Below the pieces are notes generated by a model. That model worked only from the letters and a program-made list of their open reading frames with translations, was not told where the DNA came from and made no database searches. A stretch of 64,000 nt of DNA. Source: a virus. Of this stretch, positions 1-64,000 are shown piece by piece. Numbering within the stretch: the first letter of the stretch is position 1; every line of letters starts with the position of its first letter. Both the position numbers and the translations under genes were made by a program. The stretch is from the IMG/VR virus record IMGVR_UViG_3300010354_000044, positions 107,985 through 171,984 of that record, one strand, 5' to 3'.

Positions 1-1
1 T

Positions 2-55
2 ACTTCTGTGGCTGATAGGAGTCTTAACAGCAAAGGCTTTCGGTCTTTGATCTGA
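2..55 (+). other. Window edge; possible 3' end of an upstream gene
   Basis: Two frames are open from the left edge, ending with TGA at 53-55 and at 48-50. The second would give a hydrophobic C-terminus ending in KAFGL, in keeping with the small membrane proteins nearby. I cannot decide between them, and either could be chance. Nothing else is visible before the gene that starts at 122. Confidence 0.2.
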
Positions 56-121
56 CCAGTTTCTAAACACTCCAGCTCTTAGGCAGCTCGCGCCCGTGGT
101 TCCTTAATTTAACAAAAAGTC

Positions 122-289
122 ATGCTAAAAGGAGCTATCATCGCTTTTGGTGTCCTGCTTCTATTGGCAGCTCTCACAGGCCTCGCACTAATGATCATCC
201 ATCTGTTTGGTTTAGTAGGAATTCAGGTTCCTTTTTTATTTGGCCTGTGGCTAGCCGTTATTTTCCTAATATGCCTAGCCTCCATTTAA
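122..289 (+). CDS. Small two-helix membrane protein (55 aa)
   Basis: This 55-residue ORF is almost wholly hydrophobic. Residues about 5-30 and 36-54 form two membrane segments, with a lysine at position 3 as the only clear charge. It ends 16 nt before the next gene and reads in the same direction. Size and topology resemble small phage membrane proteins such as holins or superinfection-exclusion peptides, but no family motif is visible, so the function is unknown. The AGGAG-like sequence is absent, which weakens the start call. Confidence 0.5.
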   Translation: MLKGAIIAFGVLLLLAALTGLALMIIHLFGLVGIQVPFLFGLWLAVIFLICLASI

Positions 290-305
290 CTTACGGAGAC
301 AAATT

Positions 306-647
306 ATGACACTACACGAACTCGACATTAAATCACAGGTAAGTCGGCAGGTCGTTAAACAGGAACTTGCCGAATCATTTACCCGTAAACCACCCTTTCC
401 AGTATTGCAAATAGAGAATGATGTGGCCAAGTTTATACAACTAGTAAATCACTGCCTTTATGTAGGCGATAAGGACTTGCTGCTGACCTGGGGAATTAAC
501 CCTATCAAAGAAAATCCGGGGTTACTTGGCTCTAACGATTTTGGGCTGTATAAAGAGACGTTTGAAAATCTTTATGAAAAAGCCCAGATAGAGCTAGAAA
601 AGCAATGCTTCCTTGAGCTTGTGCAGCTGTTCTCTTCCTTTACTTAA
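306..647 (+). CDS. Orphan protein, 113 aa
   Basis: ATG is preceded by ACGGAGA at a good distance, so the start is reasonable. The product is soluble and mildly acidic, with a leucine-rich C-terminal helix (FLELVQLFSS). There is no signal peptide or recognisable motif. It sits in a tight same-strand row with the genes before and after it (8 nt to the next), which suggests co-transcription. I do not recognise the family. Confidence 0.6.
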   Translation: MTLHELDIKSQVSRQVVKQELAESFTRKPPFPVLQIENDVAKFIQLVNHCLYVGDKDLLLTWGINPIKENPGLLGSNDFGLYKETFENLYEKAQIELEKQCFLELVQLFSSFT

Positions 648-655
648 TAAATCAA

Positions 656-1312
656 ATGAAAATATTTGAATCCTTAGTTAAACTCAGCAACTCCTGGGAT
701 GCCGATTTGGCTCAGAAGTTAGCTCTGCTTTACCTAGAAAGCCCCTGCCGCGCCGCTGAGCTGCATGAGATCGGGGTCAGCGATAGTTTGACCATATGGC
801 TTCATTCTCAGGTTACCTACGACCGCGGCGCGTGGGTAGACAAAAAGACTGGGTGTCGGTGCGCTGCTGTAAAAGATAATCATGATTATGATCTTTCCCT
901 GCTAACTCAGCAGGCTGAAAATGGTTTACTGCATATAGCCAGTAGTGATATCGCAGGGGGCAGTCCTCTATGGTCATTGTCAACAAACGACATATCTCGT
1001 TTCATTTGTGTGCTCGGGCATATTAGGTATGGCATAGGGTTCAGCACCTCTGAAAAGTGCCTCCTATCTATCCTTATGGCGTCCGATTATCGGCAATGGG
1101 TTGCTGAAGACCGAACATGGGGTGGACACTGGGAACCCAAGCAAAGAAACTATGGCGCCCAGGCCCTATTGTCTGAGATTGGGCTGCAGGCTGTTACTTT
1201 AGATTGGCTAGGGAGGCCTGAGAAGAGCCGGGAGCATCCGAGGACCAAAGAAATGATGGTCTACTCCCACAAAGTTGTCCTTCCCGAAGCACTACCAACA
1301 GGACTCCTCTAA
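656..1312 (+). CDS. Orphan protein, 218 aa
   Basis: A soluble protein with several tryptophans and cysteines (a GCRCAAV stretch near residue 65). The C-terminal third is basic. I recognise no catalytic motif, signal peptide or membrane segment. It starts 8 nt after the preceding stop with no strong Shine-Dalgarno, which suggests translational coupling. Its length and normal composition make it a convincing gene, but the function is unknown. Confidence 0.6.
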   Translation: MKIFESLVKLSNSWDADLAQKLALLYLESPCRAAELHEIGVSDSLTIWLHSQVTYDRGAWVDKKTGCRCAAVKDNHDYDLSLLTQQAENGLLHIASSDIAGGSPLWSLSTNDISRFICVLGHIRYGIGFSTSEKCLLSILMASDYRQWVAEDRTWGGHWEPKQRNYGAQALLSEIGLQAVTLDWLGRPEKSREHPRTKEMMVYSHKVVLPEALPTGLL

Positions 1313-1326
1313 TACTTTAAGACATC

Positions 1327-1398
1327 ATGTTCAAAAAGCTAATCATACTTATTCTCCTGTTCATCGCCCTTTTAACAGACACTTCCAATGGAAAATAA
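1327..1398 (+). CDS. Hydrophobic micro-ORF, 23 aa
   Basis: The 23-codon ORF encodes MFKK followed by about 14 hydrophobic residues (LIILILLFIALL) and a short polar end. This looks like a single membrane helix or a cut-down signal peptide. It begins 14 nt after the previous stop and its last 11 nt overlap the next gene, so it could be a coupling leader or a tiny membrane peptide. It has no strong ribosome binding site, so it may also be chance. Confidence 0.3.
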   Translation: MFKKLIILILLFIALLTDTSNGK

Positions 1399-1726
1399 TG
1401 AAAGCGTGGTAGAGCTAATGGAAATATACGGGGGCTTGTCCAAGCTGCGACCGATTCTTAAAGACGTTCCGCCTGAAAAGTGGGAAGGTCTGATAGAAGC
1501 AGCCCGGTATACAATAGAACTTCGCAAAGAGCTAGAAGAAAGTTCCATTCCTCATGAGGAATGGGGAGGCGCTATAGAGGCTTGCAAGATCCTTCTAGAT
1601 CTAAAACGTTCTTACAAGGGCGGAAGTCTAGTTGAGGCCCTTAGCCGTAATCGCAGCCGGATAGCTAACTTAGATACACAATACCAAGCTTGGCTTCTAA
1701 GAAACGTTACTATGCTGATTGATTGA
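1388..1726 (+). CDS. Orphan helical protein, 112 aa
   Basis: A highly charged, probably all-helical protein containing a loose internal duplication: PPEKWEGLIEAARYTIELRKELE near residue 28 (written here only as landmark W-E-G-L-I-E-A) and PHEEWGGAIEACKILLDLK near residue 55. Both units share the pattern W-x-G-x-I-E-A followed by a hydrophobic stretch. The function is unknown. The start overlaps the 23-codon hydrophobic ORF by 11 nt. It is the last gene before a 113-nt gap that holds a possible promoter. Confidence 0.55.
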   Translation: MENNESVVELMEIYGGLSKLRPILKDVPPEKWEGLIEAARYTIELRKELEESSIPHEEWGGAIEACKILLDLKRSYKGGSLVEALSRNRSRIANLDTQYQAWLLRNVTMLID

Positions 1727-1785
1727 GCTCAATCGTTTTCAGAAGTTAATTGTAGGAGAATCAATTTAAAAGTTTTAAAGAATAG

Positions 1786-1827
1786 TTGTCTTTTTTAACT
1801 TACGTGTGTTAAGGTAGAAAGACCTTA
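1786..1827 (+). promoter_or_regulatory. Possible promoter and small palindrome
   Basis: TTGTCT at 1786-1791 lies 17 nt before TTAAGG, a weak -10. The latter overlaps a hairpin TAAGGT-agaaag-ACCTTA (1810-1827) that ends 12 nt before the GTG of the next gene. That gene encodes a DNA-binding-like protein, so an autoregulated promoter is possible. The -10 is poor and the case is weak. Confidence 0.25.
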
Positions 1828-1839
1828 CTCTAGATAGCC

Positions 1840-2310
1840 GTGTACAAACAAAAACGTAAGCCCAAGAAGAGAGAAGTTGGTCGGCACAGCCCCGGCGCTC
1901 AGTCTCGGCTGGATAAGTTTGTACAGACCCATAGAGCAGAGAAGGAAGCTAATCCTCTGCCCTTGGATTTCTACCGCCCTATTTATCTCCCCAATAACTT
2001 CTGGGAGACTCTACGCAGCTACGGCAATCTGTACGTGTACGCACGTATGCTAGATAAAAAGGGCGCAGGGGTTGTTACCTTTAATACGGACTTTGCAGCG
2101 GGCGAGCTCTACATGATGCCCCGGACGTGCAAAGATTATATCCGCACCTGCCTGCGGAAAGGTTTGTTTAGGCATATAGAGTGGTTAGACAAAACGACCG
2201 TCAAGGTCTATTACAACTCTATGCCTAAGCTAATGTTGGGCTTAGAAGCAGAGTCCAACACTGAGATTCTCTTGGAGAGTCCGGAGGACATCCTGAGAAA
2301 AAAGTCCTGA
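1840..2310 (+). CDS. Putative DNA-binding protein, zero-frame product (156 aa)
   Basis: The N-terminus is very basic (VYKQKRKPKKREVGRHS). The middle (about residues 65-125) looks like a winged-helix fold, with YVYARMLDKKG followed by YMMPRTCKDYIRTCLRKGLF. The GTG start is the only start after an in-frame TAG at 1831 and has no Shine-Dalgarno, so initiation may be weak or leaderless. Translation would end at TGA 2308-2310. Just before that stop lie A_AAA_AAG and, downstream, a 10-bp hairpin, so some ribosomes probably shift to -1 and continue to 2972. The function is unknown; a replication or transcription regulator is my inference. Confidence 0.65.
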   Translation: MYKQKRKPKKREVGRHSPGAQSRLDKFVQTHRAEKEANPLPLDFYRPIYLPNNFWETLRSYGNLYVYARMLDKKGAGVVTFNTDFAAGELYMMPRTCKDYIRTCLRKGLFRHIEWLDKTTVKVYYNSMPKLMLGLEAESNTEILLESPEDILRKKS

Positions 2311-2335
2311 TTCCTGAGGATAGTGTCCTCAGGAA
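2298..2335 (+). promoter_or_regulatory. Programmed -1 ribosomal frameshift signal
   Basis: The heptamer A AAA AAG occupies 2298-2304 in the correct phase for a -1 slip (zero-frame AAA, AAG). The zero-frame TGA follows at 2308. After a 6-nt spacer there is a perfect hairpin, TTCCTGAGGA (2311-2320), loop TAGTG, TCCTCAGGAA (2326-2335). After the slip the -1 frame is open to 2972. All three parts of the standard bacterial -1 frameshift signal are present. What I see is the sequence; that frameshifting occurs is inference. Confidence 0.75.
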
Positions 2336-2972
2336 GCAGGAACAGAGTCAGTTTCGCGCTCAGCAGGAGCTGCGCACTAAGCTGCAGCAAAAGCTGAAAG
2401 ACGAACTAAACGTAAGAAAGTTAGGTGCTGAAGGAGAAGAGCATGTAGAAAAAGAGTTTAAGGACCAAATGCTCACGCTTGCCGACTTCTTTAGAAAACC
2501 CTCTGTTAATGCCGGGGGCACTGTTTTGAAGAGGAAAAGTAAACGCCGAAAACGGCGGAATAAAGCTCTTATTTATCGCGGCAAGCGGTTCACGTTGGCG
2601 CATCCAGACGCCCCTCTGTTTGGAGCTACCCAGAAGGCGATCGGCTTAGAGATAGGCCGGGCCCGCAAGACTGTATCCCGACGGCTATCTAATAGCTATC
2701 GGGAGAAAGTGGCAAAGAAATATAAGATCACTATCAAACCCCTTCAGCGCACCCAGGTGTTAATCCATTTGGGTGATGCCGCTGCTGCAGAACAGGCCCA
2801 GCGAGAGTCGCTTGAGCGCCTCCCGATTGCGGTCTACAACGATAAATCTTATATTTGCCGGCCTAACGTCTACAAGGGGACAGCAGAGACACCAAGAAGC
2901 CAACGGCGGGTGCGTCAGCACCTTCGCCAACTTGAAGCTAAGCTACAAAAGCGTAGCTCCGATGATGCTTGA
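2304..2972 (+). CDS. -1 frame extension: coiled-coil and HTH domain
   Basis: This frame is open from 2265 but has no ATG before 2469, while the sequence upstream of that ATG clearly looks coding (Q/E/K-rich, coiled-coil-like). This supports expression by frameshift from the 1840 gene; the fusion would be about 377 residues. After the coiled coil come a basic patch (KRKSKRRKRRNK) and a helix-turn-helix-like segment (QKAIGLEIGRARKTVSRRL). Internal initiation at 2469 would give a 167-residue protein with the HTH alone. I infer a regulator or replication protein made in two forms. Confidence 0.6.
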   Translation, partial: VLIPEDSVLRKQEQSQFRAQQELRTKLQQKLKDELNVRKLGAEGEEHVEKEFKDQMLTLADFFRKPSVNAGGTVLKRKSKRRKRRNKALIYRGKRFTLAHPDAPLFGATQKAIGLEIGRARKTVSRRLSNSYREKVAKKYKITIKPLQRTQVLIHLGDAAAAEQAQRESLERLPIAVYNDKSYICRPNVYKGTAETPRSQRRVRQHLRQLEAKLQKRSSDDA

Positions 2973-3370
2973 TTTTATCAAGCGTTGCTTCTTGGGTTTG
3001 GTTGCTTCAACACTAGCGCCCCTCCGCTAGGTTGTAGCAGCGAAGCGAAAAATTTATTGAAATAATATTTTCTTCGCTTCGCTGCTGGATTTTCAGCTCC
3101 GCCAGTTTTTTTTGGTGAGCTGCCCCGTGAAAAATTTTTTTATTATTTTTTTTTTGCGGGGCATGAAAGGGGGGTTATTCTTACACAAGGAAAAAGCTAG
3201 GGTATCCTTAGCTTGATTTTTAGTGTAAAGTTATTTTTTATATTAATTTCGGGAATTAAGGGATTAAAGTTAAACCTATAGTTTTTGATAGGGGCTGCGC
3301 CCCTATCTTTTTTTTTGATTAACTTTCTAAATGTCCTTTAGAAGTTTGTATGGGTACAAACTGAATCAAC
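2973..3370 (+). other. Hairpin-rich non-coding region
   Basis: No convincing gene is present. The stretch is AT-rich and holds several inverted repeats: CTAGCG/CGCTAG at 3013-3030; a perfect 14-bp stem AGCAGCGAAGCGAA (3036-3049) with TTCGCTTCGCTGCT (3073-3086); TGCCCCG (3121-3127) with CGGGGCA (3157-3163) around a T-rich loop; and a terminator at 3287-3316. A small RNA, a regulatory leader or a replication-related region are all possible. Nothing seen decides between them. Confidence 0.5.
3287..3316 (+). terminator. Strong intrinsic terminator
   Basis: GATAGGGGC (3287-3295), loop TGC, GCCCCTATC (3299-3307), then nine T residues. The stem is perfect and GC-rich at the loop end, a classical rho-independent terminator for transcripts coming from the left. 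Confidence 0.85.
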
Positions 3371-3769
3371 ATGTTCTATTCCTTTGAGTTATTCGGACCG
3401 CGCTTGCGCGCGTACGAGCAGAAATTAGCTGAGCTATCGCTGTATGACCCCCCAAGCCCCCCTTCCCCCCAAACCTCGGCAGAAGGACTTAGCGATACAT
3501 CGCCCTTCCAGGAGGCTATTGATGCAGGATTAGCTATGCTAGACTGTATAAAACCAGCATCTACCGAAACCTACGGCCAACACTTTCTAAGCGTTGTCAA
3601 GCTAATAGTAAGAGCGCAGCAATACCCGCTGGCTTTACAACTCATTACAGATTACCGTTGCCCCGCTAAGTACATCTCGGGCGAACTAAAGACTTTAAAG
3701 GAAGCTATCAACACATGTCTTACTTCACCGGCTACAGACAACGACTGCAGCTCAACCATCAGAACTTAG
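3371..3769 (+). CDS. Orphan protein with proline linker, 132 aa
   Basis: The N-terminal part (about 25 residues) is followed by a proline-rich linker (YDPPSPPSPQTSAEG, about residues 25-39) and a helical C-terminal part. The linker is encoded by a copy of the C-rich repeat that recurs across the window, so it may be an inserted element that happens to be read as a flexible linker. The gene ends 55 nt inside the next one. No function is recognised. It is the first gene after the terminator at 3287-3316. Confidence 0.5.
   Translation: MFYSFELFGPRLRAYEQKLAELSLYDPPSPPSPQTSAEGLSDTSPFQEAIDAGLAMLDCIKPASTETYGQHFLSVVKLIVRAQQYPLALQLITDYRCPAKYISGELKTLKEAINTCLTSPATDNDCSSTIRT
3447..3484 (+). repeat. C-rich repeat, copy 1 (minus strand G-rich)
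   Basis: Runs of C (CCCCCC, CCCCCC, CCCCCC) are followed by AAACCTCGGCAG. On the minus strand this gives three runs of six G separated by 2-3 nt, a strong G-quadruplex candidate if one run is split. It lies inside a gene. Related copies lie near 12064, 15895, 21406, 37376 and 54671, all C-rich on the plus strand. Confidence 0.6.
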
Positions 3770-4236
3770 TAGAGCTCGCGTTGCAGTTAACCCAGGAAGG
3801 CCTTCGGGTGCAGTATTATCTCCCTTCTGGTAGGACTCTCTTAAGCTCTCTGCGCGTCATTGACGGCGAGGAGTATCAACATCGGGTATCCAAAGAAGGA
3901 CATTACTACTGGTATAAGATCTTCGTCAATGCCGTGCGTATTCAATTCAACACAGTCCCATACCGGTGGACATTTGAATACGATACGATCCCAGACTACC
4001 AGCACGGCTCTAGCACTACCGGGAAAGAATTTATCGTAAATCCTTTATGTGGGGGCCGTCCTGGGTATGCCGACTGGAATAGGTTACCCTTTAGCGTGCA
4101 AGACGTTAAGGACAATCTCCGGCCCTTCTACCTGCGTAATATCGGTGATCGCCAGCCTGGAATCCTTGATTATGTAGACCTTGTTCCACAAATGCCCGTA
4201 AACTTTAATGAAATCAAAGGAAGCTATGATGTGTAG
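3715..4236 (+). CDS. Orphan protein, 173 aa
   Basis: A soluble, tyrosine-rich protein with no recognised motif. The ATG lies inside the end of the previous gene (55-nt overlap in another frame), with AAGGAAG about 11 nt upstream as a possible Shine-Dalgarno. The overlap suggests translational coupling. The C-terminus runs to 1 nt before the first of three small membrane proteins. Length and composition support a real gene, but the function is unknown. Confidence 0.6.
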   Translation: MSYFTGYRQRLQLNHQNLVELALQLTQEGLRVQYYLPSGRTLLSSLRVIDGEEYQHRVSKEGHYYWYKIFVNAVRIQFNTVPYRWTFEYDTIPDYQHGSSTTGKEFIVNPLCGGRPGYADWNRLPFSVQDVKDNLRPFYLRNIGDRQPGILDYVDLVPQMPVNFNEIKGSYDV

Positions 4237-4237
4237 A

Positions 4238-4414
4238 ATGACTAAAAGGCAACTACGAAAGATCAACCTATATTACTGTGTTTCTGCATCTCTTGTAATC
4301 TTACTTGCATTACTCTTGCAGTCTCCAATATCTAACCCGCTGACTCCCTTCCTAATTTCAGCAGTCTTTGTAGTTGGCATTTGGCTCTGGTTCATGAACC
4401 TGTTTGTCCGCTAA
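4238..4414 (+). CDS. Membrane microprotein, tandem paralogue 1 (58 aa)
   Basis: The product starts MTKRQLRKINLYY, a short basic head, followed by two membrane helices (about residues 14-30 and 36-54) and ends with W-x-x-x-N-L-x-x-R. Upstream ATGs at 4208 and 4226 are possible, but the two following paralogues begin with the same K-x-Q-x-R-x-x-x-x-Y-Y head, which fixes the start here. It is the first of three tandem paralogues, so local duplication is clear. The function is unknown; an inner-membrane role such as lysis timing or superinfection exclusion is a guess. Confidence 0.7.
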   Translation: MTKRQLRKINLYYCVSASLVILLALLLQSPISNPLTPFLISAVFVVGIWLWFMNLFVR

Positions 4415-4448
4415 CTTTCTAAACCCTACCCCGAGGAAAATAACAATA
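4415..4448 (+). repeat. Leader repeat, copy 1
   Basis: TCTAAACCCTACCCC followed by GAGGAAAATA is nearly identical to the stretch ending just before the ATG at 4882. Each copy supplies an AGGAAAA Shine-Dalgarno. This suggests that the duplication that made the tandem genes included the leader. Confidence 0.6.
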
Positions 4449-4452
4449 TACA

Positions 4453-4623
4453 ATGCCTAAAAAACAAGTACGCGCATTCAATAACTATTACCTCGCTTTT
4501 GCAACTCCCGTGCTTTTACTCGGGCTGCTTCTGCAGTCCGCAATAGGATTTAATGCCGTAACCGTTATCGTAACCATGGCAGTCGCCATAATAGGCGTTT
4601 GGCTATTGCTCAAAAATTTGTAG
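4453..4623 (+). CDS. Membrane microprotein, tandem paralogue 2 (56 aa)
   Basis: A 56-residue two-helix membrane protein that starts MPKKQVRAFNNYY and ends GVWLLLKNL. Residue pattern, length and topology match the genes on either side. The leader carries CGAGGAAAATAACAATATACA before the ATG, so the Shine-Dalgarno is rather far away. Amino-acid identity to its neighbours is low outside the head and tail, so the duplication is not recent or the copies evolve fast, as is common for phage membrane proteins facing host or competing phages. Confidence 0.65.
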   Translation: MPKKQVRAFNNYYLAFATPVLLLGLLLQSAIGFNAVTVIVTMAVAIIGVWLLLKNL

Positions 4624-4674
4624 AGTCAGCGTCGGAAGGATGTCACTAATTTAGAAGCGCTTAAAGGTAACAAA

Positions 4675-4854
4675 GTGAATAGAAAACAACTACGGACAAT
4701 CACACAATATTACATCTTCTTTGCAGGGCCTGTAATTAGCTTCTCAGCACTGCGGTACGTACTAGCAGGCCCTGATTTAAGCTTTATCGTCATACCCTTG
4801 TTAGTGATTCTAATAGGCCTTTGGGTCTTGTTTCTAAACCTAAAAGCTCGCTAA
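4675..4854 (+). CDS. Membrane microprotein, tandem paralogue 3 (59 aa)
   Basis: This begins with GTG and encodes VNRKQLRTITQYY, two membrane helices and a C-terminal GLWVLFLNLKAR, the same plan as the two preceding genes. AAAGGTAACAAA lies just before the GTG as a possible ribosome binding site. It ends 27 nt before the ATG of the RNA repair gene. Three diverged copies in tandem suggest either selection for variety or a hetero-oligomeric membrane complex; neither can be shown from sequence. Confidence 0.65.
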   Translation: MNRKQLRTITQYYIFFAGPVISFSALRYVLAGPDLSFIVIPLLVILIGLWVLFLNLKAR

Positions 4855-4856
4855 TT

Positions 4857-4881
4857 GTCTAAACCCTACCCCAAGGAAAAT
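4857..4881 (+). repeat. Leader repeat, copy 2 with ribosome binding site
   Basis: This is a second copy of TCTAAACCCTACCCC + AAGGAAAAT, directly before ATG 4882. The AAGGAAAA at good spacing supports 4882 rather than the in-frame TTG at 4855 as the start of the repair gene. The repeat lies downstream of paralogue 3 just as copy 1 lies downstream of paralogue 1. Confidence 0.6.
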
Positions 4882-7077
4882 ATGGCTACCATCAACCTGC
4901 TACCTAATTACCTTTACCTCGCGTCAGGGCCCTCGGCGTCGGGTAAGAGCACAGCACTTAAGGGCCTGCCTGCAGGGGTAGTGGTGTCCTCAGACAGCTT
5001 GAGAACCCAAATATTCGGTCTTGAAGCTGATACTGTAGAGGGTAACCTACTAGCCCCTCCTAGCCTAAGACCCCGCCCTGTCAACGATAGCTTTATCTTT
5101 GACACCATGAGACAGATCGTGGAGGCCCGTCTTAAAGCAGGACTGACAACAGTCGTAGACGCAACTTTGTTAACCGACCGTGACCGCAAGCAGTTCGTGG
5201 ATATAGCTGCTAGCTACAACGTCCCTGTTCAGATTTTGATCTGGGATGTTCCCGCCGAGCAGCTGACTACTAGAGATGCAGATCGTCAGTTCCGGGTAGG
5301 GGCTGAGGTTATCCAGCGACAACTGGAGCGCTTTGAGCGTACATCCCAGTACTCCTATATTGTAGACGACTACTTTGAGCTTGAAATAGCTCACCTAACA
5401 GTAGCTAGTAGCGTAGAACTGGATTTCGTGGGTGACATCCACGGCTGCTACGACCAGTTAATAGAACTGATTGAAAAGCTAGGCTATGTTATTGGCGAGG
5501 ACGGTATTGCTAGGTATGCTGGTAATGAGCCCCGGCGTCTGTGCTTTTTGGGCGACTATGTAGACCGAGGGCCCAAGTCCTTAGAGGTACTCAAATTCAT
5601 TTACCGGAATACGCCTACGCATTGGGCGTTGCTGGGGAACCATGATAGTAACCTTCTCAAGGGGTTGCTAGGAAAACCCGTAACCTCCAAGGCCACACAG
5701 GAGACCCTCCATGAAGTGATGGTCGCCAAGGCGGAGAAGTGGGTTACAGAGCTACTGACCTCACTGCCTCGTTATCTAACCTGGCGGAATGTCGTTATTT
5801 GCCATGCCGACATCCAGAGGCTTAACTTACCTCAGGAGACAACTCAGTGCGTTTACGGTTGTAGTAAACTGAACAGGCCTATAAACGCCGATGAAATCTG
5901 GAGTAAGACTGAGAAGCGCCTGCTTATCCGCGGTCACTTTACTCCTGACCACGAGTACGATAACGTCATTACCCTGGACGGTAATCCGGGCTATGGCGGT
6001 ACTATTAAAGCAGGGCGTTTTGCTGTTGCTCAAGTTGCGGGTCGGAAGCATGATAACTTCTTAATCCAGCAATGGATTGAATTCTCATTAGGGCCTACGG
6101 AAGATTATGAAGAACGCAAGAAGACTGTAATAGGTTTTCGCCTTGCCGCTATGCCAAAAGAGTTGGTTAGCACGGCTACATCGCCTTGCGGCCACCTCAA
6201 GCTGTTTAAATACACGCCTAATGCCTTTAGACAGTCCTTTAAATCTGAAGGGCCTTGGCTGGAGTACCCTGACCTTAAGTACGCCCGAGGCCTTGTCGTA
6301 GGCCTTAACCACCAACCGGTGAACACGGTCTTTCCTAAAATTCCTAGTTACACCGAAGGAATTGATCCGAGCAAGCAGGTGATTGCCGCGACAAAGTTGA
6401 ACGGCTTTCTCCTAGCTACATTCAGACATCCTTACAAAGAGGATGTGGTCTTCACTACTACCGGGTCGTTTGACTCTGAGTACGTAAAGATGGGCCGTGC
6501 ATTGTTCTACAAGCACGCAAAACAGTCTCGGCAGCAGCTCCTAAACAGCCCGGGATTGACATTCTTGTGGGAGGTTATAGACCCTAATAAAGACCAAAAT
6601 GTCCACCCTATTGCCTCGTCCGCAGGCATCTACCTAATTGCTGTAGGGCAAAATGGGGTAATCCTCCCCGAGGAGGAGATGCAAAGCTACGCCGGCAACT
6701 TGAATGTCAACTGTGCCAGTCATGTACAGACTGACTTCGGGTCAGTCCTAGAAATGGCCCGCACCAGCGACGGCGAGGGCTATATGATTAGGGACTTGGA
6801 AGGTAACTACCTTGCAAAGCTCAAATCACCGTTTTACCTGACTGTCAAGAAGTTTATGCGTCTATCGCCAAAGGCGGGCGCACAGCTCTTTAACGACCCT
6901 ATTAATTTCAACTTTGAGTATATTTGGCAGCAGTGCATGGACAACCCTTATGCCAACGACCTTTATACCCGGCAGACAGCTATCGCCGAAGCTATCCGAA
7001 CACACTTTTCCTGTGAAACTTGGCAACAAGCAGATAGTTTAACCCGTAGAGAATTTCTCTATCGCATGTTAAGCTAA
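4882..7077 (+). CDS. pnkp-like: Trifunctional RNA repair enzyme: kinase-phosphatase-ligase
   Basis: The 731-residue product has three domains. Residues 10-165 are a P-loop polynucleotide 5'-kinase (GPSASGKST at 16-24). Residues 178-370 are a PPP-type metallophosphatase with GDIHG (about 184), GDYVDRGP (about 225) and GNHD (about 253). Residues 420-731 are a nucleotidyltransferase RNA ligase, with probable motif I K-L-N-G (about 503), FLWEVIDP (about 561), EGYMIR (about 632) and a KLK motif V (about 647). The architecture matches bacterial Pnkp, which heals and seals cleaved tRNA ends, while the ligase motifs look closer to T4 Rnl1. A phage-carried single-chain repair enzyme would counter host anticodon nucleases. 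The start is set by AAGGAAAA before the ATG. Confidence 0.85.
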   Translation: MATINLLPNYLYLASGPSASGKSTALKGLPAGVVVSSDSLRTQIFGLEADTVEGNLLAPPSLRPRPVNDSFIFDTMRQIVEARLKAGLTTVVDATLLTDRDRKQFVDIAASYNVPVQILIWDVPAEQLTTRDADRQFRVGAEVIQRQLERFERTSQYSYIVDDYFELEIAHLTVASSVELDFVGDIHGCYDQLIELIEKLGYVIGEDGIARYAGNEPRRLCFLGDYVDRGPKSLEVLKFIYRNTPTHWALLGNHDSNLLKGLLGKPVTSKATQETLHEVMVAKAEKWVTELLTSLPRYLTWRNVVICHADIQRLNLPQETTQCVYGCSKLNRPINADEIWSKTEKRLLIRGHFTPDHEYDNVITLDGNPGYGGTIKAGRFAVAQVAGRKHDNFLIQQWIEFSLGPTEDYEERKKTVIGFRLAAMPKELVSTATSPCGHLKLFKYTPNAFRQSFKSEGPWLEYPDLKYARGLVVGLNHQPVNTVFPKIPSYTEGIDPSKQVIAATKLNGFLLATFRHPYKEDVVFTTTGSFDSEYVKMGRALFYKHAKQSRQQLLNSPGLTFLWEVIDPNKDQNVHPIASSAGIYLIAVGQNGVILPEEEMQSYAGNLNVNCASHVQTDFGSVLEMARTSDGEGYMIRDLEGNYLAKLKSPFYLTVKKFMRLSPKAGAQLFNDPINFNFEYIWQQCMDNPYANDLYTRQTAIAEAIRTHFSCETWQQADSLTRREFLYRMLS

Positions 7078-7102
7078 TAGTGTGGAGTTGTGGACAGATC
7101 CA

Positions 7103-7127
7103 AGGGGTGGGGCAACTCACCCTTTTT
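7103..7127 (+). terminator. Intrinsic terminator after the RNA repair gene
   Basis: GGGTG (7105-7109), an 8-nt loop and CACCC (7118-7122) are followed by TTTTT. It lies 26 nt after the stop of the repair gene and before the next ATG. The stem is short, so termination may be partial. Confidence 0.6.
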
Positions 7128-7147
7128 CTTATTATTTTTTAGCAGCC

Positions 7148-7915
7148 ATGACATTTCTAGATTATGTCGTCCCCACAACCGACTCTTTATGGGTTGTAGT
7201 TGACTGGGACCGTTATGGTGTCCCCCATGTCTATGGGGTACAAAATTACTTCGTAGCCCAAGAGTTAAGGGGTCTCCTTTATAGCAGTAACTTGGCTGCG
7301 GCTGCCCAGTATCAAACGCTGACAAGAAGCCAAACACCAGGCCCAGTATACGAACCCGAGACTTATATATTGCCTACCTTAAGTCTCGGGTTATTGAAAG
7401 CTACTAGTGACTATTCTGATCAGATAGATACTATTATCTGTGAGTCCCGAATACAGCCCCGGGTTACCGCAGCCTTCACGCAAGATCTAAATCGCCAGTG
7501 CGTAACGTTTCAGCGTAGTTTTGCACCTTTACAGGCTGCAATTGAAGAAGCAAGGTCTGGTTTAACTTACACGCTACACCAGGAAGGGACTGGAGTGGAT
7601 AGGCATTTCCAAGTCTTGGATATGAGTAGGAGGAATGCTTATATGCTAGAAGCTCTAGTGAACCATAATGTTTCTTTTTTACAGAAACAGGAATTAGAGG
7701 AGCTTAGTTGCCTGCCTGAATTATTAGTCTTAGCCTGCGCGTCTAAATTCCAGGAAGCTAAAACCCTTTTGGGCTTTATCTATGGACCCAACGTCCGCTG
7801 GCCTGATGGCGAGACAGACATAGTTAAAGCATACCCAGTAGGTACCCACTTTTCTGTAGTGACAAAACCCGGGCTGCAGATTTACACCTCGCCGGGGGAT
7901 CTTCTTCAACTTTAG
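7148..7915 (+). CDS. Orphan protein, 255 aa
   Basis: The first ATG after the terminator starts MTFLDYVVPTTDSLWVVVDWDRYG. An upstream in-frame start would lie before the terminator, so I prefer 7148. The protein is soluble and has no recognised motif; residues 120-200 look helical. It opens a run of about a dozen small same-strand orphans (7.1-12.1 kb) with short gaps or overlaps, typical of a phage host-takeover region. The function is unknown. Confidence 0.6.
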   Translation: MTFLDYVVPTTDSLWVVVDWDRYGVPHVYGVQNYFVAQELRGLLYSSNLAAAAQYQTLTRSQTPGPVYEPETYILPTLSLGLLKATSDYSDQIDTIICESRIQPRVTAAFTQDLNRQCVTFQRSFAPLQAAIEEARSGLTYTLHQEGTGVDRHFQVLDMSRRNAYMLEALVNHNVSFLQKQELEELSCLPELLVLACASKFQEAKTLLGFIYGPNVRWPDGETDIVKAYPVGTHFSVVTKPGLQIYTSPGDLLQL

Positions 7916-7934
7916 TATCGTACAAGGTTTGAGT

Positions 7935-8162
7935 ATGACCTATGTATTTCGCCTGAAAGGCTCTTCGTACTTGTGTCACCCCGACACTGGGGAGTTATGT
8001 CAATTCCGGTCTGAGCTAGAGGCCTATGCCTACGCTGAGAGCCGCGGCATAGAGGGGGAAGCTATAAGGCTGAGTCAGAGTAGCTATAAGCACCAAAAGC
8101 CCTGCGTCAACATGACGTACATGGAAGCTATCCCAGTTCATATCGTCAATAGGGTAATTTAG
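7935..8162 (+). CDS. Orphan protein, 75 aa
   Basis: ATG 7935 has AAGG at 7924-7927 as a plausible ribosome binding site; an in-frame TTG at 7929 would be too close to it. The product begins MTYVFRLKGSSYLCHPDTGELCQF, with two cysteines eight residues apart, and is otherwise featureless. It sits 3 nt before the next gene. Its function is unknown. Confidence 0.5.
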   Translation: MTYVFRLKGSSYLCHPDTGELCQFRSELEAYAYAESRGIEGEAIRLSQSSYKHQKPCVNMTYMEAIPVHIVNRVI

Positions 8163-8165
8163 CCT

Positions 8166-8348
8166 ATGAATAAAAATACAACCCCGATGGGAGAAGGGGG
8201 AGACCCTGAAGATAAAAGGGTAGAGCTTGATGTTTTCTTTACTCCGGAACAAAAGAGAAAGCTAGAAGAGATAGCTAAAGCTACCGGGCTTGAGACATGG
8301 GAAGTCGCCCATAAAATGCTTGAGTTAAATATGAACGATAGAAATTAG
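8166..8348 (+). CDS. Small charged protein, 60 aa, possible ribbon-helix-helix
   Basis: After a polar head (about residues 1-18) the product reads RVELDVFFTPEQKRKLEEIAKATGLETWEVAHKML. A short beta strand followed by two helices is the pattern of ribbon-helix-helix DNA-binding proteins (CopG/Arc size class). This is a guess from pattern, not a motif match. It lies in a tight operon, 3 nt after the previous gene and 9 nt before the next, whose Shine-Dalgarno GGAGG overlaps its stop. Confidence 0.5.
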   Translation: MNKNTTPMGEGGDPEDKRVELDVFFTPEQKRKLEEIAKATGLETWEVAHKMLELNMNDRN

Positions 8349-8357
8349 GAGGTAACG

Positions 8358-8804
8358 ATGAAGCTTGACTTAATTCAACGAGGACAATTTAGAGTACAAG
8401 AATGGAAGAAGGGGGTAGATAACGTAGTTTGCTTTGACTACATGGGTAGTTCAGAGTTTGAGGGTGAAGCATTAGGCGCTAGCCTCAAAACTATCAGGGA
8501 TAATATAGAAGCTTACAATCTTACAATCCAACAAGTTTCTGCTTATGGAAAGCAGATTAGTTACTTCCTATTCGCTCCAAAAGCGAATGAAGGAGAAATT
8601 GTTGAGGGTATCAAGCAAATAGCTTTGGATAAAGTGCATTTGAAAGAAGTAGCCTATTTTGATGCAGCCTGTGGGAATATTACTTGGCTTACTCCAAGAA
8701 ACCTACCGAACTTGTGGTGGGATATTAAGAACCATTTTATATGGTGGTTACCCCATGAGCTGCAGGATGAATTTATGGCCGCGCTAAGGAACGGTGGGGC
8801 ATGA
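8358..8804 (+). CDS. Conserved-looking orphan with DYMGSSEFE motif, 148 aa
   Basis: A strong TAGGAGG lies 9 nt before the ATG, so this gene is probably well translated. The motif D-Y-M-G-S-S-E-F-E (about residues 27-35) is one I associate with a family of uncharacterised phage and cyanobacterial proteins; I cannot name it. Downstream there is a W-rich stretch (LWWDIKNHFIWWLP). The stop overlaps the next start (ATGA). The activity is unknown. Confidence 0.6.
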   Translation: MKLDLIQRGQFRVQEWKKGVDNVVCFDYMGSSEFEGEALGASLKTIRDNIEAYNLTIQQVSAYGKQISYFLFAPKANEGEIVEGIKQIALDKVHLKEVAYFDAACGNITWLTPRNLPNLWWDIKNHFIWWLPHELQDEFMAALRNGGA

Positions 8805-9229
8805 ATGCTGGACTACCTAGCAATATGGTAATAGGTTTAATTCTACCTCTGCGGCTAATCAGCCTAGGCTATCCAGCAGGGAATTGGTTTATTGATTTTA
8901 GCCCTCAAGCATGCTTACTAGCTAAGGTAGACTGGCCTGAGTTCTTCCGTCAGACAGGTATTCAGTTAATCCCGGAAACTTTCGGGGAAAGATTCCTCTT
9001 CCGTGATTTGCAGAGAGGTACCTTAGAGCTTAATGAAATCCTGGACGCTTTGGCCACACCAGTACACGGCCTTACTGGGGTTATTGTGCGGCTTGATGTA
9101 GCGAAACTCCCAGACGACAAAGCCTGTTATAAATACCAATGGACTTATTTCTATGGGTATTGCGAGACTTTTGCGGGGCTTGACGGCGTGCTCCAATCGC
9201 TGGTTGAAAAGGCCAGTCAAGGGCAGTAA
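8801..9229 (+). CDS. Orphan protein, 142 aa
   Basis: The start overlaps the stop of the previous gene by 4 nt (ATGA), a sign of translational coupling, so the two products may work together or be needed in fixed ratio. The protein is soluble with hydrophobic patches near the N-terminus (NMVIGLILPLRLISLGY), though not clearly a membrane helix. No motif is recognised and the function is unknown. Confidence 0.55.
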   Translation: MNAGLPSNMVIGLILPLRLISLGYPAGNWFIDFSPQACLLAKVDWPEFFRQTGIQLIPETFGERFLFRDLQRGTLELNEILDALATPVHGLTGVIVRLDVAKLPDDKACYKYQWTYFYGYCETFAGLDGVLQSLVEKASQGQ

Positions 9230-9243
9230 AATCTTTAGAACCC

Positions 9244-9582
9244 ATGGAATATATCTTCGGGACGTTTATAACAGGCGAAACGAGAATGGTTAATTACAAG
9301 ATACTAACAGGGCCCCTTGCAGGGGAGGTTGCTGAAGAGGGGCAAATCCTAGATTTGGATTATAAGGACTTGCCCTTTGACTGGAAGCTTATGATTGTTG
9401 AATGGGCGGACGAGAACCCTAAATACAAACGTATAGCCCCCCTTTCCTACCAGCAGTCACAAAGCGGACATCTAGTGCTTTTGGATGACATTAAGTCCGA
9501 CTACGAGACTAGCTGGCAGACTAAAGAGACGGATAGTCCTCCTACTATACAGCCCGCTTCTAAGTGGGTGACTCAAGATTGA
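9244..9582 (+). CDS. Orphan protein, up to 112 aa
   Basis: Two starts are possible: ATG 9244, with no clear ribosome binding site, and ATG 9286 (MVNYKILTGPLAGEV), which has the purine-rich GGCGAAACGAGA before it and looks like a more natural N-terminus. The product is acidic with no recognised motif; its C-terminal 25 residues are polar and probably disordered. It lies in the same small-orphan row. The function is unknown. Confidence 0.5.
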   Translation: MEYIFGTFITGETRMVNYKILTGPLAGEVAEEGQILDLDYKDLPFDWKLMIVEWADENPKYKRIAPLSYQQSQSGHLVLLDDIKSDYETSWQTKETDSPPTIQPASKWVTQD

Positions 9583-9605
9583 TAACCCTTTAACATTTTT
9601 ACACC

Positions 9606-9824
9606 ATGCTTGCACCAGCTATTTTACTTTTTGAAATCTACCCCAAGACCTACGTTAATCTCCGCGAGATTGCATCTATTGAGCGTGATCTTAATGACGC
9701 GACTATTTACTTATCAAACGGGAGGACTTATTGCGTTAGCCTTGGAATTCTTGAACTTATCATAAAAGAGATGACTGTAATTTCTCCTCGTGAGCCTGGC
9801 AAACGCCCGTCGGCAATAGGGTAG
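9606..9824 (+). CDS. Orphan protein, 72 aa
   Basis: A short beta-rich protein with the segment YVNLREIASIERDLNDATIYLSNGRTYCVSL, which reads like a small Sm-like or SH3-like barrel (strand, turn at NG, strand), though this is a guess. The 64-nt gap after it holds no strong hairpin. It has no strong ribosome binding site. The function is unknown. Confidence 0.45.
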   Translation: MLAPAILLFEIYPKTYVNLREIASIERDLNDATIYLSNGRTYCVSLGILELIIKEMTVISPREPGKRPSAIG

Positions 9825-9888
9825 CAGCTAAATCAAGACGGAAAGGTAGAATATTGATCTGCCCCTAACAAACAAAGGTTCTTATGAT

Positions 9889-10188
9889 ATGGAACAAGGT
9901 AACCCAGCCAACTACGATCCAAATCGAGTAAGGCCGCATATGTGCGCTGTATGCCCCCACCGTGAAGGGTCGCCACTAGCTTCTCTGGTACCAAAATTAA
10001 TAGAGGTGGCGCTTACGGAAGCAAACCACTTCTGTCATCTTGAACAAACCCAAGGGCTTGATCCCACTATCCTGTGCCGCGGAACCCGGAAGTTGCAAAT
10101 AGAGTTTTTCACTACCTTGGGTGTTCTAGACGAACCTACGGATGAGTGCTGGGAGCGTACATTAAAGGCCCTACAAGATTCCGAATAG
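9889..10188 (+). CDS. Cys/His protein, possible DUF6283-type, 99 aa
   Basis: The product holds a C-x2-C-P-H-R-x-G-S-P motif (about residues 19-29), then F-C-H (about 54) and C-R-G (about 68). The order CxxCP-R-GSP, CH, CRG reminds me of the small phage and actinobacterial family DUF6283, whose cysteines and histidine presumably bind a metal or Fe-S cluster. The biochemical role is unknown. ACAAAGGTTC lies before the ATG, with modest Shine-Dalgarno quality. The gene stands apart from its neighbours by about 60 nt on each side. Confidence 0.55.
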   Translation: MEQGNPANYDPNRVRPHMCAVCPHREGSPLASLVPKLIEVALTEANHFCHLEQTQGLDPTILCRGTRKLQIEFFTTLGVLDEPTDECWERTLKALQDSE

Positions 10189-10246
10189 TTTGCTTATCAG
10201 AAAAACAACAGAACAGGATTAACTCACTATTTACGGGACGTTACCT

Positions 10247-10762
10247 ATGAACAATGAAGAAATTTATAATACTTTAAACGCCTGGCTCTATAAAGAGATG
10301 TCCCTTACCAAACAGGAAATTGTTAAAATCCTTCATAGTTCTTTAAATGCCTGGGAGTATAAAGGGATGGATCTTACCAAAGAGGACATTGTTGCTATGC
10401 GGAAGCAGTGGGAGGCAATTAAGTTTGATACTCCCGAGTTCTTGCAAAATAGGATTGATAAAAAATTTGCTCACATCGCTCACATCCAAGCCCCCAAAAG
10501 CTTTGCGAGTCACGATAATCTTGAATGCTTTGTTCACGATGTAAACGAGGCGCTAGAACGCTTTGCACCTGAATTCCTACGTGGCACCTATAAAAAGGTG
10601 AAATCACAGTATGTTTACGAAAAGGATGATCTTAAGATATCTGCGAAACACATCTACGAGGGTATTTACGTTCTTGTAATATGGAAAGAAGGCGAATATA
10701 TAAGTTCTGATATACAGGGTGCCGTTTCTAAATGGGCAGAGGATTACCATTATCATGAATAA
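10247..10762 (+). CDS. Orphan with an internal N-terminal duplication, 171 aa
   Basis: Residues about 7-25 (TLNAWLYKEMSLTKQEIV) and 31-49 (SLNAWEYKGMDLTKEDIV) are a clear tandem duplication of about 25 residues. The rest is charged and soluble. The DNA of the two units is also alike (TTTAAA-GCCTGG...TATAAAG-GATG), so the duplication is fairly recent. The C-terminus overlaps the next gene by 8 nt. The function is unknown. Confidence 0.6.
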   Translation: MNNEEIYNTLNAWLYKEMSLTKQEIVKILHSSLNAWEYKGMDLTKEDIVAMRKQWEAIKFDTPEFLQNRIDKKFAHIAHIQAPKSFASHDNLECFVHDVNEALERFAPEFLRGTYKKVKSQYVYEKDDLKISAKHIYEGIYVLVIWKEGEYISSDIQGAVSKWAEDYHYHE

Positions 10763-11006
10763 GGAGGCGTTCACAAGCGCTGTCCACGAAAAGATCGGCT
10801 ACCATGCCGGTGATGAAATTATGCCCGATGGTGGGGGTTTTTATTATTTCCGATGGAACCGAAGACAAACGGACAACAACCTAATTGTTGGCTATAAACC
10901 CAACAAACCAGAGGTTAGGTGGCTTGTTTACGAAAGTACCAAACCCATCAAGCTTGGATGGGGTCCGACCATAGATGCCGCTTTTACAAAAGCAGGATTA
11001 TCATGA
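10755..11006 (+). CDS. Orphan protein, 83 aa
   Basis: ATG 10755 overlaps the preceding stop, so coupling is likely; upstream in-frame starts would run deeper into that gene. The product reads MNKEAFTSAVHEKIGYHAGDEIMPDGGGFYYFRW and has tryptophans near its end. No motif is recognised. The stop overlaps the following start by 4 nt (ATGA). The three genes 10247-11617 therefore form one coupled unit. Confidence 0.55.
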   Translation: MNKEAFTSAVHEKIGYHAGDEIMPDGGGFYYFRWNRRQTDNNLIVGYKPNKPEVRWLVYESTKPIKLGWGPTIDAAFTKAGLS

Positions 11007-11617
11007 ACTATGACCAACTTACAGCAACACAGCTACGACTGTTTAACTTAATATCCCACGTCCATTCTTGGCAGCATCTCGCTCAGCTACCCGACCAAAT
11101 TGCGGAAGCTCTTATTCATTTAGCATTTGCGAATAGGGGTTCTGGCTACCCAGCTATTGCCGCTAGGTATAAGCTCGAGCGACTAGCCTCTATGTCTCAT
11201 TCCGAAATTATTCAAGCCTGGGACAAGTTAAACGATACACATTCTTCCTCTAGGATTACTGCCAAAAAGATCAAATTCTATGTAGAGGATGTTTATAGTG
11301 ATAATGGGGTTCAGTATATTCAGGAAGCCTATGAGTTCCCTAATGGGCTGATTATGTCTTTATTACCACCAAACTTCACTTATTTCTATCCTGACAGGAT
11401 TAGGTTACGTGCAGAGCGCGTAATTGAGACTGAAGATACTATCACTTTCACTCCTCACAAACTCCACCAGGCTTTAACCGACAGCATCAGTACATTTGAT
11501 CAGGACCACATAACAGAAGAACTAGCGTTTTTAGTCAACCAATTGATCAACGACTACTTCGCAGCCAAATCCCGCCCCATTACCCCTAAACCTAAAACCG
11601 GCAGCCTGCAATCTTAA
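11003..11617 (+). CDS. Orphan protein, 204 aa
   Basis: It starts at the ATGA overlap with the previous gene. The product is soluble, rich in helices at the N-terminus (YDQLTATQLRLFNLISHVH), with no catalytic motif that I recognise. The C-terminal end (KSRPITPKPKTGSLQS) is encoded by the stretch TACCCCTAAACC...ACCGGCAG, which recurs at the end of the next gene. The function is unknown. Confidence 0.6.
   Translation: MNYDQLTATQLRLFNLISHVHSWQHLAQLPDQIAEALIHLAFANRGSGYPAIAARYKLERLASMSHSEIIQAWDKLNDTHSSSRITAKKIKFYVEDVYSDNGVQYIQEAYEFPNGLIMSLLPPNFTYFYPDRIRLRAERVIETEDTITFTPHKLHQALTDSISTFDQDHITEELAFLVNQLINDYFAAKSRPITPKPKTGSLQS
11578..11613 (+). repeat. Short repeat TACCCCTAAA...ACCGGCAG, copy 1
   Basis: CATTACCCCTAAACC and TAAAACCGGCAGCCTGCAATC reappear, shortened, at about 12081-12110 as GTACCCCTAAAACCGGCAG and TTTGCATC. 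The pair brackets the gene at 11684. It may be a relative of the C-rich dispersed element, which also ends in CGGCAG. Confidence 0.4.
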
Positions 11618-11683
11618 CAAAGTTAAAAACCTGTAACCGCAGCGATATGTATTCCTGTCTCGGCCATTCTATTCGTGTCCGCC

Positions 11684-12091
11684 ATGAGTAATGTCAATCC
11701 TTCCCCTAAAGCCCTCTTTATCTCTCCTGATGGCAAAGTCTACCCCGACACCCTGATTTGTTCTGGAAGCTTACCCCCAGAACTGCAAGGTAAACCCTGT
11801 CCCTACTCTCAAAATGGGCGATTACCCGATCCGGTGCCTCTAAATCCAGATGACCCTGGCTATACTCCTGACAAAGGTAAACCTGGGGACTTATGCCCGC
11901 CTTGTGCTAAACAACAACTAGCCCACTTGGGGCATTGGCAGGGCCATGGCGGGCAATCCTTCCCTGAAGACCTATTACCGCTACGCCTATTCAAATGCCG
12001 AATGTGGTTTTGGCTAGTGGTGCCTGGTTTAGAAGATAACACCCCAACAGAACTGCTTTCTACGCCCCCCCCCTCTCCCCAGTACCCCTAA
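11684..12091 (+). CDS. Proline- and cysteine-rich orphan, 135 aa
   Basis: A Pro-rich protein with five cysteines, including C-P-P-C (about residue 67) and CPY. This could be a small metal-binding or redox protein but has no known motif. The C-terminus (STPPPSPQYP) is encoded by a copy of the C-rich repeat. An in-frame GTG lies at 11675. Low-complexity content and flanking repeats make me wonder whether the gene came in as a cassette. The function is unknown. Confidence 0.45.
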   Translation: MSNVNPSPKALFISPDGKVYPDTLICSGSLPPELQGKPCPYSQNGRLPDPVPLNPDDPGYTPDKGKPGDLCPPCAKQQLAHLGHWQGHGGQSFPEDLLPLRLFKCRMWFWLVVPGLEDNTPTELLSTPPPSPQYP

Positions 12092-12100
12092 AACCGGCAG
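12064..12100 (+). repeat. C-rich repeat, copy 2 (divergent)
   Basis: A run of nine C, then CTCTCCCC and, after AGTACCCCTAAA, ACCGGCAG. It is a degenerate copy of the element at 3447, 15895, 21406, 37376 and 54671, again C-rich on the plus strand. It lies across the 3' end of a gene. Confidence 0.45.
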
Positions 12101-12118
12101 TTTGCATCATTAACTTTT

Positions 12119-12138
12119 AACTTGCAATTTTGCAAGTT
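12119..12138 (+). terminator. Hairpin, possible weak terminator
   Basis: AACTTGCA (12119-12126), loop ATTT, TGCAAGTT (12131-12138). The stem is perfect, 8 bp, but no T-run follows. It separates the small-orphan row from the tRNA segment. Confidence 0.4.
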
Positions 12139-12157
12139 ATGTAGTAGTATGCTAAAT

Positions 12158-12209
12158 GGGCATAGCAACTTCCTTAACTTTGAAATTTGGCCATACCTAG
12201 TTGCCGCCC
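12158..12209 (+). ncRNA. Structured element A, upstream of tRNA-Pro
   Basis: GGGC, bulge ATA, GCAACT (12158-12170) pair with AGTTGC, C, GCCC (12199-12209) around a 28-nt loop that begins TCCTT. An equivalent with the same GCAACT/AGTTGC core, the same ATA/C internal loop and the same loop length, but a different outer stem (GTCGC/GCGAC), lies at 12371-12424. The base-pair changes in the outer stem keep pairing, which supports a conserved RNA or DNA structure. The function is unknown. Confidence 0.6.
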
Positions 12210-12269
12210 TTTAAACATTTAACCCGCATAAAGCATTCCTTTAAAACTATTTGGGATAACTATGCTTCG

Positions 12270-12286
12270 CGGGTGGCTACTACCCG
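12270..12286 (+). other. Small hairpin upstream of the tRNA
   Basis: CGGGT, a 7-nt loop and ACCCG pair perfectly 7 nt before the tRNA 5' end. It could be a processing or precursor structure of the tRNA transcript, or chance. Confidence 0.3.
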
Positions 12287-12292
12287 ACTAGA

Positions 12293-12366
12293 CGGGGCAT
12301 AGCGCAGTTTGGTAGCGCGCCTGCTTTGGGAGCAGGATGCCGCAGGTTCAAATCCTGCTGTCCCGA
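12293..12366 (+). tRNA. tRNA-Pro (anticodon UGG)
   Basis: This 74-nt sequence folds as a full cloverleaf: acceptor CGGGGCA/TGTCCCG, D-arm with GCGC...GCGC, anticodon stem CCTGC/GCAGG with loop TTTGGGA (anticodon TGG at 12327-12329), T-arm GCAGG-TTCAAAT-CCTGC and discriminator A. CCA is not encoded. UGG reads CCA/CCG and, with modification, other proline codons. The gene sits between two copies of a structured element. In this phage it may support codon use or replace a tRNA cut by a host nuclease, which would fit the RNA repair gene at 4882. Confidence 0.95.
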
Positions 12367-12370
12367 TTAA

Positions 12371-12424
12371 GTCGCATAGCAACTTCCTTTTCCGTAATTC
12401 CTACCTACCCTTAGTTGCCGCGAC
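12371..12424 (+). ncRNA. Structured element B, downstream of tRNA-Pro
   Basis: GTCGC, ATA, GCAACT (12371-12384) pair with AGTTGC, C, GCGAC (12413-12424) around a 28-nt loop. It is the partner of element A at 12158-12209. It ends about 24 nt before the ATG of the 610-residue gene, so it would be in that gene's 5' leader. Roles in tRNA release, mRNA stability or translational control are all possible. Confidence 0.6.
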
Positions 12425-12448
12425 TACCATTATTAAGGAGGCCCGATT

Positions 12449-14281
12449 ATGACTAAGCTAGATACCCGTTTAATCAGGTGCGCCTTGGACTACTTCAAGT
12501 GCGTTCCGTTGTCAGATGACAATGAAGTCGCTGAAGAGCCCGTACTTATTAAGAACCGCGGTATTGTGCTGCACCCTACTGCGGTGTACGCGGAAAAGGT
12601 AGTAGAAAATTGGCTGAGCAACTCCCCTAACGGGGAACAGATGAATAAGACCTTCTATACCTCCTGGCGGGAGTGCCTGGCGGTCTCAACCAAGCAGCAT
12701 ATGCTCAACCAATTTGTACACTACATTACCGCGTATCTTAACGACCGGGGGCTTAGTGATGAGATTATTGTTCCCCGCAATGAACAAGACATTGCTGCAG
12801 ATCTGCGTCTGCAGGTTATTAGAGGGGTATCACTTGACGAATTGGTAATTAGGGCCCACAAGACCCTCTGTCAGAACATCGCCCATCCTCAAGAGGTTAT
12901 AGAAGACCTGTTATATATTCTTGAGTGCGGCGAATTTGCCTGGAATGAGGAGGAATTGGCCAAGGTCACTAACCGAGAAGCTCGGTATCAAATCTTTAAG
13001 CTGCTGGGTCTATACCCTAGTGAAGCAGAGGAGCTAACCAAGTACCTCTTTTTCCTAGCCACCAGCGATTCCTTAATTATCGGCAACAAGCAGTATATCC
13101 AAAGCCTAAGGACATCTAATTACGTCTTGAAGCTAACCCAAGAGCAGATTGACTTAGTAGCCGAGTGCTTCCATCGGTTCAAGAACCTATGGCTGGCGCT
13201 TAAGAAAGCTTCCAGCGCAAATCCCAAAGTGGTTAATACCATATCGCGGAGAGCTAAAGAGCTGCATATACCTAAAAAGCTGCCGGCTATCAAAACTGTG
13301 ACTTCGGGCACGTTCTCTAGTAGTGAATTGGAGGACCTAGGTCGTCGGTCTTCTATCAAAGACCTTGTTACAGCTATTAATGCACTGAAGCTGTACCAGG
13401 ATACAGACAGACGGTTCTTCCGTGTCCGAAATGGTAGAGGTTGGGCTACTAAGGCTATGGAAGGGGTGTTAGGTATGCCAGTTAACGACCGGAAGGCTCA
13501 ATGGTGTGCCTATGAGAAGACACTGCTTGCAATTCTTAAGGAGAAAGTTGCTGCAAAGGGTTTGCGGGTGTACTGTCCTGATTACGTGGACTATAGCTTC
13601 CCGACCAGTCGGAAGCAGATGGTTGGTAACATCCCTGTAGGAACTAAGGTGAATGTGCCCAAAGATTCTAGAAATTCCATTGTAGGTATCTATTGGGAAA
13701 ATCAAGAAGATGCCCGAGTGGACCTAGACCTTACCGCTCATCATATGAGTGGTGAAGTAGTAGGGTGGTATACCCGTCATAGAAGTGCGCAAGTGCCCCT
13801 AGTTTATTCTGGAGACATTACCAGCGGGCCTGCGGCGGAGTATGTTTACCGCAGCCCTTCTTGTACCGATCCTTTCCTATTAGCAGTAACCCACTTTGAA
13901 GGACCTTTGGAAAACCTGCGGTTCCATTTGATCATTGGGCATGAGCTAGAGGAAGCTAAACATAGCATTAATCCAAATAATGTTTTATTTAGCCTGCCGC
14001 TGACTATGGCAAGTAAACAAAGCTGCTTAGGGCTACTAACTCAGTCAGCAGAAGGTCTAACCTTCTTTGTCAACAACGTAGGGATTGGAAACCAGCGGGT
14101 AACCCGAGCGTGCGAAAAGATAGAAACTATTTTGATGCATGCATTAGCTAGTTCTAATACTGGCCTTAAGTTGCGTGACTTAAAGGATGTAATTGAGTTT
14201 GTAGACGAACCAGATTCAAACAGTATAAACCTATCCCCGAGCGAATTGATGGTTGACTCCTTCAACTGCTTTGTGGATTAA
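12449..14281 (+). CDS. Large orphan with TerD-like C-terminal segment, 610 aa
   Basis: AAGGAGG lies 6-7 nt before the ATG, and two terminators follow the gene, so I infer strong expression as a single unit. The N-terminal two thirds are helical with no motif I recognise. Around residues 415-480 the pattern VGIYWE...VDLDLTA...GEVVGWY...YSGDITSGPAAEYV resembles TerD-type beta-sandwich proteins (DLD-S-A, then HSGD), which bind calcium; H of HSGD is Y here. A stress- or host-takeover role is possible but unproven. No signal peptide or membrane segment is seen. Confidence 0.65.
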   Translation: MTKLDTRLIRCALDYFKCVPLSDDNEVAEEPVLIKNRGIVLHPTAVYAEKVVENWLSNSPNGEQMNKTFYTSWRECLAVSTKQHMLNQFVHYITAYLNDRGLSDEIIVPRNEQDIAADLRLQVIRGVSLDELVIRAHKTLCQNIAHPQEVIEDLLYILECGEFAWNEEELAKVTNREARYQIFKLLGLYPSEAEELTKYLFFLATSDSLIIGNKQYIQSLRTSNYVLKLTQEQIDLVAECFHRFKNLWLALKKASSANPKVVNTISRRAKELHIPKKLPAIKTVTSGTFSSSELEDLGRRSSIKDLVTAINALKLYQDTDRRFFRVRNGRGWATKAMEGVLGMPVNDRKAQWCAYEKTLLAILKEKVAAKGLRVYCPDYVDYSFPTSRKQMVGNIPVGTKVNVPKDSRNSIVGIYWENQEDARVDLDLTAHHMSGEVVGWYTRHRSAQVPLVYSGDITSGPAAEYVYRSPSCTDPFLLAVTHFEGPLENLRFHLIIGHELEEAKHSINPNNVLFSLPLTMASKQSCLGLLTQSAEGLTFFVNNVGIGNQRVTRACEKIETILMHALASSNTGLKLRDLKDVIEFVDEPDSNSINLSPSELMVDSFNCFVD

Positions 14282-14283
14282 GG

Positions 14284-14315
14284 CTTAGCGCGGTCGCTAC
14301 ACGGACAAGCGCTAA
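14284..14315 (+). other. Hairpin after the 610-residue gene
   Basis: CTTAGCGC (14284-14291) pairs with GCGCTAAG (14309-14316) around a 17-nt loop. No T-run follows directly. It may protect the 3' end of the transcript that ends at the next terminator. Confidence 0.5.
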
Positions 14316-14318
14316 GAA

Positions 14319-14351
14319 GGCGGGGGTTTCCCTCCTTACCCCGCCTTTTTT
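14319..14351 (+). terminator. Strong intrinsic terminator
   Basis: GGCGGGG pairs with CCCCGCC across a pyrimidine-rich loop, followed by six T residues. It closes the transcript of the 610-residue gene. Confidence 0.85.
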
Positions 14352-14364
14352 AATACGAAACATG

Positions 14365-14395
14365 AGCCGAGGCCTCCTCGGCTTGTGTCTTTTTA
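14365..14395 (+). terminator. Second intrinsic terminator
   Basis: AGCCGAGG (14365-14372), loop CCT, CCTCGGCT (14376-14383), then TGTGTCTTTTT. It backs up the terminator just upstream. Confidence 0.65.
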
Positions 14396-14416
14396 TCGCC
14401 ATTTCCTAACTAATAT

Positions 14417-14429
14417 GTTATATTAAAAA
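14417..14429 (+). promoter_or_regulatory. Promoter-like element, copy 1
   Basis: GTTATATTAAAAA is found exactly again at 28617-28629. Both copies lie after a terminator and before the first gene of the next unit. TATATT may act as a -10. There is no matching -35, so a phage-made activator or sigma factor may be needed. Confidence 0.4.
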
Positions 14430-14455
14430 ATACAGCAGTCTAAGCTGCCCTCGAC

Positions 14456-15091
14456 ATGAAAAGAGCCAAGAATTGGGATTTCAATTCATCCTCAAATCCC
14501 CAACACATTCCTACTCCAGCGGCGCCTGCTACTGAAAGTAGAGAAAGGTTGACTACTAAAGCTGAGAGTGTACCTAAGAGAATAACACAAGGGCCCCTTA
14601 CCTTATATCCGGAAAGAATTACTAATACTAATGTGAAACCACGCCTAGCCATAGAACTAACTCGTAGGCAGCAAGTGCATGTCGTTGCTGCAGTTGTTGG
14701 TGTATTGGCATTAGTGGCTGCCGGCTCAAGCTTAGTAACCCGCAGCATCCAGAGTACGTCACCTACGGGCGATGCTATGGCTGAGTTTAACTGTGTATCT
14801 ACTAACAATGTAGACCCCACAGGGATTCAAACATTGTATAACGTACAATCTCAGGTCTTGGCAGCTAGAACCCCCAGGGATGTCCTTGGAGACCCCGGGT
14901 GTACATTAGCTAAAGAGGTCGCGTCACCTACCTTAGCTTCTCAGGTCCTTTTGTATGAAACCGATAGACTTGACGTAGTGCTGGCGGTTGTTGTAACCGA
15001 AAGTGCTGGTAAGTTCTTTGTACAAGATACGTTCTTTACAGACGGCTTTACAAGAATTGAAGTACAGCAAAGCCAGGGAGAATCACTGTGA
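14456..15091 (+). CDS. Single-pass membrane protein, 211 aa
   Basis: A polar, proline-containing head of about 70 residues, with basic residues just before the helix (ELTRRQQVH), precedes one membrane segment (about 75-92, VVAAVVGVLALVAAGSSL). The C-terminal part, about 115 residues, would lie outside the cytoplasm. Two cysteines (about residues 112 and 150) could form a disulphide there. The topology (N-in, C-out) is inferred from the positive-inside rule. No family is recognised. The stop overlaps the next gene (GTGA). Confidence 0.6.
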   Translation: MKRAKNWDFNSSSNPQHIPTPAAPATESRERLTTKAESVPKRITQGPLTLYPERITNTNVKPRLAIELTRRQQVHVVAAVVGVLALVAAGSSLVTRSIQSTSPTGDAMAEFNCVSTNNVDPTGIQTLYNVQSQVLAARTPRDVLGDPGCTLAKEVASPTLASQVLLYETDRLDVVLAVVVTESAGKFFVQDTFFTDGFTRIEVQQSQGESL

Positions 15092-15660
15092 TTATAGCTA
15101 TAGCAGGGCCCCATAGCAGTGGTAAGGATACTATTGCCGCTTTCTTAAAACCTTACGGCTTCAAAAGAATATCGTATGCGGATGAGGTTTGCCGGTGCGT
15201 ATCCCATAAATACAAGCTCCCCTACGCCCGTCTTTTAGGCTTAAATCAAGAAGATAGACTTTGGCGCAGAACACCCCATACTAGCCTGGCTGTCCGTAAC
15301 GGCGCACATTTAACCCCCTTGGATGTTCTAAATATAGAAGGGGATGGCAGCCGAGAAGTACAGCCAGATGTTTGGGTAAAGCACCTGCTGGATGTTATTG
15401 ACAAAGATCCCCAAAGTAACTGGGTGATTCCAGGTCTAAGGCGCTTGAATGAAGCACAAGCTGTTCTAGCAAGGGGAGGGCTACTTTGGTATGTTCATAA
15501 ACAGGGCCTTCCTTTAGGCCCTGAAGAGAAGGAACTCCCTTTTGTTAGGAATCTTGCTTCAGAGATTATTTATAACCAAGCAACCCTCTCTGACTTAGAG
15601 CAGACTGTAATGGGTCTAATATTAAAATTCAACATCCAGGGCGCAAATGCTACTTATTAG
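15088..15660 (+). CDS. Deoxynucleoside monophosphate kinase-like protein, 190 aa
   Basis: A P-loop at residues 7-15 (GPHSSGKDT) and the following layout (FKRISYADEV, RREVQPDVWVKHLL, WVIPGLRRLNEA, IYNQATLSDLEQTV) match the T4 gp1-like dNMP kinase family: the D-x-R-x-x-N-E segment and the C-terminal I-x-N-x-G-x-L-x-D-L. It would phosphorylate dNMPs released from host DNA to feed phage DNA synthesis. The start is GTG, overlapping the previous stop. Length is normal for the small members of the family. Confidence 0.75.
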   Translation: MIIAIAGPHSSGKDTIAAFLKPYGFKRISYADEVCRCVSHKYKLPYARLLGLNQEDRLWRRTPHTSLAVRNGAHLTPLDVLNIEGDGSREVQPDVWVKHLLDVIDKDPQSNWVIPGLRRLNEAQAVLARGGLLWYVHKQGLPLGPEEKELPFVRNLASEIIYNQATLSDLEQTVMGLILKFNIQGANATY

Positions 15661-15662
15661 TA

Positions 15663-15724
15663 GAGGCTTAAAAACGCCTCAAAAGCTGAGTGCTTTTGAG
15701 ATAGTCTGGTTTAAGCACACCAGA
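15663..15724 (+). promoter_or_regulatory. Three-hairpin leader
   Basis: Three stems follow each other: GAGGC/GCCTC (15663-15680), CTCAAAAGC/GCTTTTGAG (15678-15700, loop TGAGT) and TCTGGT/ACCAGA (15705-15724). The first two share CTC, so they exclude each other, as in an attenuator or switch. The region is the only gap between the kinase and the gene at 15760. Confidence 0.45.
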
Positions 15725-15759
15725 GATTACTTAGCTGTTAGTTATCGGCTGAAAAAGAA

Positions 15760-15960
15760 ATGTCAGAAGTAACCGTTCGTTATGTAGAGCGTGATCCAGA
15801 AGTAACCGTTCGTTATGTTGACCCTGCTACGTATGACGCTATGTGCCAGCTAGCCGCGCAGGGGTACAACGGCGATCAGATTGATGCAACCCTTGGCCTC
15901 CCTCCCATCCCCTCCCCCCAACCTCGGCAGACTACGCATGAGCAGCCCAATTATAACTAG
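15760..15960 (+). CDS. Small protein with tandem repeat, 66 aa
   Basis: The product starts MSEVTVRYVERDPEVTVRYV; the 11-residue unit EVTVRYV(E/D)xxx occurs twice, from a 33-bp DNA tandem repeat (15766 and 15799). A stretch like a UBA-type helix follows (YDAMCQLAAQGYNGDQIDATLGLP), then a Pro-rich tail from the C-rich repeat. The next gene begins inside its end. The function is unknown; the UBA-like pattern (A-x-Q-G-Y...I...L) is only suggestive. Confidence 0.5.
   Translation: MSEVTVRYVERDPEVTVRYVDPATYDAMCQLAAQGYNGDQIDATLGLPPIPSPQPRQTTHEQPNYN
15766..15831 (+). repeat. 33-bp tandem repeat, two units
   Basis: GAAGTAACCGTTCGTTATGT begins at 15766 and again at 15799; the first 20 nt are identical and the rest diverges. 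The repeat is in frame in the host gene. Confidence 0.8.
15894..15930 (+). repeat. C-rich repeat, copy 3
   Basis: CCTCCCATCCCCTCCCCCC is followed by AACCTCGGCAG. It encodes PPIPSPQPRQ at the end of the 66-residue protein. The minus strand carries GGGGGG, GGGG, GGG and GG runs. Confidence 0.65.
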
Positions 15961-16312
15961 AGTCGCTTACCAAGCCTACCAACTTAGGTGGCCGGCAGGA
16001 CAGGGAAACACGGTCCTAGATATCTCGTTCTATAGATTTAACGAGCATTATAAATTAGATACCCTGCCTGCTCCTTATGTCCTGCAGCACTGGCAGGGTA
16101 AGCCAATTGGCTACCGACGGTTTGGGTATTACTGTTCATCGGCAGATACGTATTACTCTAACTACACAGAGATAATACACGAAACCATTTGCCAACCCCT
16201 AGAGCTGCCGGATTCTACAGTTTATAGGCCGGTAGCCGTTAACATTTTTTACGGGTCAAAGATTGAATATGATTCAGGAACAATTAAAGTGGTTGCCGCG
16301 CCCGAGCGTTAG
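15938..16312 (+). CDS. Orphan protein, 124 aa
   Basis: ATG 15938 lies 8 nt after the C-rich repeat and inside the end of the previous gene. The product starts MSSPIITRVAYQAYQLRW, is tyrosine-rich and looks beta-rich. I recognise no motif. It overlaps the next gene by 44 nt in a different frame. The function is unknown. Confidence 0.5.
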   Translation: MSSPIITRVAYQAYQLRWPAGQGNTVLDISFYRFNEHYKLDTLPAPYVLQHWQGKPIGYRRFGYYCSSADTYYSNYTEIIHETICQPLELPDSTVYRPVAVNIFYGSKIEYDSGTIKVVAAPER

Positions 16313-16808
16313 AAACTCAGTTCTTATAACAGGTGCTGGCCTACTCGGATTTGTATTAATGACTCTAGTAACTTCCTCCGAAGGTACGCTGCAGGAATCC
16401 ACGTTAACAGAGCAGACCTTAAGCGCCTTAGGATATGTTAGAGGAGATATTACCCCTACAGTAAGCGTAGACGTACTTCCGGGTAGCATGCTTTTAAACT
16501 ACAAAGAGCCTGCTACTATCCATGCCTTAAGCAATGGGGTCATTACATTAGTACCAGGCTCCCCTAAATCTTATCGGCTGGAACTTATCAGCCCCTATGT
16601 AGTTCAGTTTCAACCCGAGGGCGGAAGTATAAAACTGATAAAAGACCGCTTTAAAGAAGGCGAACCTGTTTTGAAAGTAGAAGGAAGGATCGCAGTCACA
16701 ATTTATTATCGGCAAGCATCTAATGAGATTAAGCCGGTTATTACATCAGTTATTAACAACCCGCAAGAACATAAAGCTGTTATAGACTCGATTATTCCGA
16801 AACCGTAG
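16269..16808 (+). CDS. Membrane-anchored orphan, 179 aa
   Basis: ATG 16269 gives MIQEQLKWLPRPSVRNSV, then one hydrophobic helix (about residues 18-35, LITGAGLLGFVLMTLV), then about 140 residues that would lie outside the cytoplasm, beta-rich and without cysteines. It could be a signal anchor or an uncleaved signal peptide. No family is recognised. A terminator lies 50 nt after the stop. It may belong to the same envelope-directed set as the genes at 14456 and 20666. Confidence 0.55.
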   Translation: MIQEQLKWLPRPSVRNSVLITGAGLLGFVLMTLVTSSEGTLQESTLTEQTLSALGYVRGDITPTVSVDVLPGSMLLNYKEPATIHALSNGVITLVPGSPKSYRLELISPYVVQFQPEGGSIKLIKDRFKEGEPVLKVEGRIAVTIYYRQASNEIKPVITSVINNPQEHKAVIDSIIPKP

Positions 16809-16851
16809 CGCATAGCTACAGAAACAGCGGCACATAGCTACAACAACACCT

Positions 16852-16888
16852 AAAAACCCGCCCCCGGAGTGTACTGCCGGGGGTTTTT
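16852..16888 (+). terminator. Strong intrinsic terminator
   Basis: CCCCCGG (16861-16867), loop, CCGGGGG (16877-16883), then TTTTT; AAAAACCC upstream can extend the stem. It ends the 14456-16808 transcript. Confidence 0.8.
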
Positions 16889-16903
16889 GTATTGGAGAAT
16901 CGC

Positions 16904-17536
16904 ATGTACTGGATTACTACAGAGAACAGAACCCGCATTGCCCTTTCTAATCTCACGGATAACCATGTCAAGAATGTCATTGAGTATATGCACAGAGAGT
17001 ACTTAGGCCTGTATCGGCTTTGGGAGTTTCAACAGCAGTATCCCGAGGGTTCCTTATATCACTGTGGAGCTCTGTTTCCTGCTCGGGGGCGCATCGCTGG
17101 TTACTCAGAACTTGTTAAGGAAGCTGCACGGCGTGGGATAGCAGTAGAACATCCCCCAAACCCATTAACTCATGCTTATAATCCTAAGTTTGAGGGCTGG
17201 GGAAGGAGGTTGGATTACAACAAAAATAAAGAACTCTTTGAACTTTATACTCGTTGTAGTAGCTGTAGCCGGGTATACTGGGTCGGAGAATGGTTAATCG
17301 GAAGCTCAAAGGTTAGGCTGTTACGCGTTTATAACCCAGTAAGTATCGTAGAAAATAGGCGTATTCTTGCAAGGTATACGCTTGACCTAGAAAGTCCCCA
17401 CTTTTCTAGAAAATTGTCTAAGTTGATTAATTTAAGTTACAGTATAACAAATAATTATACTGTTCCTCCTAATGAAATTAACTATAAACGACAACGACGG
17501 GGACGTAAACCTAGACATTCAAGGACCACCCACTAA
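16904..17536 (+). CDS. Orphan basic protein, 210 aa
   Basis: GGAG lies 6 nt before ATG 16904, which decides against the in-frame TTG at 16892. Y/W-rich N-terminal half; C-x2-C at CSSC (about residue 113) is a possible metal ligand but has no second pair. The C-terminal 20 residues are very basic (KRQRRGRKPRHSR), and this part is encoded inside the overlap with the next gene, so it could be a by-product of that overlap. The function is unknown. Confidence 0.55.
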   Translation: MYWITTENRTRIALSNLTDNHVKNVIEYMHREYLGLYRLWEFQQQYPEGSLYHCGALFPARGRIAGYSELVKEAARRGIAVEHPPNPLTHAYNPKFEGWGRRLDYNKNKELFELYTRCSSCSRVYWVGEWLIGSSKVRLLRVYNPVSIVENRRILARYTLDLESPHFSRKLSKLINLSYSITNNYTVPPNEINYKRQRRGRKPRHSRTTH

Positions 17537-17963
17537 GGTCTATAGCTACTGGAAATTACTGTCGGAAAACAAGGAGCTTGAACTAGCAATGGCGGGATCG
17601 GCGGAGGAAATAACTTTATTCCTAGCAGCTAATCAGAAGGAGGAGGTTCACGCTGCCCCTCTTAAAAAAGCTGAAGAGCGCGTGCATCCACCTGCCCCGT
17701 CCGCCAATCCTGACATTGATTTAGAGCATAATGGATCAATCCTTAACCTACTTAAGGGGAACGAGGTTGCCTTTATTGATCCGGAAGGGTCAACAGCTAA
17801 GCAAGTGCTGGAAAATTTATTACAAAGGTACCCCTCTAATACCGATTTAGGGTTGGACAAAAAGCTACAATCTGTAGTTAGAAAATACTTAAATGACTGC
17901 CGGGGGATAGGCCAAAAAAGATCCCCTAATGGCCAAGTAAAGTATATTCTCGGAGGTGATTAA
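17472..17963 (+). CDS. Orphan acidic protein, 163 aa
   Basis: The first 65 nt overlap the previous gene in another frame. The protein has a beta-rich head (MKLTINDNDGDVNLDIQGPP), an Ala/Glu/Pro-rich middle that is probably disordered (residues 55-85) and a helical end. No motif is recognised. It shares 1 nt with the next gene (TAATG), so the two are coupled. Confidence 0.55.
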   Translation: MKLTINDNDGDVNLDIQGPPTKVYSYWKLLSENKELELAMAGSAEEITLFLAANQKEEVHAAPLKKAEERVHPPAPSANPDIDLEHNGSILNLLKGNEVAFIDPEGSTAKQVLENLLQRYPSNTDLGLDKKLQSVVRKYLNDCRGIGQKRSPNGQVKYILGGD

Positions 17964-18937
17964 TGCTTTTAGACGTACTTCTTAGCTTTCAAGCTTTAAA
18001 GCCTGAAGTTCCTAAGCAACAACCTAACAACAGCGACAGGATTGAAGTCCCTGCCCAGCCGTTCATCCCTTCCTTCGGAGGAGCCGGGCGCCAGCGGTCT
18101 GTCTATAGCCCGGAACTACAGCGAAAAATATTGGATGGCGAAGCTACGTTAGTGAGCTTTACACTTCCTGAGGGCGAGCAAGCCCCTACGCCAGCGCCAG
18201 TACCTGTGCTTCAAACTCCTTCTCTAGCTGAGCAGGTTAGTACAGGCTTAGAGCTGCTGCAAAAACCTAAGAAGCCCGTCAGAAAGATAATTGAAGTGCC
18301 TAAGTCAGCAACTGACTTCGGTTACTTATTTGAAGGCGGGTCTAACAGCCCGTTAGCTATTATGGTAGGTACTTCTGAAGGCACCAGAACCTACAATGGG
18401 GGTAAGACTCAACATTACAAAAGCCACATAGACCCAGGCAATAAGGCTGTAAACCAAGGGTCTTTCTCCTATCAACACAGTGCTGCTGGGCCTGAAGATG
18501 CGGATGCTAAGCAACTAAAAAGGCTACAAGGACAAGCCGCGGCGCTTATGCAGCAAGCTAACGACCTAGGAATCTCGGCTTATATAACCGAGTTTGCCTT
18601 TGCAATGATGATGGACCTATGTACACAAAGTCCTACTTCTTGCCTAGGCTCTACTCAAAGGCCTAGGAGCCGAGGTCTAATGGCCTACCTAGCGGATGAG
18701 ATTATTACAGCAAAAGACGAAGGGCGTGTAATTGACACAAATTACTTAGATACTTTGTCTATTGATAGCTGGGCAGAAATCAGGGCAGCAACCTACATAG
18801 ATACGACCGCTAATAACTGGACGTCAACTGGCTTAAAGCGCGCGGGCGTTCCGTTGTCTAACTCTACCTTTAATGATCAAAAGAGGCGGACCAAAAGGGT
18901 GCAAGAGGCTTATAGCCATTACCTAAAGACAAAATAG
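17963..18937 (+). CDS. Possible cell-wall-active protein, 324 aa
   Basis: A Pro-rich head of about 110 residues is followed by a conserved-looking domain starting about residue 115. It contains IMVGTSEGTRTYNGGKT, SHIDPGN and GSFSYQH, then a helical region (AKQLKRLQGQAAALMQQAND). The E-G-T-R plus H-x-D-P-G-N layout reminds me of lysozyme-like or muramidase-like proteins in cyanobacteria and their phages, where the Glu would be catalytic. There is no signal peptide. The M23 peptidase gene about 1.7 kb downstream would fit a lysis or wall-entry role. Structural (virion) location is equally possible. Confidence 0.4.
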   Translation: MLLDVLLSFQALKPEVPKQQPNNSDRIEVPAQPFIPSFGGAGRQRSVYSPELQRKILDGEATLVSFTLPEGEQAPTPAPVPVLQTPSLAEQVSTGLELLQKPKKPVRKIIEVPKSATDFGYLFEGGSNSPLAIMVGTSEGTRTYNGGKTQHYKSHIDPGNKAVNQGSFSYQHSAAGPEDADAKQLKRLQGQAAALMQQANDLGISAYITEFAFAMMMDLCTQSPTSCLGSTQRPRSRGLMAYLADEIITAKDEGRVIDTNYLDTLSIDSWAEIRAATYIDTTANNWTSTGLKRAGVPLSNSTFNDQKRRTKRVQEAYSHYLKTK

Positions 18938-18977
18938 TCCGGCATTGAAATTTATTAATTAACCCTTGGAGGGTAAC

Positions 18978-19328
18978 ATGCAACTAGCAAACTTGGTTGA
19001 GAATCAGACTACTGAGATTACTAACCTTATGGAGGACTGGAAGCAAGTAATTTACAGTAAGTACTTTGCAAGATATGCAGATATTAACGTGGAGGACCTT
19101 GTAGTTAAGCTAACAGGAAAACGTAGATCACACCGTATAGAACTTCAGTTTCCTGTAGGAAATCAAACCATTACGCTTTATAGCGGCACTATAAAGCCCA
19201 TTAGTACATTAGATCAAGTGTTGACTGGTGCGGGTAATCAAGAACAGTCATACTATTTGGCTGGTTGTTTAAACAGCACCTTGAGAGTAAGCATAACAGG
19301 GACAGAATTCCTTTGCACCGAGGAGTGA
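18978..19328 (+). CDS. Orphan, paralogue of the 19601 gene, cut by an in-frame TGA (116 aa)
   Basis: GGAGGG precedes ATG 18978. The product MQLANLVENQTTEITNLMEDWK...YSKYFARY...VVKLTGKRRSHRIELQF...TLYSGTIKPI aligns along its length with the product of the 19601 gene. Translation stops at TGA 19326, but the same frame stays open to TAA 19470. That extra part (NPKSIGAYLYTLLGDEESLTML) matches the C-terminus of the paralogue (APNELLMHLIMHNERLLLTFL). So this is either a nonsense-truncated gene or one using UGA readthrough. The function is unknown. Confidence 0.65.
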   Translation: MQLANLVENQTTEITNLMEDWKQVIYSKYFARYADINVEDLVVKLTGKRRSHRIELQFPVGNQTITLYSGTIKPISTLDQVLTGAGNQEQSYYLAGCLNSTLRVSITGTEFLCTEE

Positions 19329-19472
19329 GGTGTTGACGCTTCTCTGCAAACCTCTCAGCATGTTCTTATCAATCCTAAGTCCATAGGAGCGTATTTGTAT
19401 ACGCTGCTAGGTGATGAAGAGTCCCTCACAATGCTGGATGAAGAGCCTGTACCGGCTGAAGACGAGCTTTAA
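19329..19472 (+). pseudogene. In-frame continuation beyond TGA (48 codons)
   Basis: This stretch has no stop in the frame of the 18978 gene and encodes GVDASLQTSQHVLINPKSIG followed by a helical, acidic end. It has no ATG start near its beginning and no ribosome binding site. The match to the paralogue's C-terminus makes it a real former or readthrough coding part rather than spacer. Confidence 0.55.
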
Positions 19473-19503
19473 CTCTCACTTGCGTTACAAGTAGCACTGG
19501 AGG

Positions 19504-19592
19504 TTATATCTATAGGCCTGATAACTTTTAGGCTAATACTTATTAGGCCTGTAGATATAAGGACCGTCTGCAACACTTCAACCTATAGACGG
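19504..19592 (+). promoter_or_regulatory. Structured leader with two hairpins
   Basis: A 21-bp stem pairs 19504-19524 (TTATATCTATAGGCCTGATAA) in sense with 19540-19560, with only two non-Watson-Crick positions, both G-U-compatible, around a 15-nt loop. A second stem pairs CCGTCT (19564-19569) with AGACGG (19587-19592); the latter also forms part of the GGAGA ribosome binding site of the 19601 gene. Folding could therefore limit its translation. Confidence 0.55.
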
Positions 19593-19600
19593 AGACTAAC

Positions 19601-20011
19601 ATGAACTTAGCTACGCTAATTAACGAACATAAGATCACCCTAGATTCCCTTATACAGAATTGGAAGGCCTTAACTCATGCTACATACTTTAAACAGTATG
19701 AGGAAGTAAGTCCTGACAGATTGACAACAAAACTCGTTATCTCCAATAATCGGTACCGAATTCGCCTTGATATTTCTTTTGATTTAGGGCAGGGACCTTC
19801 TAGAGTTACGTTCTACAGCAATCTGATAGAACCTCTGCCCGCAGCATCAGATTTGGAACAATGCCCAAATCTATATAATTATGTACGCAATAACCATTGG
19901 ATTGTAGCTACTGGGTTAATGACCGTGGATAACCAGCCCATTGCGCCTAATGAGTTGTTAATGCATCTTATCATGCATAACGAACGGTTACTACTGACCT
20001 TCCTCCCTTAA
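19601..20011 (+). CDS. Orphan, intact paralogue of the 18978 gene (136 aa)
   Basis: The protein begins MNLATLINEHKITLDSLIQNWK and follows the same plan as the 18978 product (ATYFKQYEEV, TTKL...YRIRLDISF, VTFYSNLIEPLP). It keeps the C-terminal block that is lost behind the TGA in its neighbour. A GGAGA in the leader overlaps a stem. The family is unknown; there is no membrane segment or signal peptide. The duplication suggests a two-component or diverging function. Confidence 0.6.
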   Translation: MNLATLINEHKITLDSLIQNWKALTHATYFKQYEEVSPDRLTTKLVISNNRYRIRLDISFDLGQGPSRVTFYSNLIEPLPAASDLEQCPNLYNYVRNNHWIVATGLMTVDNQPIAPNELLMHLIMHNERLLLTFLP

Positions 20012-20049
20012 CCTATAACTAAAGGCTAATATACACCACAGCCTAAACT

Positions 20050-20634
20050 ATGGACAACGCACAAATTCTAGAAAACCTACATACTCTGCTGAAGGAATCT
20101 GTTGTGATTCCGCCCCAGTCAGAAGAGCAAACAACATACTTAATTGAGGATTTTGTTAAACGGCTGCTATTTCGCGCCAATAAGTACCCAAAAGTACGTG
20201 CTTGTTCCGTCGCCGTTGTTATTGACCAATTGGTCAATAAACAGACTTACCTATACCTTGAAAAGGGTAAATTGCGCGCAGCCTTCTACCCAACTGATCT
20301 AGAAAATATAGGGGACCACTATCAATATTTATCCCGGGGTCTAAATGAAAACCACCTAGAACTACAGAGTCTACACCAGCGGGTTGTAGAACTCTCAAAA
20401 GACCTACGGAATGTAAAGGAAGAAATTTCTAAGGCTGAGAAAGCGTTAGAAAATAAGCGAACCTGTATACGTAATAGCATAAAGGATCACTTCTATCAAT
20501 TTTTATTGGTAGAAACCGGGCAGCAGCCTACCAAAGTAAACCGTGAACTATTCAATTTTTATTGGGAGAGTGAAGTTACTCATGCGGAAATCCGTAATAG
20601 ATTCAAGGCCTTGAGCAGTAAGTCTGAGGAGTAA
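20050..20634 (+). CDS. Coiled-coil orphan, 194 aa
   Basis: A long heptad-like helix lies at about residues 98-140 (LELQSLHQRVVELSKDL, VKEEISKAEKALENK). N- and C-terminal parts are globular. No motif is recognised. It could be a structural or scaffolding protein, but no sequence evidence shows it. The gene stands alone with about 35 nt on either side and has no strong ribosome binding site. Confidence 0.6.
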   Translation: MDNAQILENLHTLLKESVVIPPQSEEQTTYLIEDFVKRLLFRANKYPKVRACSVAVVIDQLVNKQTYLYLEKGKLRAAFYPTDLENIGDHYQYLSRGLNENHLELQSLHQRVVELSKDLRNVKEEISKAEKALENKRTCIRNSIKDHFYQFLLVETGQQPTKVNRELFNFYWESEVTHAEIRNRFKALSSKSEE

Positions 20635-20665
20635 AGGCTGCTCTTACTCGCTATTACTAAAAGGG

Positions 20666-21382
20666 GTGCCTATTGTCAATCAACTTCAAACAGTAGTTAT
20701 GCGCCGATTACGAAATCCAGACGATTTTAGTATCGTTCCTGTAAATAATGCTAAAAATGTAATAACCCCTTACAAGAAAACAGTTAGTATTCCACCCCTG
20801 TGTATACTGGCTACGTTAGCTACCGTCAGTGCCTTGCTTTTTGGTTTACAGGGTTTTATAAAAGACAACCCTGTTGTCACTGAGGAGCAAAGTACTGCCA
20901 TTATTCTGGAGGGCGAGGCGCCCCAACTACAAGAAAACCCTGAGGCTGTATGGGGTGATCTAAGCTTTCCTATACATGCTAAATACTTCCAGCGGTACAC
21001 ATCAGGCTTTGGCTATCGTGTACACCCAACTAAAGGATTAGGTGCATTCCACTACGGCTTAGACCTAGCGGCCCCGATGGGATCGCCTATAGTGGCCTGG
21101 GCTTCAGGCACCGTTTCAGTGTCTAATTACCAGGGTGACTGCGGCGAAACGATTATTATTAAGTCAAACGAGTGGGAGTCTATCTACTGCCATGGGCAAA
21201 AAAATAGTCGTTTAGTCCGTGAAGGGGATACTGTAAAAGCAGGTCAGCTTGTTATGCTCGTTGGGAGTACAGGGGCAAGCAGCGGCCCGCACCTTCACTG
21301 GGGGTTGCGTTACCAAGGTAAATGGGTAGACCCTAATGTAGTTCTTGTGAAAATGAAGGAGCAGCAGAAGGCCAACCCATAA
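20666..21382 (+). CDS. Membrane-anchored M23 peptidase, 238 aa
   Basis: A cytoplasmic head of about 44 residues and a membrane helix (about 45-62, LCILATLATVSALLFGL) precede a LytM/M23 domain (residues 110-235). The zinc ligands and active site are all visible: H129 and D133 in FHYGLDLAAP, and H209/H211 in GPHLHWGL, with the S-S-G-P-H-L-H signature. The enzyme would cut peptide bridges in peptidoglycan from outside the membrane, so it may act in lysis or wall penetration. The GTG at 20666 and the ATG at 20699 are both possible starts; I keep the longer. A terminator follows. Confidence 0.8.
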   Translation: MPIVNQLQTVVMRRLRNPDDFSIVPVNNAKNVITPYKKTVSIPPLCILATLATVSALLFGLQGFIKDNPVVTEEQSTAIILEGEAPQLQENPEAVWGDLSFPIHAKYFQRYTSGFGYRVHPTKGLGAFHYGLDLAAPMGSPIVAWASGTVSVSNYQGDCGETIIIKSNEWESIYCHGQKNSRLVREGDTVKAGQLVMLVGSTGASSGPHLHWGLRYQGKWVDPNVVLVKMKEQQKANP

Positions 21383-21405
21383 CTTGTACGATTCAAGTTA
21401 TACAA

Positions 21406-21430
21406 ACCTCCTCCCCCTCCCCCTACCCTA
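21406..21430 (+). repeat. C-rich repeat, copy 4 (partial)
   Basis: CCTCCTCCCCCTCCCCCTACCC, just after the M23 peptidase gene. It lacks AACCTCGGCAG directly after it, though ACCGGCAGG follows at 21456-21464 as part of a terminator. The minus strand has GGG, GGGGG, GGGGG, GG runs, a good G-quadruplex candidate. Confidence 0.5.
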
Positions 21431-21431
21431 A

Positions 21432-21473
21432 AGCAGCTTGCAAAACCCCCCAAGGACCGGCAGGCTGCTTTTT
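21432..21473 (+). terminator. Intrinsic terminator
   Basis: AGCAGCTTGC (21432-21441) pairs with GCAGGCTGCT (21460-21469; one G-U) and is followed by TTTT. It ends the M23 peptidase transcript. Confidence 0.75.
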
Positions 21474-21504
21474 CTATATCTTCTAACCTATTAATCTTAT
21501 TCTT

Positions 21505-22239
21505 ATGTACAACGGAGCTGTTCTATATGAGGGCCCGTCACTATTCAACGATGAACCAATCCTTTGTATCGTGACAGGACTAACGCGCCCCAGTACTAAT
21601 ATCAAAACGGGCCCTATGGCTCAGGTCTATGTGATACCTAATCACAAGCCTACTGAAGCCATCAAAGAAGGAACTGATAACTCGGTCTGTGGTGACTGTC
21701 CACTGCGACGCACTATGTGCTATGTAAGACCAGTCACGCTAAATCAGGTTTATACCGCCTATCTAGCTAATAAGTATACCCGTAATCTAGAGTGGGCGTT
21801 GGCGCAGATTAGTATCAATAGGTTACGAGTCCGGCTAACAGCTTACGGAGAGGCGCCTGCTGTCCCCTATAACGCCTTAGAGTCATTACTACAGTTCAAA
21901 CACACTGGCTACACGCATGCGTGGCGTAAGGACATAGACGAGCGCTGGAAAGGTAACCTTATGGCAAGTGTACAGACGCTGGAGGAAGCTGAAGAAGCGC
22001 AAGCGGCTGGCTGGCGTACCTTCCGTATTACCCTACCTGACGAGCCTGTGGCTGAAAACGAAATATTGTGCTTAAATGTAAAGCATAAGCTACCTTGCAG
22101 CCAATGCCTAAAGTGTAATGGCAGGGGGCCTAATGTTGTAGACCCTATTCACGGACTACAGCATAAAATAAATACTTATACTTATTTTAGAACTACTATA
22201 CAAAATGCTGAACGAACTTCTATTGCGCACGGAATTTAA
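21505..22239 (+). CDS. Cysteine-containing phage protein, 244 aa
   Basis: The product has CGDCPLRRTMCYV (about residues 62-74) and C-x2-C-x2-C near the end (CSQCLKCNG). The first motif plus the surrounding layout (TGLTRPSTNIKTGPMAQVYVIP before, and TFRITLPDEP) reminds me of a family widespread in phages and plasmids, sometimes labelled GP88 or DUF7227; I am not sure which. The cysteines probably bind an Fe-S cluster or zinc. The role is unknown. The next gene starts 35 nt before its end. Confidence 0.55.
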   Translation: MYNGAVLYEGPSLFNDEPILCIVTGLTRPSTNIKTGPMAQVYVIPNHKPTEAIKEGTDNSVCGDCPLRRTMCYVRPVTLNQVYTAYLANKYTRNLEWALAQISINRLRVRLTAYGEAPAVPYNALESLLQFKHTGYTHAWRKDIDERWKGNLMASVQTLEEAEEAQAAGWRTFRITLPDEPVAENEILCLNVKHKLPCSQCLKCNGRGPNVVDPIHGLQHKINTYTYFRTTIQNAERTSIAHGI

Positions 22240-22453
22240 CAAACTAGGCCTAACAGCAGCCCACGTAGACTGGGCCTTACATTTCTATACTAATTACAAC
22301 AACGAGCCTAAACAGTCTAGTGAGGAGGATAGGGATTTAAGGTACACCATCGCCCAAGCCGTTAACCAAGAACACCCGCCCCTTACTAAAGAGTCTATGT
22401 TTGCCTACCTGGCTCAGTTTTGCGCGACTACTGTAGAGTATAAGCTAAGCTAA
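22205..22453 (+). CDS. Small helical orphan, 82 aa
   Basis: It starts inside the previous gene in another frame (35-nt overlap), starting MLNELLLRTEFNKLGLTAAH. The product is acidic and helical, with no motif. The overlap suggests coupled translation with the cysteine-rich protein upstream. The function is unknown. Confidence 0.5.
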   Translation: MLNELLLRTEFNKLGLTAAHVDWALHFYTNYNNEPKQSSEEDRDLRYTIAQAVNQEHPPLTKESMFAYLAQFCATTVEYKLS

Positions 22454-22548
22454 TTAGATTGAATCTCATAACCTATTAATGGGAGTCAACTGCCGAGGGT
22501 TACTCGGTAGTTATATAGACTAAGCTGGTTAGATTGAACCTCATAGCC
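22448..22548 (+). repeat. Direct repeats around a hairpin in an intergenic gap
   Basis: AGCTAATTAGATTGAATCTC (22448) and AGCTGGTTAGATTGAACCTC (22523) are 75 nt apart and continue alike (ATAACC / ATAGCC). Between them lies the hairpin ACTGCCGAG-GGTTA-CTCGGTAGT (22489-22511). The 136-nt gap before the next gene holds nothing else. Operator or RNA roles are possible. Confidence 0.5.
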
Positions 22549-22589
22549 GACCTTATCTTAGGGCTAAACATATAAAGGTTAATTAAGTT

Positions 22590-23207
22590 ATGGAGCACAG
22601 GTCTAAAGCTGAATCTAGTAACCAGAATGTTGTAGAGCAAATCAAGCGCAGCTTGCGGACTTTAGGGTATAAAGCCACAATAGAGAAACTGAACCGTCTC
22701 TCTAAAGTTCAAAAGTACTGGGTAAGGGAAAATAGGTTACTAGAGAAGGCTTTAAGGAGATTCGGGGAGGAAGTAGGTTACGACCTGTATAATTTAGTTT
22801 TAGATCTAGAGACTAGCTATACAGCTGTAACCTCAACCTCAAGAATGTTTGATTACAAAAAGCATAGCCCGGTCACCTACACAATAGGCTTAGATAAATA
22901 TAACTACCCAGAATTCCTAGTGTCCGGGGACGTGGAGACTGGCCATTACTATATTTCTTTAATAGGCGACTATATAGAAAAGTCAAATACGCCCATAGAT
23001 CTAGGGGAACCCCTGTATTTACAGGAGGAAATGATTCTTTTTAAAAGAGTCTCAAACCGTCATTGGAACAGACTAGGATTATTGCAATGGTATAACAGCT
23101 TTAAACCTAGCGAAATTATACAAATACTTTATAGGCCCTTCCCCTGGGAGACTTTGGAAAGAGAACAGGTCCTTTATTGGACGTGTCCTATTAAATATAC
23201 AAAGTAG
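22590..23207 (+). CDS. Orphan protein, 205 aa
   Basis: The N-terminal 60 residues are basic and helical (VVEQIKRSLRTLGYKATIEKLNRLSKVQKY); the rest is mixed alpha/beta with many aromatic residues. AAAGGTTAATTA lies before the ATG. No motif or signal peptide is recognised. It is followed by a probable terminator at 23222-23253. The function is unknown. Confidence 0.6.
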   Translation: MEHRSKAESSNQNVVEQIKRSLRTLGYKATIEKLNRLSKVQKYWVRENRLLEKALRRFGEEVGYDLYNLVLDLETSYTAVTSTSRMFDYKKHSPVTYTIGLDKYNYPEFLVSGDVETGHYYISLIGDYIEKSNTPIDLGEPLYLQEEMILFKRVSNRHWNRLGLLQWYNSFKPSEIIQILYRPFPWETLEREQVLYWTCPIKYTK

Positions 23208-23221
23208 CCTTCCTATAAAGG

Positions 23222-23253
23222 ATAGTAGCCTCAGCTCACGGGGCCTATTTTTA
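23222..23253 (+). terminator. Probable intrinsic terminator
   Basis: ATAG-TA-GCCTC pairs with GGGGC-CTAT with a 2-nt bulge, followed by TTTTTAT. Imperfect stem, so strength is uncertain. Confidence 0.5.
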
Positions 23254-23270
23254 TCTATTGAAATTTTACT

Positions 23271-25151
23271 ATGTCTCTAATCCTCTCAGAAGCTAACGTA
23301 ACAAGTAACCTTAAGGACCCGGAGGATATTGGCGCCCGGATTATTGAACGGCTTGACAGCGGGCATAATGTCTGTGTATTTGGCCAGCCCGGTACTGGAA
23401 AGACAACCCTAATTCACCGAATCGTCCGCGAATCTAAGGACAAGCCCGTGCGGGTTATCTGTGTTGCAGCAACGGGGCGGGCTGCTATGAATATGGTGGA
23501 TGGTATTACTATCCACCGGTTTGCTGGCCTTATGATCGGCGATTTATCCTACTATCCATATATGGATGTAGAAGGTAAAAAGCACGTAGAGACTCATCGG
23601 TATAAAGTGGGTAGAATGATGTACCCCCGCAAGCATACTAGGGAAAATCTAGAGAAAGTTTCCCCTCTATGTCTAGCTCCCCGCCTACTCATCATCGTAG
23701 ATGAATTAGGGATAGCTACCTCTGAGCTATTTACCTTATTCTACGAACGGATTATGTGGCGGCGTAGAGACTCTGGTCTAAGTATGGACGGAGTTACCTG
23801 GGCCCTATTCGGTGACTTTGGGCAAATGCTACCACCGACCTTAAACGCCCGCTTACTCTTTGAGCCTACAAAGTTCCTAATTCAGACCACTGTAGATAAA
23901 AAAGTTCCTATTAATCGGCCCAATGCGTTTAGTGTAACCCCTGTATCTGATAGCAATATAGGCGCTCACTTTGAAGTCCACGCGCTTACAAAGATTTGGC
24001 GCCAAGCTGACCCTATTTATCTACAGGTAGTTAACTGGCTGTACTGGGGTAAAGGCATTCACCCAGCATTATTAGAGCGTGTTTATGAAACACCCCCCGA
24101 GAATGCTGTAACTATTTACTTCAACAACGACAAAGTACTCAGCGAGAATACTGCGTTTATCAAAAATTTTATGGAACGGCATGCTAATAATACGATCGTC
24201 AAAAGAACCTTTAGGGCGATCTATAGCAATATGCCTGAGAAGCCTAACACTAGCATCTGGCGAGACTTACTACCTGTAACCAAAGAATATACGATCGCCA
24301 TTGCCCGGGGCAGCGATGGTTCCTTAATTGAAGGTATGCCTTTCATGGTTACAGTTAATGTACCCGACCCAGGTAACAAAGAGAAACTATTAGTAGCTAA
24401 TGGGGAACTGGTTACCATCATTGACATATCCGACACAGCCGTTACCGCCCTAAAAAGTAATGGCACAGAAGTCTACTTAGATTATGTAGACCATCTTTTC
24501 AGTGATACCGCTAGGAGTAACGGTAAGACCGCTAAGTTCTTAATGCTGCCAGGATATCCCGGGCACAGCTGTACTATTTATAAAGTACAAGGATTAACCT
24601 TTGATGAGGGTAACCCTAGGACCTACGCAGTCTGGGAAGTTGTCCCTAATTCTACTAAGACTAAACCTTTAAACAGAGCCGGCGCCCTAACAGTATGCTT
24701 CAGCCGTAACCGAAGCTTGGATGATGTTTATATTACCGGACCCTCTGGGGATGTAAACGAGACTCTAAGTTACTTACAGCAGTCGCTAGTTACTGATGAC
24801 CGTGTTATTAAATTTTTATTAGATGGTAAAGAACCTACATGGGTAAGGTTAAGCGACTATAGTTTTGTAGAGCTAACGTCTGTAGAGGAGCAAGCTATCA
24901 AAATTAAAGGGGAAAACTCTACCCTGTACTGGGGCTCATTTGACCTTTATAACTGGGAGGAAGAATTAACCTGCACTAACTATAGGATAGGTTTTGTTAG
25001 ACTTGAAGATAATACTATCCCATTGTTTATAGGTAACAGCCAAACTCCTATCGGGAACGAGCTGCAAAGCCTTAACAAGCTGTTGCGCACAATTTTCAAT
25101 ATCTGGTATAGAGATTACAAACCTAAGAGTATTTACAAAATTAATCAATAA
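23271..25151 (+). CDS. SF1 DNA helicase (Dda/RecD/Pif1-like), 626 aa
   Basis: Walker A is GQPGTGKT at residues 38-45, the Ia-like CVAATGRAA follows (65-72), and Walker B is IIVDE at about 141-145. GDFGQ (about 187-191) is motif III, and YKVQGLTFDE near residue 437 is the UvrD-like C-terminal motif V. This order is that of SF1B 5'-3' helicases such as T4 Dda, RecD2 or Pif1. It would unwind DNA ahead of the phage replisome or at recombination intermediates. The C-terminal ~110 residues after the helicase core are an extra domain of unknown role. Coupled (2-nt gap) to the rIIA-like gene. Confidence 0.8.
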   Translation: MSLILSEANVTSNLKDPEDIGARIIERLDSGHNVCVFGQPGTGKTTLIHRIVRESKDKPVRVICVAATGRAAMNMVDGITIHRFAGLMIGDLSYYPYMDVEGKKHVETHRYKVGRMMYPRKHTRENLEKVSPLCLAPRLLIIVDELGIATSELFTLFYERIMWRRRDSGLSMDGVTWALFGDFGQMLPPTLNARLLFEPTKFLIQTTVDKKVPINRPNAFSVTPVSDSNIGAHFEVHALTKIWRQADPIYLQVVNWLYWGKGIHPALLERVYETPPENAVTIYFNNDKVLSENTAFIKNFMERHANNTIVKRTFRAIYSNMPEKPNTSIWRDLLPVTKEYTIAIARGSDGSLIEGMPFMVTVNVPDPGNKEKLLVANGELVTIIDISDTAVTALKSNGTEVYLDYVDHLFSDTARSNGKTAKFLMLPGYPGHSCTIYKVQGLTFDEGNPRTYAVWEVVPNSTKTKPLNRAGALTVCFSRNRSLDDVYITGPSGDVNETLSYLQQSLVTDDRVIKFLLDGKEPTWVRLSDYSFVELTSVEEQAIKIKGENSTLYWGSFDLYNWEEELTCTNYRIGFVRLEDNTIPLFIGNSQTPIGNELQSLNKLLRTIFNIWYRDYKPKSIYKINQ

Positions 25152-25153
25152 CT

Positions 25154-27622
25154 ATGGCTATTGTTAACCACAATCCCGGACCGGAGGTTACAAGCAATGT
25201 TCCGGGCGAACCCAAGCGACTTCAATCCCATCTAACAGTTGATGAGGGAGGTATCTCTCTATTAACAAGTACGCTGACTAATACGCTATACCCCGACATT
25301 GTAAGGACGGTGGTCAGGGAGCTACTGAGTAATGCTTATGATGAACATCGTAAGTATGGTGTCACCAAGCGGGTAGATATCAGTCTGCCTACGATGAATG
25401 ATGCAAATCCTGTTTTGATTATCCAGGATTATGCCCATGGTATGAATTATGACTTTCTTACTAACCACCTGCTAGAGATTGGATTTAGCACAAAACGAGC
25501 CACAAACAAGCAAGTCGGAAAGTACGGATTAGGCCTGAAGTCCGCGTGGGGCTACCTCGAAGTGGAAAGGCTAGAGCAGTTTGCTTTAGAGTCTGTATTT
25601 CTAGACTCTGAAACTGGTTCCTTGCGTAAGATCGTGCTGAGCTGCTACCGAGATTCAAAAACAGGTAGCCCGGCTGCAGAAATTATTTACGATGGGCCTG
25701 CCTCTAGTGATGCAGAAACCGGGTGTAAATTTACTATCCCGGTACGTAGGTCAACTATTGATAAAATTGTTACTGAAGTTAGTGAGATTTATAATGAAGC
25801 TCACCTAAATGTTATTAACAAGCCTCAGAAGTTCTGGGGATGGCCTAACTTTGAAGGTAAGCACACTATCTTCACCTTTAACGGGGAGCTGTCAGAGCTA
25901 AACTATGAATTGACCTATGTCTGTAATGAGAACGTTAAGTCGTCGTTTCTACCTTCGCCTACCTGTGATGCTAGAATCTACGTTGCGGACATGCCGTACA
26001 CTGCTAATGAGTTGTTGCCAGGCTGTTGGTCCGAACCGACTGAGTTCTGTGCATACCTTAGGAACCGGGGAGACTTACTTCGCTCGGCCCCTGCAAGTCA
26101 GTTTGCCTGCTTTTATCTAAAAATCCATGTAAAGGAGTTAGGTGCTATTGCGTTATCTCCTGACCGGACCCGTATCCTGAGCGAGTCTCACAAAAAGGTT
26201 GTTACCTGGTTCAGGGAGATACGTCACAAATTCCTCGCTGAAATGCAGAATACGTTAAATAGCCTCAATAACCCTATTGAAGCATTTGGGTATCTAAAAG
26301 AGCATTTCCATGAGGAACCATCTTGCATCTACTGGCGAAACGGGTACTACCCATCCAAGCGTTATATTACCCACCGGAATTACACTGACGTTCTAGAATC
26401 CTACGATAATGATAATAATCAAGTTAATACAGCCCGCCCCCGGCCCCTTACTCGGCTAATTACGGCTGCTATTAGCAATCGCTCAGTAAGCTTGGCCAAG
26501 GTGTACTTCTACTGTCCTGAAGCTAATAACCTCCTAGCACTGCCACCTAAGCGGTTAACGGAGGTAAAAGATTTCTTTATGTCCATTGAGGACTTTAAGA
26601 CCTTCAAGATTATTCTGACAAAGACTGACTGTAAACCCTTTACAGAAAAGCAGATTAAGGATAAAGGACTAGAAAATACTAGCTTTTGCTTAGTTAGATG
26701 TAAAAATAGGGACAGCATACCGACACCTTTAAAACAGACAAAAGATTATTTATCTGATTTGGGCATAAATTTTGAGGAGTACCAACAGAAGGACGCCAAT
26801 AAGAGAAAGCTTGAAAGTCTATGGATTGGGTTATACAAGACCGAGAACTTGAGAAATAGCGACGATGTACCTGAGAAGCTTACTAAGGAGGAATGGGTAA
26901 AGCTATTAAATACCAAAGGTTTTGCTTTTAAGAAAAAGGATAATTACCATTATGGTTCAAGAGGAGATAGCTTTCTGATGGAACAAGGCGTCCCACTAGT
27001 GCTGGCTACTGATAGTGCTTACAAGGCATTATTAGAAGCAAGTAAAGGTGTTACTGTAAATAAGGACTTAATAGTTGAAGGGTTTGGGTCCGCAGAGAAA
27101 GTTATTATTAGTTTGCTAGAGCATCTGCGGGAAACCTACCCCGAACTAGACCGGGTTATGTATTTTGCTGAGTCTAATACCCTAAGTAAAATTCAGTTGT
27201 TTGGGCAGGGGGGTATGCCTCTCAGTGATGACATGAAGGACAAAGTACGCGTCCTTGTTAATAGCTACTACGCATACCATGCGGCCCGAAGAGATGGTAA
27301 GCTAAAACAGCTTACATGGCATACGTTCAGAAGCAGCATGCCGTCGGCCTATGCTGATGGGCGGGGGACGTGCATTATCAAATATATGGAGGACCTAGAG
27401 TTTCTAAAAGAGCTTGACAGTTGTTATTACGACGACGTGTTAGAATCTATTAGAACCAACAAACTTTTAAAGTCTATTGAGAACAAACTGCATCTCATTC
27501 AAGAATACATTGCATACAGGATTGCCGGCATCTGCCCGTTAAAATCGGCGTTCCTATGTAACGGTGGTACCTACGACCCCGTAATGCTCCGAGTTTTAGA
27601 CAACTACATCCAAAAACCCTAA
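25154..27622 (+). CDS. rIIA-like GHKL ATPase, 822 aa
   Basis: The N-terminal domain carries all three Bergerat-fold boxes: N-box RELLSNAYDEH (55-65), G1 D-Y-A-H-G-M (92-97) and G2 GKYGLGLKS (122-130). Length, gene context and the GHKL head followed by a long unique region resemble T4 rIIA and its relatives, which act at the membrane in exclusion and lysis control, but proof would need a profile search. Hsp90- or MORC-like proteins are alternatives. The gene directly follows the SF1 helicase with only 2 nt between. No membrane segment is visible. Confidence 0.65.
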   Translation: MAIVNHNPGPEVTSNVPGEPKRLQSHLTVDEGGISLLTSTLTNTLYPDIVRTVVRELLSNAYDEHRKYGVTKRVDISLPTMNDANPVLIIQDYAHGMNYDFLTNHLLEIGFSTKRATNKQVGKYGLGLKSAWGYLEVERLEQFALESVFLDSETGSLRKIVLSCYRDSKTGSPAAEIIYDGPASSDAETGCKFTIPVRRSTIDKIVTEVSEIYNEAHLNVINKPQKFWGWPNFEGKHTIFTFNGELSELNYELTYVCNENVKSSFLPSPTCDARIYVADMPYTANELLPGCWSEPTEFCAYLRNRGDLLRSAPASQFACFYLKIHVKELGAIALSPDRTRILSESHKKVVTWFREIRHKFLAEMQNTLNSLNNPIEAFGYLKEHFHEEPSCIYWRNGYYPSKRYITHRNYTDVLESYDNDNNQVNTARPRPLTRLITAAISNRSVSLAKVYFYCPEANNLLALPPKRLTEVKDFFMSIEDFKTFKIILTKTDCKPFTEKQIKDKGLENTSFCLVRCKNRDSIPTPLKQTKDYLSDLGINFEEYQQKDANKRKLESLWIGLYKTENLRNSDDVPEKLTKEEWVKLLNTKGFAFKKKDNYHYGSRGDSFLMEQGVPLVLATDSAYKALLEASKGVTVNKDLIVEGFGSAEKVIISLLEHLRETYPELDRVMYFAESNTLSKIQLFGQGGMPLSDDMKDKVRVLVNSYYAYHAARRDGKLKQLTWHTFRSSMPSAYADGRGTCIIKYMEDLEFLKELDSCYYDDVLESIRTNKLLKSIENKLHLIQEYIAYRIAGICPLKSAFLCNGGTYDPVMLRVLDNYIQKP

Positions 27623-27634
27623 GAGGTACTTCTA

Positions 27635-28522
27635 ATGTATAGCTGGACAATGACTGAAGGCAGCCTTTGTGTTGCTAACCAAAACGGCACGACAGTATTC
27701 AATAAGAACAGCACGCCGTTCTTTGAACACCTTGTAGACGCTGTTCTGAATGGTACTCAAGGAGATAATCTTGGAGAGTTTACCTCCAAGAAGTACAAAA
27801 CTATTATGGAAGAACGCTTCCAAAAGTTAAGATCGCACCCTGCGCTATACCAACTTGTCAGTAAGTTTGCAGGCGACTCGGCACCCTTACTGCGAAACGC
27901 AATGACCAACTTCCTGCATAATGTGTTGGAAAATAGACTCGTCGTCCAAAAGATTGAAGATAATTTTGCTGGCACTGAGGACATTATCAACGAGCTTCTG
28001 TCCTTGAACATTGTCCGCAGTGTTCTCGAGAAGAAGGTTGCGCTTACCTTTGACGGCCAGGTTGTATTGTACAACCGGGCCTCCTGGGTTAAGTTTGACG
28101 GCAGCCTGGATAACTGGGCCCAGGACGATATTCCTCTTGTACCTATTCAAGGCAGCTGCGACCAATTGGTAGCGACCATGGATTACGTTAATGGCATGTG
28201 CTCTGACCAAGGCCGTATTAATAGCATCATGGTGAATCCGGCTCACTTGCATCAAGAAGGTTGCAGCGATGACAAAGTCTTTAAGGCACGGGAATACACG
28301 CCGCTGGGCCCTCTGGAAGAAGGCAATGATCCCAATACTGGTGTTCGTCTTATCTACACCCAGTATTGCGATGCCGGCACTCTCCGGGTAAACCTACCCT
28401 TGACCCAGGATAACTGGAATTCGTACTTGTATAGTCTGCGTGGTGCTCGAGTAGAGGGTACTAGCGTAGAGACTGATCTGTTGCAGGTGGAAGCTGTACC
28501 CATGGTAAGCGCTAGTTGCTAG
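27635..28522 (+). CDS. Orphan, probably well expressed, 295 aa
   Basis: It begins 12 nt after the rIIA-like gene with AGAGG ahead of its ATG. Its codons use more C- and G-ending forms (AAG, AAC, TTC, CTG) than the neighbours, and a strong terminator follows, which suggest high expression. The product is soluble and balanced, with seven cysteines and no recognised motif. By position next to an rIIA-like gene it might be an rIIB analogue, yet I see no HTH or rIIB signature, so I leave it unnamed. Confidence 0.6.
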   Translation: MYSWTMTEGSLCVANQNGTTVFNKNSTPFFEHLVDAVLNGTQGDNLGEFTSKKYKTIMEERFQKLRSHPALYQLVSKFAGDSAPLLRNAMTNFLHNVLENRLVVQKIEDNFAGTEDIINELLSLNIVRSVLEKKVALTFDGQVVLYNRASWVKFDGSLDNWAQDDIPLVPIQGSCDQLVATMDYVNGMCSDQGRINSIMVNPAHLHQEGCSDDKVFKAREYTPLGPLEEGNDPNTGVRLIYTQYCDAGTLRVNLPLTQDNWNSYLYSLRGARVEGTSVETDLLQVEAVPMVSASC

Positions 28523-28557
28523 ATTTAAGCTCCTCGTAGCTAAGTACGTAAAAGAAG

Positions 28558-28593
28558 GCCGCTGATACTCATCAGCGGCTCTCTCTTTTTTTT
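28558..28593 (+). terminator. Strong intrinsic terminator
   Basis: GCCGCTGAT (28558-28566), loop ACTC, ATCAGCGGC (28571-28579), CTCTC, then eight T residues. It ends the 23271-28522 transcript. Confidence 0.85.
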
Positions 28594-28616
28594 ACTTTTC
28601 AGTATACTTATAAAGA

Positions 28617-28629
28617 GTTATATTAAAAA
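28617..28629 (+). promoter_or_regulatory. Promoter-like element, copy 2
   Basis: GTTATATTAAAAA matches 14417-14429 exactly and has the same position: after a terminator, and just before a gene (ATG 28636). Only 6 nt separate the element from the ATG, so a transcript from it would be leaderless or nearly so if TATATT is the -10; more likely the start point differs or the element binds a regulator. Confidence 0.4.
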
Positions 28630-28635
28630 GTAATA

Positions 28636-29130
28636 ATGGATATAAAGCACGGGAGTAAAGCTGATAGCAGCTTAGGTCACTTAACTAACAGTCTTAAAGA
28701 ATGCAGGGGAGATAGCACGGCTATCTCACTAATGGTTCTAAATAATTACACTAAGCTCTACGCGGACCCACAGGGCTTAATTAATGCCATTAAAGAGTTG
28801 CCGACCTATCCCCACTCTTTAATTTATTTGCTGGAAATGGTAGCAGACCATCTCTACATCACCCAAGAATTTATAGGTACCGGAAATCAGTTACACCTTG
28901 AGTTGCTTAAAAATAGGGATATTAGGCGTAAACTTCAAGTAAACGCCTTCAGAGCCTTGCAAGCATCGTCTATGGAAGATTTACCTACCACAGCAACTTG
29001 GGTACTAACTTATCTAAGAAAGATTAATATCCTGTGGCCTTCGTTAATGCTGTATGAGAAAGCTCTACTCTATAACTATAAGCTAGGAAGGAAGTCTCAA
29101 CAGCCGTCGGTAAAACCTTACATTTTGTGA
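28636..29130 (+). CDS. Orphan helical protein, 164 aa
   Basis: A mostly helical, soluble protein (LGHLTNSLKECRGDS, INAIKELPTYPHSLIYLLEMVADH). The last codons overlap the -35 of the promoter for the next gene (TTGTGA includes the stop). No motif is recognised and the function is unknown. It has no clear Shine-Dalgarno, in line with a leaderless or weakly translated mRNA. Confidence 0.55.
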   Translation: MDIKHGSKADSSLGHLTNSLKECRGDSTAISLMVLNNYTKLYADPQGLINAIKELPTYPHSLIYLLEMVADHLYITQEFIGTGNQLHLELLKNRDIRRKLQVNAFRALQASSMEDLPTTATWVLTYLRKINILWPSLMLYEKALLYNYKLGRKSQQPSVKPYIL

Positions 29131-29153
29131 GCTAGCTCACCGCTGTATATAAT
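29125..29153 (+). promoter_or_regulatory. Sigma-70-like promoter
   Basis: TTGTGA (29125-29130), 17 nt, TATAAT (29148-29153). The -10 is perfect and the spacing ideal. The expected start, near 29160, is next to an 8-bp inverted repeat CTATAAGT/ACTTATAG (29161-29183), a likely operator. It would be read by host RNA polymerase, so it is probably an early promoter. Confidence 0.75.
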
Positions 29154-29160
29154 TTTTACG

Positions 29161-29222
29161 CTATAAGTGTGGTCAACTTATAGAATAATGGTATACACTA
29201 TGTACTTAATTACATGGTATAC
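29161..29222 (+). promoter_or_regulatory. Probable operators at the 29148 promoter
   Basis: CTATAAGT-gtggtca-ACTTATAG (29161-29183) is a perfect 8-bp inverted repeat at the expected transcription start. GTATACACTATGTA (29191) and TACATGGTATAC (29211) form a second, imperfect dyad that includes the ATG at 29214. Two dyads in this spot are typical of repressor binding; alternatively they fold in the leader RNA. Confidence 0.5.
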
Positions 29223-30536
29223 GCAATGACTAGGAAGCCTTCTGGGACTAAATCTACCGACCTAACACAAGGTTCATTTGACTACAGCCAATTTGGGATT
29301 AATAGCGCCCGGCTTCAAGGACTTACAGAATCAATCAAAACCCGGTTTCGGGACAGCTACATTGCTATGATTGATGTAGGTAATTACCTGATTGAAGTAA
29401 AGGACCTCCTAGAGCACGGTGAGTTCACCGAATGGATTAGGTTAGAACTAGAGCCTGCTTTTGGGTTAACCTACTCTAAGGTTAATAACGTAATGAACCT
29501 AGCTAAGGAGTACGAATCAGTTAAGGGAACCCCGCACGAGGCTGCGTTTCATACAATTGCATCTAATGAACTGGCGGCCATTTATAGACTTAGTACAGCT
29601 GATACCGTTCTTAAGAGCGCCATCTACGAAGCAACATCAGAGGTCAATATCCCGTCTAGAAAAAGCATTGAGCAAGCTAAAGCTATTGTGCGCAAGCACA
29701 ATCTAGAGCAGCAGGAAATCACCCCGGAGGCCCGGGCTTATTTAGCTCAGTCTGCAATTGCAGAGGATGTCCGTGAGCTACAACGCATTGAAAAATTACC
29801 TAAGAAGACTCAATTGTTAGTTAGCAAAGCCCTGGTTTGCGGCGCTGCTGCCTCTACAAAAGAAGCCCTTCAGCAGATAAAAGAAAGTAAGGAGCCCGAA
29901 GCCAGCACTATAGATACAGTAGCCGTTACTATACCGGACGCCATTAACCCTAAGGATTTTCTAAAGGTCTACACTGGAACACCTATCACAGCTATAAAGA
30001 AGATTCCCGACGATAGTATTAACATAGCTATTATAGAGGCTCCCTTAAAGTTTGACTGGGTTCAAGTAGAATTCCCACTTTTGCTAAAAACTATTGAGCC
30101 TAAACTTAAAGCCGGTGGTCTCGCTATTATCTCAATGGGTCATAAGGCCATCTGCGCTACCTACGATATAGTTGAGGCCTGTGGTTTACATGTGCTACAG
30201 CCTTTGGTGCTTCGGCTACAACCCGGGCGCACGTCTACTATTATTGGCGTGAACATTATGACAGCTAGTCGATTAGCGTTATGCTGCTTCAAGTCTCCTT
30301 ACCGGCAGCCTCAGGGGTTAGTTGTTGACCTTCAAACCGTAGGACAAGAGGATGATACCCAGGATTCTGTCCCTTCTGGTATTGAAGCCGGGTTTGGAAA
30401 GTTTCTAACGCAGTTTAGCCACGCCGAAGATACTGTAGCCCATATCCAATTAAGTCCCTCCTTAAATTTTGGAATGCGCGACTACTTAGTAGAAACATCT
30501 AAATCATTTGCTAATCAGTTCATATGTGTTGGCTAG
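29214..30536 (+). CDS. DUF3102-like protein with degenerate methyltransferase domain, 440 aa
   Basis: Residues about 30-165 (LQGLTESIKTRFRDSYIAMIDVGNYLIEVKDLL and on) resemble the DUF3102 domain seen in phage and plasmid proteins, helical and probably DNA-binding. Residues 255-385 look like a DNA adenine methyltransferase Rossmann fold: the segment IPDDSINIAIIEAPLKFDW stands where D-P-P-Y/W motif IV should be, followed by the L-K-x-G-G-L-A-I-I-S strand. Here motif IV reads E-A-P-L, so catalysis is doubtful; a DNA-binding decoy or regulator is possible. ATG 29226 is an alternative start. It is driven by the promoter at 29125-29153. Confidence 0.6.
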   Translation: MVYAMTRKPSGTKSTDLTQGSFDYSQFGINSARLQGLTESIKTRFRDSYIAMIDVGNYLIEVKDLLEHGEFTEWIRLELEPAFGLTYSKVNNVMNLAKEYESVKGTPHEAAFHTIASNELAAIYRLSTADTVLKSAIYEATSEVNIPSRKSIEQAKAIVRKHNLEQQEITPEARAYLAQSAIAEDVRELQRIEKLPKKTQLLVSKALVCGAAASTKEALQQIKESKEPEASTIDTVAVTIPDAINPKDFLKVYTGTPITAIKKIPDDSINIAIIEAPLKFDWVQVEFPLLLKTIEPKLKAGGLAIISMGHKAICATYDIVEACGLHVLQPLVLRLQPGRTSTIIGVNIMTASRLALCCFKSPYRQPQGLVVDLQTVGQEDDTQDSVPSGIEAGFGKFLTQFSHAEDTVAHIQLSPSLNFGMRDYLVETSKSFANQFICVG

Positions 30537-30551
30537 ACTAGTACACTTAAA

Positions 30552-30580
30552 ATACCCATAATGCTATCAGCTATGGGTAT
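30552..30580 (+). promoter_or_regulatory. Leader hairpin before the DUF2235 gene
   Basis: ATACCCATA (30552-30560), 11-nt loop, TATGGGTAT (30572-30580), ending 3 nt before the ATG at 30584. There is no Shine-Dalgarno apart from GGGT inside the stem, so the hairpin may reduce translation, or it is an operator. Confidence 0.5.
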
Positions 30581-30583
30581 AAC

Positions 30584-31591
30584 ATGAAAAGACTAGTTGT
30601 TTGCTGTGATGGAACGTGGAATCACCTTGATTTACAAACCCCTAGTAATGTAGTTGAGCTTGTAAAATCGTGTAAGTCCCGAGCCAGTGATGGTATTACA
30701 CAGGTTTTACACTACAACTCAGGTATTGGAACAGAAACGGATCTGAAAACTACTTTACTAGGCGGGGCATTTGGCAGAGGTCTAAATCAAGATATCAAAG
30801 AGACCTACCGGTTTCTGTGCCTGAATTACGAATATGGCGATGAGATTTATTTATTCGGATTTAGCCGCGGCGCTTACACAGCACGAAGCCTAGCGGGCTT
30901 AATTTACTGCTCCGGGCTACTACCTCGTCATTATATTGATGCGAGTAATATAGCTTGGAGGAATTACAGAAACAAACACAGGCCCAACTCTGAGCATTGT
31001 AAAGAGTTTAGAGAAGCTTATAGTAGTCGTTCTACGCCTATTACCGTTTTAGGCTGCTGGGATACTGTAGGGGCCTTGGGCATCCCTACTCCTTTTAATC
31101 TCTTCAAGAAAAACGGTTTCCACGACCTGTATTTAAATCGTAGTATTCAATACGCATTTCATGCTATGGCCCTAGACGAGCATCGGCGTATCTTTAACGT
31201 AACTCCTATGTATGCCACACCAGAAACTGAGCTAGTTAATGCTTGGTTTCCAGGACATCACGGCTGTGTTGGCGGAGGCACTGGTATATTAAAACCCTTA
31301 TCTAACATTGCTTTACTATGGATGATTGACCAAGTCACTTTGTATACCGACCTGGATCTTAATCGCCCGCAGGTAGATACAAACCCAAGCTGCATCTTTA
31401 AGAATTCGCTCGGGTTTTATCGGATTCTAGGCAGACATTATAGGTCTGTGCCTGATTATAGTGAGCTGCACCCTAGTATCCTGCAGCGTCTTGATGACCT
31501 ACCAAGCTATAAACCTAAGAATTTAAAGGATCTAAAACGCGCACAGCACCCGCCTACTAGGGGAACTAACCTAAAAGAACATCTTAATTAG
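30584..31591 (+). CDS. DUF2235 alpha/beta hydrolase (Tle1-like), 335 aa
   Basis: The start MKRLVVCCDGTWN is the typical head of this family. Then come SNVVELV, Y-N-x-G-I-G-T, GGAFGRGLNQDIKETYRFL and the nucleophile elbow G-F-S-R-G-A (S94), with GCWDTVGALG (about 158) and HHG later. DUF2235 proteins include the type VI secretion phospholipases Tle1 and various toxin-like hydrolases acting on membrane lipids. A phage copy could act on host membranes at lysis or in competition. All catalytic parts look intact. Its end overlaps the minus-strand fibre gene by 21 nt. Confidence 0.8.
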   Translation: MKRLVVCCDGTWNHLDLQTPSNVVELVKSCKSRASDGITQVLHYNSGIGTETDLKTTLLGGAFGRGLNQDIKETYRFLCLNYEYGDEIYLFGFSRGAYTARSLAGLIYCSGLLPRHYIDASNIAWRNYRNKHRPNSEHCKEFREAYSSRSTPITVLGCWDTVGALGIPTPFNLFKKNGFHDLYLNRSIQYAFHAMALDEHRRIFNVTPMYATPETELVNAWFPGHHGCVGGGTGILKPLSNIALLWMIDQVTLYTDLDLNRPQVDTNPSCIFKNSLGFYRILGRHYRSVPDYSELHPSILQRLDDLPSYKPKNLKDLKRAQHPPTRGTNLKEHLN

Positions 31592-33745
31592 GGGTGTAAT
31601 TGGGCTAATTGTTCGGCTACTATTATTTTTAAGAAGGAAACCATCCATAGCCTTGGCTTCTACCATAATACCTGTAGTATCTTCTAGGGTATCTGCAAAG
31701 TAATTACCTGGCGCAATTTCGGTCTCCCAACTAGGCTGAAATAAAACATCATTGGCTTTGATGTTATTGAATGTTACCGGTAATTCACAACTAACAGTAA
31801 CACTATTAGCCGGGCTACCTTTAGCTGTAATTTCTACCGCAGCGACTTCCTTGTAATTACGTAAGATATAGGCTCGGCCAAGCCTGAACTCGTTACTAAC
31901 AGCAGAACTTAATGTAATAGTCCCCGACGCGGTCGGGCTAGGTGTAATAACCAACTGGCTAATGCTAGCGCTTGTCTCTACCGTAAATCCAATACCCGGT
32001 GAAGTTGCTTCAAGAATAAAAGCTGTGGAATTTGAAGTGTAGGTAATGGAACGCACAGTCGTTAGTGCACGAGTAGAGATGGCATCTTCAATTTCACCGT
32101 ATAGGCCCTGGATAATAGCAATCCTCTTACTTTCAATCCCAGTACTATTATTAGGAGTCGTGAACGAAAATTTCTGTCCGTCAATAATCACAAACCCTGT
32201 AAACGCTCCTTGTATTAAAGTAGCATTAGTTCCTTGTGGTTCTACGGCAGTACAAAGCACCTGTTGGCGAGCAGTTACACTAACTGGGCTAACGTCAGCA
32301 CCAATAGTCGTACTAAAGAACCGGGTCATGGGGAAGCGAATAAACGATTTCTCGCCTGCTCTTAATGTAATAGGTGTAAAAACAAAACGACCCTTGCCCT
32401 CAGATACGGGTACTTTGTAGTCTAAAAGGAATAAACAGTTTAACATTCCCGGGATGGGGAGCGGCGTCGTCTGTAGATTAACAGATGTATTCGTCCCCTC
32501 TATCAAAGGGACTTGATCAATCTCGTCATCAATAGCAGACTTAAAGACCATAAAGTCTTTAATAACTCTAACTGCTTGCGGGGTAAAATCTAAAGGCCCC
32601 TGACTCGCTACAAAATTACTATTGTTCAATAGCAACTGAGCTCGTAACTCGTAGTCTACATACAACCTAACACTATGATTAGGTTTGTTTCTAATAATTA
32701 CCTGAGCAGTTTGAGGTAACAGCGCTGTATCATTTAAAACAAGATTGCCGCAGGTAACTCTTAGTTTACTGTCAATAATGTCAGCGCGAACATTTCCGGC
32801 AGAAAATATAACACCATCCCCCTCCCAATCCTCAAGCGTAAATCGGCACGTCCACTCAGACGCTGAACTACCTGTACTCAAACCTGCGAAAGGAGATTGA
32901 GGGTAAATCAGAACCTCTGAAGCTCTAGTAGGGGTTCCAAATGTGCTCTCAATAAAGCTCGTAGGGAACGGATAAGCCTCTAGCTGAAAGCCTCCTAACC
33001 CTAACGTTGACTGAGCCCCTAGCTGCAGTAAGATCGTTACAGTGGTTTCATAATTGCTAGGTACCGCCGCAGTAGGGTTAATACCAACATTAGTATTATA
33101 ATTTTCTTGATAACTAACGTTGGGAATATTAGAAACCGTACCCACCGCAAATTGAAGCACGACCCGCTTGAATTTAGCTATATCATTCTGAAAGGGTTGG
33201 TTGGTACCCCAGAAAGTATCTAAATTAATGCCATCTAACTCCGCATTGGTAATACTGTTACTACCATCAAATGAGATAGCACCGTTAAGGACTGATAGTT
33301 TATCAGAGCTAGTAACTAACCCCGCCAACGAGCTAATGTAGGCCGATAGGGTATAGAAGCCCGGCTTTAAATTCACCTGCTGGTAAATTACCCTACTCGG
33401 CAGACTACCTCCCCCACTCGCCGATACCTTATCTGTAAGGTAGTTCTTGGTCATTGACAGATCAGTATCCCGATTGACAGCGACCTCCGAACCAATAGTC
33501 CACGCAGGAGCCTCAATTTGCTGCGGAGATGCAATAAGGTTAGTCGTACCTGGCTCTAACAGTAGCCCACCCCCATTTAACAAGCGAGGCTCATGGATAT
33601 TAGATTCTTTAAGAGAGTACCCGCGCGATTCAATGAATGGCACGTAAGCAGCAGAGGCTCTTTTAAAGGTGGGGATGACACCATTAGCCGGCAAAATAGT
33701 ACCGGTTAGGTTAAAAATAGTTTCTCTAGCTAGATTAATTGGCAT
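31571..33745 (-). CDS. Tail fibre or spike protein, 724 aa
   Basis: The N-terminal third (TFKRASAAYVP, LLLEPGTTNLIASPQQIEAPAWT, RVIYQQVNLKPGFYTLSAYI) shows the pattern of phage head-spike or fibre domains with a carbohydrate-binding, jelly-roll-like fold: E-P-x-x-T-N-L followed by W and a G-x-Y-T-x-S-x-Y strand. The middle resembles LamG/concanavalin-like strands. The rest is beta-rich with few cysteines. It would bind host surface sugars. It is the last gene of a seven-gene minus-strand set and converges with the DUF2235 gene. Confidence 0.7.
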   Translation of the reverse strand: MPINLARETIFNLTGTILPANGVIPTFKRASAAYVPFIESRGYSLKESNIHEPRLLNGGGLLLEPGTTNLIASPQQIEAPAWTIGSEVAVNRDTDLSMTKNYLTDKVSASGGGSLPSRVIYQQVNLKPGFYTLSAYISSLAGLVTSSDKLSVLNGAISFDGSNSITNAELDGINLDTFWGTNQPFQNDIAKFKRVVLQFAVGTVSNIPNVSYQENYNTNVGINPTAAVPSNYETTVTILLQLGAQSTLGLGGFQLEAYPFPTSFIESTFGTPTRASEVLIYPQSPFAGLSTGSSASEWTCRFTLEDWEGDGVIFSAGNVRADIIDSKLRVTCGNLVLNDTALLPQTAQVIIRNKPNHSVRLYVDYELRAQLLLNNSNFVASQGPLDFTPQAVRVIKDFMVFKSAIDDEIDQVPLIEGTNTSVNLQTTPLPIPGMLNCLFLLDYKVPVSEGKGRFVFTPITLRAGEKSFIRFPMTRFFSTTIGADVSPVSVTARQQVLCTAVEPQGTNATLIQGAFTGFVIIDGQKFSFTTPNNSTGIESKRIAIIQGLYGEIEDAISTRALTTVRSITYTSNSTAFILEATSPGIGFTVETSASISQLVITPSPTASGTITLSSAVSNEFRLGRAYILRNYKEVAAVEITAKGSPANSVTVSCELPVTFNNIKANDVLFQPSWETEIAPGNYFADTLEDTTGIMVEAKAMDGFLLKNNSSRTISPITPLIKMFF

Positions 33746-33759
33746 ACTAACCGTTTACT

Positions 33760-34425
33760 TTAGTAACTTAATGGGGCTTTATTGGTATCAAACTTTAATA
33801 TTGGATTGCCAATACCCTTGGCGGAGGACTCTAAGGCCTTTCGCATATGGGTAAACTGACTCAGCATTTCCACCCTATCTTCCTGTGGAAGCTCTGTGAT
33901 GGTTTCAATGAAACTACTAGGAAGACCAACGATGGATTCTAATAGCTGTGCTGTCAACTTCTTGCCGGTATTCAGCTTTACATTCTCACTCATTAACTGC
34001 TGGTAAGTCTCTTCATCCAACATTTCAAAGTTTATACCAGCTTCTTCACAGGCCTTATCCATCAAGTGGCGGCAATGCTTTAGTTCCCTCTCCGCATCCG
34101 CACGTTGAATAGCAATGAACTCTATACCGCTCTCTAGCTGCTCAATCTCAATTTCTAAGAGTTTCCTCTGGGCGGTTAGATAATTAGCTGCGGGGGTGTC
34201 TCCAGCCTCTTCTGCTTTACCAATAGAAACATCCTGGATAGCTAACTCAGCTCTCTTCACTTCAATCTGCTGAGCTAACTTGCGGACCTCGAATTCTGCA
34301 TTGACTAATGCCCGCTCTTTGTCTAAAGCTTGTAGGTAGCAGGCTCTATGTTTACCAATAAACGTAGGCTGCGCGTGGTAGATCCAGTCAAGCTGAGTAT
34401 TACTATTTGTAGAAAGTTGTATCAT
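33760..34425 (-). CDS. Coiled-coil tail-associated protein, 221 aa
   Basis: A long helix rich in A/E/K/L spans about residues 30-110 (KERALVNAEFEVRKLAQQIEVKRAEL, LLEIEIEQLESGIEFI) and is probably a coiled coil. The rest is globular with conserved-looking LPSSFIETITELPQEDR. Placed between fibre genes, it may be a fibre linker or an assembly chaperone; this is inference from position. It overlaps the next minus-strand gene by 4 nt. Confidence 0.55.
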   Translation of the reverse strand: MIQLSTNSNTQLDWIYHAQPTFIGKHRACYLQALDKERALVNAEFEVRKLAQQIEVKRAELAIQDVSIGKAEEAGDTPAANYLTAQRKLLEIEIEQLESGIEFIAIQRADAERELKHCRHLMDKACEEAGINFEMLDEETYQQLMSENVKLNTGKKLTAQLLESIVGLPSSFIETITELPQEDRVEMLSQFTHMRKALESSAKGIGNPILKFDTNKAPLSY

Positions 34426-34718
34426 AGCCCTAACCTACTTGTTCCGTTTGTATTGTTACCCTGCAACTGCGCGCCTACTACTTCTAGTGACTGGCGATCC
34501 AATGGGTAACCAAATACCGCACTACTAACAATCTGGGTGGGCCCATTTACATCGGGAACCTCAGGACCATCAACGTTTCTAAACCGGGTAACTGGTAGGT
34601 ACTGAGAAATGTAGCGTTCTGTTGTATACGTTAACTCTTGTACAGTACCTGTATAAGCTACAGTTCGTAGATTACCCTGGTCATATACACGAATATCGTT
34701 AAGTGTCGTGAACTGCAT
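34422..34718 (-). CDS. Small structural-type protein, 98 aa
   Basis: A beta-rich, polar protein (LNDIRVYDQGNLRTVAYTGTVQELTYTTERY) of the size of baseplate or fibre-linker proteins. It lies in the minus-strand tail set with a 4-nt overlap downstream and 1 nt upstream, so it is co-translated with its neighbours. No family signature is visible. Confidence 0.5.
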   Translation of the reverse strand: MQFTTLNDIRVYDQGNLRTVAYTGTVQELTYTTERYISQYLPVTRFRNVDGPEVPDVNGPTQIVSSAVFGYPLDRQSLEVVGAQLQGNNTNGTSRLGL

Positions 34719-34719
34719 A

Positions 34720-35229
34720 TTAAATAATAGGTACTAAATCAAACTGTTGGCCCGACTGAGAAAATAGCTTTAAACCTAAAGCGGTGTTTCTAACTTCATA
34801 AATTTCGTCGGTTATATCTGATGAGGGAAACCAAGGCTCTGCCGGACTACTGCCTTCAACATTCTTTAACCAGTAAATGGTTTTCTTGAATTGAAACGTC
34901 TTCATTGTAGACCCAGTACCTACTGTAAACCGGTAGTAAATAACCTGGGTATATTTAGTCCCGGGAGTCTGTTTAGTAGGTGCCTGGTTCACAACATAGT
35001 AAATAGTCTCTGCACTCCGCCCTAGCTGGTTAGGGTCCCACCAGTAAGTTTTATAAGCAGCCTTTTGGACATAGGGCCGCGCATCTACTGTAGATTTCGG
35101 GTGCGCGTTCTCCGGCTCTACTAATCCAGCCTGGCTCTCCGCCCCTACATAAGTAAATTGATTTCCCGATTTGGTTGGAATAACCAAACGGGTTTCAATC
35201 GTCTCAAATGGGTTCTCAAATTTAGCCAT
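34720..35229 (-). CDS. Tail-associated protein, 169 aa
   Basis: Starts MAKFENPFETIETRLVIPTK. A beta-rich protein with many T/Y/Q residues and no cysteine. It lies 5 nt after the Kelch-like fibre gene in transcription order. I recognise no family. A structural role is inferred from position only. Confidence 0.5.
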   Translation of the reverse strand: MAKFENPFETIETRLVIPTKSGNQFTYVGAESQAGLVEPENAHPKSTVDARPYVQKAAYKTYWWDPNQLGRSAETIYYVVNQAPTKQTPGTKYTQVIYYRFTVGTGSTMKTFQFKKTIYWLKNVEGSSPAEPWFPSSDITDEIYEVRNTALGLKLFSQSGQQFDLVPII

Positions 35230-35234
35230 AGTAA

Positions 35235-37286
35235 TTAACCGTTATACCTGTAAAGCGGAGTTTGTCCCGACACATTTTGTACAGCCCTAATTTGGGGAAT
35301 TGTACGCTCCGACCACACAGCGACATTCTCTGTGTAATTCTGGACAACCTGACTTCTTCTAACTGACATAGTGCCCCCAAACAAATAGCCCTTTTTGCTG
35401 CTGGCGGCTCCACTCATACTGGCGCGTCTTGAGTTAAAGCTGTTTAGATTTAAGGCTAGATTACTCAAGCTTTGGTTAACTGAATTAAACCTTACAGCTG
35501 AATTCCCCCCGATGATAGGAGTTGTTGTAGAAGAGCCTGCAAATATATAGGCAGAGGTTTCGTCAGCAAATGAAGCGGCGCCAAATACGTTAGCGCCTAA
35601 GTCTAAAGAGCCAACCGCGTTAACACTGGTTGAATTCAAAGCAATAGAGCGGACACTATTTACGATGGTGGTATTATTAACCCCACCAAATATGTAACCT
35701 ATGGATATACTAGATGCCCCAGAGTAGAAAGCTTCTGACGTACTAGAATAGGTCGTGGATGCCAAGCTAATAGCTAAAGCATTAGCGGCTTCTGTCACAT
35801 ATAACAGCTCCACCCCAGCATTACTACTTAGATGAGTCCCATTCGTTTGGACACCTCCAACGAAATAACCTTTTGTGTTATCTCCAAAGGCTGCGCCCCC
35901 AGATGGGTTTAATGCAGTTAAAGCTGCTAGGTTTAATTGAACTGAAGATTGTTTTACAAAATTGAATTTTTCTACAGTCCAGGTCCCTGACGTAGTATTG
36001 ATGGGTGTTATAGAGCCAAGGCCGGTTATATACATGGCCGCTGACGAGGCTACTGAAGTAGCATCAGCTTTCGTTTGCACCAAGCCTGTATAAACTTCAG
36101 CAGCAATTGCATCAGCACCTGGAATAGCTGAGATAACCTTCAACGTCTCAGTCTGGATATCAAGACGCTGGATAGTCTTACTGTAGCCAGTTATCCCATG
36201 TCCGCCCGCAATATAAATAGCCCCAGGCAGCGCTGTCACCTGTTGAGGCTGCCCAATAGTGCTTGTGTAAACCGCCGGCATCTTGTAGTTAAAGACTTCA
36301 CAAGATGCATTCTGTAGTTCAGCAATAGACCGTGCGTAATCTAAATTTACCCGGCGCTGTTGGTCAGCTAGAAAATTAGTATAAGCACGTCCAGCCGCTT
36401 CAATTCTGTTCCTTAAATCAGGGACCCACTCAAGGTCTCCCCCACTAGGAGCAACTTGAATCATTGCTAGTGGGCTGGGTCTATTAGTTGTTAGAATATC
36501 ATTTAAACTAATAGACCCAGGCCCACTCCCGCCACTAGACTGATTGACCCACTCCAAGGACATAGCCGAGGAGGGTCCTTTAATAGCTAAGACGCGCCCT
36601 ACAGCAGCACCGGAAGCGTTAATAGACCCTAAAGTAACAAGTTGATTAGACGCAACTAAACTTAGGATGTTATTGGATACGGTGAAGTCCGAGCTTAAGG
36701 CAATAGCCGCTGTTCCAGACTGCTGGCCTAAGGCAATCGTTCCCGGTGAGTTCTGTATCGTAGCCGGGGCCACAACGGTCGCTGGCGTTGGTAGGCTAAT
36801 TTGGGAAGCAGTAACGGCTGCATTACTTATTTTGCCCCAAGGAACAGCACTAATTGACAGCTGCTCGCCTGATAGCTGAAATTCCGTACTTAGAGTATAA
36901 GCACGTCCGGCGCCTCCGAATCCCACAGGTAACTGGCGATCAGAGAGTAGAAGATTCTCTGCTCGTAATGTTCCTGTTAGTCGAGAAGCATCTAGGCTCT
37001 GGAGCTTTAAAGCTCCTCCCACAACATCAAATTCAGGCCCTAAAGGGACATAAGTGTTGCCAACAACAACCTGCCGAGGAAGACCTGCAAAACTTAGTTT
37101 ACGTGAGCTAGGACTCCAACTTAACCCAGGCCCTGCAATATCGTCATTTTCACTTAGAGTTAGCTGGACATTTAGATTAACTTTTTCGGCAAAATTCCGT
37201 AAGGTATCTCCCTGTCCGTCTCCGGGAGTTATCCCCGTGTTAATTTGCTTCAGACCGTTAGGAAGGTCAGGTAAATTTATAGCCAT
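35235..37286 (-). CDS. Tail fibre with Kelch-like repeats, 683 aa
   Basis: The N-terminal 70 residues carry TGITPGDGQGDTLRNFAEKVN, a motif typical of the start of phage tail fibres and baseplate wedge proteins, and AGPGLSW, shared with the 37865 gene product. After a linker (residues 240-310) the C-terminal half has at least five repeats with Y-(I/F)-x-(G/A)-G, namely YIAGG, YFVGG, YIFGG, YIFAG and YLFGG, about 50 residues apart. This is the signature of a Kelch-type beta-propeller, which would form the receptor-binding tip. The host ligand is unknown. Confidence 0.7.
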   Translation of the reverse strand: MAINLPDLPNGLKQINTGITPGDGQGDTLRNFAEKVNLNVQLTLSENDDIAGPGLSWSPSSRKLSFAGLPRQVVVGNTYVPLGPEFDVVGGALKLQSLDASRLTGTLRAENLLLSDRQLPVGFGGAGRAYTLSTEFQLSGEQLSISAVPWGKISNAAVTASQISLPTPATVVAPATIQNSPGTIALGQQSGTAAIALSSDFTVSNNILSLVASNQLVTLGSINASGAAVGRVLAIKGPSSAMSLEWVNQSSGGSGPGSISLNDILTTNRPSPLAMIQVAPSGGDLEWVPDLRNRIEAAGRAYTNFLADQQRRVNLDYARSIAELQNASCEVFNYKMPAVYTSTIGQPQQVTALPGAIYIAGGHGITGYSKTIQRLDIQTETLKVISAIPGADAIAAEVYTGLVQTKADATSVASSAAMYITGLGSITPINTTSGTWTVEKFNFVKQSSVQLNLAALTALNPSGGAAFGDNTKGYFVGGVQTNGTHLSSNAGVELLYVTEAANALAISLASTTYSSTSEAFYSGASSISIGYIFGGVNNTTIVNSVRSIALNSTSVNAVGSLDLGANVFGAASFADETSAYIFAGSSTTTPIIGGNSAVRFNSVNQSLSNLALNLNSFNSRRASMSGAASSKKGYLFGGTMSVRRSQVVQNYTENVAVWSERTIPQIRAVQNVSGQTPLYRYNG

Positions 37287-37336
37287 GCGCTGCTGCTATG
37301 TATCCTCGTGGAGATAAGAGGTTGTGTTGTTACAAT

Positions 37337-37352
37337 AAGGCCTACAGGCCTT
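37337..37352 (-). other. Short palindrome between tail genes
   Basis: AAGGCCT-AC-AGGCCTT is a perfect short palindrome with only a 2-nt loop and no adjoining T-run. It lies in the 131-nt gap upstream of the Kelch fibre gene, beside a copy of the C-rich repeat. Confidence 0.35.
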
Positions 37353-37375
37353 CTTGGAGTAGTCAACATTTAGTC

Positions 37376-37414
37376 TCCCTTCCTCCCCGCCCCCTCCTCC
37401 CCCAACCGCGGCAG
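37376..37414. repeat. C-rich repeat, copy 5
   Basis: CTCCCTTCCTCCCCGCCCCC, TCCTCCCCC and AACCGCGGCAGG follow in order. Here the genes run on the minus strand, so the mRNA would be G-rich (GGGGG, GGGGG, GGGG, GGG), unlike at copies inside plus-strand genes. It fills most of the gap between two tail genes. The fixed DNA orientation despite the change of gene direction points to a role of the DNA itself. Confidence 0.65.
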
Positions 37415-37417
37415 GCT

Positions 37418-37858
37418 CTAACTCGGCCATTGCGACAGGTTAATTACACCTTCAGTAATGTCTTGCGGGCTGTGAATGTGGTACTGTCCCTGGCGCCTAT
37501 TGTTCTCTTCGTCTAAGTCAGTAGCTATAGACAAGCATCTATTCTTTAATGTTTGTAACTCACCGTACATAATTTCAACAGACACTAAAGACGCTTCCGT
37601 AGAATTAAGGCTATTAGTTAAACTCAGTAGCGTAAAGTCTGGGGTAGACAGACTTGTGACCAATCTGGCTATCTCGGAGATAGCAATCCCAAGCGTCCCC
37701 TCTAAGGGGCTTCCTGGCTGCAAAACATCTTCCCTGCTAAAATACAAAGGTTTAATCCATAGTCTTAGCCCACCCCGGACCTGGCCCGCCGCAGGTAAAT
37801 CCGTAAACCAATGGGCCATAGACTGTACCAAGTTTGTAGCCGATGTAAGTAGACTCAT
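37418..37858 (-). CDS. Tail-associated protein, 146 aa
   Basis: Starts MSLLTSATNLVQSMAHWFTDLP; the middle has GTLGIAISEIARLVTSLSTPDFTLLSLTNSL, serine/leucine rich. The C-terminal end is polar. It lies between two tail genes with 6 nt to the upstream one and a 131-nt gap downstream. It could be a fibre-attachment or baseplate component; there is no recognisable domain. Confidence 0.5.
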   Translation of the reverse strand: MSLLTSATNLVQSMAHWFTDLPAAGQVRGGLRLWIKPLYFSREDVLQPGSPLEGTLGIAISEIARLVTSLSTPDFTLLSLTNSLNSTEASLVSVEIMYGELQTLKNRCLSIATDLDEENNRRQGQYHIHSPQDITEGVINLSQWPS

Positions 37859-37864
37859 TATTAA

Positions 37865-38812
37865 TTACTGCCAACTCAATTCGTTATTTTCATTTACTAC
37901 AATAGTCTTACCCGGAGCCCAGGTACCGGAGGCTAGTTGAGCCGGTTTAAACTGCCCAGCTACAACATCAATAGCGTTGTGCTGATGATTGGCATAAATA
38001 GCTACTAACTGGGTGTATTTTGCTAGTAGCTCTGTATACTCCCTAGTTAAATTTACAAGTTGAGGGCTTATAATCCCTATGCGAGCATTCAGCTGACTTA
38101 TCTTGTCGTTCAACCCTTCCATAGACTGAGATGGCGGTGTATTCCAACGGGCACCACCAATGACCTTACGAATCTGGGTCACGATATCATTTAAGGCCTG
38201 TGATATAGTCAGTTCACCGACAGGCCTTCCAATAACTTCCGCCTCGTCATTCAATACAATACTACGCGTACTTTTAAATAAACCCGCTTCGTCAGCATAA
38301 ACCGTTGTATTAATATCTAGATTAAACTGATTTCCGTCCCAGGATAAACCAGGCCCTGCAAGGTTTTGAGTCCTACTCAGAGCAATAGATACATTGTGAT
38401 TCATAATACTAACCAAGTCCTCTACAGACATGTCAGCAAGTTCATCTAAGGGAATAATTCTTAGTTCTTTTTCACCTTGTAACTCTGCTACTTGGATAAT
38501 ACCCCAGAGGGTAGGGTCAGAAGCTGATTGGTAATATAACTGAGGTGGAGTGTTGTCCTGAACCTCCCACTCAATAACTCCAGAGGATATACCATTAGGG
38601 CCTGGGCTAATACTATAAGAAAATCCGTATGCATTATCTAGAGTAGTTTTAATAGCAAAAGGTTCATTAGGGGTATTAACCTCAAATCTAATATGGTCGC
38701 CCCGAATGATTGTAACCGGTGGATTATTAATCACTCCATTTATGGAATAAAAATCCTTCCCAGCCAACGAACCTAACGTGACCTTGTAAGTACCTACGGA
38801 TGGTGATAACAT
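37865..38812 (-). CDS. Tail or baseplate protein, 315 aa
   Basis: The first part (GTYKVTLGSLAGKDFYSINGV, RGDHIRFEV) is beta-rich, like an Ig or cupredoxin-type fold. A central NLAGPGLSWDGNQFNLD matches IAGPGLSW of the Kelch fibre, so the two share a module, and the C-terminal third has a helical stretch (LNDKISQLNARIGI) and a terminal KTIVVNENNELSWQ. This looks like a fibre attachment protein or short fibre. It is the first gene of the minus-strand set, with the promoter presumably between 38813 and 38860. Confidence 0.6.
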   Translation of the reverse strand: MLSPSVGTYKVTLGSLAGKDFYSINGVINNPPVTIIRGDHIRFEVNTPNEPFAIKTTLDNAYGFSYSISPGPNGISSGVIEWEVQDNTPPQLYYQSASDPTLWGIIQVAELQGEKELRIIPLDELADMSVEDLVSIMNHNVSIALSRTQNLAGPGLSWDGNQFNLDINTTVYADEAGLFKSTRSIVLNDEAEVIGRPVGELTISQALNDIVTQIRKVIGGARWNTPPSQSMEGLNDKISQLNARIGIISPQLVNLTREYTELLAKYTQLVAIYANHQHNAIDVVAGQFKPAQLASGTWAPGKTIVVNENNELSWQ

Positions 38813-38818
38813 TAACCT

Positions 38819-38846
38819 AAAGCTATACAGTGTAGCTTTTTATAGT
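38819..38846. promoter_or_regulatory. Divergent intergenic region with hairpin
   Basis: AAAGCTA-tacagtg-TAGCTTT (38819-38839) lies between the start of the minus-strand tail set and the plus-strand gene at 38860. TATAGT follows at 38841-38846 as a possible -10 for the plus strand. TACAGTGTA and TACAGTATGTA are related. Promoters for both strands must lie in these 47 nt or within the genes; none is clear. Confidence 0.3.
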
Positions 38847-38859
38847 ACAGTATGTAAAA

Positions 38860-39156
38860 ATGACTAATTTATCTAACATGCTTCCTAACACAACTGTTTT
38901 TACTGTAGGTACTATGGTTTTCAACACCCTAGACTATACACCAGTAGAAGTCCTAAGCAGTAATCCACTGACGACAGAAATTAAATATGGGTCAGGCTAT
39001 GTATCTACAGTACCGACTTCAGCCCTCCTAGACGAAGAGGAGTTCAACAAGCAAAAGGAAGCTTTAGTTAGACTACTAGAAAAGCGTTTGAATAATATCC
39101 GGAACCTTAATGCTACCTACACGCATCTACGCCTCCAGAAATCGGACAGTGTTTAG
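38860..39156 (+). CDS. Small orphan, 98 aa
   Basis: A lone plus-strand gene between two minus-strand sets. The product has a beta-rich head (TVFTVGTMVFNTLDYTPVEVLSSNP) and a basic, helical tail (EEFNKQKEALVRLLEKRLNNI). The 3' end overlaps the convergent metallophosphoesterase gene by 30 nt. No motif is recognised. It may be a regulator of the tail genes that it faces, but this is only from position. Confidence 0.5.
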   Translation: MTNLSNMLPNTTVFTVGTMVFNTLDYTPVEVLSSNPLTTEIKYGSGYVSTVPTSALLDEEEFNKQKEALVRLLEKRLNNIRNLNATYTHLRLQKSDSV

Positions 39157-40251
39157 ACCACCCTGGTCAACCAGAAATAAGGTCTGCTTGGGAGGCTCGG
39201 GCTTGAACCCAAAGCTCAAGCTGTAAGGATTAGGACCGCAGGTGCAGCCGTTAATAATATAATCCGAGGATGCAAAACTCTGATGCCAGTGGCCCATTAC
39301 GGTAAGGTCGGCTCTAAGGTTTTGTATCTGATTAATTCTGTGAAGGTACTTCGGAATGGAAGTATGGGGGTTTCCGCCCGTAATATCATCCCCGTGCATT
39401 AGACGAATACGGTGATTATAGGCGGTAATAAATTGCATACGCTCGGTTTTAATATGGAACGTACAATCTAATTTAAGCAGGCTAGCCTGCTGCTCCAGGT
39501 TATAAAACATAAATTGCTCATAGGAGTACCCTTGGTTTTGGTTCTCCCTTTTTTTCAACGTCGCTCTGCCGTGGTTACCTGGTACACAGACAACATCCAG
39601 CTTATAACCCTTAAAGAATTGAATAATACTCAATAAAACTTGGCCTACCTGAGCCGTCTCTTCTAAAACTGTAAGGGCATTACCGTGGACTTGGGTGTAA
39701 GGCTCATGAATATCCCCGTGGATATGGTCGCCTAAAAAACATAGCACGAGGCGTTTAATAGTTTGTATGGTACTAAGTTTCTTTAGTTCCTCAGCTGCTC
39801 TTTGAGCTACTGTAATCATTCGTGTCCGGGCGATGTCTGGTGTGTGTTCATTTAGATTGTAAGTATTAGACCGCTCAATCACTTCTGCAAAATGGTTGTC
39901 ACTAAACACCAGGAAGGCTGTTGCTTCGTTTTGAGTTGTAGTCGCTTTAATAATTAAAGGAGGCCGCTTATCGTCTAGGATTTGTTGGGCGTGTCGCCGC
40001 CGATTTTCTTCACTTACTAGCTTATTAATAACCTGCTGCTGTTTAGTATTGATATTCCGAACTCGGTCGTAGGCTAAGTACCCATCTAGTTCATCAGGGT
40101 TGTCAGGTAAATACCAATGTCCATCTTCTGACAGCAGCGCCCCCAGTTCAGTAAGCGTTGTTAGAATACTATTACGGTCTAACCCTGTACCGCTAACCAA
40201 ATCATTGAATTTGCAAGTACCGTTTAGCAGACTCTTTAGTTCATCAGTCAT
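39127..40251 (-). CDS. Calcineurin-like metallophosphoesterase, 374 aa
   Basis: A full set of metal-binding motifs is present: SDNHF (about residue 123), GDHIHGD (about 170), GNHGR (about 228), MHGDD (about 280) and GHWH (about 315). The N-terminal 100 residues resemble a winged helix (FNDLVSGTGLDRNSILTTLTELGALLSEDGHWYL), so it may be recruited to DNA. Such phage enzymes are often described as DNA polymerase-associated exonucleases or SbcD-like nucleases. It is encoded opposite to the replication block, and divergent from the GHKL gene. Confidence 0.7.
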   Translation of the reverse strand: MTDELKSLLNGTCKFNDLVSGTGLDRNSILTTLTELGALLSEDGHWYLPDNPDELDGYLAYDRVRNINTKQQQVINKLVSEENRRRHAQQILDDKRPPLIIKATTTQNEATAFLVFSDNHFAEVIERSNTYNLNEHTPDIARTRMITVAQRAAEELKKLSTIQTIKRLVLCFLGDHIHGDIHEPYTQVHGNALTVLEETAQVGQVLLSIIQFFKGYKLDVVCVPGNHGRATLKKRENQNQGYSYEQFMFYNLEQQASLLKLDCTFHIKTERMQFITAYNHRIRLMHGDDITGGNPHTSIPKYLHRINQIQNLRADLTVMGHWHQSFASSDYIINGCTCGPNPYSLSFGFKPEPPKQTLFLVDQGGLNTVRFLEA

Positions 40252-40314
40252 AGTTTAGTTCAAGGCAACGTTAAACACTGCCATTCATTGTACCCAATTT
40301 CTCTTTTATTTAGT

Positions 40315-42189
40315 ATGGAAATTACAGCTAAAGTTAATCTGACCAATATTCTAGATAAAATAAGCCGTTACTTTAATAGTGACCCGTCTACTATCTTGGA
40401 TGAACTCCTGCAAAACTCTCGCCGAGCAGGAGCCACAGAAATACATATCAGAACTAATAGCAACAGCACAACAATCACGGATAACGGCTGTGGTATTGAA
40501 CACCCCCAGGTTCTTGTGGACCTATTTAATAGTGACTGGGAAGACTTACCCGAGTCTGAAGACCCTGCCGGCGCCGGGTTATTTTCTTTGGCTAGCCACG
40601 GATGTATTGTGCGCAGCAAGTACTGGAGCGTAGAACTAACTAAGGACGTGTTCGCCGGCAAGGCTGCTGCCGAAGTTAAGCACGAGGAGGAGTATATTGC
40701 TGGCACGTCTATTACCGTTCCTATCCGTATTCTCCGGCCTTTACATATCCAAAGGCTTAGATACTTTCCGGCAGCAATATTCGTCTATGATGGAGATAGC
40801 CCAGATTACACCACTACAGGTGGGTGTGATTATATAGAGGAGCGGTCGGATTACTCCATTAGATTGAATAGACGACTCGGAACCCCTAAGGTTATTGAAT
40901 ACCAAGGCTTAAAGATTGGCTTTGTAGTCAAAGATTTTAAAGAAACTATCTCAAATTCCCTCTATATTAACTTCTATGGTATTCAAGTAAATGAAGTAGA
41001 CGGAAGCTTACCATTCGACGTTTACATAGACGTTATTGCAGATACACCGCTGCGGTTTGTGCTTCCGGACCGCAAGCAAGTCTACAAAAATGACTTCTAC
41101 TATGAGCTGGTTAAGTATATCAAGACCATTATTTATCAGACAATAATGGAGCAAGAGAGCCATACCCTGCCTTATAGATTCTACAAAGAGGCTAAGGAGC
41201 TACTACCGGAATTCCCAGAAAGTACACCTATCTTTATAGACGTATTAACAAAGCAAGAGGTTACTGTAGGGCGAAATGCAAACTTGGAAGGACTTTATAA
41301 ATTCCAGCAGCTGAGGTACATGGATTGTTTCTTATACCTTCGCGATCCTTTAGCTGACGCATGTACTGACAATAATATACTATTAGTCTACGCACCTGAC
41401 GCTCATGTAGGCTACTCGTGGGCCAATATTGAAGAGGTAACGCTTTCTGTTGTAATCGCAAGTCAACAGCCTTTACCTTTGGAGGTGGAGCACGTTGATG
41501 ATAATAGCTCTACTTATAGAACTGTAGACAGCGGGGAACTTAAATCCTTTGAGCAATTTGCAGACTCTATTAAAATGTCGTTAACCAGCACCTCAGGCAA
41601 GGTTTACACAGCGGAGCTTAATTACCTGATGGTTAAGTTAGAGGATGCTGAGTTTGAAGTAGACACTTTAGGCGATGGCCAAGAAACGAAGGGTCCGGAT
41701 GAAAAGAGTCTTGTGCTTAATACTATCAGTGCGGATTATAAAACACTTACAATTACCGACTTAGATGTCTTTTCGCCGATCACATACTCCTGGTTTGATC
41801 CAGCGTGCTTACTAGATTCTGCTTCTATCCTTTACTTAAAGAATAAGCCTGAGCTGATTAATGATATTGTTGACTACTTAGCTGATTCTGTTTTTCAGTC
41901 CGGAGATTTTTCAGAGTATGAAACACAGGAGTGCGAACGAAATTTCCGGAGAGATGCGACAGACTTTGTGATTAGCCTACTACATGATGAGGATTCTGCT
42001 ATCAAGGAATATTTTACAGATGTCCTTAATGAACATCGTTACCGGGTTCCAAATGGTACGTCGGTTACCATCACACTGACGAATAACCAACGTACCGATG
42101 GGGAATGCCTCCCAATTACGACTACAGTAGAGGTTACTTGTAATCAAGAAGGCCCTGACAATCAAGAAGGCCCTGACAGTCAAGAATAA
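40315..42189 (+). CDS. Second GHKL ATPase-domain protein, 624 aa
   Basis: N-box D-E-L-L-Q-N-S-R-R-A-G-A (29-40), G1 DNGCGI (56-61) and G2 GAGLFSLASHG (86-96) define a Bergerat-type ATP site. The S-R-R-A-G-A-T-E variant of the N-box is common in uncharacterised phage and defence-associated ATPases. The rest is acidic and beta-rich. The C-terminus has two copies of NQEGPD from an 18-bp repeat. ATG 40315 is preferred over a TTG at 40288. Convergent with the PhoH-like gene (10-nt overlap). The target is unknown. Confidence 0.65.
   Translation: MEITAKVNLTNILDKISRYFNSDPSTILDELLQNSRRAGATEIHIRTNSNSTTITDNGCGIEHPQVLVDLFNSDWEDLPESEDPAGAGLFSLASHGCIVRSKYWSVELTKDVFAGKAAAEVKHEEEYIAGTSITVPIRILRPLHIQRLRYFPAAIFVYDGDSPDYTTTGGCDYIEERSDYSIRLNRRLGTPKVIEYQGLKIGFVVKDFKETISNSLYINFYGIQVNEVDGSLPFDVYIDVIADTPLRFVLPDRKQVYKNDFYYELVKYIKTIIYQTIMEQESHTLPYRFYKEAKELLPEFPESTPIFIDVLTKQEVTVGRNANLEGLYKFQQLRYMDCFLYLRDPLADACTDNNILLVYAPDAHVGYSWANIEEVTLSVVIASQQPLPLEVEHVDDNSSTYRTVDSGELKSFEQFADSIKMSLTSTSGKVYTAELNYLMVKLEDAEFEVDTLGDGQETKGPDEKSLVLNTISADYKTLTITDLDVFSPITYSWFDPACLLDSASILYLKNKPELINDIVDYLADSVFQSGDFSEYETQECERNFRRDATDFVISLLHDEDSAIKEYFTDVLNEHRYRVPNGTSVTITLTNNQRTDGECLPITTTVEVTCNQEGPDNQEGPDSQE
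42142..42187 (+). repeat. 18-bp tandem repeat at the 3' end of the GHKL gene
   Basis: AATCAAGAAGGCCCTGAC occurs twice in tandem (42142-42159, 42160-42177), with a partial third copy. It encodes NQEGPD repeats. Confidence 0.85.
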
Positions 42190-42845
42190 ACATAACCCTG
42201 CTGCCGATAAGGCTGACTAACAGAAACCCGCTCTAGAATTTTCTCTATGAGCGGGTTTCTAGCAATATCAGACAGGCCCATCTCGCAGATGGCTACCTCG
42301 TCTAACCCGGTTAGGGTACTTATAGCCCAGCTAATCCCATTGCGCCCTGGAATATCAACCTGGTTAGGGTCTCCATTTAGGATCATTCTGGCGCCAGGGC
42401 CTATCCGAGTGATAAGGGTGAGGACCATATTGGCATCTAAGTTCTGGACTTCTTCACAAATAACCACACAATTGGAAAAGCTTCTGCCCCGGCAATGGCT
42501 GATTGGTATGATTTCAATGACGTTATTGGATAACATATAGTTAATCTCACCGAGTTCGCAGAAGTGTACAAGGTTGTCTATGATAGGTCCAGCCATAAAC
42601 CCCAACTTCTCCTCCAACCCACCAGGGAGCGCCCCTATCCGTTCCCCACAAGACTCGGCAGCAAGCCGCACTATTTTTATAGAGGAGGTTTCATCATCTG
42701 TGTCTTTTAATAGCTGATAAGCGGCCCATGCACTAAGGAGGGTTTTCCCTGACCCGGCTGGACCGCTTATTACCGTGATTGTGTTTTGATGGATTGCTTT
42801 GACTACGTGGCGTTGAGTAGCGGACTGAAGTCTAAACTTCTTCAT
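42180..42845 (-). CDS. phoH-like: PhoH-like ATPase, 221 aa
   Basis: The Walker A GPAGSGKTLLSAWA (about residues 28-36), Walker B V-I-C-E-E-V-Q-N (normally D-E-A-Q-N) and NGDPNQVD signature define the PhoH family. At 221 residues it is the short, ATPase-only form common in phages. The function in phages is unclear; roles in RNA metabolism or phosphate stress have been proposed for the family. It is isolated on the minus strand and its start faces the replication block. Confidence 0.8.
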   Translation of the reverse strand: MKKFRLQSATQRHVVKAIHQNTITVISGPAGSGKTLLSAWAAYQLLKDTDDETSSIKIVRLAAESCGERIGALPGGLEEKLGFMAGPIIDNLVHFCELGEINYMLSNNVIEIIPISHCRGRSFSNCVVICEEVQNLDANMVLTLITRIGPGARMILNGDPNQVDIPGRNGISWAISTLTGLDEVAICEMGLSDIARNPLIEKILERVSVSQPYRQQGYVYS

Positions 42846-42860
42846 ACGAACTTAGCGTAA

Positions 42861-42898
42861 CGATATCTAGAGTTTACATATTTATATATCCGATATCT
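42861..42898. promoter_or_regulatory. Direct repeats CGATATCT in a divergent gap
   Basis: CGATATCT at 42861-42868 and 42891-42898, 30 nt apart, lie in the 62-nt AT-rich gap between the PhoH-like gene (minus) and the start of the plus-strand replication block. The spacing puts them on the same helix face. They may be binding sites of a regulator of both promoters. Confidence 0.4.
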
Positions 42899-42907
42899 GT
42901 ACAACTT

Positions 42908-43525
42908 ATGCCTATTAATTCGCCTGGAAATCCTGACGAAACGAGTAGTGGCTTCTCGCTACTCAGTTATACGACTGTAAGAGATTGGTGTATTGACTAT
43001 TCTGAAAAATACAACTATGTCCTACCGCGGTACTCTGAAGATTACCAATTGCTACAGCATTGTATTGATGTTTATATCCTTTGCGAGAGCGAGCTTGGGT
43101 TTCGCTCCAGATTGCCTATTAGAAATGGAGAGGTTATTCTTAGCTGCTTAAGAGCTGACCTCTTTAGATTGACTGCATCTGCTGCTATGGCTTGCTGGTT
43201 AACGACAGACACTTTTCGGTGGCATGATCGTCTACCAATTATGATAGATACTAAGACGCCGCCCGACGATATAAGTGCACTTAGTATTAATGTTAACGCT
43301 GTAGGCACTGACTTCTCCTACGGCATTCTAGCTGATTTGACACTGGACAGTGCCCTCAGGACTCCTGTACGGTATGCTGCTAATGTACTTAGCCAAGATG
43401 AAACTCGGGCAGAGTACCTAGCCCTACCTGAGTGTAAGTCTTATATTGTAGATATTATTGATAAAATTAAGCCCCACAACATAAACAAAACTCTTATTGC
43501 CAGATATCTCAATACTGGCCTTTAA
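42908..43525 (+). CDS. Orphan protein, 205 aa
   Basis: First gene of the plus-strand replication block. A soluble protein with several cysteines and no recognised motif; the C-terminal end is helical (YIVDIIDKIKPHNINKTL). Only 1 nt separates its stop from the next ATG. A replication-related role is inferred from position only. Confidence 0.55.
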   Translation: MPINSPGNPDETSSGFSLLSYTTVRDWCIDYSEKYNYVLPRYSEDYQLLQHCIDVYILCESELGFRSRLPIRNGEVILSCLRADLFRLTASAAMACWLTTDTFRWHDRLPIMIDTKTPPDDISALSINVNAVGTDFSYGILADLTLDSALRTPVRYAANVLSQDETRAEYLALPECKSYIVDIIDKIKPHNINKTLIARYLNTGL

Positions 43526-43526
43526 G

Positions 43527-44024
43527 ATGAAGTGCGATAGAAACTATATTAATTACTACACTAACTGCTCTAATAGACTAAAGCTATGTAAATACTGCAT
43601 AGTCAATGGCGGCAAGTATAATAACTATGAGCCAATTGACGAAACGCTGACACCTCACCCAGGGGTAGAGGCTTATAATAAAAATAAAGAACGGGGTGCT
43701 CAGGCCAACAAAAAAGGGAAACAAGCTGAAAAGCAAGCTATACAACGTTTAGCTAATAAACTTGTTTCTCCGACTGTGGCCTCGGGCGCCGTAAGGGGCG
43801 ATGGAGATGCTAAGCTTTCAGATCTATGTAACTTAGAACATAAGCTAAGAAACCGCTTAGGAATCACCAAAGCCGAGTATGAAAAAGGGAAGCGGCAGGG
43901 GGTTGGTGTCTGGCAGCTAACAGACCCAGACACCAATACTTCTGTCTATATTCTCTCAGAAGACGTATTTGTAAGACTACTCAAGAGGTACTATGAGTCT
44001 GAAAGCACTGAAGAAGGTCTCTAA
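43527..44024 (+). CDS. PD-(D/E)XK nuclease, possible Holliday-junction resolvase, 165 aa
   Basis: The stretch SGAVRGDGDAKLSDLCNLEHKLR holds a D (GDGDAKLSD) then E-x-K (EHK) in the order of the PD-(D/E)XK fold, preceded by a helix rich in K/A/Q (KKGKQAEKQAIQRLA). Similar small nucleases in phages act as resolvases or single-strand nickases. The N-terminal 25 residues have four cysteines (about residues 3, 14, 20, 23) that may bind zinc. The ATG 43527 lies just after the previous stop. It overlaps the recA-like gene by 32 nt. Confidence 0.6.
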   Translation: MKCDRNYINYYTNCSNRLKLCKYCIVNGGKYNNYEPIDETLTPHPGVEAYNKNKERGAQANKKGKQAEKQAIQRLANKLVSPTVASGAVRGDGDAKLSDLCNLEHKLRNRLGITKAEYEKGKRQGVGVWQLTDPDTNTSVYILSEDVFVRLLKRYYESESTEEGL

Positions 44025-45120
44025 CTTCGTAAGTCTAGACGAGTTAGCAGACACTCAACATGTTTCTACCGGAATTATCGGTTTAGATTATTTACTAGGA
44101 GGTGGATTACCCTTAGGTCGGGCCCTAGAGATTTACGGAGGCACCAACCTAGGTAAGTCAACACTAGCTATTTGGCTCTGTAATGCGATACTAACCGCTA
44201 ATAAAAAAAACATCTGCCGGTACGTAGACGTAGAAAAACGATTAACTGGGGCAGACTTTAAGCGTATTATTCCAGAGGCTAACCGAAGCCGCATTGAGGT
44301 AAGTCAAGGCAATGATTTGAAGTGCGATGTCATCCAACCTATGACACAATTCGTTTACGAATATAACTCACAGGCTGAGGTTGCAACATCTTCTAAAAAA
44401 AGCTCAAAAGAGACTGAAGCGGACAGTCCCCTAGAGTTTGATGATACTACAACCGTAGCCTTCGTCGTAGACAGCTTGCCTTTCCTAAATACTGAAGACC
44501 TACAAGAACGGATATGGTCCGAGAAAGCCTTTGAAGCTAGGGCCCCGGGCTCGCCGCTATCTAGAGCGCTAGCCAATGCAATAGGCGCTTTTACAACATT
44601 CGCTAGTAGCCATGCCAATGGTACTACTATCTTTATTAACCACGTAAGCCAGAAGATTGACCCGTATGTTATAGACATCCCACGCCCATGTGGACTACGC
44701 TATAGGCAGCTAGTAGCTAATTCCCTCCAATTGACCGGCAATAATAGGGAAGATAAAGAGGTGAAAGGCCTCTCTATTACTGCTCTTAAGGCTACTAAGG
44801 CTAGCAGTGCTCCCGCTAACCGTACTGCTGTAATGGCGATAAGCTATAAGCACGGTATAGAGCCAAGGTATTCGCTTTATCACCTCCTAATGGAGGGTGA
44901 GCTAAAGGATAAAGTACTAGACGTAAATGGCCGAACTTATAACTTTCCGGCGGAACTTGAATTACAACCGTTCGTCGGCAAGAAAACGAACTTTTATGCT
45001 TATCTTTTAAACGAAGATGAAGTGTATAATAAGCTATATTATTATGTGCTGGAGAATTTTTGTAAGTCGTCAGCACATAATAATATTATTGAAGAGGATA
45101 TAGAAGAGTATGACGAGTAA
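43993..45120 (+). CDS. RecA/UvsX-like recombinase, 375 aa
   Basis: Walker A G-G-T-N-L-G-K-S-T at residues 49-57 is preceded by TGIIGLDYLLGGGLPLGRALEIYG, the typical RecA/RadA start. A Walker B-like VAFVVDSLPF follows near residue 158, and TIFINHVSQKI near residue 215 corresponds to the L2-region strand. Compared with cellular RecA there is no N-terminal helix domain of full length and the C-terminal domain differs, as in phage UvsX. It would drive strand exchange and recombination-dependent replication. Overlaps the nuclease gene before and the coiled-coil gene after. Confidence 0.8.
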   Translation: MSLKALKKVSNFVSLDELADTQHVSTGIIGLDYLLGGGLPLGRALEIYGGTNLGKSTLAIWLCNAILTANKKNICRYVDVEKRLTGADFKRIIPEANRSRIEVSQGNDLKCDVIQPMTQFVYEYNSQAEVATSSKKSSKETEADSPLEFDDTTTVAFVVDSLPFLNTEDLQERIWSEKAFEARAPGSPLSRALANAIGAFTTFASSHANGTTIFINHVSQKIDPYVIDIPRPCGLRYRQLVANSLQLTGNNREDKEVKGLSITALKATKASSAPANRTAVMAISYKHGIEPRYSLYHLLMEGELKDKVLDVNGRTYNFPAELELQPFVGKKTNFYAYLLNEDEVYNKLYYYVLENFCKSSAHNNIIEEDIEEYDE

Positions 45121-45463
45121 GAACACCGAAGAGTCTGCGCAAGTGAGGCTTAAAGGAGGCGACCTTGATTCAATTGTGACAACTACATCCCCGAGCGTTA
45201 ACGTTTCCAATACGGCTACACAGATTGATTCAGAAGCATTGGTCCTAATTCAAAGTTATCGGGCCAAGCTTGCTGAACTAGAGAAAAGCTTTGCGGAGCT
45301 GCAGCAACATATGGTTGAGTTAAAGGAGCAGTACGCAGTAGTTTACGGGGCCCTAGATGGTACCTATAAGCTATGTGCCGCTCTTTATCGTATAGACAAT
45401 CCGCAAGAAGCTATTAATCCGGCTGACGGAACTATTAAACGGGAGGCTACTGTTGGAAGTTAA
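45110..45463 (+). CDS. Coiled-coil protein, 117 aa
   Basis: The disordered head (residues 1-40, T/S-rich) precedes a coiled coil (about 45-85, LVLIQSYRAKLAELEKSFAELQQHMVELKEQ). It overlaps recA-like by 11 nt and the polymerase gene by 11 nt, so it is translated with both. By position it could be a recombination mediator (UvsY-like), though no sequence signature of that family is visible. Confidence 0.55.
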   Translation: MTSKNTEESAQVRLKGGDLDSIVTTTSPSVNVSNTATQIDSEALVLIQSYRAKLAELEKSFAELQQHMVELKEQYAVVYGALDGTYKLCAALYRIDNPQEAINPADGTIKREATVGS

Positions 45464-46859
45464 AGGTCAAGCCTTTAACTATATTACGGATGGAGCCCAG
45501 TTAGCCGCTGGGCTTCACCGTTTAAAGGCTTCAGGATCAGAATTGGCATTAGATACAGAGACAGGGATTAGACCCGAATGGCGTAATAAGGTTACTGAAT
45601 CTCGCGGCGATCCAATTCAGCCTCGTCTATGTCCCCACTTAGGGCATATTTGCCTGCTAACCTTAACCCCAGTTAATGGCAAACCTGAGGTTTTTGATTT
45701 TGTGTGGTTGCGGCATAACAAAGTAGATTTAAATCCTATCTACGAATTACTAGAGCAAAAGACCTTAATCGCGCACAAAGCGCAGTTTGATGGAAAAATG
45801 CTACTAGGAGAATTCAAAAAGAATACACTTCGTTGGTGGTGTACCCTTCAGGCAGACAAAGTCCTAAGTAACGCCACAGGCAGTAAGTATGGTCTAATCC
45901 GCGGCCATTCTCTTTACTCCTGCTTACGAGATTACCTAGGTATTACCTTAAAGGGTAAGGGAAGTATTCAAACTCAGGATTGGGATCTAGACCTTGAAAA
46001 ACGGACGTTGGATAATCCGTATTGGCTAGAGATGCTTAACTATGCTGCTGCGGACACTAGATACCTACACCAGCTAAAAGCTAAATTAGAAGGGTGGATA
46101 TGTAATCCACTGCCTAGTGACTGGATGAACCGACACGACACCCCAGATGAGGCCTGTGGGTTTGGTATGGCGCGTACCATGCAGCTAGAGAACGACATGA
46201 TTAATATCTACATAGAAATGGAATATTACGGTTTTCCTACTTCTATAGATTTAATTAAAGAGTTTCAGGAAGGGATAGAGATTGAAATGTATGACCTTGC
46301 CTGCGACCTCTGTGATCTCCTAGGTATTGAGTTACCTCCGCCTGATTTAGGTTTGGACTATATAAAACCATACCCCAAAACTCTTAAGGTTTTTAATAAC
46401 CCGACTAAGGTTGTTGAACTCCTTAATGAACATAAGATCGTTACCGATAACGCTCAGAAATTAACCTTAACCCGGGTCTTAAGTTTGATGGATGAAATCT
46501 ATAAACAACAGACTACAGAGGGTAGCGATCAAGGTATTAGTTACCTCAATGACGAAGAAGAGTCCAGATATAAACTTATAGAAGACTATGAGTTATCTGA
46601 CCTTGTACAAGGAAGTAAAATCCTTAATACGTTGCTACAGTATAAAAGGGCTGTAAAACAACATGGCATGAGTATGCTCCGGTTTGTTAATCCAGCTACC
46701 GGCAATATTCATCCGGATGTTAAAGGCCCTGTATCCACTGGGCGCATGGCTATGGGGAGCCCTAACCTGCAGCAAGTATCTAATTCTAGTAAAGTACTTA
46801 TAGAGTTGGATATTGTAGATGGCACTATTCAGCACTACAGTAGTAGTAAGTTAGTTTAA
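45453..46859 (+). CDS. polA-N: DNA polymerase family A, N-terminal half (exonuclease and thumb/palm start), 468 aa
   Basis: GGGAGG lies 6 nt before TTG 45453, which sets this unusual start. The 3'-5' exonuclease has all motifs: D34/E36 in LDTETG, D113 in AHKAQFDG and Y197...D201 in YAAADTRYL. The thumb follows, then the family A palm segment K-G-P-V-S-T-G-R-M-x-x-x-S-P-N-L-Q-Q-V (about residues 420-440), after which the similarity stops and about 25 unrelated residues lead to TAA. Motifs A, B and C are missing here and are encoded by the gene at 47332. So the polymerase is split between the TGR/NLQ motif and motif A. Confidence 0.8.
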   Translation: MEVKGQAFNYITDGAQLAAGLHRLKASGSELALDTETGIRPEWRNKVTESRGDPIQPRLCPHLGHICLLTLTPVNGKPEVFDFVWLRHNKVDLNPIYELLEQKTLIAHKAQFDGKMLLGEFKKNTLRWWCTLQADKVLSNATGSKYGLIRGHSLYSCLRDYLGITLKGKGSIQTQDWDLDLEKRTLDNPYWLEMLNYAAADTRYLHQLKAKLEGWICNPLPSDWMNRHDTPDEACGFGMARTMQLENDMINIYIEMEYYGFPTSIDLIKEFQEGIEIEMYDLACDLCDLLGIELPPPDLGLDYIKPYPKTLKVFNNPTKVVELLNEHKIVTDNAQKLTLTRVLSLMDEIYKQQTTEGSDQGISYLNDEEESRYKLIEDYELSDLVQGSKILNTLLQYKRAVKQHGMSMLRFVNPATGNIHPDVKGPVSTGRMAMGSPNLQQVSNSSKVLIELDIVDGTIQHYSSSKLV

Positions 46860-47332
46860 TGCTTGTCATCAAATTGACTACCAGTGAATTAGTAATATTA
46901 TCTTTATTTAAAGTTGATGCTAACCGTTCTGTTTACAACCCGGATTTAAACCTATCTGGTAAAGCTTATGGTTTAGCCGTCAGATCATTGAAGCGGCGGG
47001 GGTTTCTAGTAAGTACTAAAACCCCCTTAAAACTAACTAAAAGAGGAAAATTATTTGCAAAGATGAGTACCCACCCCCCTACGTCAGAACCCTACGCAAT
47101 TACAATTAACCAATTCCTTTCTATTACTCCAGGTACTGCCATTAGTACTGAAGATGGACGCATTTATATAAACTCTGCCGATGGCGGCAGTTATGAGATA
47201 GTACTAGCCTTACAGGACCTTACTGATCCTGAGGCCGAAGTTAAGCCTATCAGTGAACTGAGGATTGAAAATGGCGATTTGTTAGAAGAAGGAGACCTAG
47301 CTAATGTAAGCTGTAACGAAGGTATGTTCTAA
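46859..47332 (+). CDS. Orphan between polymerase halves, winged-helix head, 157 aa
   Basis: Residues 1-70 (LTTSELVILSLFKVD, YGLAVRSLKRRGFLVSTKTPLKLTKRG) read as a winged helix: three helices then a K-x-T hairpin. The C-terminal 80 residues are beta-rich and acidic. It shares 1 nt with each neighbouring gene (TAATG and TAATG), so all three are coupled. No homing-endonuclease motif (LAGLIDADG, GIY-YIG, HNH) is seen. It may be an inserted gene, or a bridge subunit that holds the two polymerase halves together. Confidence 0.55.
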   Translation: MLVIKLTTSELVILSLFKVDANRSVYNPDLNLSGKAYGLAVRSLKRRGFLVSTKTPLKLTKRGKLFAKMSTHPPTSEPYAITINQFLSITPGTAISTEDGRIYINSADGGSYEIVLALQDLTDPEAEVKPISELRIENGDLLEEGDLANVSCNEGMF

Positions 47333-48285
47333 TGGAGCTATTCTTTGAGTGCGCCCCTAAGAATATATTCCTAGCACCCCCAGGCTACTTCTGGTCCGGA
47401 TTAGATTACAGCGGGCAAGAGCTCATGATCAGCGCTGTTGTGTCAGGCGATACAACGATGCTGGAAGCCTTTAGACAGCCAGAGCTAAAACCGCACCCAG
47501 AGACCGGAGAGCTCTGCCCAAACCCCTACGCGGACTTACATACAATTACAACCAGAAGCGCAGTCTTTCCTAAAATATTCGAAGGCCATGAGTGGTATGA
47601 CTGGGTGAAGATAGCTAAAACTTACAAAGTGCCTAACTTTACAGAGGCGCCCCGTCAGTACGGGAAAAAGACGAATTTCTCGGCTATCTATTTATGTAAC
47701 GCACCTACGCTAGCCATTAACTTAGGCATTCCTGAGCAGCTAGCAGGAAACATTCTACAAGGCCATCGTAAAACCTATGCCGGATACTACCACTGGGCAG
47801 AGCAACAAGGGGCTATTGGGGAGGCCTGTGGGTGGATTAGCACTCCTTGGCTAAAGCGTGTCCGGGGAGTCCATGAAGCTAATGCTAAAGGAGGAGGGTC
47901 AGCAAAGCTGCTAGCTCCTAATGTTTGCATTCAGGGGACAGGGGCCGATATTGCGAAGGCGGCTATGTGTAGAATATTCCGCTGGAAAGAGAAGCTCAAT
48001 AAGCCTATAGAGTTTGCAAAACGCCCTCGTTTAATCGGACAGGTTCATGACGAGTTAGTACCACTTATTCCTGGAAAGTGCACGTTAAACCTGGATAAAT
48101 CTAAGCTAGAGGAACGTGATAACATGACAGTTGTTACAAAGGCTTGTTGGGATGTACCCGAGGCATCCTATGAATTAGCCTTACAAATCCGTCAGATAAT
48201 GATTGATGTCGAAACGGAGGCCTTTGATGGTGTATTGGAAGGTCGGGTAGATATGCCAAACCCAGCCCCCTGGTGGTCAAAATAA
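47332..48285 (+). CDS. polA-C: DNA polymerase family A, C-terminal half (palm/fingers), 317 aa
   Basis: Motif A is W-S-G-L-D-Y-S-G-Q-E-L (D25), motif B R-Q-Y-G-K-K-T-N-F-S-A-I-Y (108-120) and motif C Q-V-H-D-E-L-V (H239, D240, E241), so both metal-binding aspartates are present. FSAIY replaces the usual NFGVLYG. The product starts FFECAPKNIFLAPPGYF, which equals the stretch right before motif A in intact enzymes. With the upstream half it makes a complete polymerase, so assembly of two chains (or trans-splicing) is needed. ATG 47332 has GAAGG 9 nt upstream. Confidence 0.85.
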   Translation: MELFFECAPKNIFLAPPGYFWSGLDYSGQELMISAVVSGDTTMLEAFRQPELKPHPETGELCPNPYADLHTITTRSAVFPKIFEGHEWYDWVKIAKTYKVPNFTEAPRQYGKKTNFSAIYLCNAPTLAINLGIPEQLAGNILQGHRKTYAGYYHWAEQQGAIGEACGWISTPWLKRVRGVHEANAKGGGSAKLLAPNVCIQGTGADIAKAAMCRIFRWKEKLNKPIEFAKRPRLIGQVHDELVPLIPGKCTLNLDKSKLEERDNMTVVTKACWDVPEASYELALQIRQIMIDVETEAFDGVLEGRVDMPNPAPWWSK

Positions 48286-48304
48286 GTTAGGTAAAGGTAA
48301 TACT

Positions 48305-48850
48305 ATGAGTCCGTTTAGTTTTATAAAATGGCTTAGATTCCAAAGTTTGTATGGCATCCTAAATAGTGCTGACATACAACAACAGCTAAACATGTACTCA
48401 TTAGACAATAATATAAGCTACGTCCCTGAGCTTAACTACAGCGAAGAGACCTATGAAATTAACGTCTACGCCACTGATGTTAAACTGATTTATATCAGAA
48501 ACAAGAATAATAAGCTTTACATAGAATTCCTTATTCCAGTAACGGTTAATTATCCATCACTGCTAGGAAAGAATTTCTGCGCCATTTACTTAGGTGAGAC
48601 TCTCTCAGACTCATCCAATTTAGGTTGTGTCACCATGCGGTCTGGTATTGATTCCTCACCGGTATATTACCTCGCTCTGAATTTACCTTGGGCAATTAAT
48701 AAGCACCAGTTTGGTCGTTTGTTAGATAGGGTATTTAATGAGTTTAGGCAGTTTAGTAAAAGTAGTGAGCTTATAGGAGAGCAACTTGCAGATACTGCGG
48801 CCCTACTACAAGAATCAATGGACCCAGATATAGAAGAAGCTGAGGACTAA
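48305..48850 (+). CDS. Orphan protein, 181 aa
   Basis: A soluble protein (FSFIKWLRFQSLYGILNSADIQQQLNMY...), beta-rich in the middle (INVYATDVKLIYIRNKNNKLYIEFLIPVTV), ending in an acidic tail (MDPDIEEAED). AGGTAAAGG precedes the ATG. It stands between polymerase and clamp candidate, so a replisome accessory role is likely, but no family is recognised. Confidence 0.55.
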   Translation: MSPFSFIKWLRFQSLYGILNSADIQQQLNMYSLDNNISYVPELNYSEETYEINVYATDVKLIYIRNKNNKLYIEFLIPVTVNYPSLLGKNFCAIYLGETLSDSSNLGCVTMRSGIDSSPVYYLALNLPWAINKHQFGRLLDRVFNEFRQFSKSSELIGEQLADTAALLQESMDPDIEEAED

Positions 48851-48855
48851 AATTT

Positions 48856-50160
48856 ATGTTATCTATGCAAATTGATGCACTTATCAGTGCAATAAATCAT
48901 GTTGCCTATTTTCCAACTGTTAACCCAGGACATGTCCGCCGGTACTGTAAGTTTTCGGTATCCAACGGGGGGCGAGTAACGTTGTCTGTGTATGGCGCGG
49001 GCGATGTTTGGATTCACCATTATATTAATAACACTCAGTCTATAGACGGTCTGGAAATCATATTAGGGGACTTGGACGCAGTAAAAAAGCTCAAGGCTAC
49101 CTATTGCAGTATTAGGCAAACCTCAACCGGGGCTGAATTAATATCTTTTAATGAATTTAACCTTCGCAATAACCCCAAAGTATTGGATAAAATTACCCTA
49201 GGGGTCTACCCAGGGACCTTAGATGCGTTCCCGGAATATAAGTCGGTAACCAACTTAATAACAACCGTTAGGAGCTCTACATTCCGGCGCATTATCAATA
49301 CGGTAGACGAGACTAGTGAGCATAAAGACAAGAATAACTTAAGAGTTGTAAAACTTACTACGAGTCCTTTTGGTATTTATTCAAATGCTAGAATGGCCGA
49401 TTATCTTAGGTTTTATGTCTATGACACACAAGCCACCGAAGAGGAGGACTCAGAACCTACAGAGGCTAACTATTACATCCTAGGTAAGTATCTACATATT
49501 ATCAGTAAGGTCACCGAGTCCTCAGAAGAGGATGGGGTTGAGATTCACTACGCAGCGGATAACAGCGGTGACAGACTAATATTCAAAGGACCTTTAGGCG
49601 AAGTTTCTGTACCGTTAGAAGTAGGCTATGCCGCTGATTTGGCCGAACGTACTTTTAGTAAAGTTCATTTATTTGAACAACAGCCAGTTTCTATTCTTAC
49701 CAGAAAAACTATTAGCATAAGTAGGCTTAGTGATGCCCTGCAGCTGCTAAATCCCACAAGCGCTGCTCATTCCTCTATGTACTTAGAGGCCAATGAAAAC
49801 GATATTAATTCTTTAGTGCTCTATTTTGCCGGCGATATCTACCAGAATAATATAAGTACGCTACCCTTAAACCTTGACTATTGTGACTTAACAACATCAT
49901 GGCCAGCTACTGCAATAGACTACGAAGCTTTAACTATATTGGCCAAATTAGCGGCTCGTCTAGATAGCGATAAGAAAGGTGACCGGTTATCCTTAATCCT
50001 AGGCTTATATAAACATACTAGAGCCAGAAGTCGGCGGACCACTAGAGAGCATGATTTCGTGTTAAAAGCGGAGCTGCCTGACAAGATTGGTTATGACATA
50101 ATACTACCCGTTAAATGTAACTATGCCGAAGAAGTACAAACAGCCGCACCTGTACAATGA
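48856..50160 (+). CDS. Candidate DNA sliding clamp (DnaN-like), 434 aa
   Basis: The N-terminal M-Q-I-D-A-L-I-S-A-I-N-H-V-A-Y-F...KFSVSNGGRVTLSVYG resembles the first beta-clamp domain (helix, then K-x-x-V-x-D-G-x-L-x-L-x-A). The end, EALTILAKLAARLDSDKKGDRLSLILG...GYDIILPVKCN, matches the last clamp domain (A-L-K-A-L...V-x-L...V-M-P-V-R-L). The length, about 60 residues more than bacterial clamps, and its position between polymerase and clamp loader support this. I have no profile evidence, so it remains a candidate. ATG 48865 is an alternative start. Confidence 0.5.
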   Translation: MLSMQIDALISAINHVAYFPTVNPGHVRRYCKFSVSNGGRVTLSVYGAGDVWIHHYINNTQSIDGLEIILGDLDAVKKLKATYCSIRQTSTGAELISFNEFNLRNNPKVLDKITLGVYPGTLDAFPEYKSVTNLITTVRSSTFRRIINTVDETSEHKDKNNLRVVKLTTSPFGIYSNARMADYLRFYVYDTQATEEEDSEPTEANYYILGKYLHIISKVTESSEEDGVEIHYAADNSGDRLIFKGPLGEVSVPLEVGYAADLAERTFSKVHLFEQQPVSILTRKTISISRLSDALQLLNPTSAAHSSMYLEANENDINSLVLYFAGDIYQNNISTLPLNLDYCDLTTSWPATAIDYEALTILAKLAARLDSDKKGDRLSLILGLYKHTRARSRRTTREHDFVLKAELPDKIGYDIILPVKCNYAEEVQTAAPVQ

Positions 50161-50314
50161 AAACTATCCCTGGTGTTTTCCCCAAGACGTACTACCTCTT
50201 ATAGTAAAAAAAGGTGACTGTGTGCTAAATGACGGCACACCATATACAATCAAACAAGTCCTTAAAAGGGAAGAACCTAACGCTCCTATTCTTGTTATAG
50301 GAGAGCCTGTGTAG
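50123..50314 (+). CDS. Small orphan, 63 aa
   Basis: The start overlaps the clamp candidate by 38 nt in another frame. MPKKYKQPHLYNENYPWCFPQ... ends as a small beta-barrel-like domain (KKGDCVLNDGTPYTIKQVLKREEPNAPILVIGEPV), similar in pattern to SH3-like or Sm folds. No family is recognised. Its existence is supported by the good end-to-end fit with its neighbours. Confidence 0.45.
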   Translation: MPKKYKQPHLYNENYPWCFPQDVLPLIVKKGDCVLNDGTPYTIKQVLKREEPNAPILVIGEPV

Positions 50315-50325
50315 CCGATTACAAA

Positions 50326-51321
50326 TTGCATGCTGTGGACGATATCTATAACGCTGAGTTAGCAACCGGACCTGTCTATCATGGGCAGGTCCACCCATCA
50401 TTCCCGTTTTTAGACAATAATTTTAGGGGCTGTGAGAAATGCGAACTTTCCTGCGGCAGAGCTGTGCCGGGGGCCGGGCCCAAAGATTTAGCAAAGATTA
50501 AACTGATTCTAATTAGTGACTATCCCGGGCATTACGAAAAAACCTACGGGTTCCCGCAGGTACCTAGACCTTACGCCTATGCCAAAGAGGATGAAGAGGC
50601 TAAGAGCCAAGGTAAATCTAAGAGGAGACGCAGCGCGTTTCCACCAGCCAACTCAGGTGAGTATATTAGGTGGCAACTGAAGAGATTGTTTGACCTAGAC
50701 CCCTTTGAAGAGGTTTACTACACCAATGCTATAAAATGCCCTGCTGAGATAGGAGGCACCGCCCTTACTGTAGGCTCTAAGCATCTTAAAGCTTGCTTAC
50801 CTTGGCTGGAGCAAGAGCTAGACATCTTAGATAATGACCTACCTATCTTAATCGCCGGCTCTAAGGCTCTGGCCATGTTTGGGTATATCACCACTCTTAA
50901 AAGGAATTGTAGTGTTATGGATTACTATAACCAAGTTCCTTTTATGTATAAAGACCATCCTGTTGTTGTCACCCATAATCCAGTAACTGTTGCCCGGAAT
51001 AGTCTACGGTTGTTGAGTAACTGCAAAATACAGATTAAAGGCGGGGGCCCTTTTATCAGCCCAACAGCGGTTAGGCCCTGGGATACGGTACCCTCACCAC
51101 AGTACTTATATAGTCGGACGCTTTGGTGGCTTGCGCCTTACTTATACCCCCGGGCTGCTACAGCAGCGTGGCATAAAGATGATGCCCTACTAAGCATTAA
51201 GACGACCATACGTAAGACAAAGACTTCTATTACAGTACATATCCCTAAGCTATATACAGCAGACCAGGTCTTAGATAAGTTGGATGAGCTTCAGCTCGGT
51301 TTGGAAGTAACAAAGGTTTAA
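50326..51321 (+). CDS. Uracil-DNA glycosylase-like protein (family 4 type), 331 aa
   Basis: C36-x2-C39-x3-C43 (CEKCELSC), then G-R-x-V-P-G-x-G (about 44-51), I-L-I-S-D-Y-P-G (61-68) and Y-Y-T-N-A-I-K-C-P (about 129) follow the layout of family 4 UDGs with a 4Fe-4S cluster (CxxC...PGxG, GExPG, TNxVKC). The usual G-E-A-P-G is S-D-Y-P-G here. H-N-P-x near residue 215 takes the place of the H-P-S motif. It could remove uracil or act as a scaffold in the replisome. Starts at TTG 50326 or GTG 50335. The long C-terminal 80 residues are basic and unlike UDGs. Confidence 0.6.
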   Translation: MHAVDDIYNAELATGPVYHGQVHPSFPFLDNNFRGCEKCELSCGRAVPGAGPKDLAKIKLILISDYPGHYEKTYGFPQVPRPYAYAKEDEEAKSQGKSKRRRSAFPPANSGEYIRWQLKRLFDLDPFEEVYYTNAIKCPAEIGGTALTVGSKHLKACLPWLEQELDILDNDLPILIAGSKALAMFGYITTLKRNCSVMDYYNQVPFMYKDHPVVVTHNPVTVARNSLRLLSNCKIQIKGGGPFISPTAVRPWDTVPSPQYLYSRTLWWLAPYLYPRAATAAWHKDDALLSIKTTIRKTKTSITVHIPKLYTADQVLDKLDELQLGLEVTKV

Positions 51322-51326
51322 CAACT

Positions 51327-52901
51327 ATGGCTATAACCGGTACCTTTCTAACAGGGACCCTTGAATTACAATACCCCACACTGTTAGATTTCAAAGAGTT
51401 CCCAATCTGGGAAAAACGCTGCCGCAACGTTTACGACCAGCTTCCTCCTTATTACAGGGACAAACGCCCTTACCAATGGCAGTTTGCTGCTATCTACTGC
51501 TTACGGTCCTGTAACCTATTCGCCGGGGCTATGGGAATCGGTAAAACCCTAATTACTCTAGTGAAGATTAGAGCTCTCTACGACTTAACCAAGGGCAGGC
51601 CAGGCCGTATCCATATTGTCGTTCCATCTAATACAGCATTTACAGAATGGAAACAGGAATTGGACCGGGTTATTCCAGGAACCTATACAGTAATACAATC
51701 CGAAAAAGATTTACTAAAAGCAACAACACCAATCTTCATATACACTATCCACCTTCCTAAACGTAAGTCAGCAAGTGGACAGTATTTAAGTAGGTACCTA
51801 TCTAAGCGTGCAAAGCCTAACCTTCTAGTTATAGATGAGTTGGATGCTATAGGCAAAGAGTCCTCCCTACAATTCAAAGAGTTAAGTCGTATTAGACGCT
51901 CCGCGAAGCGGGTCCTAGGTTTAACAGGCACTCCAGCAGAACATCCCCATAACATTCACACTTACTGTAGATTTATTTACCAAAATCAATGGCCCTTTGA
52001 CAATATAAAGGCCTTTAAAGCGATTTATATTAATCAAAAGGAGTTAAACAGCCACTACATCTCAGGCACGAGTGTGGACGATGCGATTAAAAAACGAGTT
52101 CTACCTTACGTGAAGTTTGACAAACTACCCTCATGGGCTTCTTTGCTCCGTAGATACATCCATAGGGCTAACCTAGACGATGCAAACATACGGCCTTATA
52201 TTTCAGTACCCGATGTTAACTATATTCATTTACAGTCAGAACCCACAGCAGATACGCTAGAGGGTTATGAAGAGTTAGTTAGCCGCGTCAAATCAAAGAT
52301 TGTACACCTTGCTGAGGACTCAAGCAGCGCAGCAGAGGCTCTATCTTTATGCATAAGCCTATTAAAGAAGGTCAATTATCCAGACCATAGAACAAGCAAA
52401 GTTGAGAGTTTATCCATCCTACGGACTAGGCGACGTACTTTATTATACACAGACCTAATAGGCTCCGGGGATTATGTAGAGGACTACCTTAAAGAAATGG
52501 GCTTGAATTACAACCGGTTAAAGTCAAGCCATACCTTAGATCAGCGTGAGCGCATTATCAACAACTTTAAGTCCGATGCACGGGAGAGTCAGTTAGTCCT
52601 AATGCTTCCTATACGCATAGGGGCCCGGGCGTTAAACTTCCCAATGGTGGATAGTATAGTGTTTTACTGTCCTGGATGGAGAAGTGTGACCCTGAACCAA
52701 GCCATGCGCAGGGCCGCCCGTCCTGGAAATCAATTAGACAGCGTTGATATTTACCTGCTGTACCACCTAGGGTGTATTGATGAGCACCAGATAAATGTCT
52801 TAGCCCATAAGGCAGAGGCGACCCAACAAGCGCTAGACTTTTATGGCTATAACAATAGTGACACCCCCATCGGGAAAGAAATCTTAAGTAAGCTAAAATG
52901 A
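51327..52901 (+). CDS. SF2 helicase (SNF2/UvsW-like), 524 aa
   Basis: Walker A is GAMGIGKT (about residues 70-77), motif Ia IVVPSNTA, motif II V-I-D-E-L-D-A (about 170), motif III GLTGTPAEH (about 197) and motif VI Q-A-M-R-R-A-A-R-P-G-N-Q (about 455). This is the order of SNF2-type SF2 translocases; QxxxRAxRxGQ is typical of Swi2/Snf2. It would remodel DNA or DNA-protein complexes at replication forks. Encoded between the UDG-like and clamp-loader genes, it overlaps the latter by 4 nt. Confidence 0.75.
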   Translation: MAITGTFLTGTLELQYPTLLDFKEFPIWEKRCRNVYDQLPPYYRDKRPYQWQFAAIYCLRSCNLFAGAMGIGKTLITLVKIRALYDLTKGRPGRIHIVVPSNTAFTEWKQELDRVIPGTYTVIQSEKDLLKATTPIFIYTIHLPKRKSASGQYLSRYLSKRAKPNLLVIDELDAIGKESSLQFKELSRIRRSAKRVLGLTGTPAEHPHNIHTYCRFIYQNQWPFDNIKAFKAIYINQKELNSHYISGTSVDDAIKKRVLPYVKFDKLPSWASLLRRYIHRANLDDANIRPYISVPDVNYIHLQSEPTADTLEGYEELVSRVKSKIVHLAEDSSSAAEALSLCISLLKKVNYPDHRTSKVESLSILRTRRRTLLYTDLIGSGDYVEDYLKEMGLNYNRLKSSHTLDQRERIINNFKSDARESQLVLMLPIRIGARALNFPMVDSIVFYCPGWRSVTLNQAMRRAARPGNQLDSVDIYLLYHLGCIDEHQINVLAHKAEATQQALDFYGYNNSDTPIGKEILSKLK

Positions 52902-54046
52902 GTACATTTTATTTAAATTATCAACCCGAATCCTGGAAGACTATAGAACTCCCGTTAGTGGAGAAGAGTTTAGTCAAAGGGTGGATTATGAACGGGTTAC
53001 CCCGGGTAGTCTGTATATTCGGACCACCCGGTACGGGTAAAACGTCCCTGGCTAAGCTAATTATTCAATCCAAGCTTTGCTTGAATCGCCCCGCTCACTC
53101 AGCCGAGCCCTGTGGAGAATGCAACATCTGTAAAGTAGACCCTGCAGAGTTTACACAGACAACGGGCGTTTATTGGATATCACCTGGCGGGGGTTTTACC
53201 GATAATACGGAGGGTCAATCACTTAAACTTGCCGTCGGTGCTATTCTAAAACCTCAACATACACATCTGTTCGTTGTATTAGAGGAAGCTCAAAACCTAT
53301 CCAATTTGACCCTTACAGAACTACTACCTTTGGGCGACGTTAAGAATTATCCTAATGTTACTCTAATGGTTCTGTCTATGAACCCGTCTAGGATAGACGA
53401 AGCAACCCGTGAGGCTATTACATCCAGAGGCTCAGTTATCAACCTTAGGCCTCCAAGCACCCAGGATATCCAAAGATTCCTAAAAGCACGCTTGAAGTTT
53501 AATCCGATTTACGAAGATCAGATTACAGAGTTGATCTCCCTGTACAGTAGTAACTACCGGGAAGCTTTAAGTACCGTTGCTACCGCTATAGAAGTATGGA
53601 GCGGGAAAAACCAGACTCAGGACGAGTGTATTGAAGAGCTCTCTGATTTAGAGATTGCCCTTGTTTTGCATACAGTACCCCTAGAATCTCGGGTCATGTT
53701 ATGGTCTTACATAGCGAGCAGCGACAGGAGGGCTATCCGGGCCTTACTCGACAAATGGTTCAGTGGGCCTAATGAAGACTCTGACCTGTTTGATGTCTGC
53801 CCTAAAGAGTTAAGCAGACTGCTGCTTGACGATATAGATGAGACTCTACAACAGGAAAAGGATATTACAGACTTAGATGGCCTAGCTATTGGGTTATTCA
53901 AAGATTTTGAATCCCGCCAAGAAACGGATAGTTATATCTTTAACTTCAATGTACTTGTAAATCAAGTAGCTAACAGCCCTTTAGGGCAGAAAGTCCATAC
54001 CTATCTAACAAAGAAGTTAGCTAAGCTACATGAAGAACATTCGTAA
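52898..54046 (+). CDS. Clamp loader subunit, DnaX-like AAA+, 382 aa
   Basis: The P-loop GPPGTGKTS is at 42-50, followed by a zinc-binding set C61, C72, C75, C78 (EPCGECNIC) placed as in bacterial DnaX, where most phage gp44 loaders have none. Walker B is V-V-L-E-E-A-Q-N (E in place of D), sensor 1 M-V-L-S-M-N-P and ITSRGSVINLRPPS the arginine-finger region. C-terminal 120 residues correspond to the collar domain. It would load the clamp candidate at 48856. One gene for a five-subunit ring suggests that it works alone or with the next gene product. Confidence 0.75.
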   Translation: MSTFYLNYQPESWKTIELPLVEKSLVKGWIMNGLPRVVCIFGPPGTGKTSLAKLIIQSKLCLNRPAHSAEPCGECNICKVDPAEFTQTTGVYWISPGGGFTDNTEGQSLKLAVGAILKPQHTHLFVVLEEAQNLSNLTLTELLPLGDVKNYPNVTLMVLSMNPSRIDEATREAITSRGSVINLRPPSTQDIQRFLKARLKFNPIYEDQITELISLYSSNYREALSTVATAIEVWSGKNQTQDECIEELSDLEIALVLHTVPLESRVMLWSYIASSDRRAIRALLDKWFSGPNEDSDLFDVCPKELSRLLLDDIDETLQQEKDITDLDGLAIGLFKDFESRQETDSYIFNFNVLVNQVANSPLGQKVHTYLTKKLAKLHEEHS

Positions 54047-55127
54047 TCAGATAAAACCGGGTGTTGTCTATCTGGTTATAGGGACCGTCCAACAAATTAG
54101 GTTCTTATTTTCTGATTTCCCTGATACCCAATTGGTCTATAAGCATCGCCCAACGACCCGGGAGATGGTAAGACTTATTCATGAGGAGGACCACGACGAT
54201 CAGACAATTATAATTATCAACCCTAAACAGACAATTTATAACCATAAGAACCCGGGAGCTGGAGATGATGTGTTTGGTGTACCCACTCGTCAGTTACTGC
54301 CAGTTGTCAAGAAACAAATGCCTCCGTTACTGGAACCGGACCCTATGGCGTATTACTTTATATGCTTAGACACTCCAGGAGTAGACAGGCAGGACCAAAT
54401 AAAGTTCTATAGGAAACTAGAAAATCCTTTCCAGGCACTTGACCTAACTCAATACTCCTATAATCTAATGGAGTCTGACGAGATTGAGCAGGCCAAGCAG
54501 CAGCAGTACAGTATAGGGGGCAAACGTATACCTAATACGGATGTAGTAGCTATTGTAAACAAATGGCGTCTATATCCCTATAAGGCTATCCAGGAGATAA
54601 GAGACTGGCCTTATTCAGCTACGTATGGTGGGGATGAGTGGCTATCAGAGAGGTTTATTCAAGATTTGACACCACCTCCCCCCACCTCCCCCAAACCTCG
54701 GCGGATTAGTTCTCTAAGTAAAAAGGAAATAGCCTCTTATTGTTTAGACCATCTTATCTATAGTTTTGAAAATAAGGACGGGTCTATTACGTATGGCCGG
54801 ATGTCCCCACTTTTACGAGCCCTATGCTCACCTATGTATAATAGCCGCCGTGGGCAGCAGGTTGTACCGTACAAGAAATGGGTAAATCACTTTGGTCCTG
54901 CTCAGGAATTAGGCCTGTATTTAAAACCTTTCCTGGACTTGGCTACTACAAAATACCGAGGTAAACCCCATGTGCCAATAAATACTTTTATTAGATGGGT
55001 ACATGCGATTAGCCGTAAACGCCCTGTCATTTACCGCAGGAGATATGGTAAAATTGAGTATACATCCATACGAGTTAATGAGTCTGCAGCTAAGCTATAC
55101 ACCACATTATTAAAGACGCTACTATGA
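54030..55127 (+). CDS. Orphan with proline linker, 365 aa
   Basis: Two domains joined by a Pro-rich linker (about residues 213-225, LTPPPPTSPKPRR) encoded by a copy of the C-rich repeat. The N-terminal part (NQIKPGVVYLVIGTVQQIRFLF) looks like a Rossmann or P-loop-type start without a Walker A; the C-terminal part is basic (RWVHAISRKRPVIYRRRYGK). It overlaps the clamp loader gene by 17 nt and the next by 4 nt, so it is a candidate second clamp-loader or replisome subunit by position. No family is recognised. Confidence 0.55.
   Translation: MKNIRNQIKPGVVYLVIGTVQQIRFLFSDFPDTQLVYKHRPTTREMVRLIHEEDHDDQTIIIINPKQTIYNHKNPGAGDDVFGVPTRQLLPVVKKQMPPLLEPDPMAYYFICLDTPGVDRQDQIKFYRKLENPFQALDLTQYSYNLMESDEIEQAKQQQYSIGGKRIPNTDVVAIVNKWRLYPYKAIQEIRDWPYSATYGGDEWLSERFIQDLTPPPPTSPKPRRISSLSKKEIASYCLDHLIYSFENKDGSITYGRMSPLLRALCSPMYNSRRGQQVVPYKKWVNHFGPAQELGLYLKPFLDLATTKYRGKPHVPINTFIRWVHAISRKRPVIYRRRYGKIEYTSIRVNESAAKLYTTLLKTLL
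54671..54706 (+). repeat. C-rich repeat, copy 6
   Basis: ACCACCTCCCCCCACCTCCC, CCC and AAACCTCGGCGG follow each other. It encodes PPPPTSPKPRR in the linker of the 365-residue protein. The minus strand has GGGGG, GG, GGGGGG, GG runs. Confidence 0.65.
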
Positions 55128-56779
55128 CTGAAGCTACATCTAACCTGAATCTAGAAGTGACCGTTGAGCAGGAGCCTCAAGCTAAACTAACCACTGTACA
55201 GCCAGCGACAAGTAACCACCCTATTAAATTACTAACCAAAGCAGAACAAACCAGGCTAATTAATCTCATTAATGAAAAGGCTGAGGAGAACTTCCAGACG
55301 GTAGAAGAGGTACTCAAGTTCTACGACAAAGACCCAGAAGGCGTGCAAACTCTCATTGAATTAGCTCGCAGTAGTCGTCAGAAAAAAGCTGGACGTAATC
55401 ATACGACCTACGCTAGGGTTAGTATAAACAAAGATCGCTTATTCTTTGAATTTACCCAACCTACTCGGACGGAGACGGGCTACCAGTATTCCTCGTTATT
55501 TCCTAATGCTGATGACCCTAAAGACTTTAAGCATGTAAAGGGCAACCCGAGCGAGTGTAGTATTCATGGCCATAAGTTTGTCGGATTTACAGGCCTAATG
55601 CTAGATATAAGCTACGGTGTTCAGCTCAAAGCCTATGGGTCAGAAGGTTCTGAATTACTATGTCGTTCTGTTAGGTATGAGCACAATGACCTTAGTTATG
55701 AAGGTAATCTCCCAATACCAGGCCGGTTGAGTGACCTTACCTTCAATACGTATAAGAGAGTTCGGGATAGTGCAAACCAACCCGTAGAGCCCGCTAAATA
55801 CGAACCGCGGTATCAAATCTTCCACCCGCATAAGAATACACAAGCTAATATATACGGCCAGCCTTCCAAAGCTTATTGGGCAAGCAAATGGCAGGAGTCA
55901 GACTCCTCCGCGAACCAAGAACCTGAATTGGTCTCATGTCAGGACTGCATTAAACGGGGTAACCATATTCAGGATGTTAAAAACCCTAAGTCCGCTAAGT
56001 GCAAACCTCTTGCGGAAGTCTATATCCTAGTTACACATCTGCAGGAGCGTCACCCGCCATCTCTAGATGGGTTAGACCTGGCTGAACGAGTGTACAATTG
56101 GTACCCTGTTGAGTTCTTTGGGTTGAAGCCTTTTATTGTAGTACATCGTATTGACAGCCCAACCAGGACTACAATATTTAATGACGGCTTTGAGATTAAT
56201 AAAGAGCATGACCTGCTGCCTATGCCTACCGGGATCAAAGAGCTCTACCCAACAACTGAAATTTATCAAGACGCAAAACGTCAGGCTGAAAGCCGTTTCA
56301 ACCCGCTAAAAGCTATCTACACGGATGCAGACGGTGAGAAGCATAGAGAACCTAATTACTGCGTGCTCCCCGTAGAAATTCATATTGGGGTGACAGGCAA
56401 TCCAGCGTTAAAGTTTGGACCCTTTACCTATGGAGGTATTTGTAAAACATTAGATCAATGGGAACATATTGAAGAGCTGGCCAAGTTTGGTTATACCCTT
56501 GCAGCTTACAAGGAAGATAGATTAGAGGGTGAGGAGCCGGTCTTTAATCACCAGATTCCAAACCTTCCTAATGCTACAGCTGATGAAGGGCTGCCGAGCT
56601 CAGAGGACCTAACTGAACTATTGCAGGATATCACTATTGTGGATGATGTCACTGACGACACCGACGACACTGAAGTTACCGACGAGGAGGTTGAAGAAGT
56701 AGAAGAGGTGGAAGAAACCATCCCCTCTACACGTCCGAAGAACCGAGCTCGTATGCTAAACCTAGATACTGAAAACTAG
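55124..56779 (+). CDS. Replication-block protein with SSB-like acidic tail, 551 aa
   Basis: An N-terminal polar region (residues 1-75), a core of about 400 residues that is beta-rich with a C-x2-C...C (CQDCIKRGNHIQDVKNPKSAKC split here as CQDC and SAKC, about residues 271-290) of possible zinc-binding type, and a very acidic tail (about residues 490-535, DDVTDDTDDTEVTDEEVEEVEE). Acidic C-terminal tails are characteristic of phage ssDNA-binding proteins (T4 gp32, T7 gp2.5), which also may hold zinc. Length is well above theirs. A gp32-like role is my best guess. Overlaps the previous gene by 4 nt. Confidence 0.45.
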   Translation: MTEATSNLNLEVTVEQEPQAKLTTVQPATSNHPIKLLTKAEQTRLINLINEKAEENFQTVEEVLKFYDKDPEGVQTLIELARSSRQKKAGRNHTTYARVSINKDRLFFEFTQPTRTETGYQYSSLFPNADDPKDFKHVKGNPSECSIHGHKFVGFTGLMLDISYGVQLKAYGSEGSELLCRSVRYEHNDLSYEGNLPIPGRLSDLTFNTYKRVRDSANQPVEPAKYEPRYQIFHPHKNTQANIYGQPSKAYWASKWQESDSSANQEPELVSCQDCIKRGNHIQDVKNPKSAKCKPLAEVYILVTHLQERHPPSLDGLDLAERVYNWYPVEFFGLKPFIVVHRIDSPTRTTIFNDGFEINKEHDLLPMPTGIKELYPTTEIYQDAKRQAESRFNPLKAIYTDADGEKHREPNYCVLPVEIHIGVTGNPALKFGPFTYGGICKTLDQWEHIEELAKFGYTLAAYKEDRLEGEEPVFNHQIPNLPNATADEGLPSSEDLTELLQDITIVDDVTDDTDDTEVTDEEVEEVEEVEETIPSTRPKNRARMLNLDTEN

Positions 56780-56783
56780 CGAC

Positions 56784-56817
56784 AGGAGGAGGGGGCGTAA
56801 GCCCCCTTCAAGCTATG
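56784..56817 (+). promoter_or_regulatory. Folded ribosome binding site (looped-out spacer)
   Basis: AGGAGG (56784-56789) lies 25 nt before ATG 56815, too far to work. Between them stands a perfect hairpin GGGGGC-GTAA-GCCCCC (56791-56806) with a GNRA tetraloop. Removing the hairpin leaves 9 nt between AGGAGG and ATG, an ideal spacing. This arrangement is known from T4 gene 38. The hairpin could also be a weak terminator, but no T-run follows. Confidence 0.65.
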
Positions 56818-58362
56818 CCTACTATTAAATACGGACTACAGAACATAGAACTACGAGGTCTATCTGCTGATTTAGCTAAGAAAATCAGGGACCTAACAAG
56901 CTATACCGTCAAAGTGGATGCGGAAAGATACTTCCAATCAATGGACATAACCCGAGAAGAAGCTTGGGAGAAAGCCACTTACTACCCTGCGACTTATCAG
57001 GTTAACAAGTCGGATGATACTTACACTCTGCGAATTCCAACAGGATTTTATTTAAGATTAGGTGACATTCTAGGGCGCAACCTTAAACCCCGTAACACCA
57101 TAGAGCCTGTAGAGTTGGATCTAGAGAAGCTGATGGCTGAGCTGGGCCTACAGGTTAGAAGCCACCAGATAGAAGCTGTAGAGGCTTTGCTGGAGTGCCC
57201 TCGGGGTCAGGTCGTCCTGCCAACCGGTGCCGGGAAGAGTTATATCATTGCGCTTTTCCTGCGCTATTTCCCGAATGTGACCGCGCTGGTTGTAGTTCCT
57301 AAAATAGACCTTCAGAGACAACTAATACGGACTTTAGAACATGTTCTGCAGGAACCTATAGGAGCCATTGGCGGGGGTAAGGATGAAATTAAACGGGTTA
57401 GCGTTGCTGTTTGGAATAGCATTAGTGACCATAGATACTCAAAGTACCTAGAAACCGTTAAAGCTATTATCATTGATGAGTGTCATGAGCGCATAGATAA
57501 CCAAAGGCGGTTATTAGACCCTAGACTAGCAAGTAATCATGTCAAAACAAACCCACCTATTAGGATAGGGGTAACCGCAACACCCCGAAAGGATGGGCGG
57601 GAATTTCATACAGAAGGTATTGTAGGCCCTGTCCTATACACCGTACCCCGTGAGAGGCTTGAGTCTGAGAATATCATTATATGCCCGGAGTTCTACTATA
57701 TTCCATACGAGCATAAAGATACTGAAAATGTGATTTATGAAGGCTATAAAGGTGGGGGTTATTGGCATGGCAAAGAGTTTAAAACCATCCCTCGTGATGC
57801 AGAACATTACAAGTTTTGCTGTACTGAAAACGAAGAGCGTAACGAGCTAATACTACGCATCCTAAAGGCCTTCATAGATTGGGACGGGCGTACTGGTCCT
57901 GGACTATGTTTTACAGCTTCTATTGAACACAGTAATCTTATTGTAGATGGACTTAAGAAGCTTAAGAAACCTAAATACACTAAGGTATGCTCCGTCAGCT
58001 CTGAAACTAAAACGAAAGATAGAAATCAAATTCTTGATAAAGCTCGGGCGGGGGAATTAAACCTACTAGTTGCCGCCAATATACTAAATGTTGGGGTAGA
58101 TATTCCGTCCTTACAAGTAGGATTTCTGACGAACCCATGCATGAATGAGATTACTCTCGTTCAACGTATCGGGCGTATTTTAAGAAAGTCTAAGCAGAAA
58201 GGGAAAGTCATTATATGTATATTCTTAGATAAGGAGAATATTTACTACACCAATAGGAGTATAAAGGCTAAAGCAGCCTTAGAACGCGAGTACGAAACGG
58301 CAACACATACAGAACTTACAGTGGCAGAGCTGATTAATAAGTTCAAAACCAACACTTTTTAG
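56815..58362 (+). CDS. SF2 helicase (UvsW/RadD-like), 515 aa
   Basis: Walker A LPTGAGKSY (about residues 136-144), motif Ia VVVPKIDL, motif II I-I-D-E-C-H-E (about 220), motif III G-V-T-A-T-P and motif VI Q-R-I-G-R-I-L-R (about 459) are all present. The N-terminal 110 residues resemble the small head domain of T4 UvsW. It would regress forks and resolve R-loops, supporting recombination-dependent replication with the UvsX-like protein. Translation seems to use a looped Shine-Dalgarno. No odd residues in the motifs. Confidence 0.8.
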   Translation: MPTIKYGLQNIELRGLSADLAKKIRDLTSYTVKVDAERYFQSMDITREEAWEKATYYPATYQVNKSDDTYTLRIPTGFYLRLGDILGRNLKPRNTIEPVELDLEKLMAELGLQVRSHQIEAVEALLECPRGQVVLPTGAGKSYIIALFLRYFPNVTALVVVPKIDLQRQLIRTLEHVLQEPIGAIGGGKDEIKRVSVAVWNSISDHRYSKYLETVKAIIIDECHERIDNQRRLLDPRLASNHVKTNPPIRIGVTATPRKDGREFHTEGIVGPVLYTVPRERLESENIIICPEFYYIPYEHKDTENVIYEGYKGGGYWHGKEFKTIPRDAEHYKFCCTENEERNELILRILKAFIDWDGRTGPGLCFTASIEHSNLIVDGLKKLKKPKYTKVCSVSSETKTKDRNQILDKARAGELNLLVAANILNVGVDIPSLQVGFLTNPCMNEITLVQRIGRILRKSKQKGKVIICIFLDKENIYYTNRSIKAKAALEREYETATHTELTVAELINKFKTNTF

Positions 58363-58368
58363 ATCTAA

Positions 58369-58578
58369 ATGCTTACTAACAAGGAGTTTGTACTAGATCC
58401 ATCACTGGCCTGCGAGCTTATTATACAGCTACCGCAGGCCAGTGATGAGGATAAAAACTTGGCTAGGGGTTATTTGAGAAAGCACGGATCACTTACTGAT
58501 GAAAAGAAAGCAACCCTAAGCAGACATATTCTGAATTTAGCAAGTAAACTTGCAATAGCTCATGACCCTTCTATTTAA
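58369..58578 (+). CDS. Small orphan, 69 aa
   Basis: A 69-residue helical, charged protein (LACELIIQLPQASDEDKNLARGYLRKHGSLTDEKKATLSRHILNL), 6 nt after the helicase stop. No motif or membrane segment is recognised. Its gene lies between the helicase and DHFR genes, with 29 nt after it. The function is unknown. Confidence 0.5.
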   Translation: MLTNKEFVLDPSLACELIIQLPQASDEDKNLARGYLRKHGSLTDEKKATLSRHILNLASKLAIAHDPSI

Positions 58579-58607
58579 CCAAAAGCTTACAAACAGAACA
58601 CCAGACA

Positions 58608-59126
58608 ATGCGGAATATTATTGCAGCCATAGACGAAGCTGGAGGTATTGGTAAGGGTAATACTATCCCGTGGAACCATCCAAGCAGTGTAAACTATTTC
58701 AGGAATCTAACCTCTAACAGCACTGTTGTTATGGGGCGCCGGACGTTTGATTTATACAAGGCTACCCCTTTAGGGGGTCGGCGCAATGTAATTATATGCT
58801 CAAACCCTAGAGCGGCCTTTGAGGCCTACTACTCCGGTGACTTAAGTCATCAGAGGTCTTTAGCAACATTTACCTCAGACCCCTTTGATCCTATCATCAC
58901 AGACCCTGATCTGCATTTCAACGACGTTTGGTACATCGGTGGCGCACGATTATATGCAAACGTTATCCGTCACGTAGATGCTGTATACATTACTCGTATA
59001 CCCGGGCAACATAACTGCGATAAATTCTTTCCAGCGCTGCCTGTCAACTTTTGTTTGCAGGCCCAAACATCTTCAGCGGGACTAACCTATGAAATATACA
59101 GACCTAGAGAGCATTCCACTTACTGA
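58608..59126 (+). CDS. Dihydrofolate reductase-like protein, 172 aa
   Basis: The DHFR fold is clear: MRNIIAAIDEAGGIGKGNTIPW, the NADPH motif V-V-M-G-R-R-T-F, R-R-N-V-I-I-C-S, and V-W-Y-I-G-G-A-R-L-Y with D-A-V-Y-I-T-R-I. But the position of the catalytic acid (Asp27 in E. coli, in W-N-L-P-A-D-L) reads W-N-H-P-S-S-V, a Ser at residue 27. This should weaken dihydrofolate protonation. The enzyme may tolerate it, may use another substrate, or may have a structural role. It supports dTMP synthesis in phages. Overlaps the primase gene by 38 nt. Confidence 0.75.
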   Translation: MRNIIAAIDEAGGIGKGNTIPWNHPSSVNYFRNLTSNSTVVMGRRTFDLYKATPLGGRRNVIICSNPRAAFEAYYSGDLSHQRSLATFTSDPFDPIITDPDLHFNDVWYIGGARLYANVIRHVDAVYITRIPGQHNCDKFFPALPVNFCLQAQTSSAGLTYEIYRPREHSTY

Positions 59127-60345
59127 AGCTGCGCGGGTTCTTAACATTGCTATCCATGATGGCAATACCAAAGCAGGAGGAGGGCGGGAGCCTTGCCCCT
59201 TCTGCGGTAGTTCTACAGGCTTTCAAACCCGAGATAATAAAACTTATACGTGTTATAGCTGCAATAACCGAGGTTCAGTCCTAAGTCTTGCTAAGCATGC
59301 GGACAATGGTTTTAGTCTTTTAAGAAAGGCTTTTATAGCTGATCCAAACCTGGCACATGCAGACTATAGCGAGATGGAGAAAATATTCTCCCATTACACC
59401 CGGCTACTGGAAGGCCACCCAGAAATCATAACCGAGTTTTGTGATACAAGACAAATAGACCTTACACAAGTAGAAGTAGGCTACGCCAAGGGTAACCTGC
59501 AGTCCTCTGGCTACTCTAGTAAGCAGCTGAGTAATTTGGGCTTACTGTCTAATAAAAATGCGGAATTATGGTGGGACCATCTTATATTCCCTATTAGAGA
59601 TAGAAGAGGCTTATTGACTCACTTTCAAGGTAGGGCCCTTGGTAACACAAAATTGCGTTGGCTAGCCAGCCGCCACCCTACTCTACCTATATCAAATTGC
59701 TTATATAACCTAAACAAGGTTAGTGACATCCAATCAGCTCCTTACTACCCAGACGTGTTTATTACCGAAGGGATTACCGATGCTCTATCCCTGCAGCAGA
59801 TGCAAGGTAAAGTCAGTGGCATTATTAAAGATAAACCTTTCACCCGGCATATAAAAACAGTCGCACTGGGTACACTTGGAATTAACCCAGATATATCCCA
59901 CCACGCTTACCCCCTAAAGGATTTCAGTATCTGTTTTATTTACGACAATACTAAGATTGCGATTGGTAGTAGGGATTATGTACAAGGCCTGCCAAATTAC
60001 CGCTCCTGGAACAGCATGCTACCATGCATTATTGATTTCTATAAACGGCGTAACTCCGGCAGAGTGTTCTGTTTACAGGTTCCCGAGCAGCCTGGCGTGG
60101 AGGACGTTAACGACTTCCTAAAAGCTATTGACTGGGATTTTAATAGCTGGTTTGCTTACTTCAAGAATAATATCAATACTCTAGAGGATTTTGTACTGAA
60201 CTACTATAAAGACGACCCTAAGGCTATGCGGCTAGTTGGGAAGTGCCTAAGCGTGAGGAAACGGCCTGAGGACCTTGATGAGTATAGCCGACTACTTAAG
60301 CACCATTTCGGCAATGAAGTAAGCTATTTACTGAGTATTCTATGA
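59089..60345 (+). CDS. DNA primase (zinc + Toprim), 418 aa
   Basis: The zinc ribbon has C36, C39, C55, C58 (CPFCGSS, CYSCNNRG). The Toprim domain shows V-F-I-T-E-G-I-T-D-A-L (about residues 223-233), with the conserved E. The following acidic strand reads F-I-Y-D-N-T, whereas D-x-D is usual, so the second Asp is replaced. The layout matches DnaG-type and phage primases without a helicase domain. It would make primers for the split polymerase. It begins inside the DHFR gene and overlaps the next gene by 4 nt. Confidence 0.75.
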   Translation: MKYTDLESIPLTEAARVLNIAIHDGNTKAGGGREPCPFCGSSTGFQTRDNKTYTCYSCNNRGSVLSLAKHADNGFSLLRKAFIADPNLAHADYSEMEKIFSHYTRLLEGHPEIITEFCDTRQIDLTQVEVGYAKGNLQSSGYSSKQLSNLGLLSNKNAELWWDHLIFPIRDRRGLLTHFQGRALGNTKLRWLASRHPTLPISNCLYNLNKVSDIQSAPYYPDVFITEGITDALSLQQMQGKVSGIIKDKPFTRHIKTVALGTLGINPDISHHAYPLKDFSICFIYDNTKIAIGSRDYVQGLPNYRSWNSMLPCIIDFYKRRNSGRVFCLQVPEQPGVEDVNDFLKAIDWDFNSWFAYFKNNINTLEDFVLNYYKDDPKAMRLVGKCLSVRKRPEDLDEYSRLLKHHFGNEVSYLLSIL

Positions 60346-61241
60346 TTTACTGCGCCGCTTATAGCAGTTCTGTAGCCGCCGGCCCGGTCGTTGCTGTGGC
60401 TGCCTATTTTAAGTCTGAGGCCCCTAAGGCAAGGCCTACCTTTGGTAGCACTTCTATGCAGCAGCTGAAAGCCTATATAGAAAGTGCAGAACAAAACGTA
60501 GATTACGAATACGTCCTAATACCCAACCATAAAATAAACTACCTGGGATATAACCGGGCTGTATCTACCACCATAGAATATCTTTCGGCTAAGTTTGGAG
60601 TTAGGTATAACGTTAAGTCTCCTACTATAATACCACCCAAGCATTGCGTAGGGGCTTTAGGGAGCCCTTTTACTAAAGTCACCAGCTCCAATATCAAGCA
60701 TTGGGATAAATCCGTTTACACATTCTCGTTAGCCCGATATTATTCTGCTTTCTGGATGTCTAAGTATTACCATTACTTTCACCCTATTTACCGATGGAAT
60801 AAAAACTATGGCTTTTCCCGCCCTAATCATTTGGACGTTATTTTAGAACACGGACCTGTTCCAGAATTACACCGACGCCGAATACTACTTAGGCTATGCC
60901 TAAGATGGTACGACCGTGTGATTCAAGGAGACCGTTGGGCGCGTTCACATAACTGGTTGACAAGACAGCCTGTTTGGTGGACAGAACTTTTTCCTAAGGT
61001 TCATTTTTGTTCAAAGTTATCTAAAACCCAATTAAACCGTCTTAAAGATATCTACTACCCCTCGCTAGACGAGGAGTTTGTTAAATGGATTCAAGATACG
61101 TCTGAGCATGCTGTTGATGCAGAGAAAACACAAGACAACGAATTGCTTTGCTATAGGCCCTTTGCGCCCGGTGAATTCAGTGAATTAGATATTGAAGCGG
61201 CAGCTAGGGATTTAAAACAGCGCATTAAAATCCGAGTGTGA
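60342..61241 (+). CDS. Orphan, weak RNase HII-like pattern, 299 aa
   Basis: Residues 7-22 (YSSSVAAGPVVAVAAYF) and about 64-82 (KINYLGYNRAVSTTIEYL) resemble the first two RNase HII blocks, D-E-A-G-R-G...G-P-V-V-A-A-A-V and D-E-I-N-x-L...R-A-V. The catalytic acids of RNase HII (D, E, D) are missing in these stretches, so activity as RNase H is unlikely. The rest has a basic, W/Y-rich middle (YHYFHPIYRWNKNYG). The neighbours are replication genes and the similarity may be chance. Function unknown. Confidence 0.5.
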   Translation: MIYCAAYSSSVAAGPVVAVAAYFKSEAPKARPTFGSTSMQQLKAYIESAEQNVDYEYVLIPNHKINYLGYNRAVSTTIEYLSAKFGVRYNVKSPTIIPPKHCVGALGSPFTKVTSSNIKHWDKSVYTFSLARYYSAFWMSKYYHYFHPIYRWNKNYGFSRPNHLDVILEHGPVPELHRRRILLRLCLRWYDRVIQGDRWARSHNWLTRQPVWWTELFPKVHFCSKLSKTQLNRLKDIYYPSLDEEFVKWIQDTSEHAVDAEKTQDNELLCYRPFAPGEFSELDIEAAARDLKQRIKIRV

Positions 61242-61252
61242 GGTTACCAATC

Positions 61253-61708
61253 ATGGATAAGCTACGACCTAATTATCAATTTGACCTTAGTAAACCGATT
61301 GATGAACTAATCCGACTAGAAAAGGTTTACTGTAAGCATGTTTCTAAGTTAGTTAAGTTTGGTACGATACAGCCATCTACTAAATCGTACTTACTTACCT
61401 TCTTTGTTATTATGTGCCAATTGACAGAGCACTATAAAGCCGTAGACCCGGACTTCTGTCAACGTTTAGCAGAGCACACTGTTACGTACAAAGGCTCGGT
61501 CGTTAAACTAGAAAACCTACTAGCCCAGTATCATATCCAACCTTATAATACATTTTTGATAGCTAGCTTTGACACAAAAGCAATTGACAACGAGTATAGT
61601 AATATATGGTTGCATTACATACAGCTACGCGAACATCTATGGGCCTTAGCGTTAAAAGAGGACCTCACAACTCCTGAACTCTACGACCAGCACTTAACCC
61701 CATTTTGA
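61253..61708 (+). CDS. Orphan protein, 151 aa
   Basis: GAGG (61240-61243) lies 9 nt before ATG 61253; the GTG at 61238 is less likely. A soluble helical protein (PIDELIRLEKVYCKHVSKLVKFG, YIQLREHLWALALKEDL). No motif is recognised. One base separates it from the RuvC-like gene. The function is unknown. Confidence 0.55.
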   Translation: MDKLRPNYQFDLSKPIDELIRLEKVYCKHVSKLVKFGTIQPSTKSYLLTFFVIMCQLTEHYKAVDPDFCQRLAEHTVTYKGSVVKLENLLAQYHIQPYNTFLIASFDTKAIDNEYSNIWLHYIQLREHLWALALKEDLTTPELYDQHLTPF

Positions 61709-61709
61709 A

Positions 61710-62282
61710 ATGTTTATCGGATTGGACCAATCTACAACTAAAACTGGGGTCGCTGTATATGATAGCGCCTCCAACCACCGTTGTATATACTATGGCCTTA
61801 TCCGACCTGATGGGGAAGATTGGTTAGCTAGAATTAGTGTAACAGTGTCTTCGTTACTAAAATTAATTGAACAACACCCCCCTGTGCGGGTCTTTATAGA
61901 AGAACCCTTCTACTTCTCAAAAAACTCTTCATCCCTACACCAACTATTAGCTTTAGAGAAAATTATAAAGTGGGAGCTTTATAAGTTAGGCATACCTTTT
62001 CAGACCGTCCCAACTAAACAGAACTCGGGGTGGCCGGCTACAGTAGGTGTCTCGGGGACAAAAGAACATTTTGCTAAAGCTATACAGCCTTACTGCCCAA
62101 CAATCTTCGTCGCAGAAACCCATATCTTAAAAAACGGGACCTACACGCTTAAGAAGAAATATCAAGGCAAGGATTATCTAACCTATGACGTTAGTGATGC
62201 TATTGGAGTTTTATGCGGTGGGCTGCAAATTACCGTAGACAAACTATCCGTCATAAAGTTCAATCGCTTAAATATGATATAA
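61710..62282 (+). CDS. RuvC-like Holliday junction resolvase, 190 aa
   Basis: The RNase H-fold start FIGLDQSTTKTGVAVYD has the first catalytic Asp (D6). V-F-I-E-E-P supplies the second acid (E64 or E65). Y-D-V-S-D-A-I-G (D160, D163) supplies the C-terminal acids. The layout matches RuvC and poxvirus/phage resolvases. It would resolve branched DNA before packaging, in concert with the UvsX- and UvsW-like proteins. Length is a little above bacterial RuvC (about 170). The last bases overlap a possible promoter region. Confidence 0.75.
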   Translation: MFIGLDQSTTKTGVAVYDSASNHRCIYYGLIRPDGEDWLARISVTVSSLLKLIEQHPPVRVFIEEPFYFSKNSSSLHQLLALEKIIKWELYKLGIPFQTVPTKQNSGWPATVGVSGTKEHFAKAIQPYCPTIFVAETHILKNGTYTLKKKYQGKDYLTYDVSDAIGVLCGGLQITVDKLSVIKFNRLNMI

Positions 62283-62284
62283 GC

Positions 62285-62290
62285 TATAAT
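62285..62290 (+). promoter_or_regulatory. Possible -10 box
   Basis: TATAAT just after the RuvC-like gene and 25 nt before ATG 62315. No -35 lies at the right distance, so it may be chance or an extended -10-like or activator-dependent promoter. Confidence 0.3.
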
Positions 62291-62314
62291 AGTTACTTTA
62301 ACTAATTAAAGCTT

Positions 62315-63406
62315 ATGCCAAAGCGTGATTATATTTCCATATCTAGTCTTGAGTTATATCATAAATGCCCCCGACTTTTCAGTAAGAAGTATATTGAACA
62401 GGTAGAGGCTAAAGAGATAATCCAGGAGCCATTGATATTAGGCAGCTTGGCCCATACTTTATTAGAGACTAAATTACACGATAATCTAAAGGTAGAGGAT
62501 GCCCTAACGTTAGTCCTACCTACTTGGGTAGAAACGCTGTGCCAATTACCTATAACCAATTCCTTTGAAAAAATGAAGGATGGCGCCGGTGTTGACATTA
62601 TGTCGTTGTATAACTATGCCGATAAAGTTAGTGACTTACTGTTACGAACGGCGCCTAATTACCACAAGGCTGATCAGATCAAAAAGGTAAATGGCGAGGT
62701 CATAAAAGACCCGTTGGGTAAATACTCCACCAAGGTGTGGACAGTTGAGTATAAAAAGCTTGAGGTAAATAGCCAGAAGTTTTACGTAGACCTTACAGCC
62801 TGTAAGCATAACCCAGATTTTAGAAATTTTAGCCTCGCTAATACAGCGGCATGGGCTACGTATATGGCAAAGAATTTCCGACGCGAATCTGGGATGACTA
62901 CGTTAGATGTAGAATGGCAATTTGGTCCTGACGTAGACCGAATTGTTACTATAGAGGGATACCCATTAAAAGGTGCTATTGACTGGGTAGTTGAGTTAGA
63001 TAATGGCGAAATAGCTATTATTGATCATAAAACTAGTAAAAAACACTTCAAAGACATACAGGTTAGCCACCATAAACAGCTTAACGTGTATGCTTATGTG
63101 TACGGAGAGATAACAGGTAAACTACCCGACTGGATAGTTATATCAGCCCCTTACTCTCAGAAATTCTATTGGCAGCCTGTCATTATTGACAATGTCTACG
63201 AAGCTGTCCAGTATGTAAAAAATAGTATATTATGTATCAATACTAATTTTGATAATAATACATGGCCAGCTCCCCACCCTAATGATTACAACTCGCCTTG
63301 TATTAATAGAAGCTGGGAAACAGGGCTTGTTACCTACGAATGCCCTTACTTAGGAAACTGCTGGCCAACTTATCATCAAGATCTAACGTCCCTTGAGCCT
63401 ATTTAA
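62315..63406 (+). CDS. Cas4/RecB-like PD-(D/E)XK exonuclease, 363 aa
   Basis: S-I-S-S-L-E-L-Y-H-K-C-P-R-L-F (8-22) is the typical start of RecB-family nucleases. G-S-L-A-H-T-L-L-E is motif 1 (H), G-A-I-D-W-V-V (about 223) and A-I-I-D-H-K-T-S (about 238-245) are the D and D-x-K motifs, and K-Q-L-N-V-Y-A-Y is the Q-x3-Y motif. C18 plus the C-terminal cysteines (SPC, ECPYLGNC, about residues 328-350) could hold a 4Fe-4S cluster as in Cas4 or AddB. It would resect DNA ends for recombination. No other cas genes or repeats occur. Confidence 0.8.
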   Translation: MPKRDYISISSLELYHKCPRLFSKKYIEQVEAKEIIQEPLILGSLAHTLLETKLHDNLKVEDALTLVLPTWVETLCQLPITNSFEKMKDGAGVDIMSLYNYADKVSDLLLRTAPNYHKADQIKKVNGEVIKDPLGKYSTKVWTVEYKKLEVNSQKFYVDLTACKHNPDFRNFSLANTAAWATYMAKNFRRESGMTTLDVEWQFGPDVDRIVTIEGYPLKGAIDWVVELDNGEIAIIDHKTSKKHFKDIQVSHHKQLNVYAYVYGEITGKLPDWIVISAPYSQKFYWQPVIIDNVYEAVQYVKNSILCINTNFDNNTWPAPHPNDYNSPCINRSWETGLVTYECPYLGNCWPTYHQDLTSLEPI

Positions 63407-63414
63407 CTCAACTT

Positions 63415-63726
63415 ATGAAAACATTTGAAGCCCCAGAATCGCTTTATGATCTGGAAAGTAAGATTAAAACACAATCAGATTTAATTAACCACATCATCGC
63501 AAAAGTACCTGTTACAAAAGCGTTGGCCAGTCGTATCATCCAAGAGGTGTTTGATTTTATTGGCATTATGCTACTGCTTCGGTGTAGTGTAGACTTTCCG
63601 AGAATTGGGAAGTTTGAAGTTAATGAAGCATCTAATGGACAGTGGCAAATCATTTTCAGACCTTCACAGCATCTAGATAAGCTAGTAAAGGCAAGCCCCG
63701 AGACAATCCGTAAAGCATATGAGTAA
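63415..63726 (+). CDS. HU/IHF-like DNA-binding protein, 103 aa
   Basis: From residue 22 (LINHIIAKVPVTKALASRIIQEVFDFIGIMLLL) the helix-helix plan and the V-D-F-P-R-I-G-K-F-E-V strand match HU/IHF (usually G-F-G-x-F-x-V). An N-terminal extension of about 20 residues precedes it. The DNA-grasping arm is shorter and less basic (EASNGQWQIIFRPS), so the mode of binding may differ. It may fold or condense phage DNA. 9 nt separate it from the nuclease gene and it overlaps the next by 8 nt. Confidence 0.7.
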   Translation: MKTFEAPESLYDLESKIKTQSDLINHIIAKVPVTKALASRIIQEVFDFIGIMLLLRCSVDFPRIGKFEVNEASNGQWQIIFRPSQHLDKLVKASPETIRKAYE

Positions 63727-64000
63727 TAGTAAAACTTGTATGATACAAAGTCAGTCGGGCCGCCCTATAACTATAGAACAGAGCGCTGCGGACAGCCGAG
63801 AGGTCTATATTAAGGTCACGCAGAATAACATAACAAAATCGTACCAGCTGCGAAATTGTGGGTACGAAGAACGTCCGCTTATTACTACGTCAGTAGAGGC
63901 CAATGAACAGGCCGAGTATCTAATTAACCACTATAGAGCGCGCACCTATTTCAAACCCAGGAGAGACGTCAAGAATAACCGACCGGATATCATCCGTAAA
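63719..64000 (+). CDS. Orphan, cut by the window edge (94 codons seen)
   Basis: ATGAGTAA overlaps the stop of the HU-like gene by 8 nt. The open frame runs to the end of the window, MSNSKTCMIQSQSGRPITIE and on, with many charged residues (YRARTYFKPRRDVKNNRP) and no motif. The overlap and lack of stops over 282 nt support a real gene. Its end is not seen. Confidence 0.5.
   Translation, partial: MSNSKTCMIQSQSGRPITIEQSAADSREVYIKVTQNNITKSYQLRNCGYEERPLITTSVEANEQAEYLINHYRARTYFKPRRDVKNNRPDIIRK

What the first reader, a model, noticed from the sequence alone, without database searches (positions are those of the whole stretch)
2298..2335. Near-textbook programmed -1 frameshift joins two ORFs into one DNA-binding protein
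Seen: A_AAA_AAG in the right phase, zero-frame TGA 3 nt later, 6-nt spacer, perfect 10-bp hairpin with 5-nt loop, and a -1 frame without stops to 2972 whose first 55 codons look coding but have no ATG. Known: bacterial and phage -1 frameshifting uses this signal (dnaX, IS elements, tail chaperones). Inference: a basic winged-helix protein (156 aa) and a longer coiled-coil/HTH form (about 377 aa) are made at a fixed ratio. The usual phage case is the tail assembly chaperone; a frameshifted regulator or replication protein would be unusual.
Basis: partly seen in the sequence, partly recalled or inferred. Interest (0 to 1): 0.85.

Follow-up and report, generated by a model that had tools for sequence, protein, structure and literature searches.

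The report
Frameshift-controlled plasmid-type replication protein in phage
A large phage, probably of cyanobacteria, carries a plasmid-type DNA-replication protein gene that appears to be read to its end only when ribosomes slip back one base at a near-perfect slip signal, so one message should give a short DNA-binding form and a long full form.

Summary
A_AAA_AAG (2298-2304) is in phase with ORF0 (1840-2310), TGA lies 3 nt on, and a stem follows after 6 nt. The decisive result is comparative: the two ORFs are halves of one protein family, the pDU1-type plasmid RepA of cyanobacteria. A profile built from nine unbroken homologues hits only these two ORFs, among 13,323 from twelve phage contigs, and aligns straight across the slip site. 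Two residues invariant in all ten aligned sequences lie in the -1-frame stretch before its first ATG, so a frame change is needed to make the family protein. The phage has a second, family-conserved frameshift site, in a tail-chaperone-like gene, also on A_AAA_AAG. Best reading: programmed -1 frameshifting makes a 156-aa winged-helix form and a 377-aa replication initiator. Caveats: no homologue was found in 19 other phage records, so conservation of the signal could not be tested; plasmid homologues are unbroken; an assembly indel or transcript slippage is not excluded; no expression data; initiator function rests on homology.

The parts
1840..2310 (+). ORF0, GTG start, 156 aa: basic N-terminus plus winged-helix domain; the zero-frame (short) product
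   Evidence: profile match (E 6.1e-10)
2020..2220 (+). winged-helix domain (residues 61-127)
   Evidence: AlphaFold2 model, block pLDDT 75-92 there, order helix-strand-helix-helix-strand-strand; profile match to residues 62-136
2283..2288 (+). GGAGGA, Shine-Dalgarno-like, 9 nt before the heptamer
   Evidence: sequence; 9-14 nt is the range given for -1 stimulation in PMC5009743 (passage); the role here is untested
2298..2304 (+). slippery heptamer A_AAA_AAG
2308..2310 (+). zero-frame stop TGA
2305..2341 (+). downstream stem-loop; the 10-bp upper stem 2311-2320/2326-2335 leaves a 6-nt spacer
2298..2972 (+). -1-frame extension (224 codons from the heptamer): linker helix, HTH domain, C-terminal N-x-Y motif region; joined product 377 aa
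   Evidence: profile match (E 2.8e-10)
2313..2468 (+). ATG-less stretch of the -1 frame; holds Q167 (2337-2339) and S170 (2346-2348) of the fusion, invariant in all 10 aligned sequences
2469..2471 (+). first ATG of the -1 frame (possible independent start, AAGGA upstream); too late to include the conserved linker
2619..2687 (+). second helix-turn-helix FGATQKAIGLEIGRARKTVSRRL
2973..3370 (.). AT-rich intergenic stretch behind the gene with inverted repeats (23-nt arms 3036-3058/3064-3086); candidate origin or terminators, untested

Best explanation
The gene 1840-2972 encodes a replication initiator of the pDU1 RepA type, taken up by a large (probably cyano-) phage and split into two frames by one base. 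Ribosomes read the winged-helix part in the zero frame; at A_AAA_AAG, with GGAGGA behind and the stem ahead, a share of them slips by -1, passes the TGA and adds the linker helix and the second HTH domain. Shown by computation: both halves belong to one family, the join lies inside a stretch that is continuous in the homologues, and a three-part signal sits exactly there. Inferred: that the slip happens, that the long form acts at an origin, and that the short form is kept because it binds DNA by itself (repressor or competitor) or limits the dose of initiator.
For: Pseudanabaena galeata plasmid protein, one ORF of 284 aa, matches ORF0 (38% over 72 aa, pairwise E 9e-9) and the extension (26% over 119 aa, pairwise E 7e-5) in the right order. 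Profile of four plasmid proteins against ORF0: probability 91%, E 1e-6; against the extension: 88%, E 3e-6 (single comparisons). Profile of nine unbroken homologues, window protein left out, against 13,323 stop-to-stop ORFs of 12 phage contigs: only these two pass (6.1e-10 and 2.8e-10; next 0.43). The alignment runs through the join: ORF0 alone 38.2 bits over residues 62-136, the -1 fusion 51.1 bits over 62-195; whole fusion 89.7 bits, 0 of 1000 shuffles of residues 156-210 and 0 of 1000 of 156-180 reach it, the two other frames of the same DNA give 74.4 and 75.0. Two of the nine carry a Prim-Pol domain in front, which fits replication. Signal statistics. Same heptamer at the phage's other, conserved frameshift site.
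Against: No homologue in 19 other phage records, many of them fragments, so the signal cannot be tested for conservation. Nine of nine plasmid or genome homologues are unbroken. Only 3 of 24 genes with a conserved start in this phage have a Shine-Dalgarno core, near background 9.8%, so the GGAGGA may be idle. The homologues were reached through a weak hit (E 0.1). No protein evidence. Initiator function rests on distant homology to pDU1 RepA (17-25% in alignments).
Confidence: 0.8

Rival explanations
1. Assembly or sequencing indel: one A was lost from the A run and the real gene is one unbroken ORF.
For: One record only; homopolymer of six A; nine homologues are unbroken. No second copy of the site could be found: a pattern with 5 to 8 bases in place of the run had 0 matches in viral contigs (near records may be left out by that tool).
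Against: Leaves the strong stem at canonical distance (26 of 49,128 windows as good) and the GGAGGA at canonical distance unexplained.
Confidence: 0.08
2. Transcriptional slippage: RNA polymerase adds an A in the run, so a share of messages encodes the long form.
For: A run followed by a hairpin; PMC3711429 names A runs of more than 7 for transcript slippage (passage).
Against: The run has six A; the phase, spacer and upstream GGAGGA fit the ribosomal signal; the same heptamer serves at the tail-chaperone-like gene, where other family members have G_GGA_AAG, a sequence without such a run.
Confidence: 0.05
3. Two separate proteins: ORF0 and an independent protein from ATG 2469, as a split Rep.
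For: AAGGACCAAATG at 2457-2471; ORF 2469-2972 of 167 aa; its own part scores 42.0 bits with the profile.
Against: The stretch 2313-2468 is coding by codon usage and by homology, with residues invariant in the family, and has no ATG, GTG or TTG start.
Confidence: 0.04
4. A decaying gene: a recent frameshift mutation has killed it.
For: Found in 1 of 20 phage records searched.
Against: No other stop in either half, codon usage of both halves and of the linker like that of the phage's genes, strong signal at the join.
Confidence: 0.03

Closest known systems
E. coli dnaX -1 frameshift cassette
   Same: A_AAA_AAG, upstream Shine-Dalgarno-like element, downstream simple stem-loop; replication gene (PMC5009743, passages)
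   Different: in dnaX the slip truncates (gamma) while the zero frame makes the long tau; here the zero frame is short and the slip makes the long form
IS3-type and IS1 transposase genes (OrfA/OrfAB; InsA/InsAB')
   Same: short DNA-binding product in the zero frame, long active product by -1 slip (PMC5009743, passages; the InsA repressor role is recalled)
   Different: the product here is a Rep-family protein, not a transposase
pDU1 RepA family of cyanobacterial plasmids
   Same: both domains, order and invariant residues
   Different: plasmid members are one ORF; only the phage gene is split at a slip site
Phage tail assembly chaperone frameshift (lambda G/GT type)
   Same: -1 slip on a phage gene; this phage has one such gene elsewhere (G000:36353)
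   Different: unrelated protein and position

Membership tests
Programmed -1 ribosomal frameshift cassette (dnaX type) | X_XXY_YYZ heptamer in the zero-frame phase before a stop | tested here: met
Programmed -1 ribosomal frameshift cassette (dnaX type) | 3' structure at 5-9 nt | tested here: met
   10-bp stem at 6 nt
Programmed -1 ribosomal frameshift cassette (dnaX type) | upstream Shine-Dalgarno-like element 9-14 nt from the shift site (common, not obligatory) | tested here: met
   GGAGGA at 9 nt; distance rule from PMC5009743 passage; weak general use of such sites in this phage
Programmed -1 ribosomal frameshift cassette (dnaX type) | -1 frame codes for a real continuation of the protein | tested here: met
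Programmed -1 ribosomal frameshift cassette (dnaX type) | signal conserved among homologues | tested here: inconclusive
   no homologue in 19 other phage records; nine homologues are unbroken, and none has A_AAA_AAG plus a strong stem at the join
Programmed -1 ribosomal frameshift cassette (dnaX type) | fusion product made | not testable with these tools
   needs reporter or peptide data
pDU1-type RepA | winged helix, linker with Q-x-x-S, second HTH, C-terminal N-x-Y in that order | tested here: met
pDU1-type RepA | supports autonomous replication | not testable with these tools
   PMC13416735 says a 1,747-bp pDU1 region suffices for replication (passage); I did not check that the RepA ORF lies wholly in it
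Tail assembly chaperone frameshift gene | homology to the family's chaperone-like gene | tested here: not met
   that gene is separate, G000:35811-37006

The most novel reading that the evidence does not exclude
A frameshift-set initiator switch: the short winged-helix form binds the origin or its own promoter and holds back the long initiator, and the slip ratio, sensitive to ribosome state and lysine tRNA in the infected cell, sets when or how often the replicon fires. Lead: in the Tolypothrix plasmid homologue two in-phase slippery heptamers lie at the matching place, and there a -1 slip would stop within 3 codons, giving a similar short form by the opposite route (chance not excluded in AT-rich DNA).
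Probability: 0.35. Interest if true: 0.8.

Novelty: new variant of a known kind. Interest (0 to 1): 0.62.

Why it matters
Programmed frameshifting in tailed phages is known above all from tail chaperones, and in bacteria from dnaX and transposases. A plasmid-type replication initiator made by frameshifting would be a new use: a translational control on replication initiation, and a phage gene that ordinary annotation would break into two unknown proteins. It also joins pDU1 RepA, a replicon much used in cyanobacterial vectors, to a wider family that includes Prim-Pol fusions and a phage member.

Tried and rejected
Close homologues by sequence: none confirmed in viral contigs for ORF0 or the extension, none in the phage collection for ORF0, one meaningless hit at E 10 for the extension, none in plasmids for the extension. 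Pfam, PHROGs and NCBIfam gave no match over a curated cut-off for either half; weak names such as YppF or Apidaecin were rejected. Solved structures by sequence: one chance hit for ORF0 at E 0.29, none for the extension. Fold search of the ORF0 model: nothing at E <= 0.001; best 4e-3; the 50 rows shown are mainly crystals of the RepE54 initiator (a heavily deposited protein) and MarR-type regulators, with pPS10 RepA at rank 31, so it supports a winged helix and no more. The model of the extension is poor (mean pLDDT 47.5, only the N-terminal helix confident). Tail chaperone: rejected, a separate gene fits that better; note that no library names it a chaperone (best PHROG of unknown function, E 0.006), so that label is mine. 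Phage-plasmid life: the capsid protein has no match in the plasmid collection, and no ParA (AAA_31) or tyrosine integrase was found in this record; of six records searched, ParA is in G001 and the integrase in G021. Other signals in the phage: T_TTA_AAG at G000:111678 joins two genes that have their own ATG starts and was set aside.

Rows dropped: of eight genomes with a match (of 386), three had matches of at most 57 profile positions and were not used; L126 is the same protein as L130 and was not counted twice; L127 is a truncated copy and was not used. In one search one of the four references (L032:18999-19612) was a mistake and lies in the capsid gene.

Papers: passages only of PMC5009743, PMC3711429, PMC10885494, PMC10079941, PMC13416735, PMC4379921, PMC10899382, PMC4176158, PMC3349717 and PMC4980987; the rest only as search listings. 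In those listings I saw no report of frameshifting in a plasmid-type initiator; one search found 0 papers. The library lacks most subscription journals, so this is weak.

Full report
What is there. The window is bases 107,985-171,984 of a 171,984-base virus record. At 2298-2304 stands A_AAA_AAG with its two lysine codons in the frame of ORF0, a GTG-started ORF of 156 codons (1840-2310). The zero frame stops three bases on. Six bases after the heptamer begins a perfect 10-bp stem with a 5-nt loop, part of a 16-nt inverted repeat. The strand folds at -25.5 kcal/mol, z -5.8, 0 of 200 shuffles as good. It missed GGAGGA at 2283-2288, nine bases before the heptamer; a review gives 9-14 bases for Shine-Dalgarno stimulators of -1 slips, and names A_AAA_AAG as the shift site of E. 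coli dnaX, with an upstream Shine-Dalgarno element and a stem-loop (PMC5009743, passages).

More than chance. Of 49,128 sampled 41-nt windows of the record, 26 fold as well; of its 33 AAAAAAG occurrences this one has the strongest fold behind it. Most of the 33 are not in phase inside an ORF; only five have 70 or more codons of ORF upstream in phase, and just two of these have a -1 frame that runs on well past the zero-frame stop: this site and a tail-chaperone-like gene at 36,353 on the minus strand. The frame switch can only fall between 2265 and 2308. Under independence, that heptamer in phase there and a fold that strong right behind it by luck come to about 7e-7 (my arithmetic). An indel would itself favour an A run, so against the indel reading only the stem (about 5e-4) and the GGAGGA count.

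The -1 frame is real. Its first ATG, GTG or TTG is at 2469. The stretch before it, 2313-2468, has this phage's codon usage in the -1 frame: score 14.0, above 98% of 572 right-frame windows, while 0 of 1144 wrong-frame windows reach it; trained on 73 genes shared with a related phage.

What the protein is. Direct searches found nothing useful. One weak plasmid hit of ORF0 (E 0.1) led to a 284-aa protein of Pseudanabaena galeata plasmid pPg_02. That one protein matches ORF0 and, further on, the -1 extension. From it came proteins of plasmids of Tolypothrix sp. PCC 7601, Allocoleopsis franciscana PCC 7113 and Nostoc sp. PCC 7524 pDU1, one record of which names it RepA, and, with a profile of these four, matches in 8 of 386 genomes of the phylum of Anabaena sp. 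4-3, five of which hold both domains in one open frame. Two of those five have a Prim-Pol domain in front (E 1.6e-21 and 1.5e-23). Four-protein profile against each half: E 1e-6 and 3e-6. A profile of all nine, without the window protein, against 13,323 stop-to-stop ORFs of twelve phage contigs gives two significant hits: these two ORFs (6.1e-10 and 2.8e-10; next 0.43). The extension was never a query in reaching the nine, so its match is independent; the match of ORF0 is partly by selection.

The join lies inside the homologous stretch. The profile alignment of the fusion runs from residue 62 to 195 without a break, through the join at residue 155, and gains 13 bits over ORF0 alone; 0 of 1000 shuffles of residues 156-210, and 0 of 1000 of residues 156-180, score as high, and the other two frames do not help. 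In the ten-sequence alignment Q167 and S170 are invariant (the window protein is one of the ten). Their codons are 2337-2339 and 2346-2348, after the zero-frame stop and well before ATG 2469. So the family protein can be made from this DNA only through a frame change near 2298. This is the strongest single argument.

Structure. A two-sequence AlphaFold2 model of ORF0 has a confident winged helix at residues 61-127 (block pLDDT 75-92; mean of the whole 61.2). Fold search has nothing at E <= 0.001; the rows shown are mainly initiator (RepE54) and MarR-type winged helices. The extension begins with a long helix of fair confidence; the rest is not modelled.

Relatives of the phage. Through the capsid protein (major head protein by PHROGs) 17 related loci were found, the nearest a 207,855-base record with 82% capsid identity. 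None of 19 other records searched with a profile that includes the window protein has the gene; many are fragments. So the gene is probably a gain from a plasmid, and the site cannot be tested by conservation. Eleven of the twelve contigs examined do share another frameshift gene: an ORF of 251-260 codons followed in the -1 frame by a homologous extension, on A_AAA_AAG in four (two of them, G015 and G017, alike) and G_GGA_AAG in seven; the twelfth, G002, showed none, and its contig probably ends before that place. It looks like a tail assembly chaperone, but no library names it so. In this phage it uses the same heptamer as the Rep gene, so its host's ribosomes probably slip there.

Host. Probably a cyanobacterium: the plasmid homologues lie in cyanobacteria, and among phages the best polymerase scores came from Microcoleus and Microcystis phages, the latter with the same split into exonuclease and polymerase genes. 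This is inference.

Mechanism. Best reading, 0.8: programmed -1 slipping yields a short winged-helix protein and a 377-aa Rep-family protein. That the long form starts replication is inferred from pDU1 RepA and the Prim-Pol fusions. That the short form has a role is a guess from transposase genes of the OrfA/OrfAB kind. Against: unbroken homologues (9 of 9), no sister copy, few Shine-Dalgarno sites in this phage (3 of 24 genes with conserved starts, background 9.8%), one record only, no protein data. The Tolypothrix homologue has two in-phase slippery heptamers at the matching place with a moderate fold behind (-12.4 kcal/mol), where a -1 slip would stop within 3 codons; pDU1 has two slippery heptamers near the end of its winged-helix part with stops within 6 codons. 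These may be chance in AT-rich DNA.

Novelty. The signal is of a known kind, its use on a replication initiator is not one I found in print (listings; a limited library). Hence a new variant of a known kind.

Noticed in passing
G000:35811-37006 minus strand (outside the window; L023): Second -1 frameshift gene of this phage, A_AAA_AAG, tail-chaperone-like, conserved in 11 of 12 contigs examined. Its stem shares CTGAGG/CCTCAG with the Rep stem.
   Followed up: yes
G024:28083-29281 minus strand: An ORF that reads like a TnpB protein (name recalled, no call) is broken into two frames at an AAAAAAG, with no strong stem behind it.
   Followed up: no
window 45453-48285: Family A-like DNA polymerase in separate pieces: exonuclease part, a 157-aa ORF, polymerase part; similar split in Microcystis phage MaMV-DC.
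   Followed up: partly
window 4855-7077: One ORF combining a kinase-type AAA domain, a calcineurin-like phosphatase and an RNA ligase part.
   Followed up: no
window 4208-4854: Three small neighbouring ORFs (68, 56, 59 aa) that look like related membrane proteins (by eye).
   Followed up: no
window 2973-3370: AT-rich intergenic stretch with inverted repeats right behind the Rep-like gene; could hold an origin.
   Followed up: partly
   Followed up: partly
G011:82000-83697: ORF that reads like a PAS-GGDEF-EAL signalling protein in a phage record (name recalled).
   Followed up: no
G001:3113-3613 and G021:9328-9834: ParA-type ATPase in one related phage record and a tyrosine integrase in another.
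   Followed up: no

Follow-up and report, generated by a model that had tools for sequence, protein, structure and literature searches.

Analysis of the window, the 64 kb with which a 172-kb virus record ends, revealed that its proofreading family A DNA polymerase is encoded in two genes, with a gene for a winged-helix protein lying between them. Three open reading frames (ORFs) follow one another on the plus strand at positions 45453-46859, 46859-47332 and 47332-48285, coding for proteins of 468, 157 and 317 aa, respectively. The first ORF begins with a TTG start codon, and the sequence TAATG provides a 1-nt stop/start overlap at both 46859 and 47332, in agreement with the original prediction that the middle gene overlaps both of its neighbors by a single nucleotide. 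The best explanation for this arrangement, which we regard as highly probable, is that the polymerase is permanently encoded as two chains that would assemble in trans.

The two polymerase genes and their genomic context

The ORF at 45453-46859 (N-half) matched the exonuclease family DNA_pol_A_exo1 (PF01612, 8e-15) in Pfam and also positions 62-134 of the DNA_pol_A profile; it comprises the 3'-5' exonuclease, the thumb, and the palm as far as TGR...PNLQQV plus one further palm strand. The ORF at 47332-48285 (C-half) matched DNA_pol_A (1.3e-27) and contains palm motif A, the fingers with motif B, and palm motif C (VHDE). Comparison with PHROGs placed positions 656-990 of phrog_17 (DNA polymerase) in the first ORF and positions 997-1193 in the third, indicating that both ORFs tile one polymerase from which nothing is missing. 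Alignments revealed that the ExoI DxE, ExoII, and ExoIII YxxxD motifs are all kept in the N-half (D34/E36, D113, and Y197/D201), and that the C-half retains the polymerase residues D25, R108/K112, and H239-D240-E241. TGR-NLQ, motif A (DYSxxE), motif B (R...K...Y), and motif C (HDE) are thus all present across the two ORFs, and the anticipated full set of exonuclease and polymerase motifs in the outer genes was borne out. When modeled alone with AF2, the C-half adopted a confident fold (mean pLDDT of 80) that matched the palm and fingers of Taq, Bst, and Klenow pol I with Foldseek E-values down to 5e-11.

The position of the break was determined from profile alignments to PDB structures. Matches of the N-half to Taq and Klenow stop near Taq residue 594, and the break falls at approximately Taq 594/595, 15 residues ahead of the first catalytic Asp, which corresponds to Asp610 of Taq in the numbering used with the alignments. 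Pfam, PHROGs, and these alignments therefore confirm a family A polymerase divided between TGR-NLQ and motif A, in the palm just before the first catalytic Asp, as had been proposed. Alignment with the unsplit polymerases described below showed that the 3' end of the N-half (46804-46859, plus strand) encodes KVLIEL, a strand of the palm that is conserved, and then a tail that varies. The position of the break coincides with the tip of the hairpin predicted ahead of motif A.

The polymerase locus is located in a replication block that includes a RecA-like gene, UDG, helicases, and a clamp loader. The gene upstream (43993-45120, plus strand) encodes a UvsX/RecA-like recombinase (PF00154, 2.9e-11; phrog_97), and a RecA-like ORF also precedes the N-half in most relatives. 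Downstream, a conserved gene for a 434-aa protein (48856-50160, plus strand) has a homolog after the C-half in the IMG/VR contig L036 (30% identity), and homologs in L039, L042, and L043 match more weakly; the 434-aa protein gave no Pfam match above the cut-off, and its position and size make a diverged sliding clamp possible. The 181-aa ORF at 48305-48850 has the position and a similar size of gp177 of Microcystis phage Ma-LMM01, with no significant BLASTP match. The 740-aa ORF at 4855-7077 of the window combines regions resembling polynucleotide kinase/phosphatase and RNA ligase, and might encode an enzyme that repairs RNA as a single chain.

The remainder of the 172-kb record yielded no polymerase of family B or C. 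In Ma-LMM01, whose polymerase is broken at the same site, gp178 and gp180 both show middle-gene expression in the course of infection (PMC5780444). The lack of a family B or C enzyme, the replication-block setting, and this expression pattern make a working two-chain polymerase the best explanation for the locus.

Conservation and origin of the break

Among named phages, those of the Ma-LMM01 group, which infect Microcystis, are the closest relatives, and the viruses with a split polymerase are probably cyanobacterial viruses. The same site is broken in Ma-LMM01/Fukuivirus and in 13 IMG/VR contigs identified through profile searches (L006/L040, L013/L038, L021, L035, L036, L037, L039, L041-L045, and L062). 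In Ma-LMM01 the order is identical: gp180 ("3'-5' exonuclease"), gp179 (51 aa), and gp178 ("DNA polymerase"). All 15 aligned split N-halves end at the same point, after the palm strand that follows QQ(V/I)S, which indicates that the split is not due to chance. The recurrence of this arrangement in about 12 related viruses argues that the enzyme very likely works by non-covalent joining of its parts. Single-protein scans of viral contigs for close relatives and a scan of genome contigs for hosts gave no match.

A search for relatives with an unsplit gene, suggested in the original prediction, succeeded: the polymerase is encoded by a single gene in Microcoleus phage My-WqHQDG and in IMG/VR contigs L022, L023, and L032-L034 (the N-half tail was compared with WqHQDG, L022, and L023). 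In the search made with the C-half, about 45 other phage family A loci were found to hold the junction inside one ORF, that is, in a single contiguous polypeptide, in contrast with the two ORFs of the window.

Phylogenetic analysis placed the 11 sequences with a winged-helix gene in one clade (100/100), whereas Ma-LMM01, L035, and L021 formed a second clade (98/97) joined to the unsplit WqHQDG/L023 (99/96). A single origin of the split was rejected on the combined alignment (AU test, p=0.007) and weakly on the N-half only (p=0.035), but not on the C-half only (p=0.166). Two separate splits at one site, or a single split with a re-fusion in the WqHQDG lineage, would account for these trees. The N- and C-halves gave congruent trees and distance matrices (r=0.94), a correlation that shared descent alone would also produce.

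The window carries no endonuclease gene at its own break; a LAGLIDADG gene occupies that break, between the halves, in L021. Mobile elements are also found nearby in the polymerase genes of relatives. In L041 and L045, inteins occupy the TGR site of the N-half, a few residues upstream of the break; TGR-site inteins of 332 aa (L041:6968-9376) and 128 aa (L055:4676-6424) were delimited, and the C-half of L041 has an apparent further intein at motif B. Group I introns scoring below the Rfam gathering threshold were detected at motifs B and C in the C-half of L013 (5249-5999 and 6959-7152) and at motif A in L015, a close relative of Fukuivirus (5759-6000). The LAGLIDADG gene and the nearby introns and inteins suggest, by comparison with nrdA of Aeh1 and gene 43 of phage 25 (PMC2988022), that invasion of a conserved site by a homing element was probably the origin of the break.

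Two chains or one

In the arrangement that we favor, one chain would carry the exonuclease, the thumb, and the start of the palm, and the other would carry motif A, the fingers, and motif C. Each would be translated on its own, with termination-reinitiation at the TAATG overlaps as the probable mechanism, and the two would assemble non-covalently by re-forming the palm hairpin cut at its tip. In the clade of the window, the winged-helix gene fills the gap and would be translated between the halves.

It is unlikely that the halves do not associate, the N-half acting as a stand-alone exonuclease and the C-half as a stand-alone polymerase. This is how gp180 and gp178 of Ma-LMM01 are annotated in GenBank, and both have been treated as separate enzymes in the literature (PMC5780444, PMC9927357). 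Against it, the break lies inside the palm, so that neither half has a complete polymerase fold: TGR...NLQ are in the N-half, and the C-half is devoid of them. Furthermore, the TGR...NLQ palm residues are kept in N-halves over a large divergence, and a plain exonuclease would not need them.

The original prediction offered as alternatives two assembling chains or a joining of the halves by RNA or protein splicing. The first of these is well supported, whereas the second is strongly disfavored by the distances and inserts between the halves in relatives and by the lack of an intron match, and we consider splicing of the halves very unlikely. The half genes are independent of one another. In L035 there is no insert between them but an overlap of 4 nt, which leaves no space for an intron; in L045 the end of the N-half and the start of the C-half are 45.5 kb apart, on one metagenomic contig that is possibly misassembled. 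The halves are separated by a D12 Dam-type methylase gene and other ORFs in L006, and by an SNase gene and two IS605-type TnpA/TnpB-like ORFs in L062 (the transposase reading was made by sequence inspection).

These observations bear directly on the idea that a self-splicing intron of group I or II contains the middle gene as its ORF, with the exons joined in the mRNA to give a single polymerase. The variation of the N-half tail past the conserved strand is what intronic read-through would produce, and relatives have group I introns elsewhere in their polymerase genes. Nevertheless, an Rfam covariance search of positions 45400-48400, with a cut-off as loose as E<=1, detected no intron at the junction, although a comparable search did detect the diverged group I introns of L013 and L015, and a winged helix would be an unusual intron ORF. 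Together with the L035 overlap, the L045 distance, and the IS605-type and Dam genes of L062 and L006, these data make an intron highly improbable.

Post-translational joining of the halves by a split intein is also extremely improbable. Split inteins are known in phage polymerase genes (PMC11923092), and the real inteins of L041 and L045 lie just upstream of the break. However, the extra residues at the junction amount to about 17 in the N-half and about 10 in the C-half, far below the size of an intein, and the tails of L035 and Ma-LMM01 are just as short. The tails, judged by reading, do not show the catalytic Cys/Ser...His-Asn pattern, and in the alignment the N-half tail begins with a normal palm strand. 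Programmed frameshifting was discarded by inspection, as overlap lengths vary among relatives and no slippery site was seen.

Finally, breakage of a gene may simply point to its decay, but the possibility that this polymerase is decaying and the phage relies on that of its host is negligible, given that all motifs are intact within two long open frames, that conservation is strong and purifying selection acts in relatives, and that the break is old and shared.

The winged-helix gene between the halves

The product of the middle gene (46859-47332, plus strand; 157 aa) consists of a winged-helix domain (residues ~1-70) and an acidic, poorly predicted tail (residues 71-157). AF2 modeled residues 1-70 confidently as a winged helix (pLDDT 80-94), and the best clear Foldseek matches were MarR-type winged helices, including 5hsm (probability 1.00, 2.0 Å over 68 columns, with a weak E-value of 0.15). 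The winged-helix-like head foreseen for this protein was thus recovered, and Pfam and Foldseek gave no match to any endonuclease family, in line with the claim that the gene is not a homing endonuclease. The window protein has no Pfam match, the best among its homologs being PF24409 (0.0039), and a tblastn search against phages gave no match.

Ten other contigs have homologs of the middle gene at this locus; in L036-L045 the homolog is located after the N-half or before the C-half, and L062 contains a divergent candidate with a weak match (E 0.012). In the L045 contig, the winged-helix gene adjoins the C-half with a 4-nt overlap, far from the N-half. When 12 whole records were searched with the winged-helix profile, those of the split clade matched at the polymerase locus (L062 weakly), and LMM01, WqHQDG, L021, L022, L023, and L035 gave no match anywhere. 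In L036, a distinct 74-aa ORF (8610-8834) separates the winged-helix gene from the C-half and has the position of the acidic tail of the window protein; both are alike by eye, but homology between them was not retained, as BLASTP gave no match. A promoter scan near the middle gene revealed no excess over shuffled sequences, and a slight excess was observed for terminators.

Outside the overlaps, comparison of the winged-helix genes of L037 and L038 gave a pN of 0.125 vs a pS of 0.82, indicating that the middle gene encodes a protein under purifying selection. Distances of the middle gene correlated with those of the N-half (r 0.79) and the C-half (r 0.86), values that shared descent alone could explain. 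The description of the middle gene as unrelated to its neighbors holds in that it is neither a polymerase fragment nor an endonuclease; as an unrelated passenger it fails, because the gene is conserved, selected, and stays by the C-half.

Purifying selection, and the persistence of this gene next to the C-half where the two halves lie apart, suggest that the winged-helix protein may be an accessory subunit of the polymerase, a role that its position and conservation point to; serving the enzyme in this way or as a DNA-binding subunit would be its most likely function. Alternatively, it could be a regulator that just happens to sit at this locus. A further, more doubtful possibility is that of a family A replicative polymerase of three subunits, in which the winged-helix protein would be an obligate assembly or DNA-binding subunit bridging the N and C chains. 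If true, such a three-subunit phage polymerase holoenzyme would have a composition not previously described.

Relation to known split enzymes

The system most similar to that of the window is gp180-gp179-gp178 of Ma-LMM01/Fukuivirus, a family A polymerase whose break has the same position in the alignment and whose halves have a small gene between them. In contrast with our interpretation, its halves are annotated in the records and in publications (PMC5780444, PMC9927357) as separate enzymes and not as a split polymerase. In addition, the 51-aa gp179 has no detectable homology to the winged-helix family of the window, with no profile match as a winged helix for the Fukuivirus protein, and the tree suggests that the Ma-LMM01 split is possibly independent of that in the window clade.

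Replicative polymerases encoded in two genes at one locus are also found in Aeromonas phages 25 and 44RR (gp43A/gp43B), and 43A and 43B of phage 25 are reported to co-purify and to have polymerase activity (PMC2988022). These are family B enzymes, with a seg endonuclease gene or untranslated sequence as the spacer, as opposed to the conserved winged-helix gene described here. In nrdA of Aeh1, a homing endonuclease (mobE) similarly divides an essential enzyme of the phage within a region critical to its function, and the enzyme is functional as two chains (PMC2988022); it is a ribonucleotide reductase, however, and the endonuclease is still present, whereas the spacer of the window is not an endonuclease. 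Cyanophage Mic1 also has a family A polymerase in two ORFs (DNA polymerase gamma, ORF86/ORF85), but there the break lies within motif A and has been described as a 298-bp intron (PMC7156551), unlike the one in the window.

No earlier description of this family A split was found in the open-licence literature searched. While split replicative polymerases were already known for family B in T4-like phages, the novelty here is an old, conserved split of a family A polymerase inside the palm, unrecognised in the reference phage Ma-LMM01. This enzyme provides a natural two-piece Pol I for the study of palm domain reassembly, and the winged-helix protein is a possible new accessory subunit. The finding is also a warning that the pairs of "exonuclease" and "polymerase" genes annotated in phages may be one enzyme.
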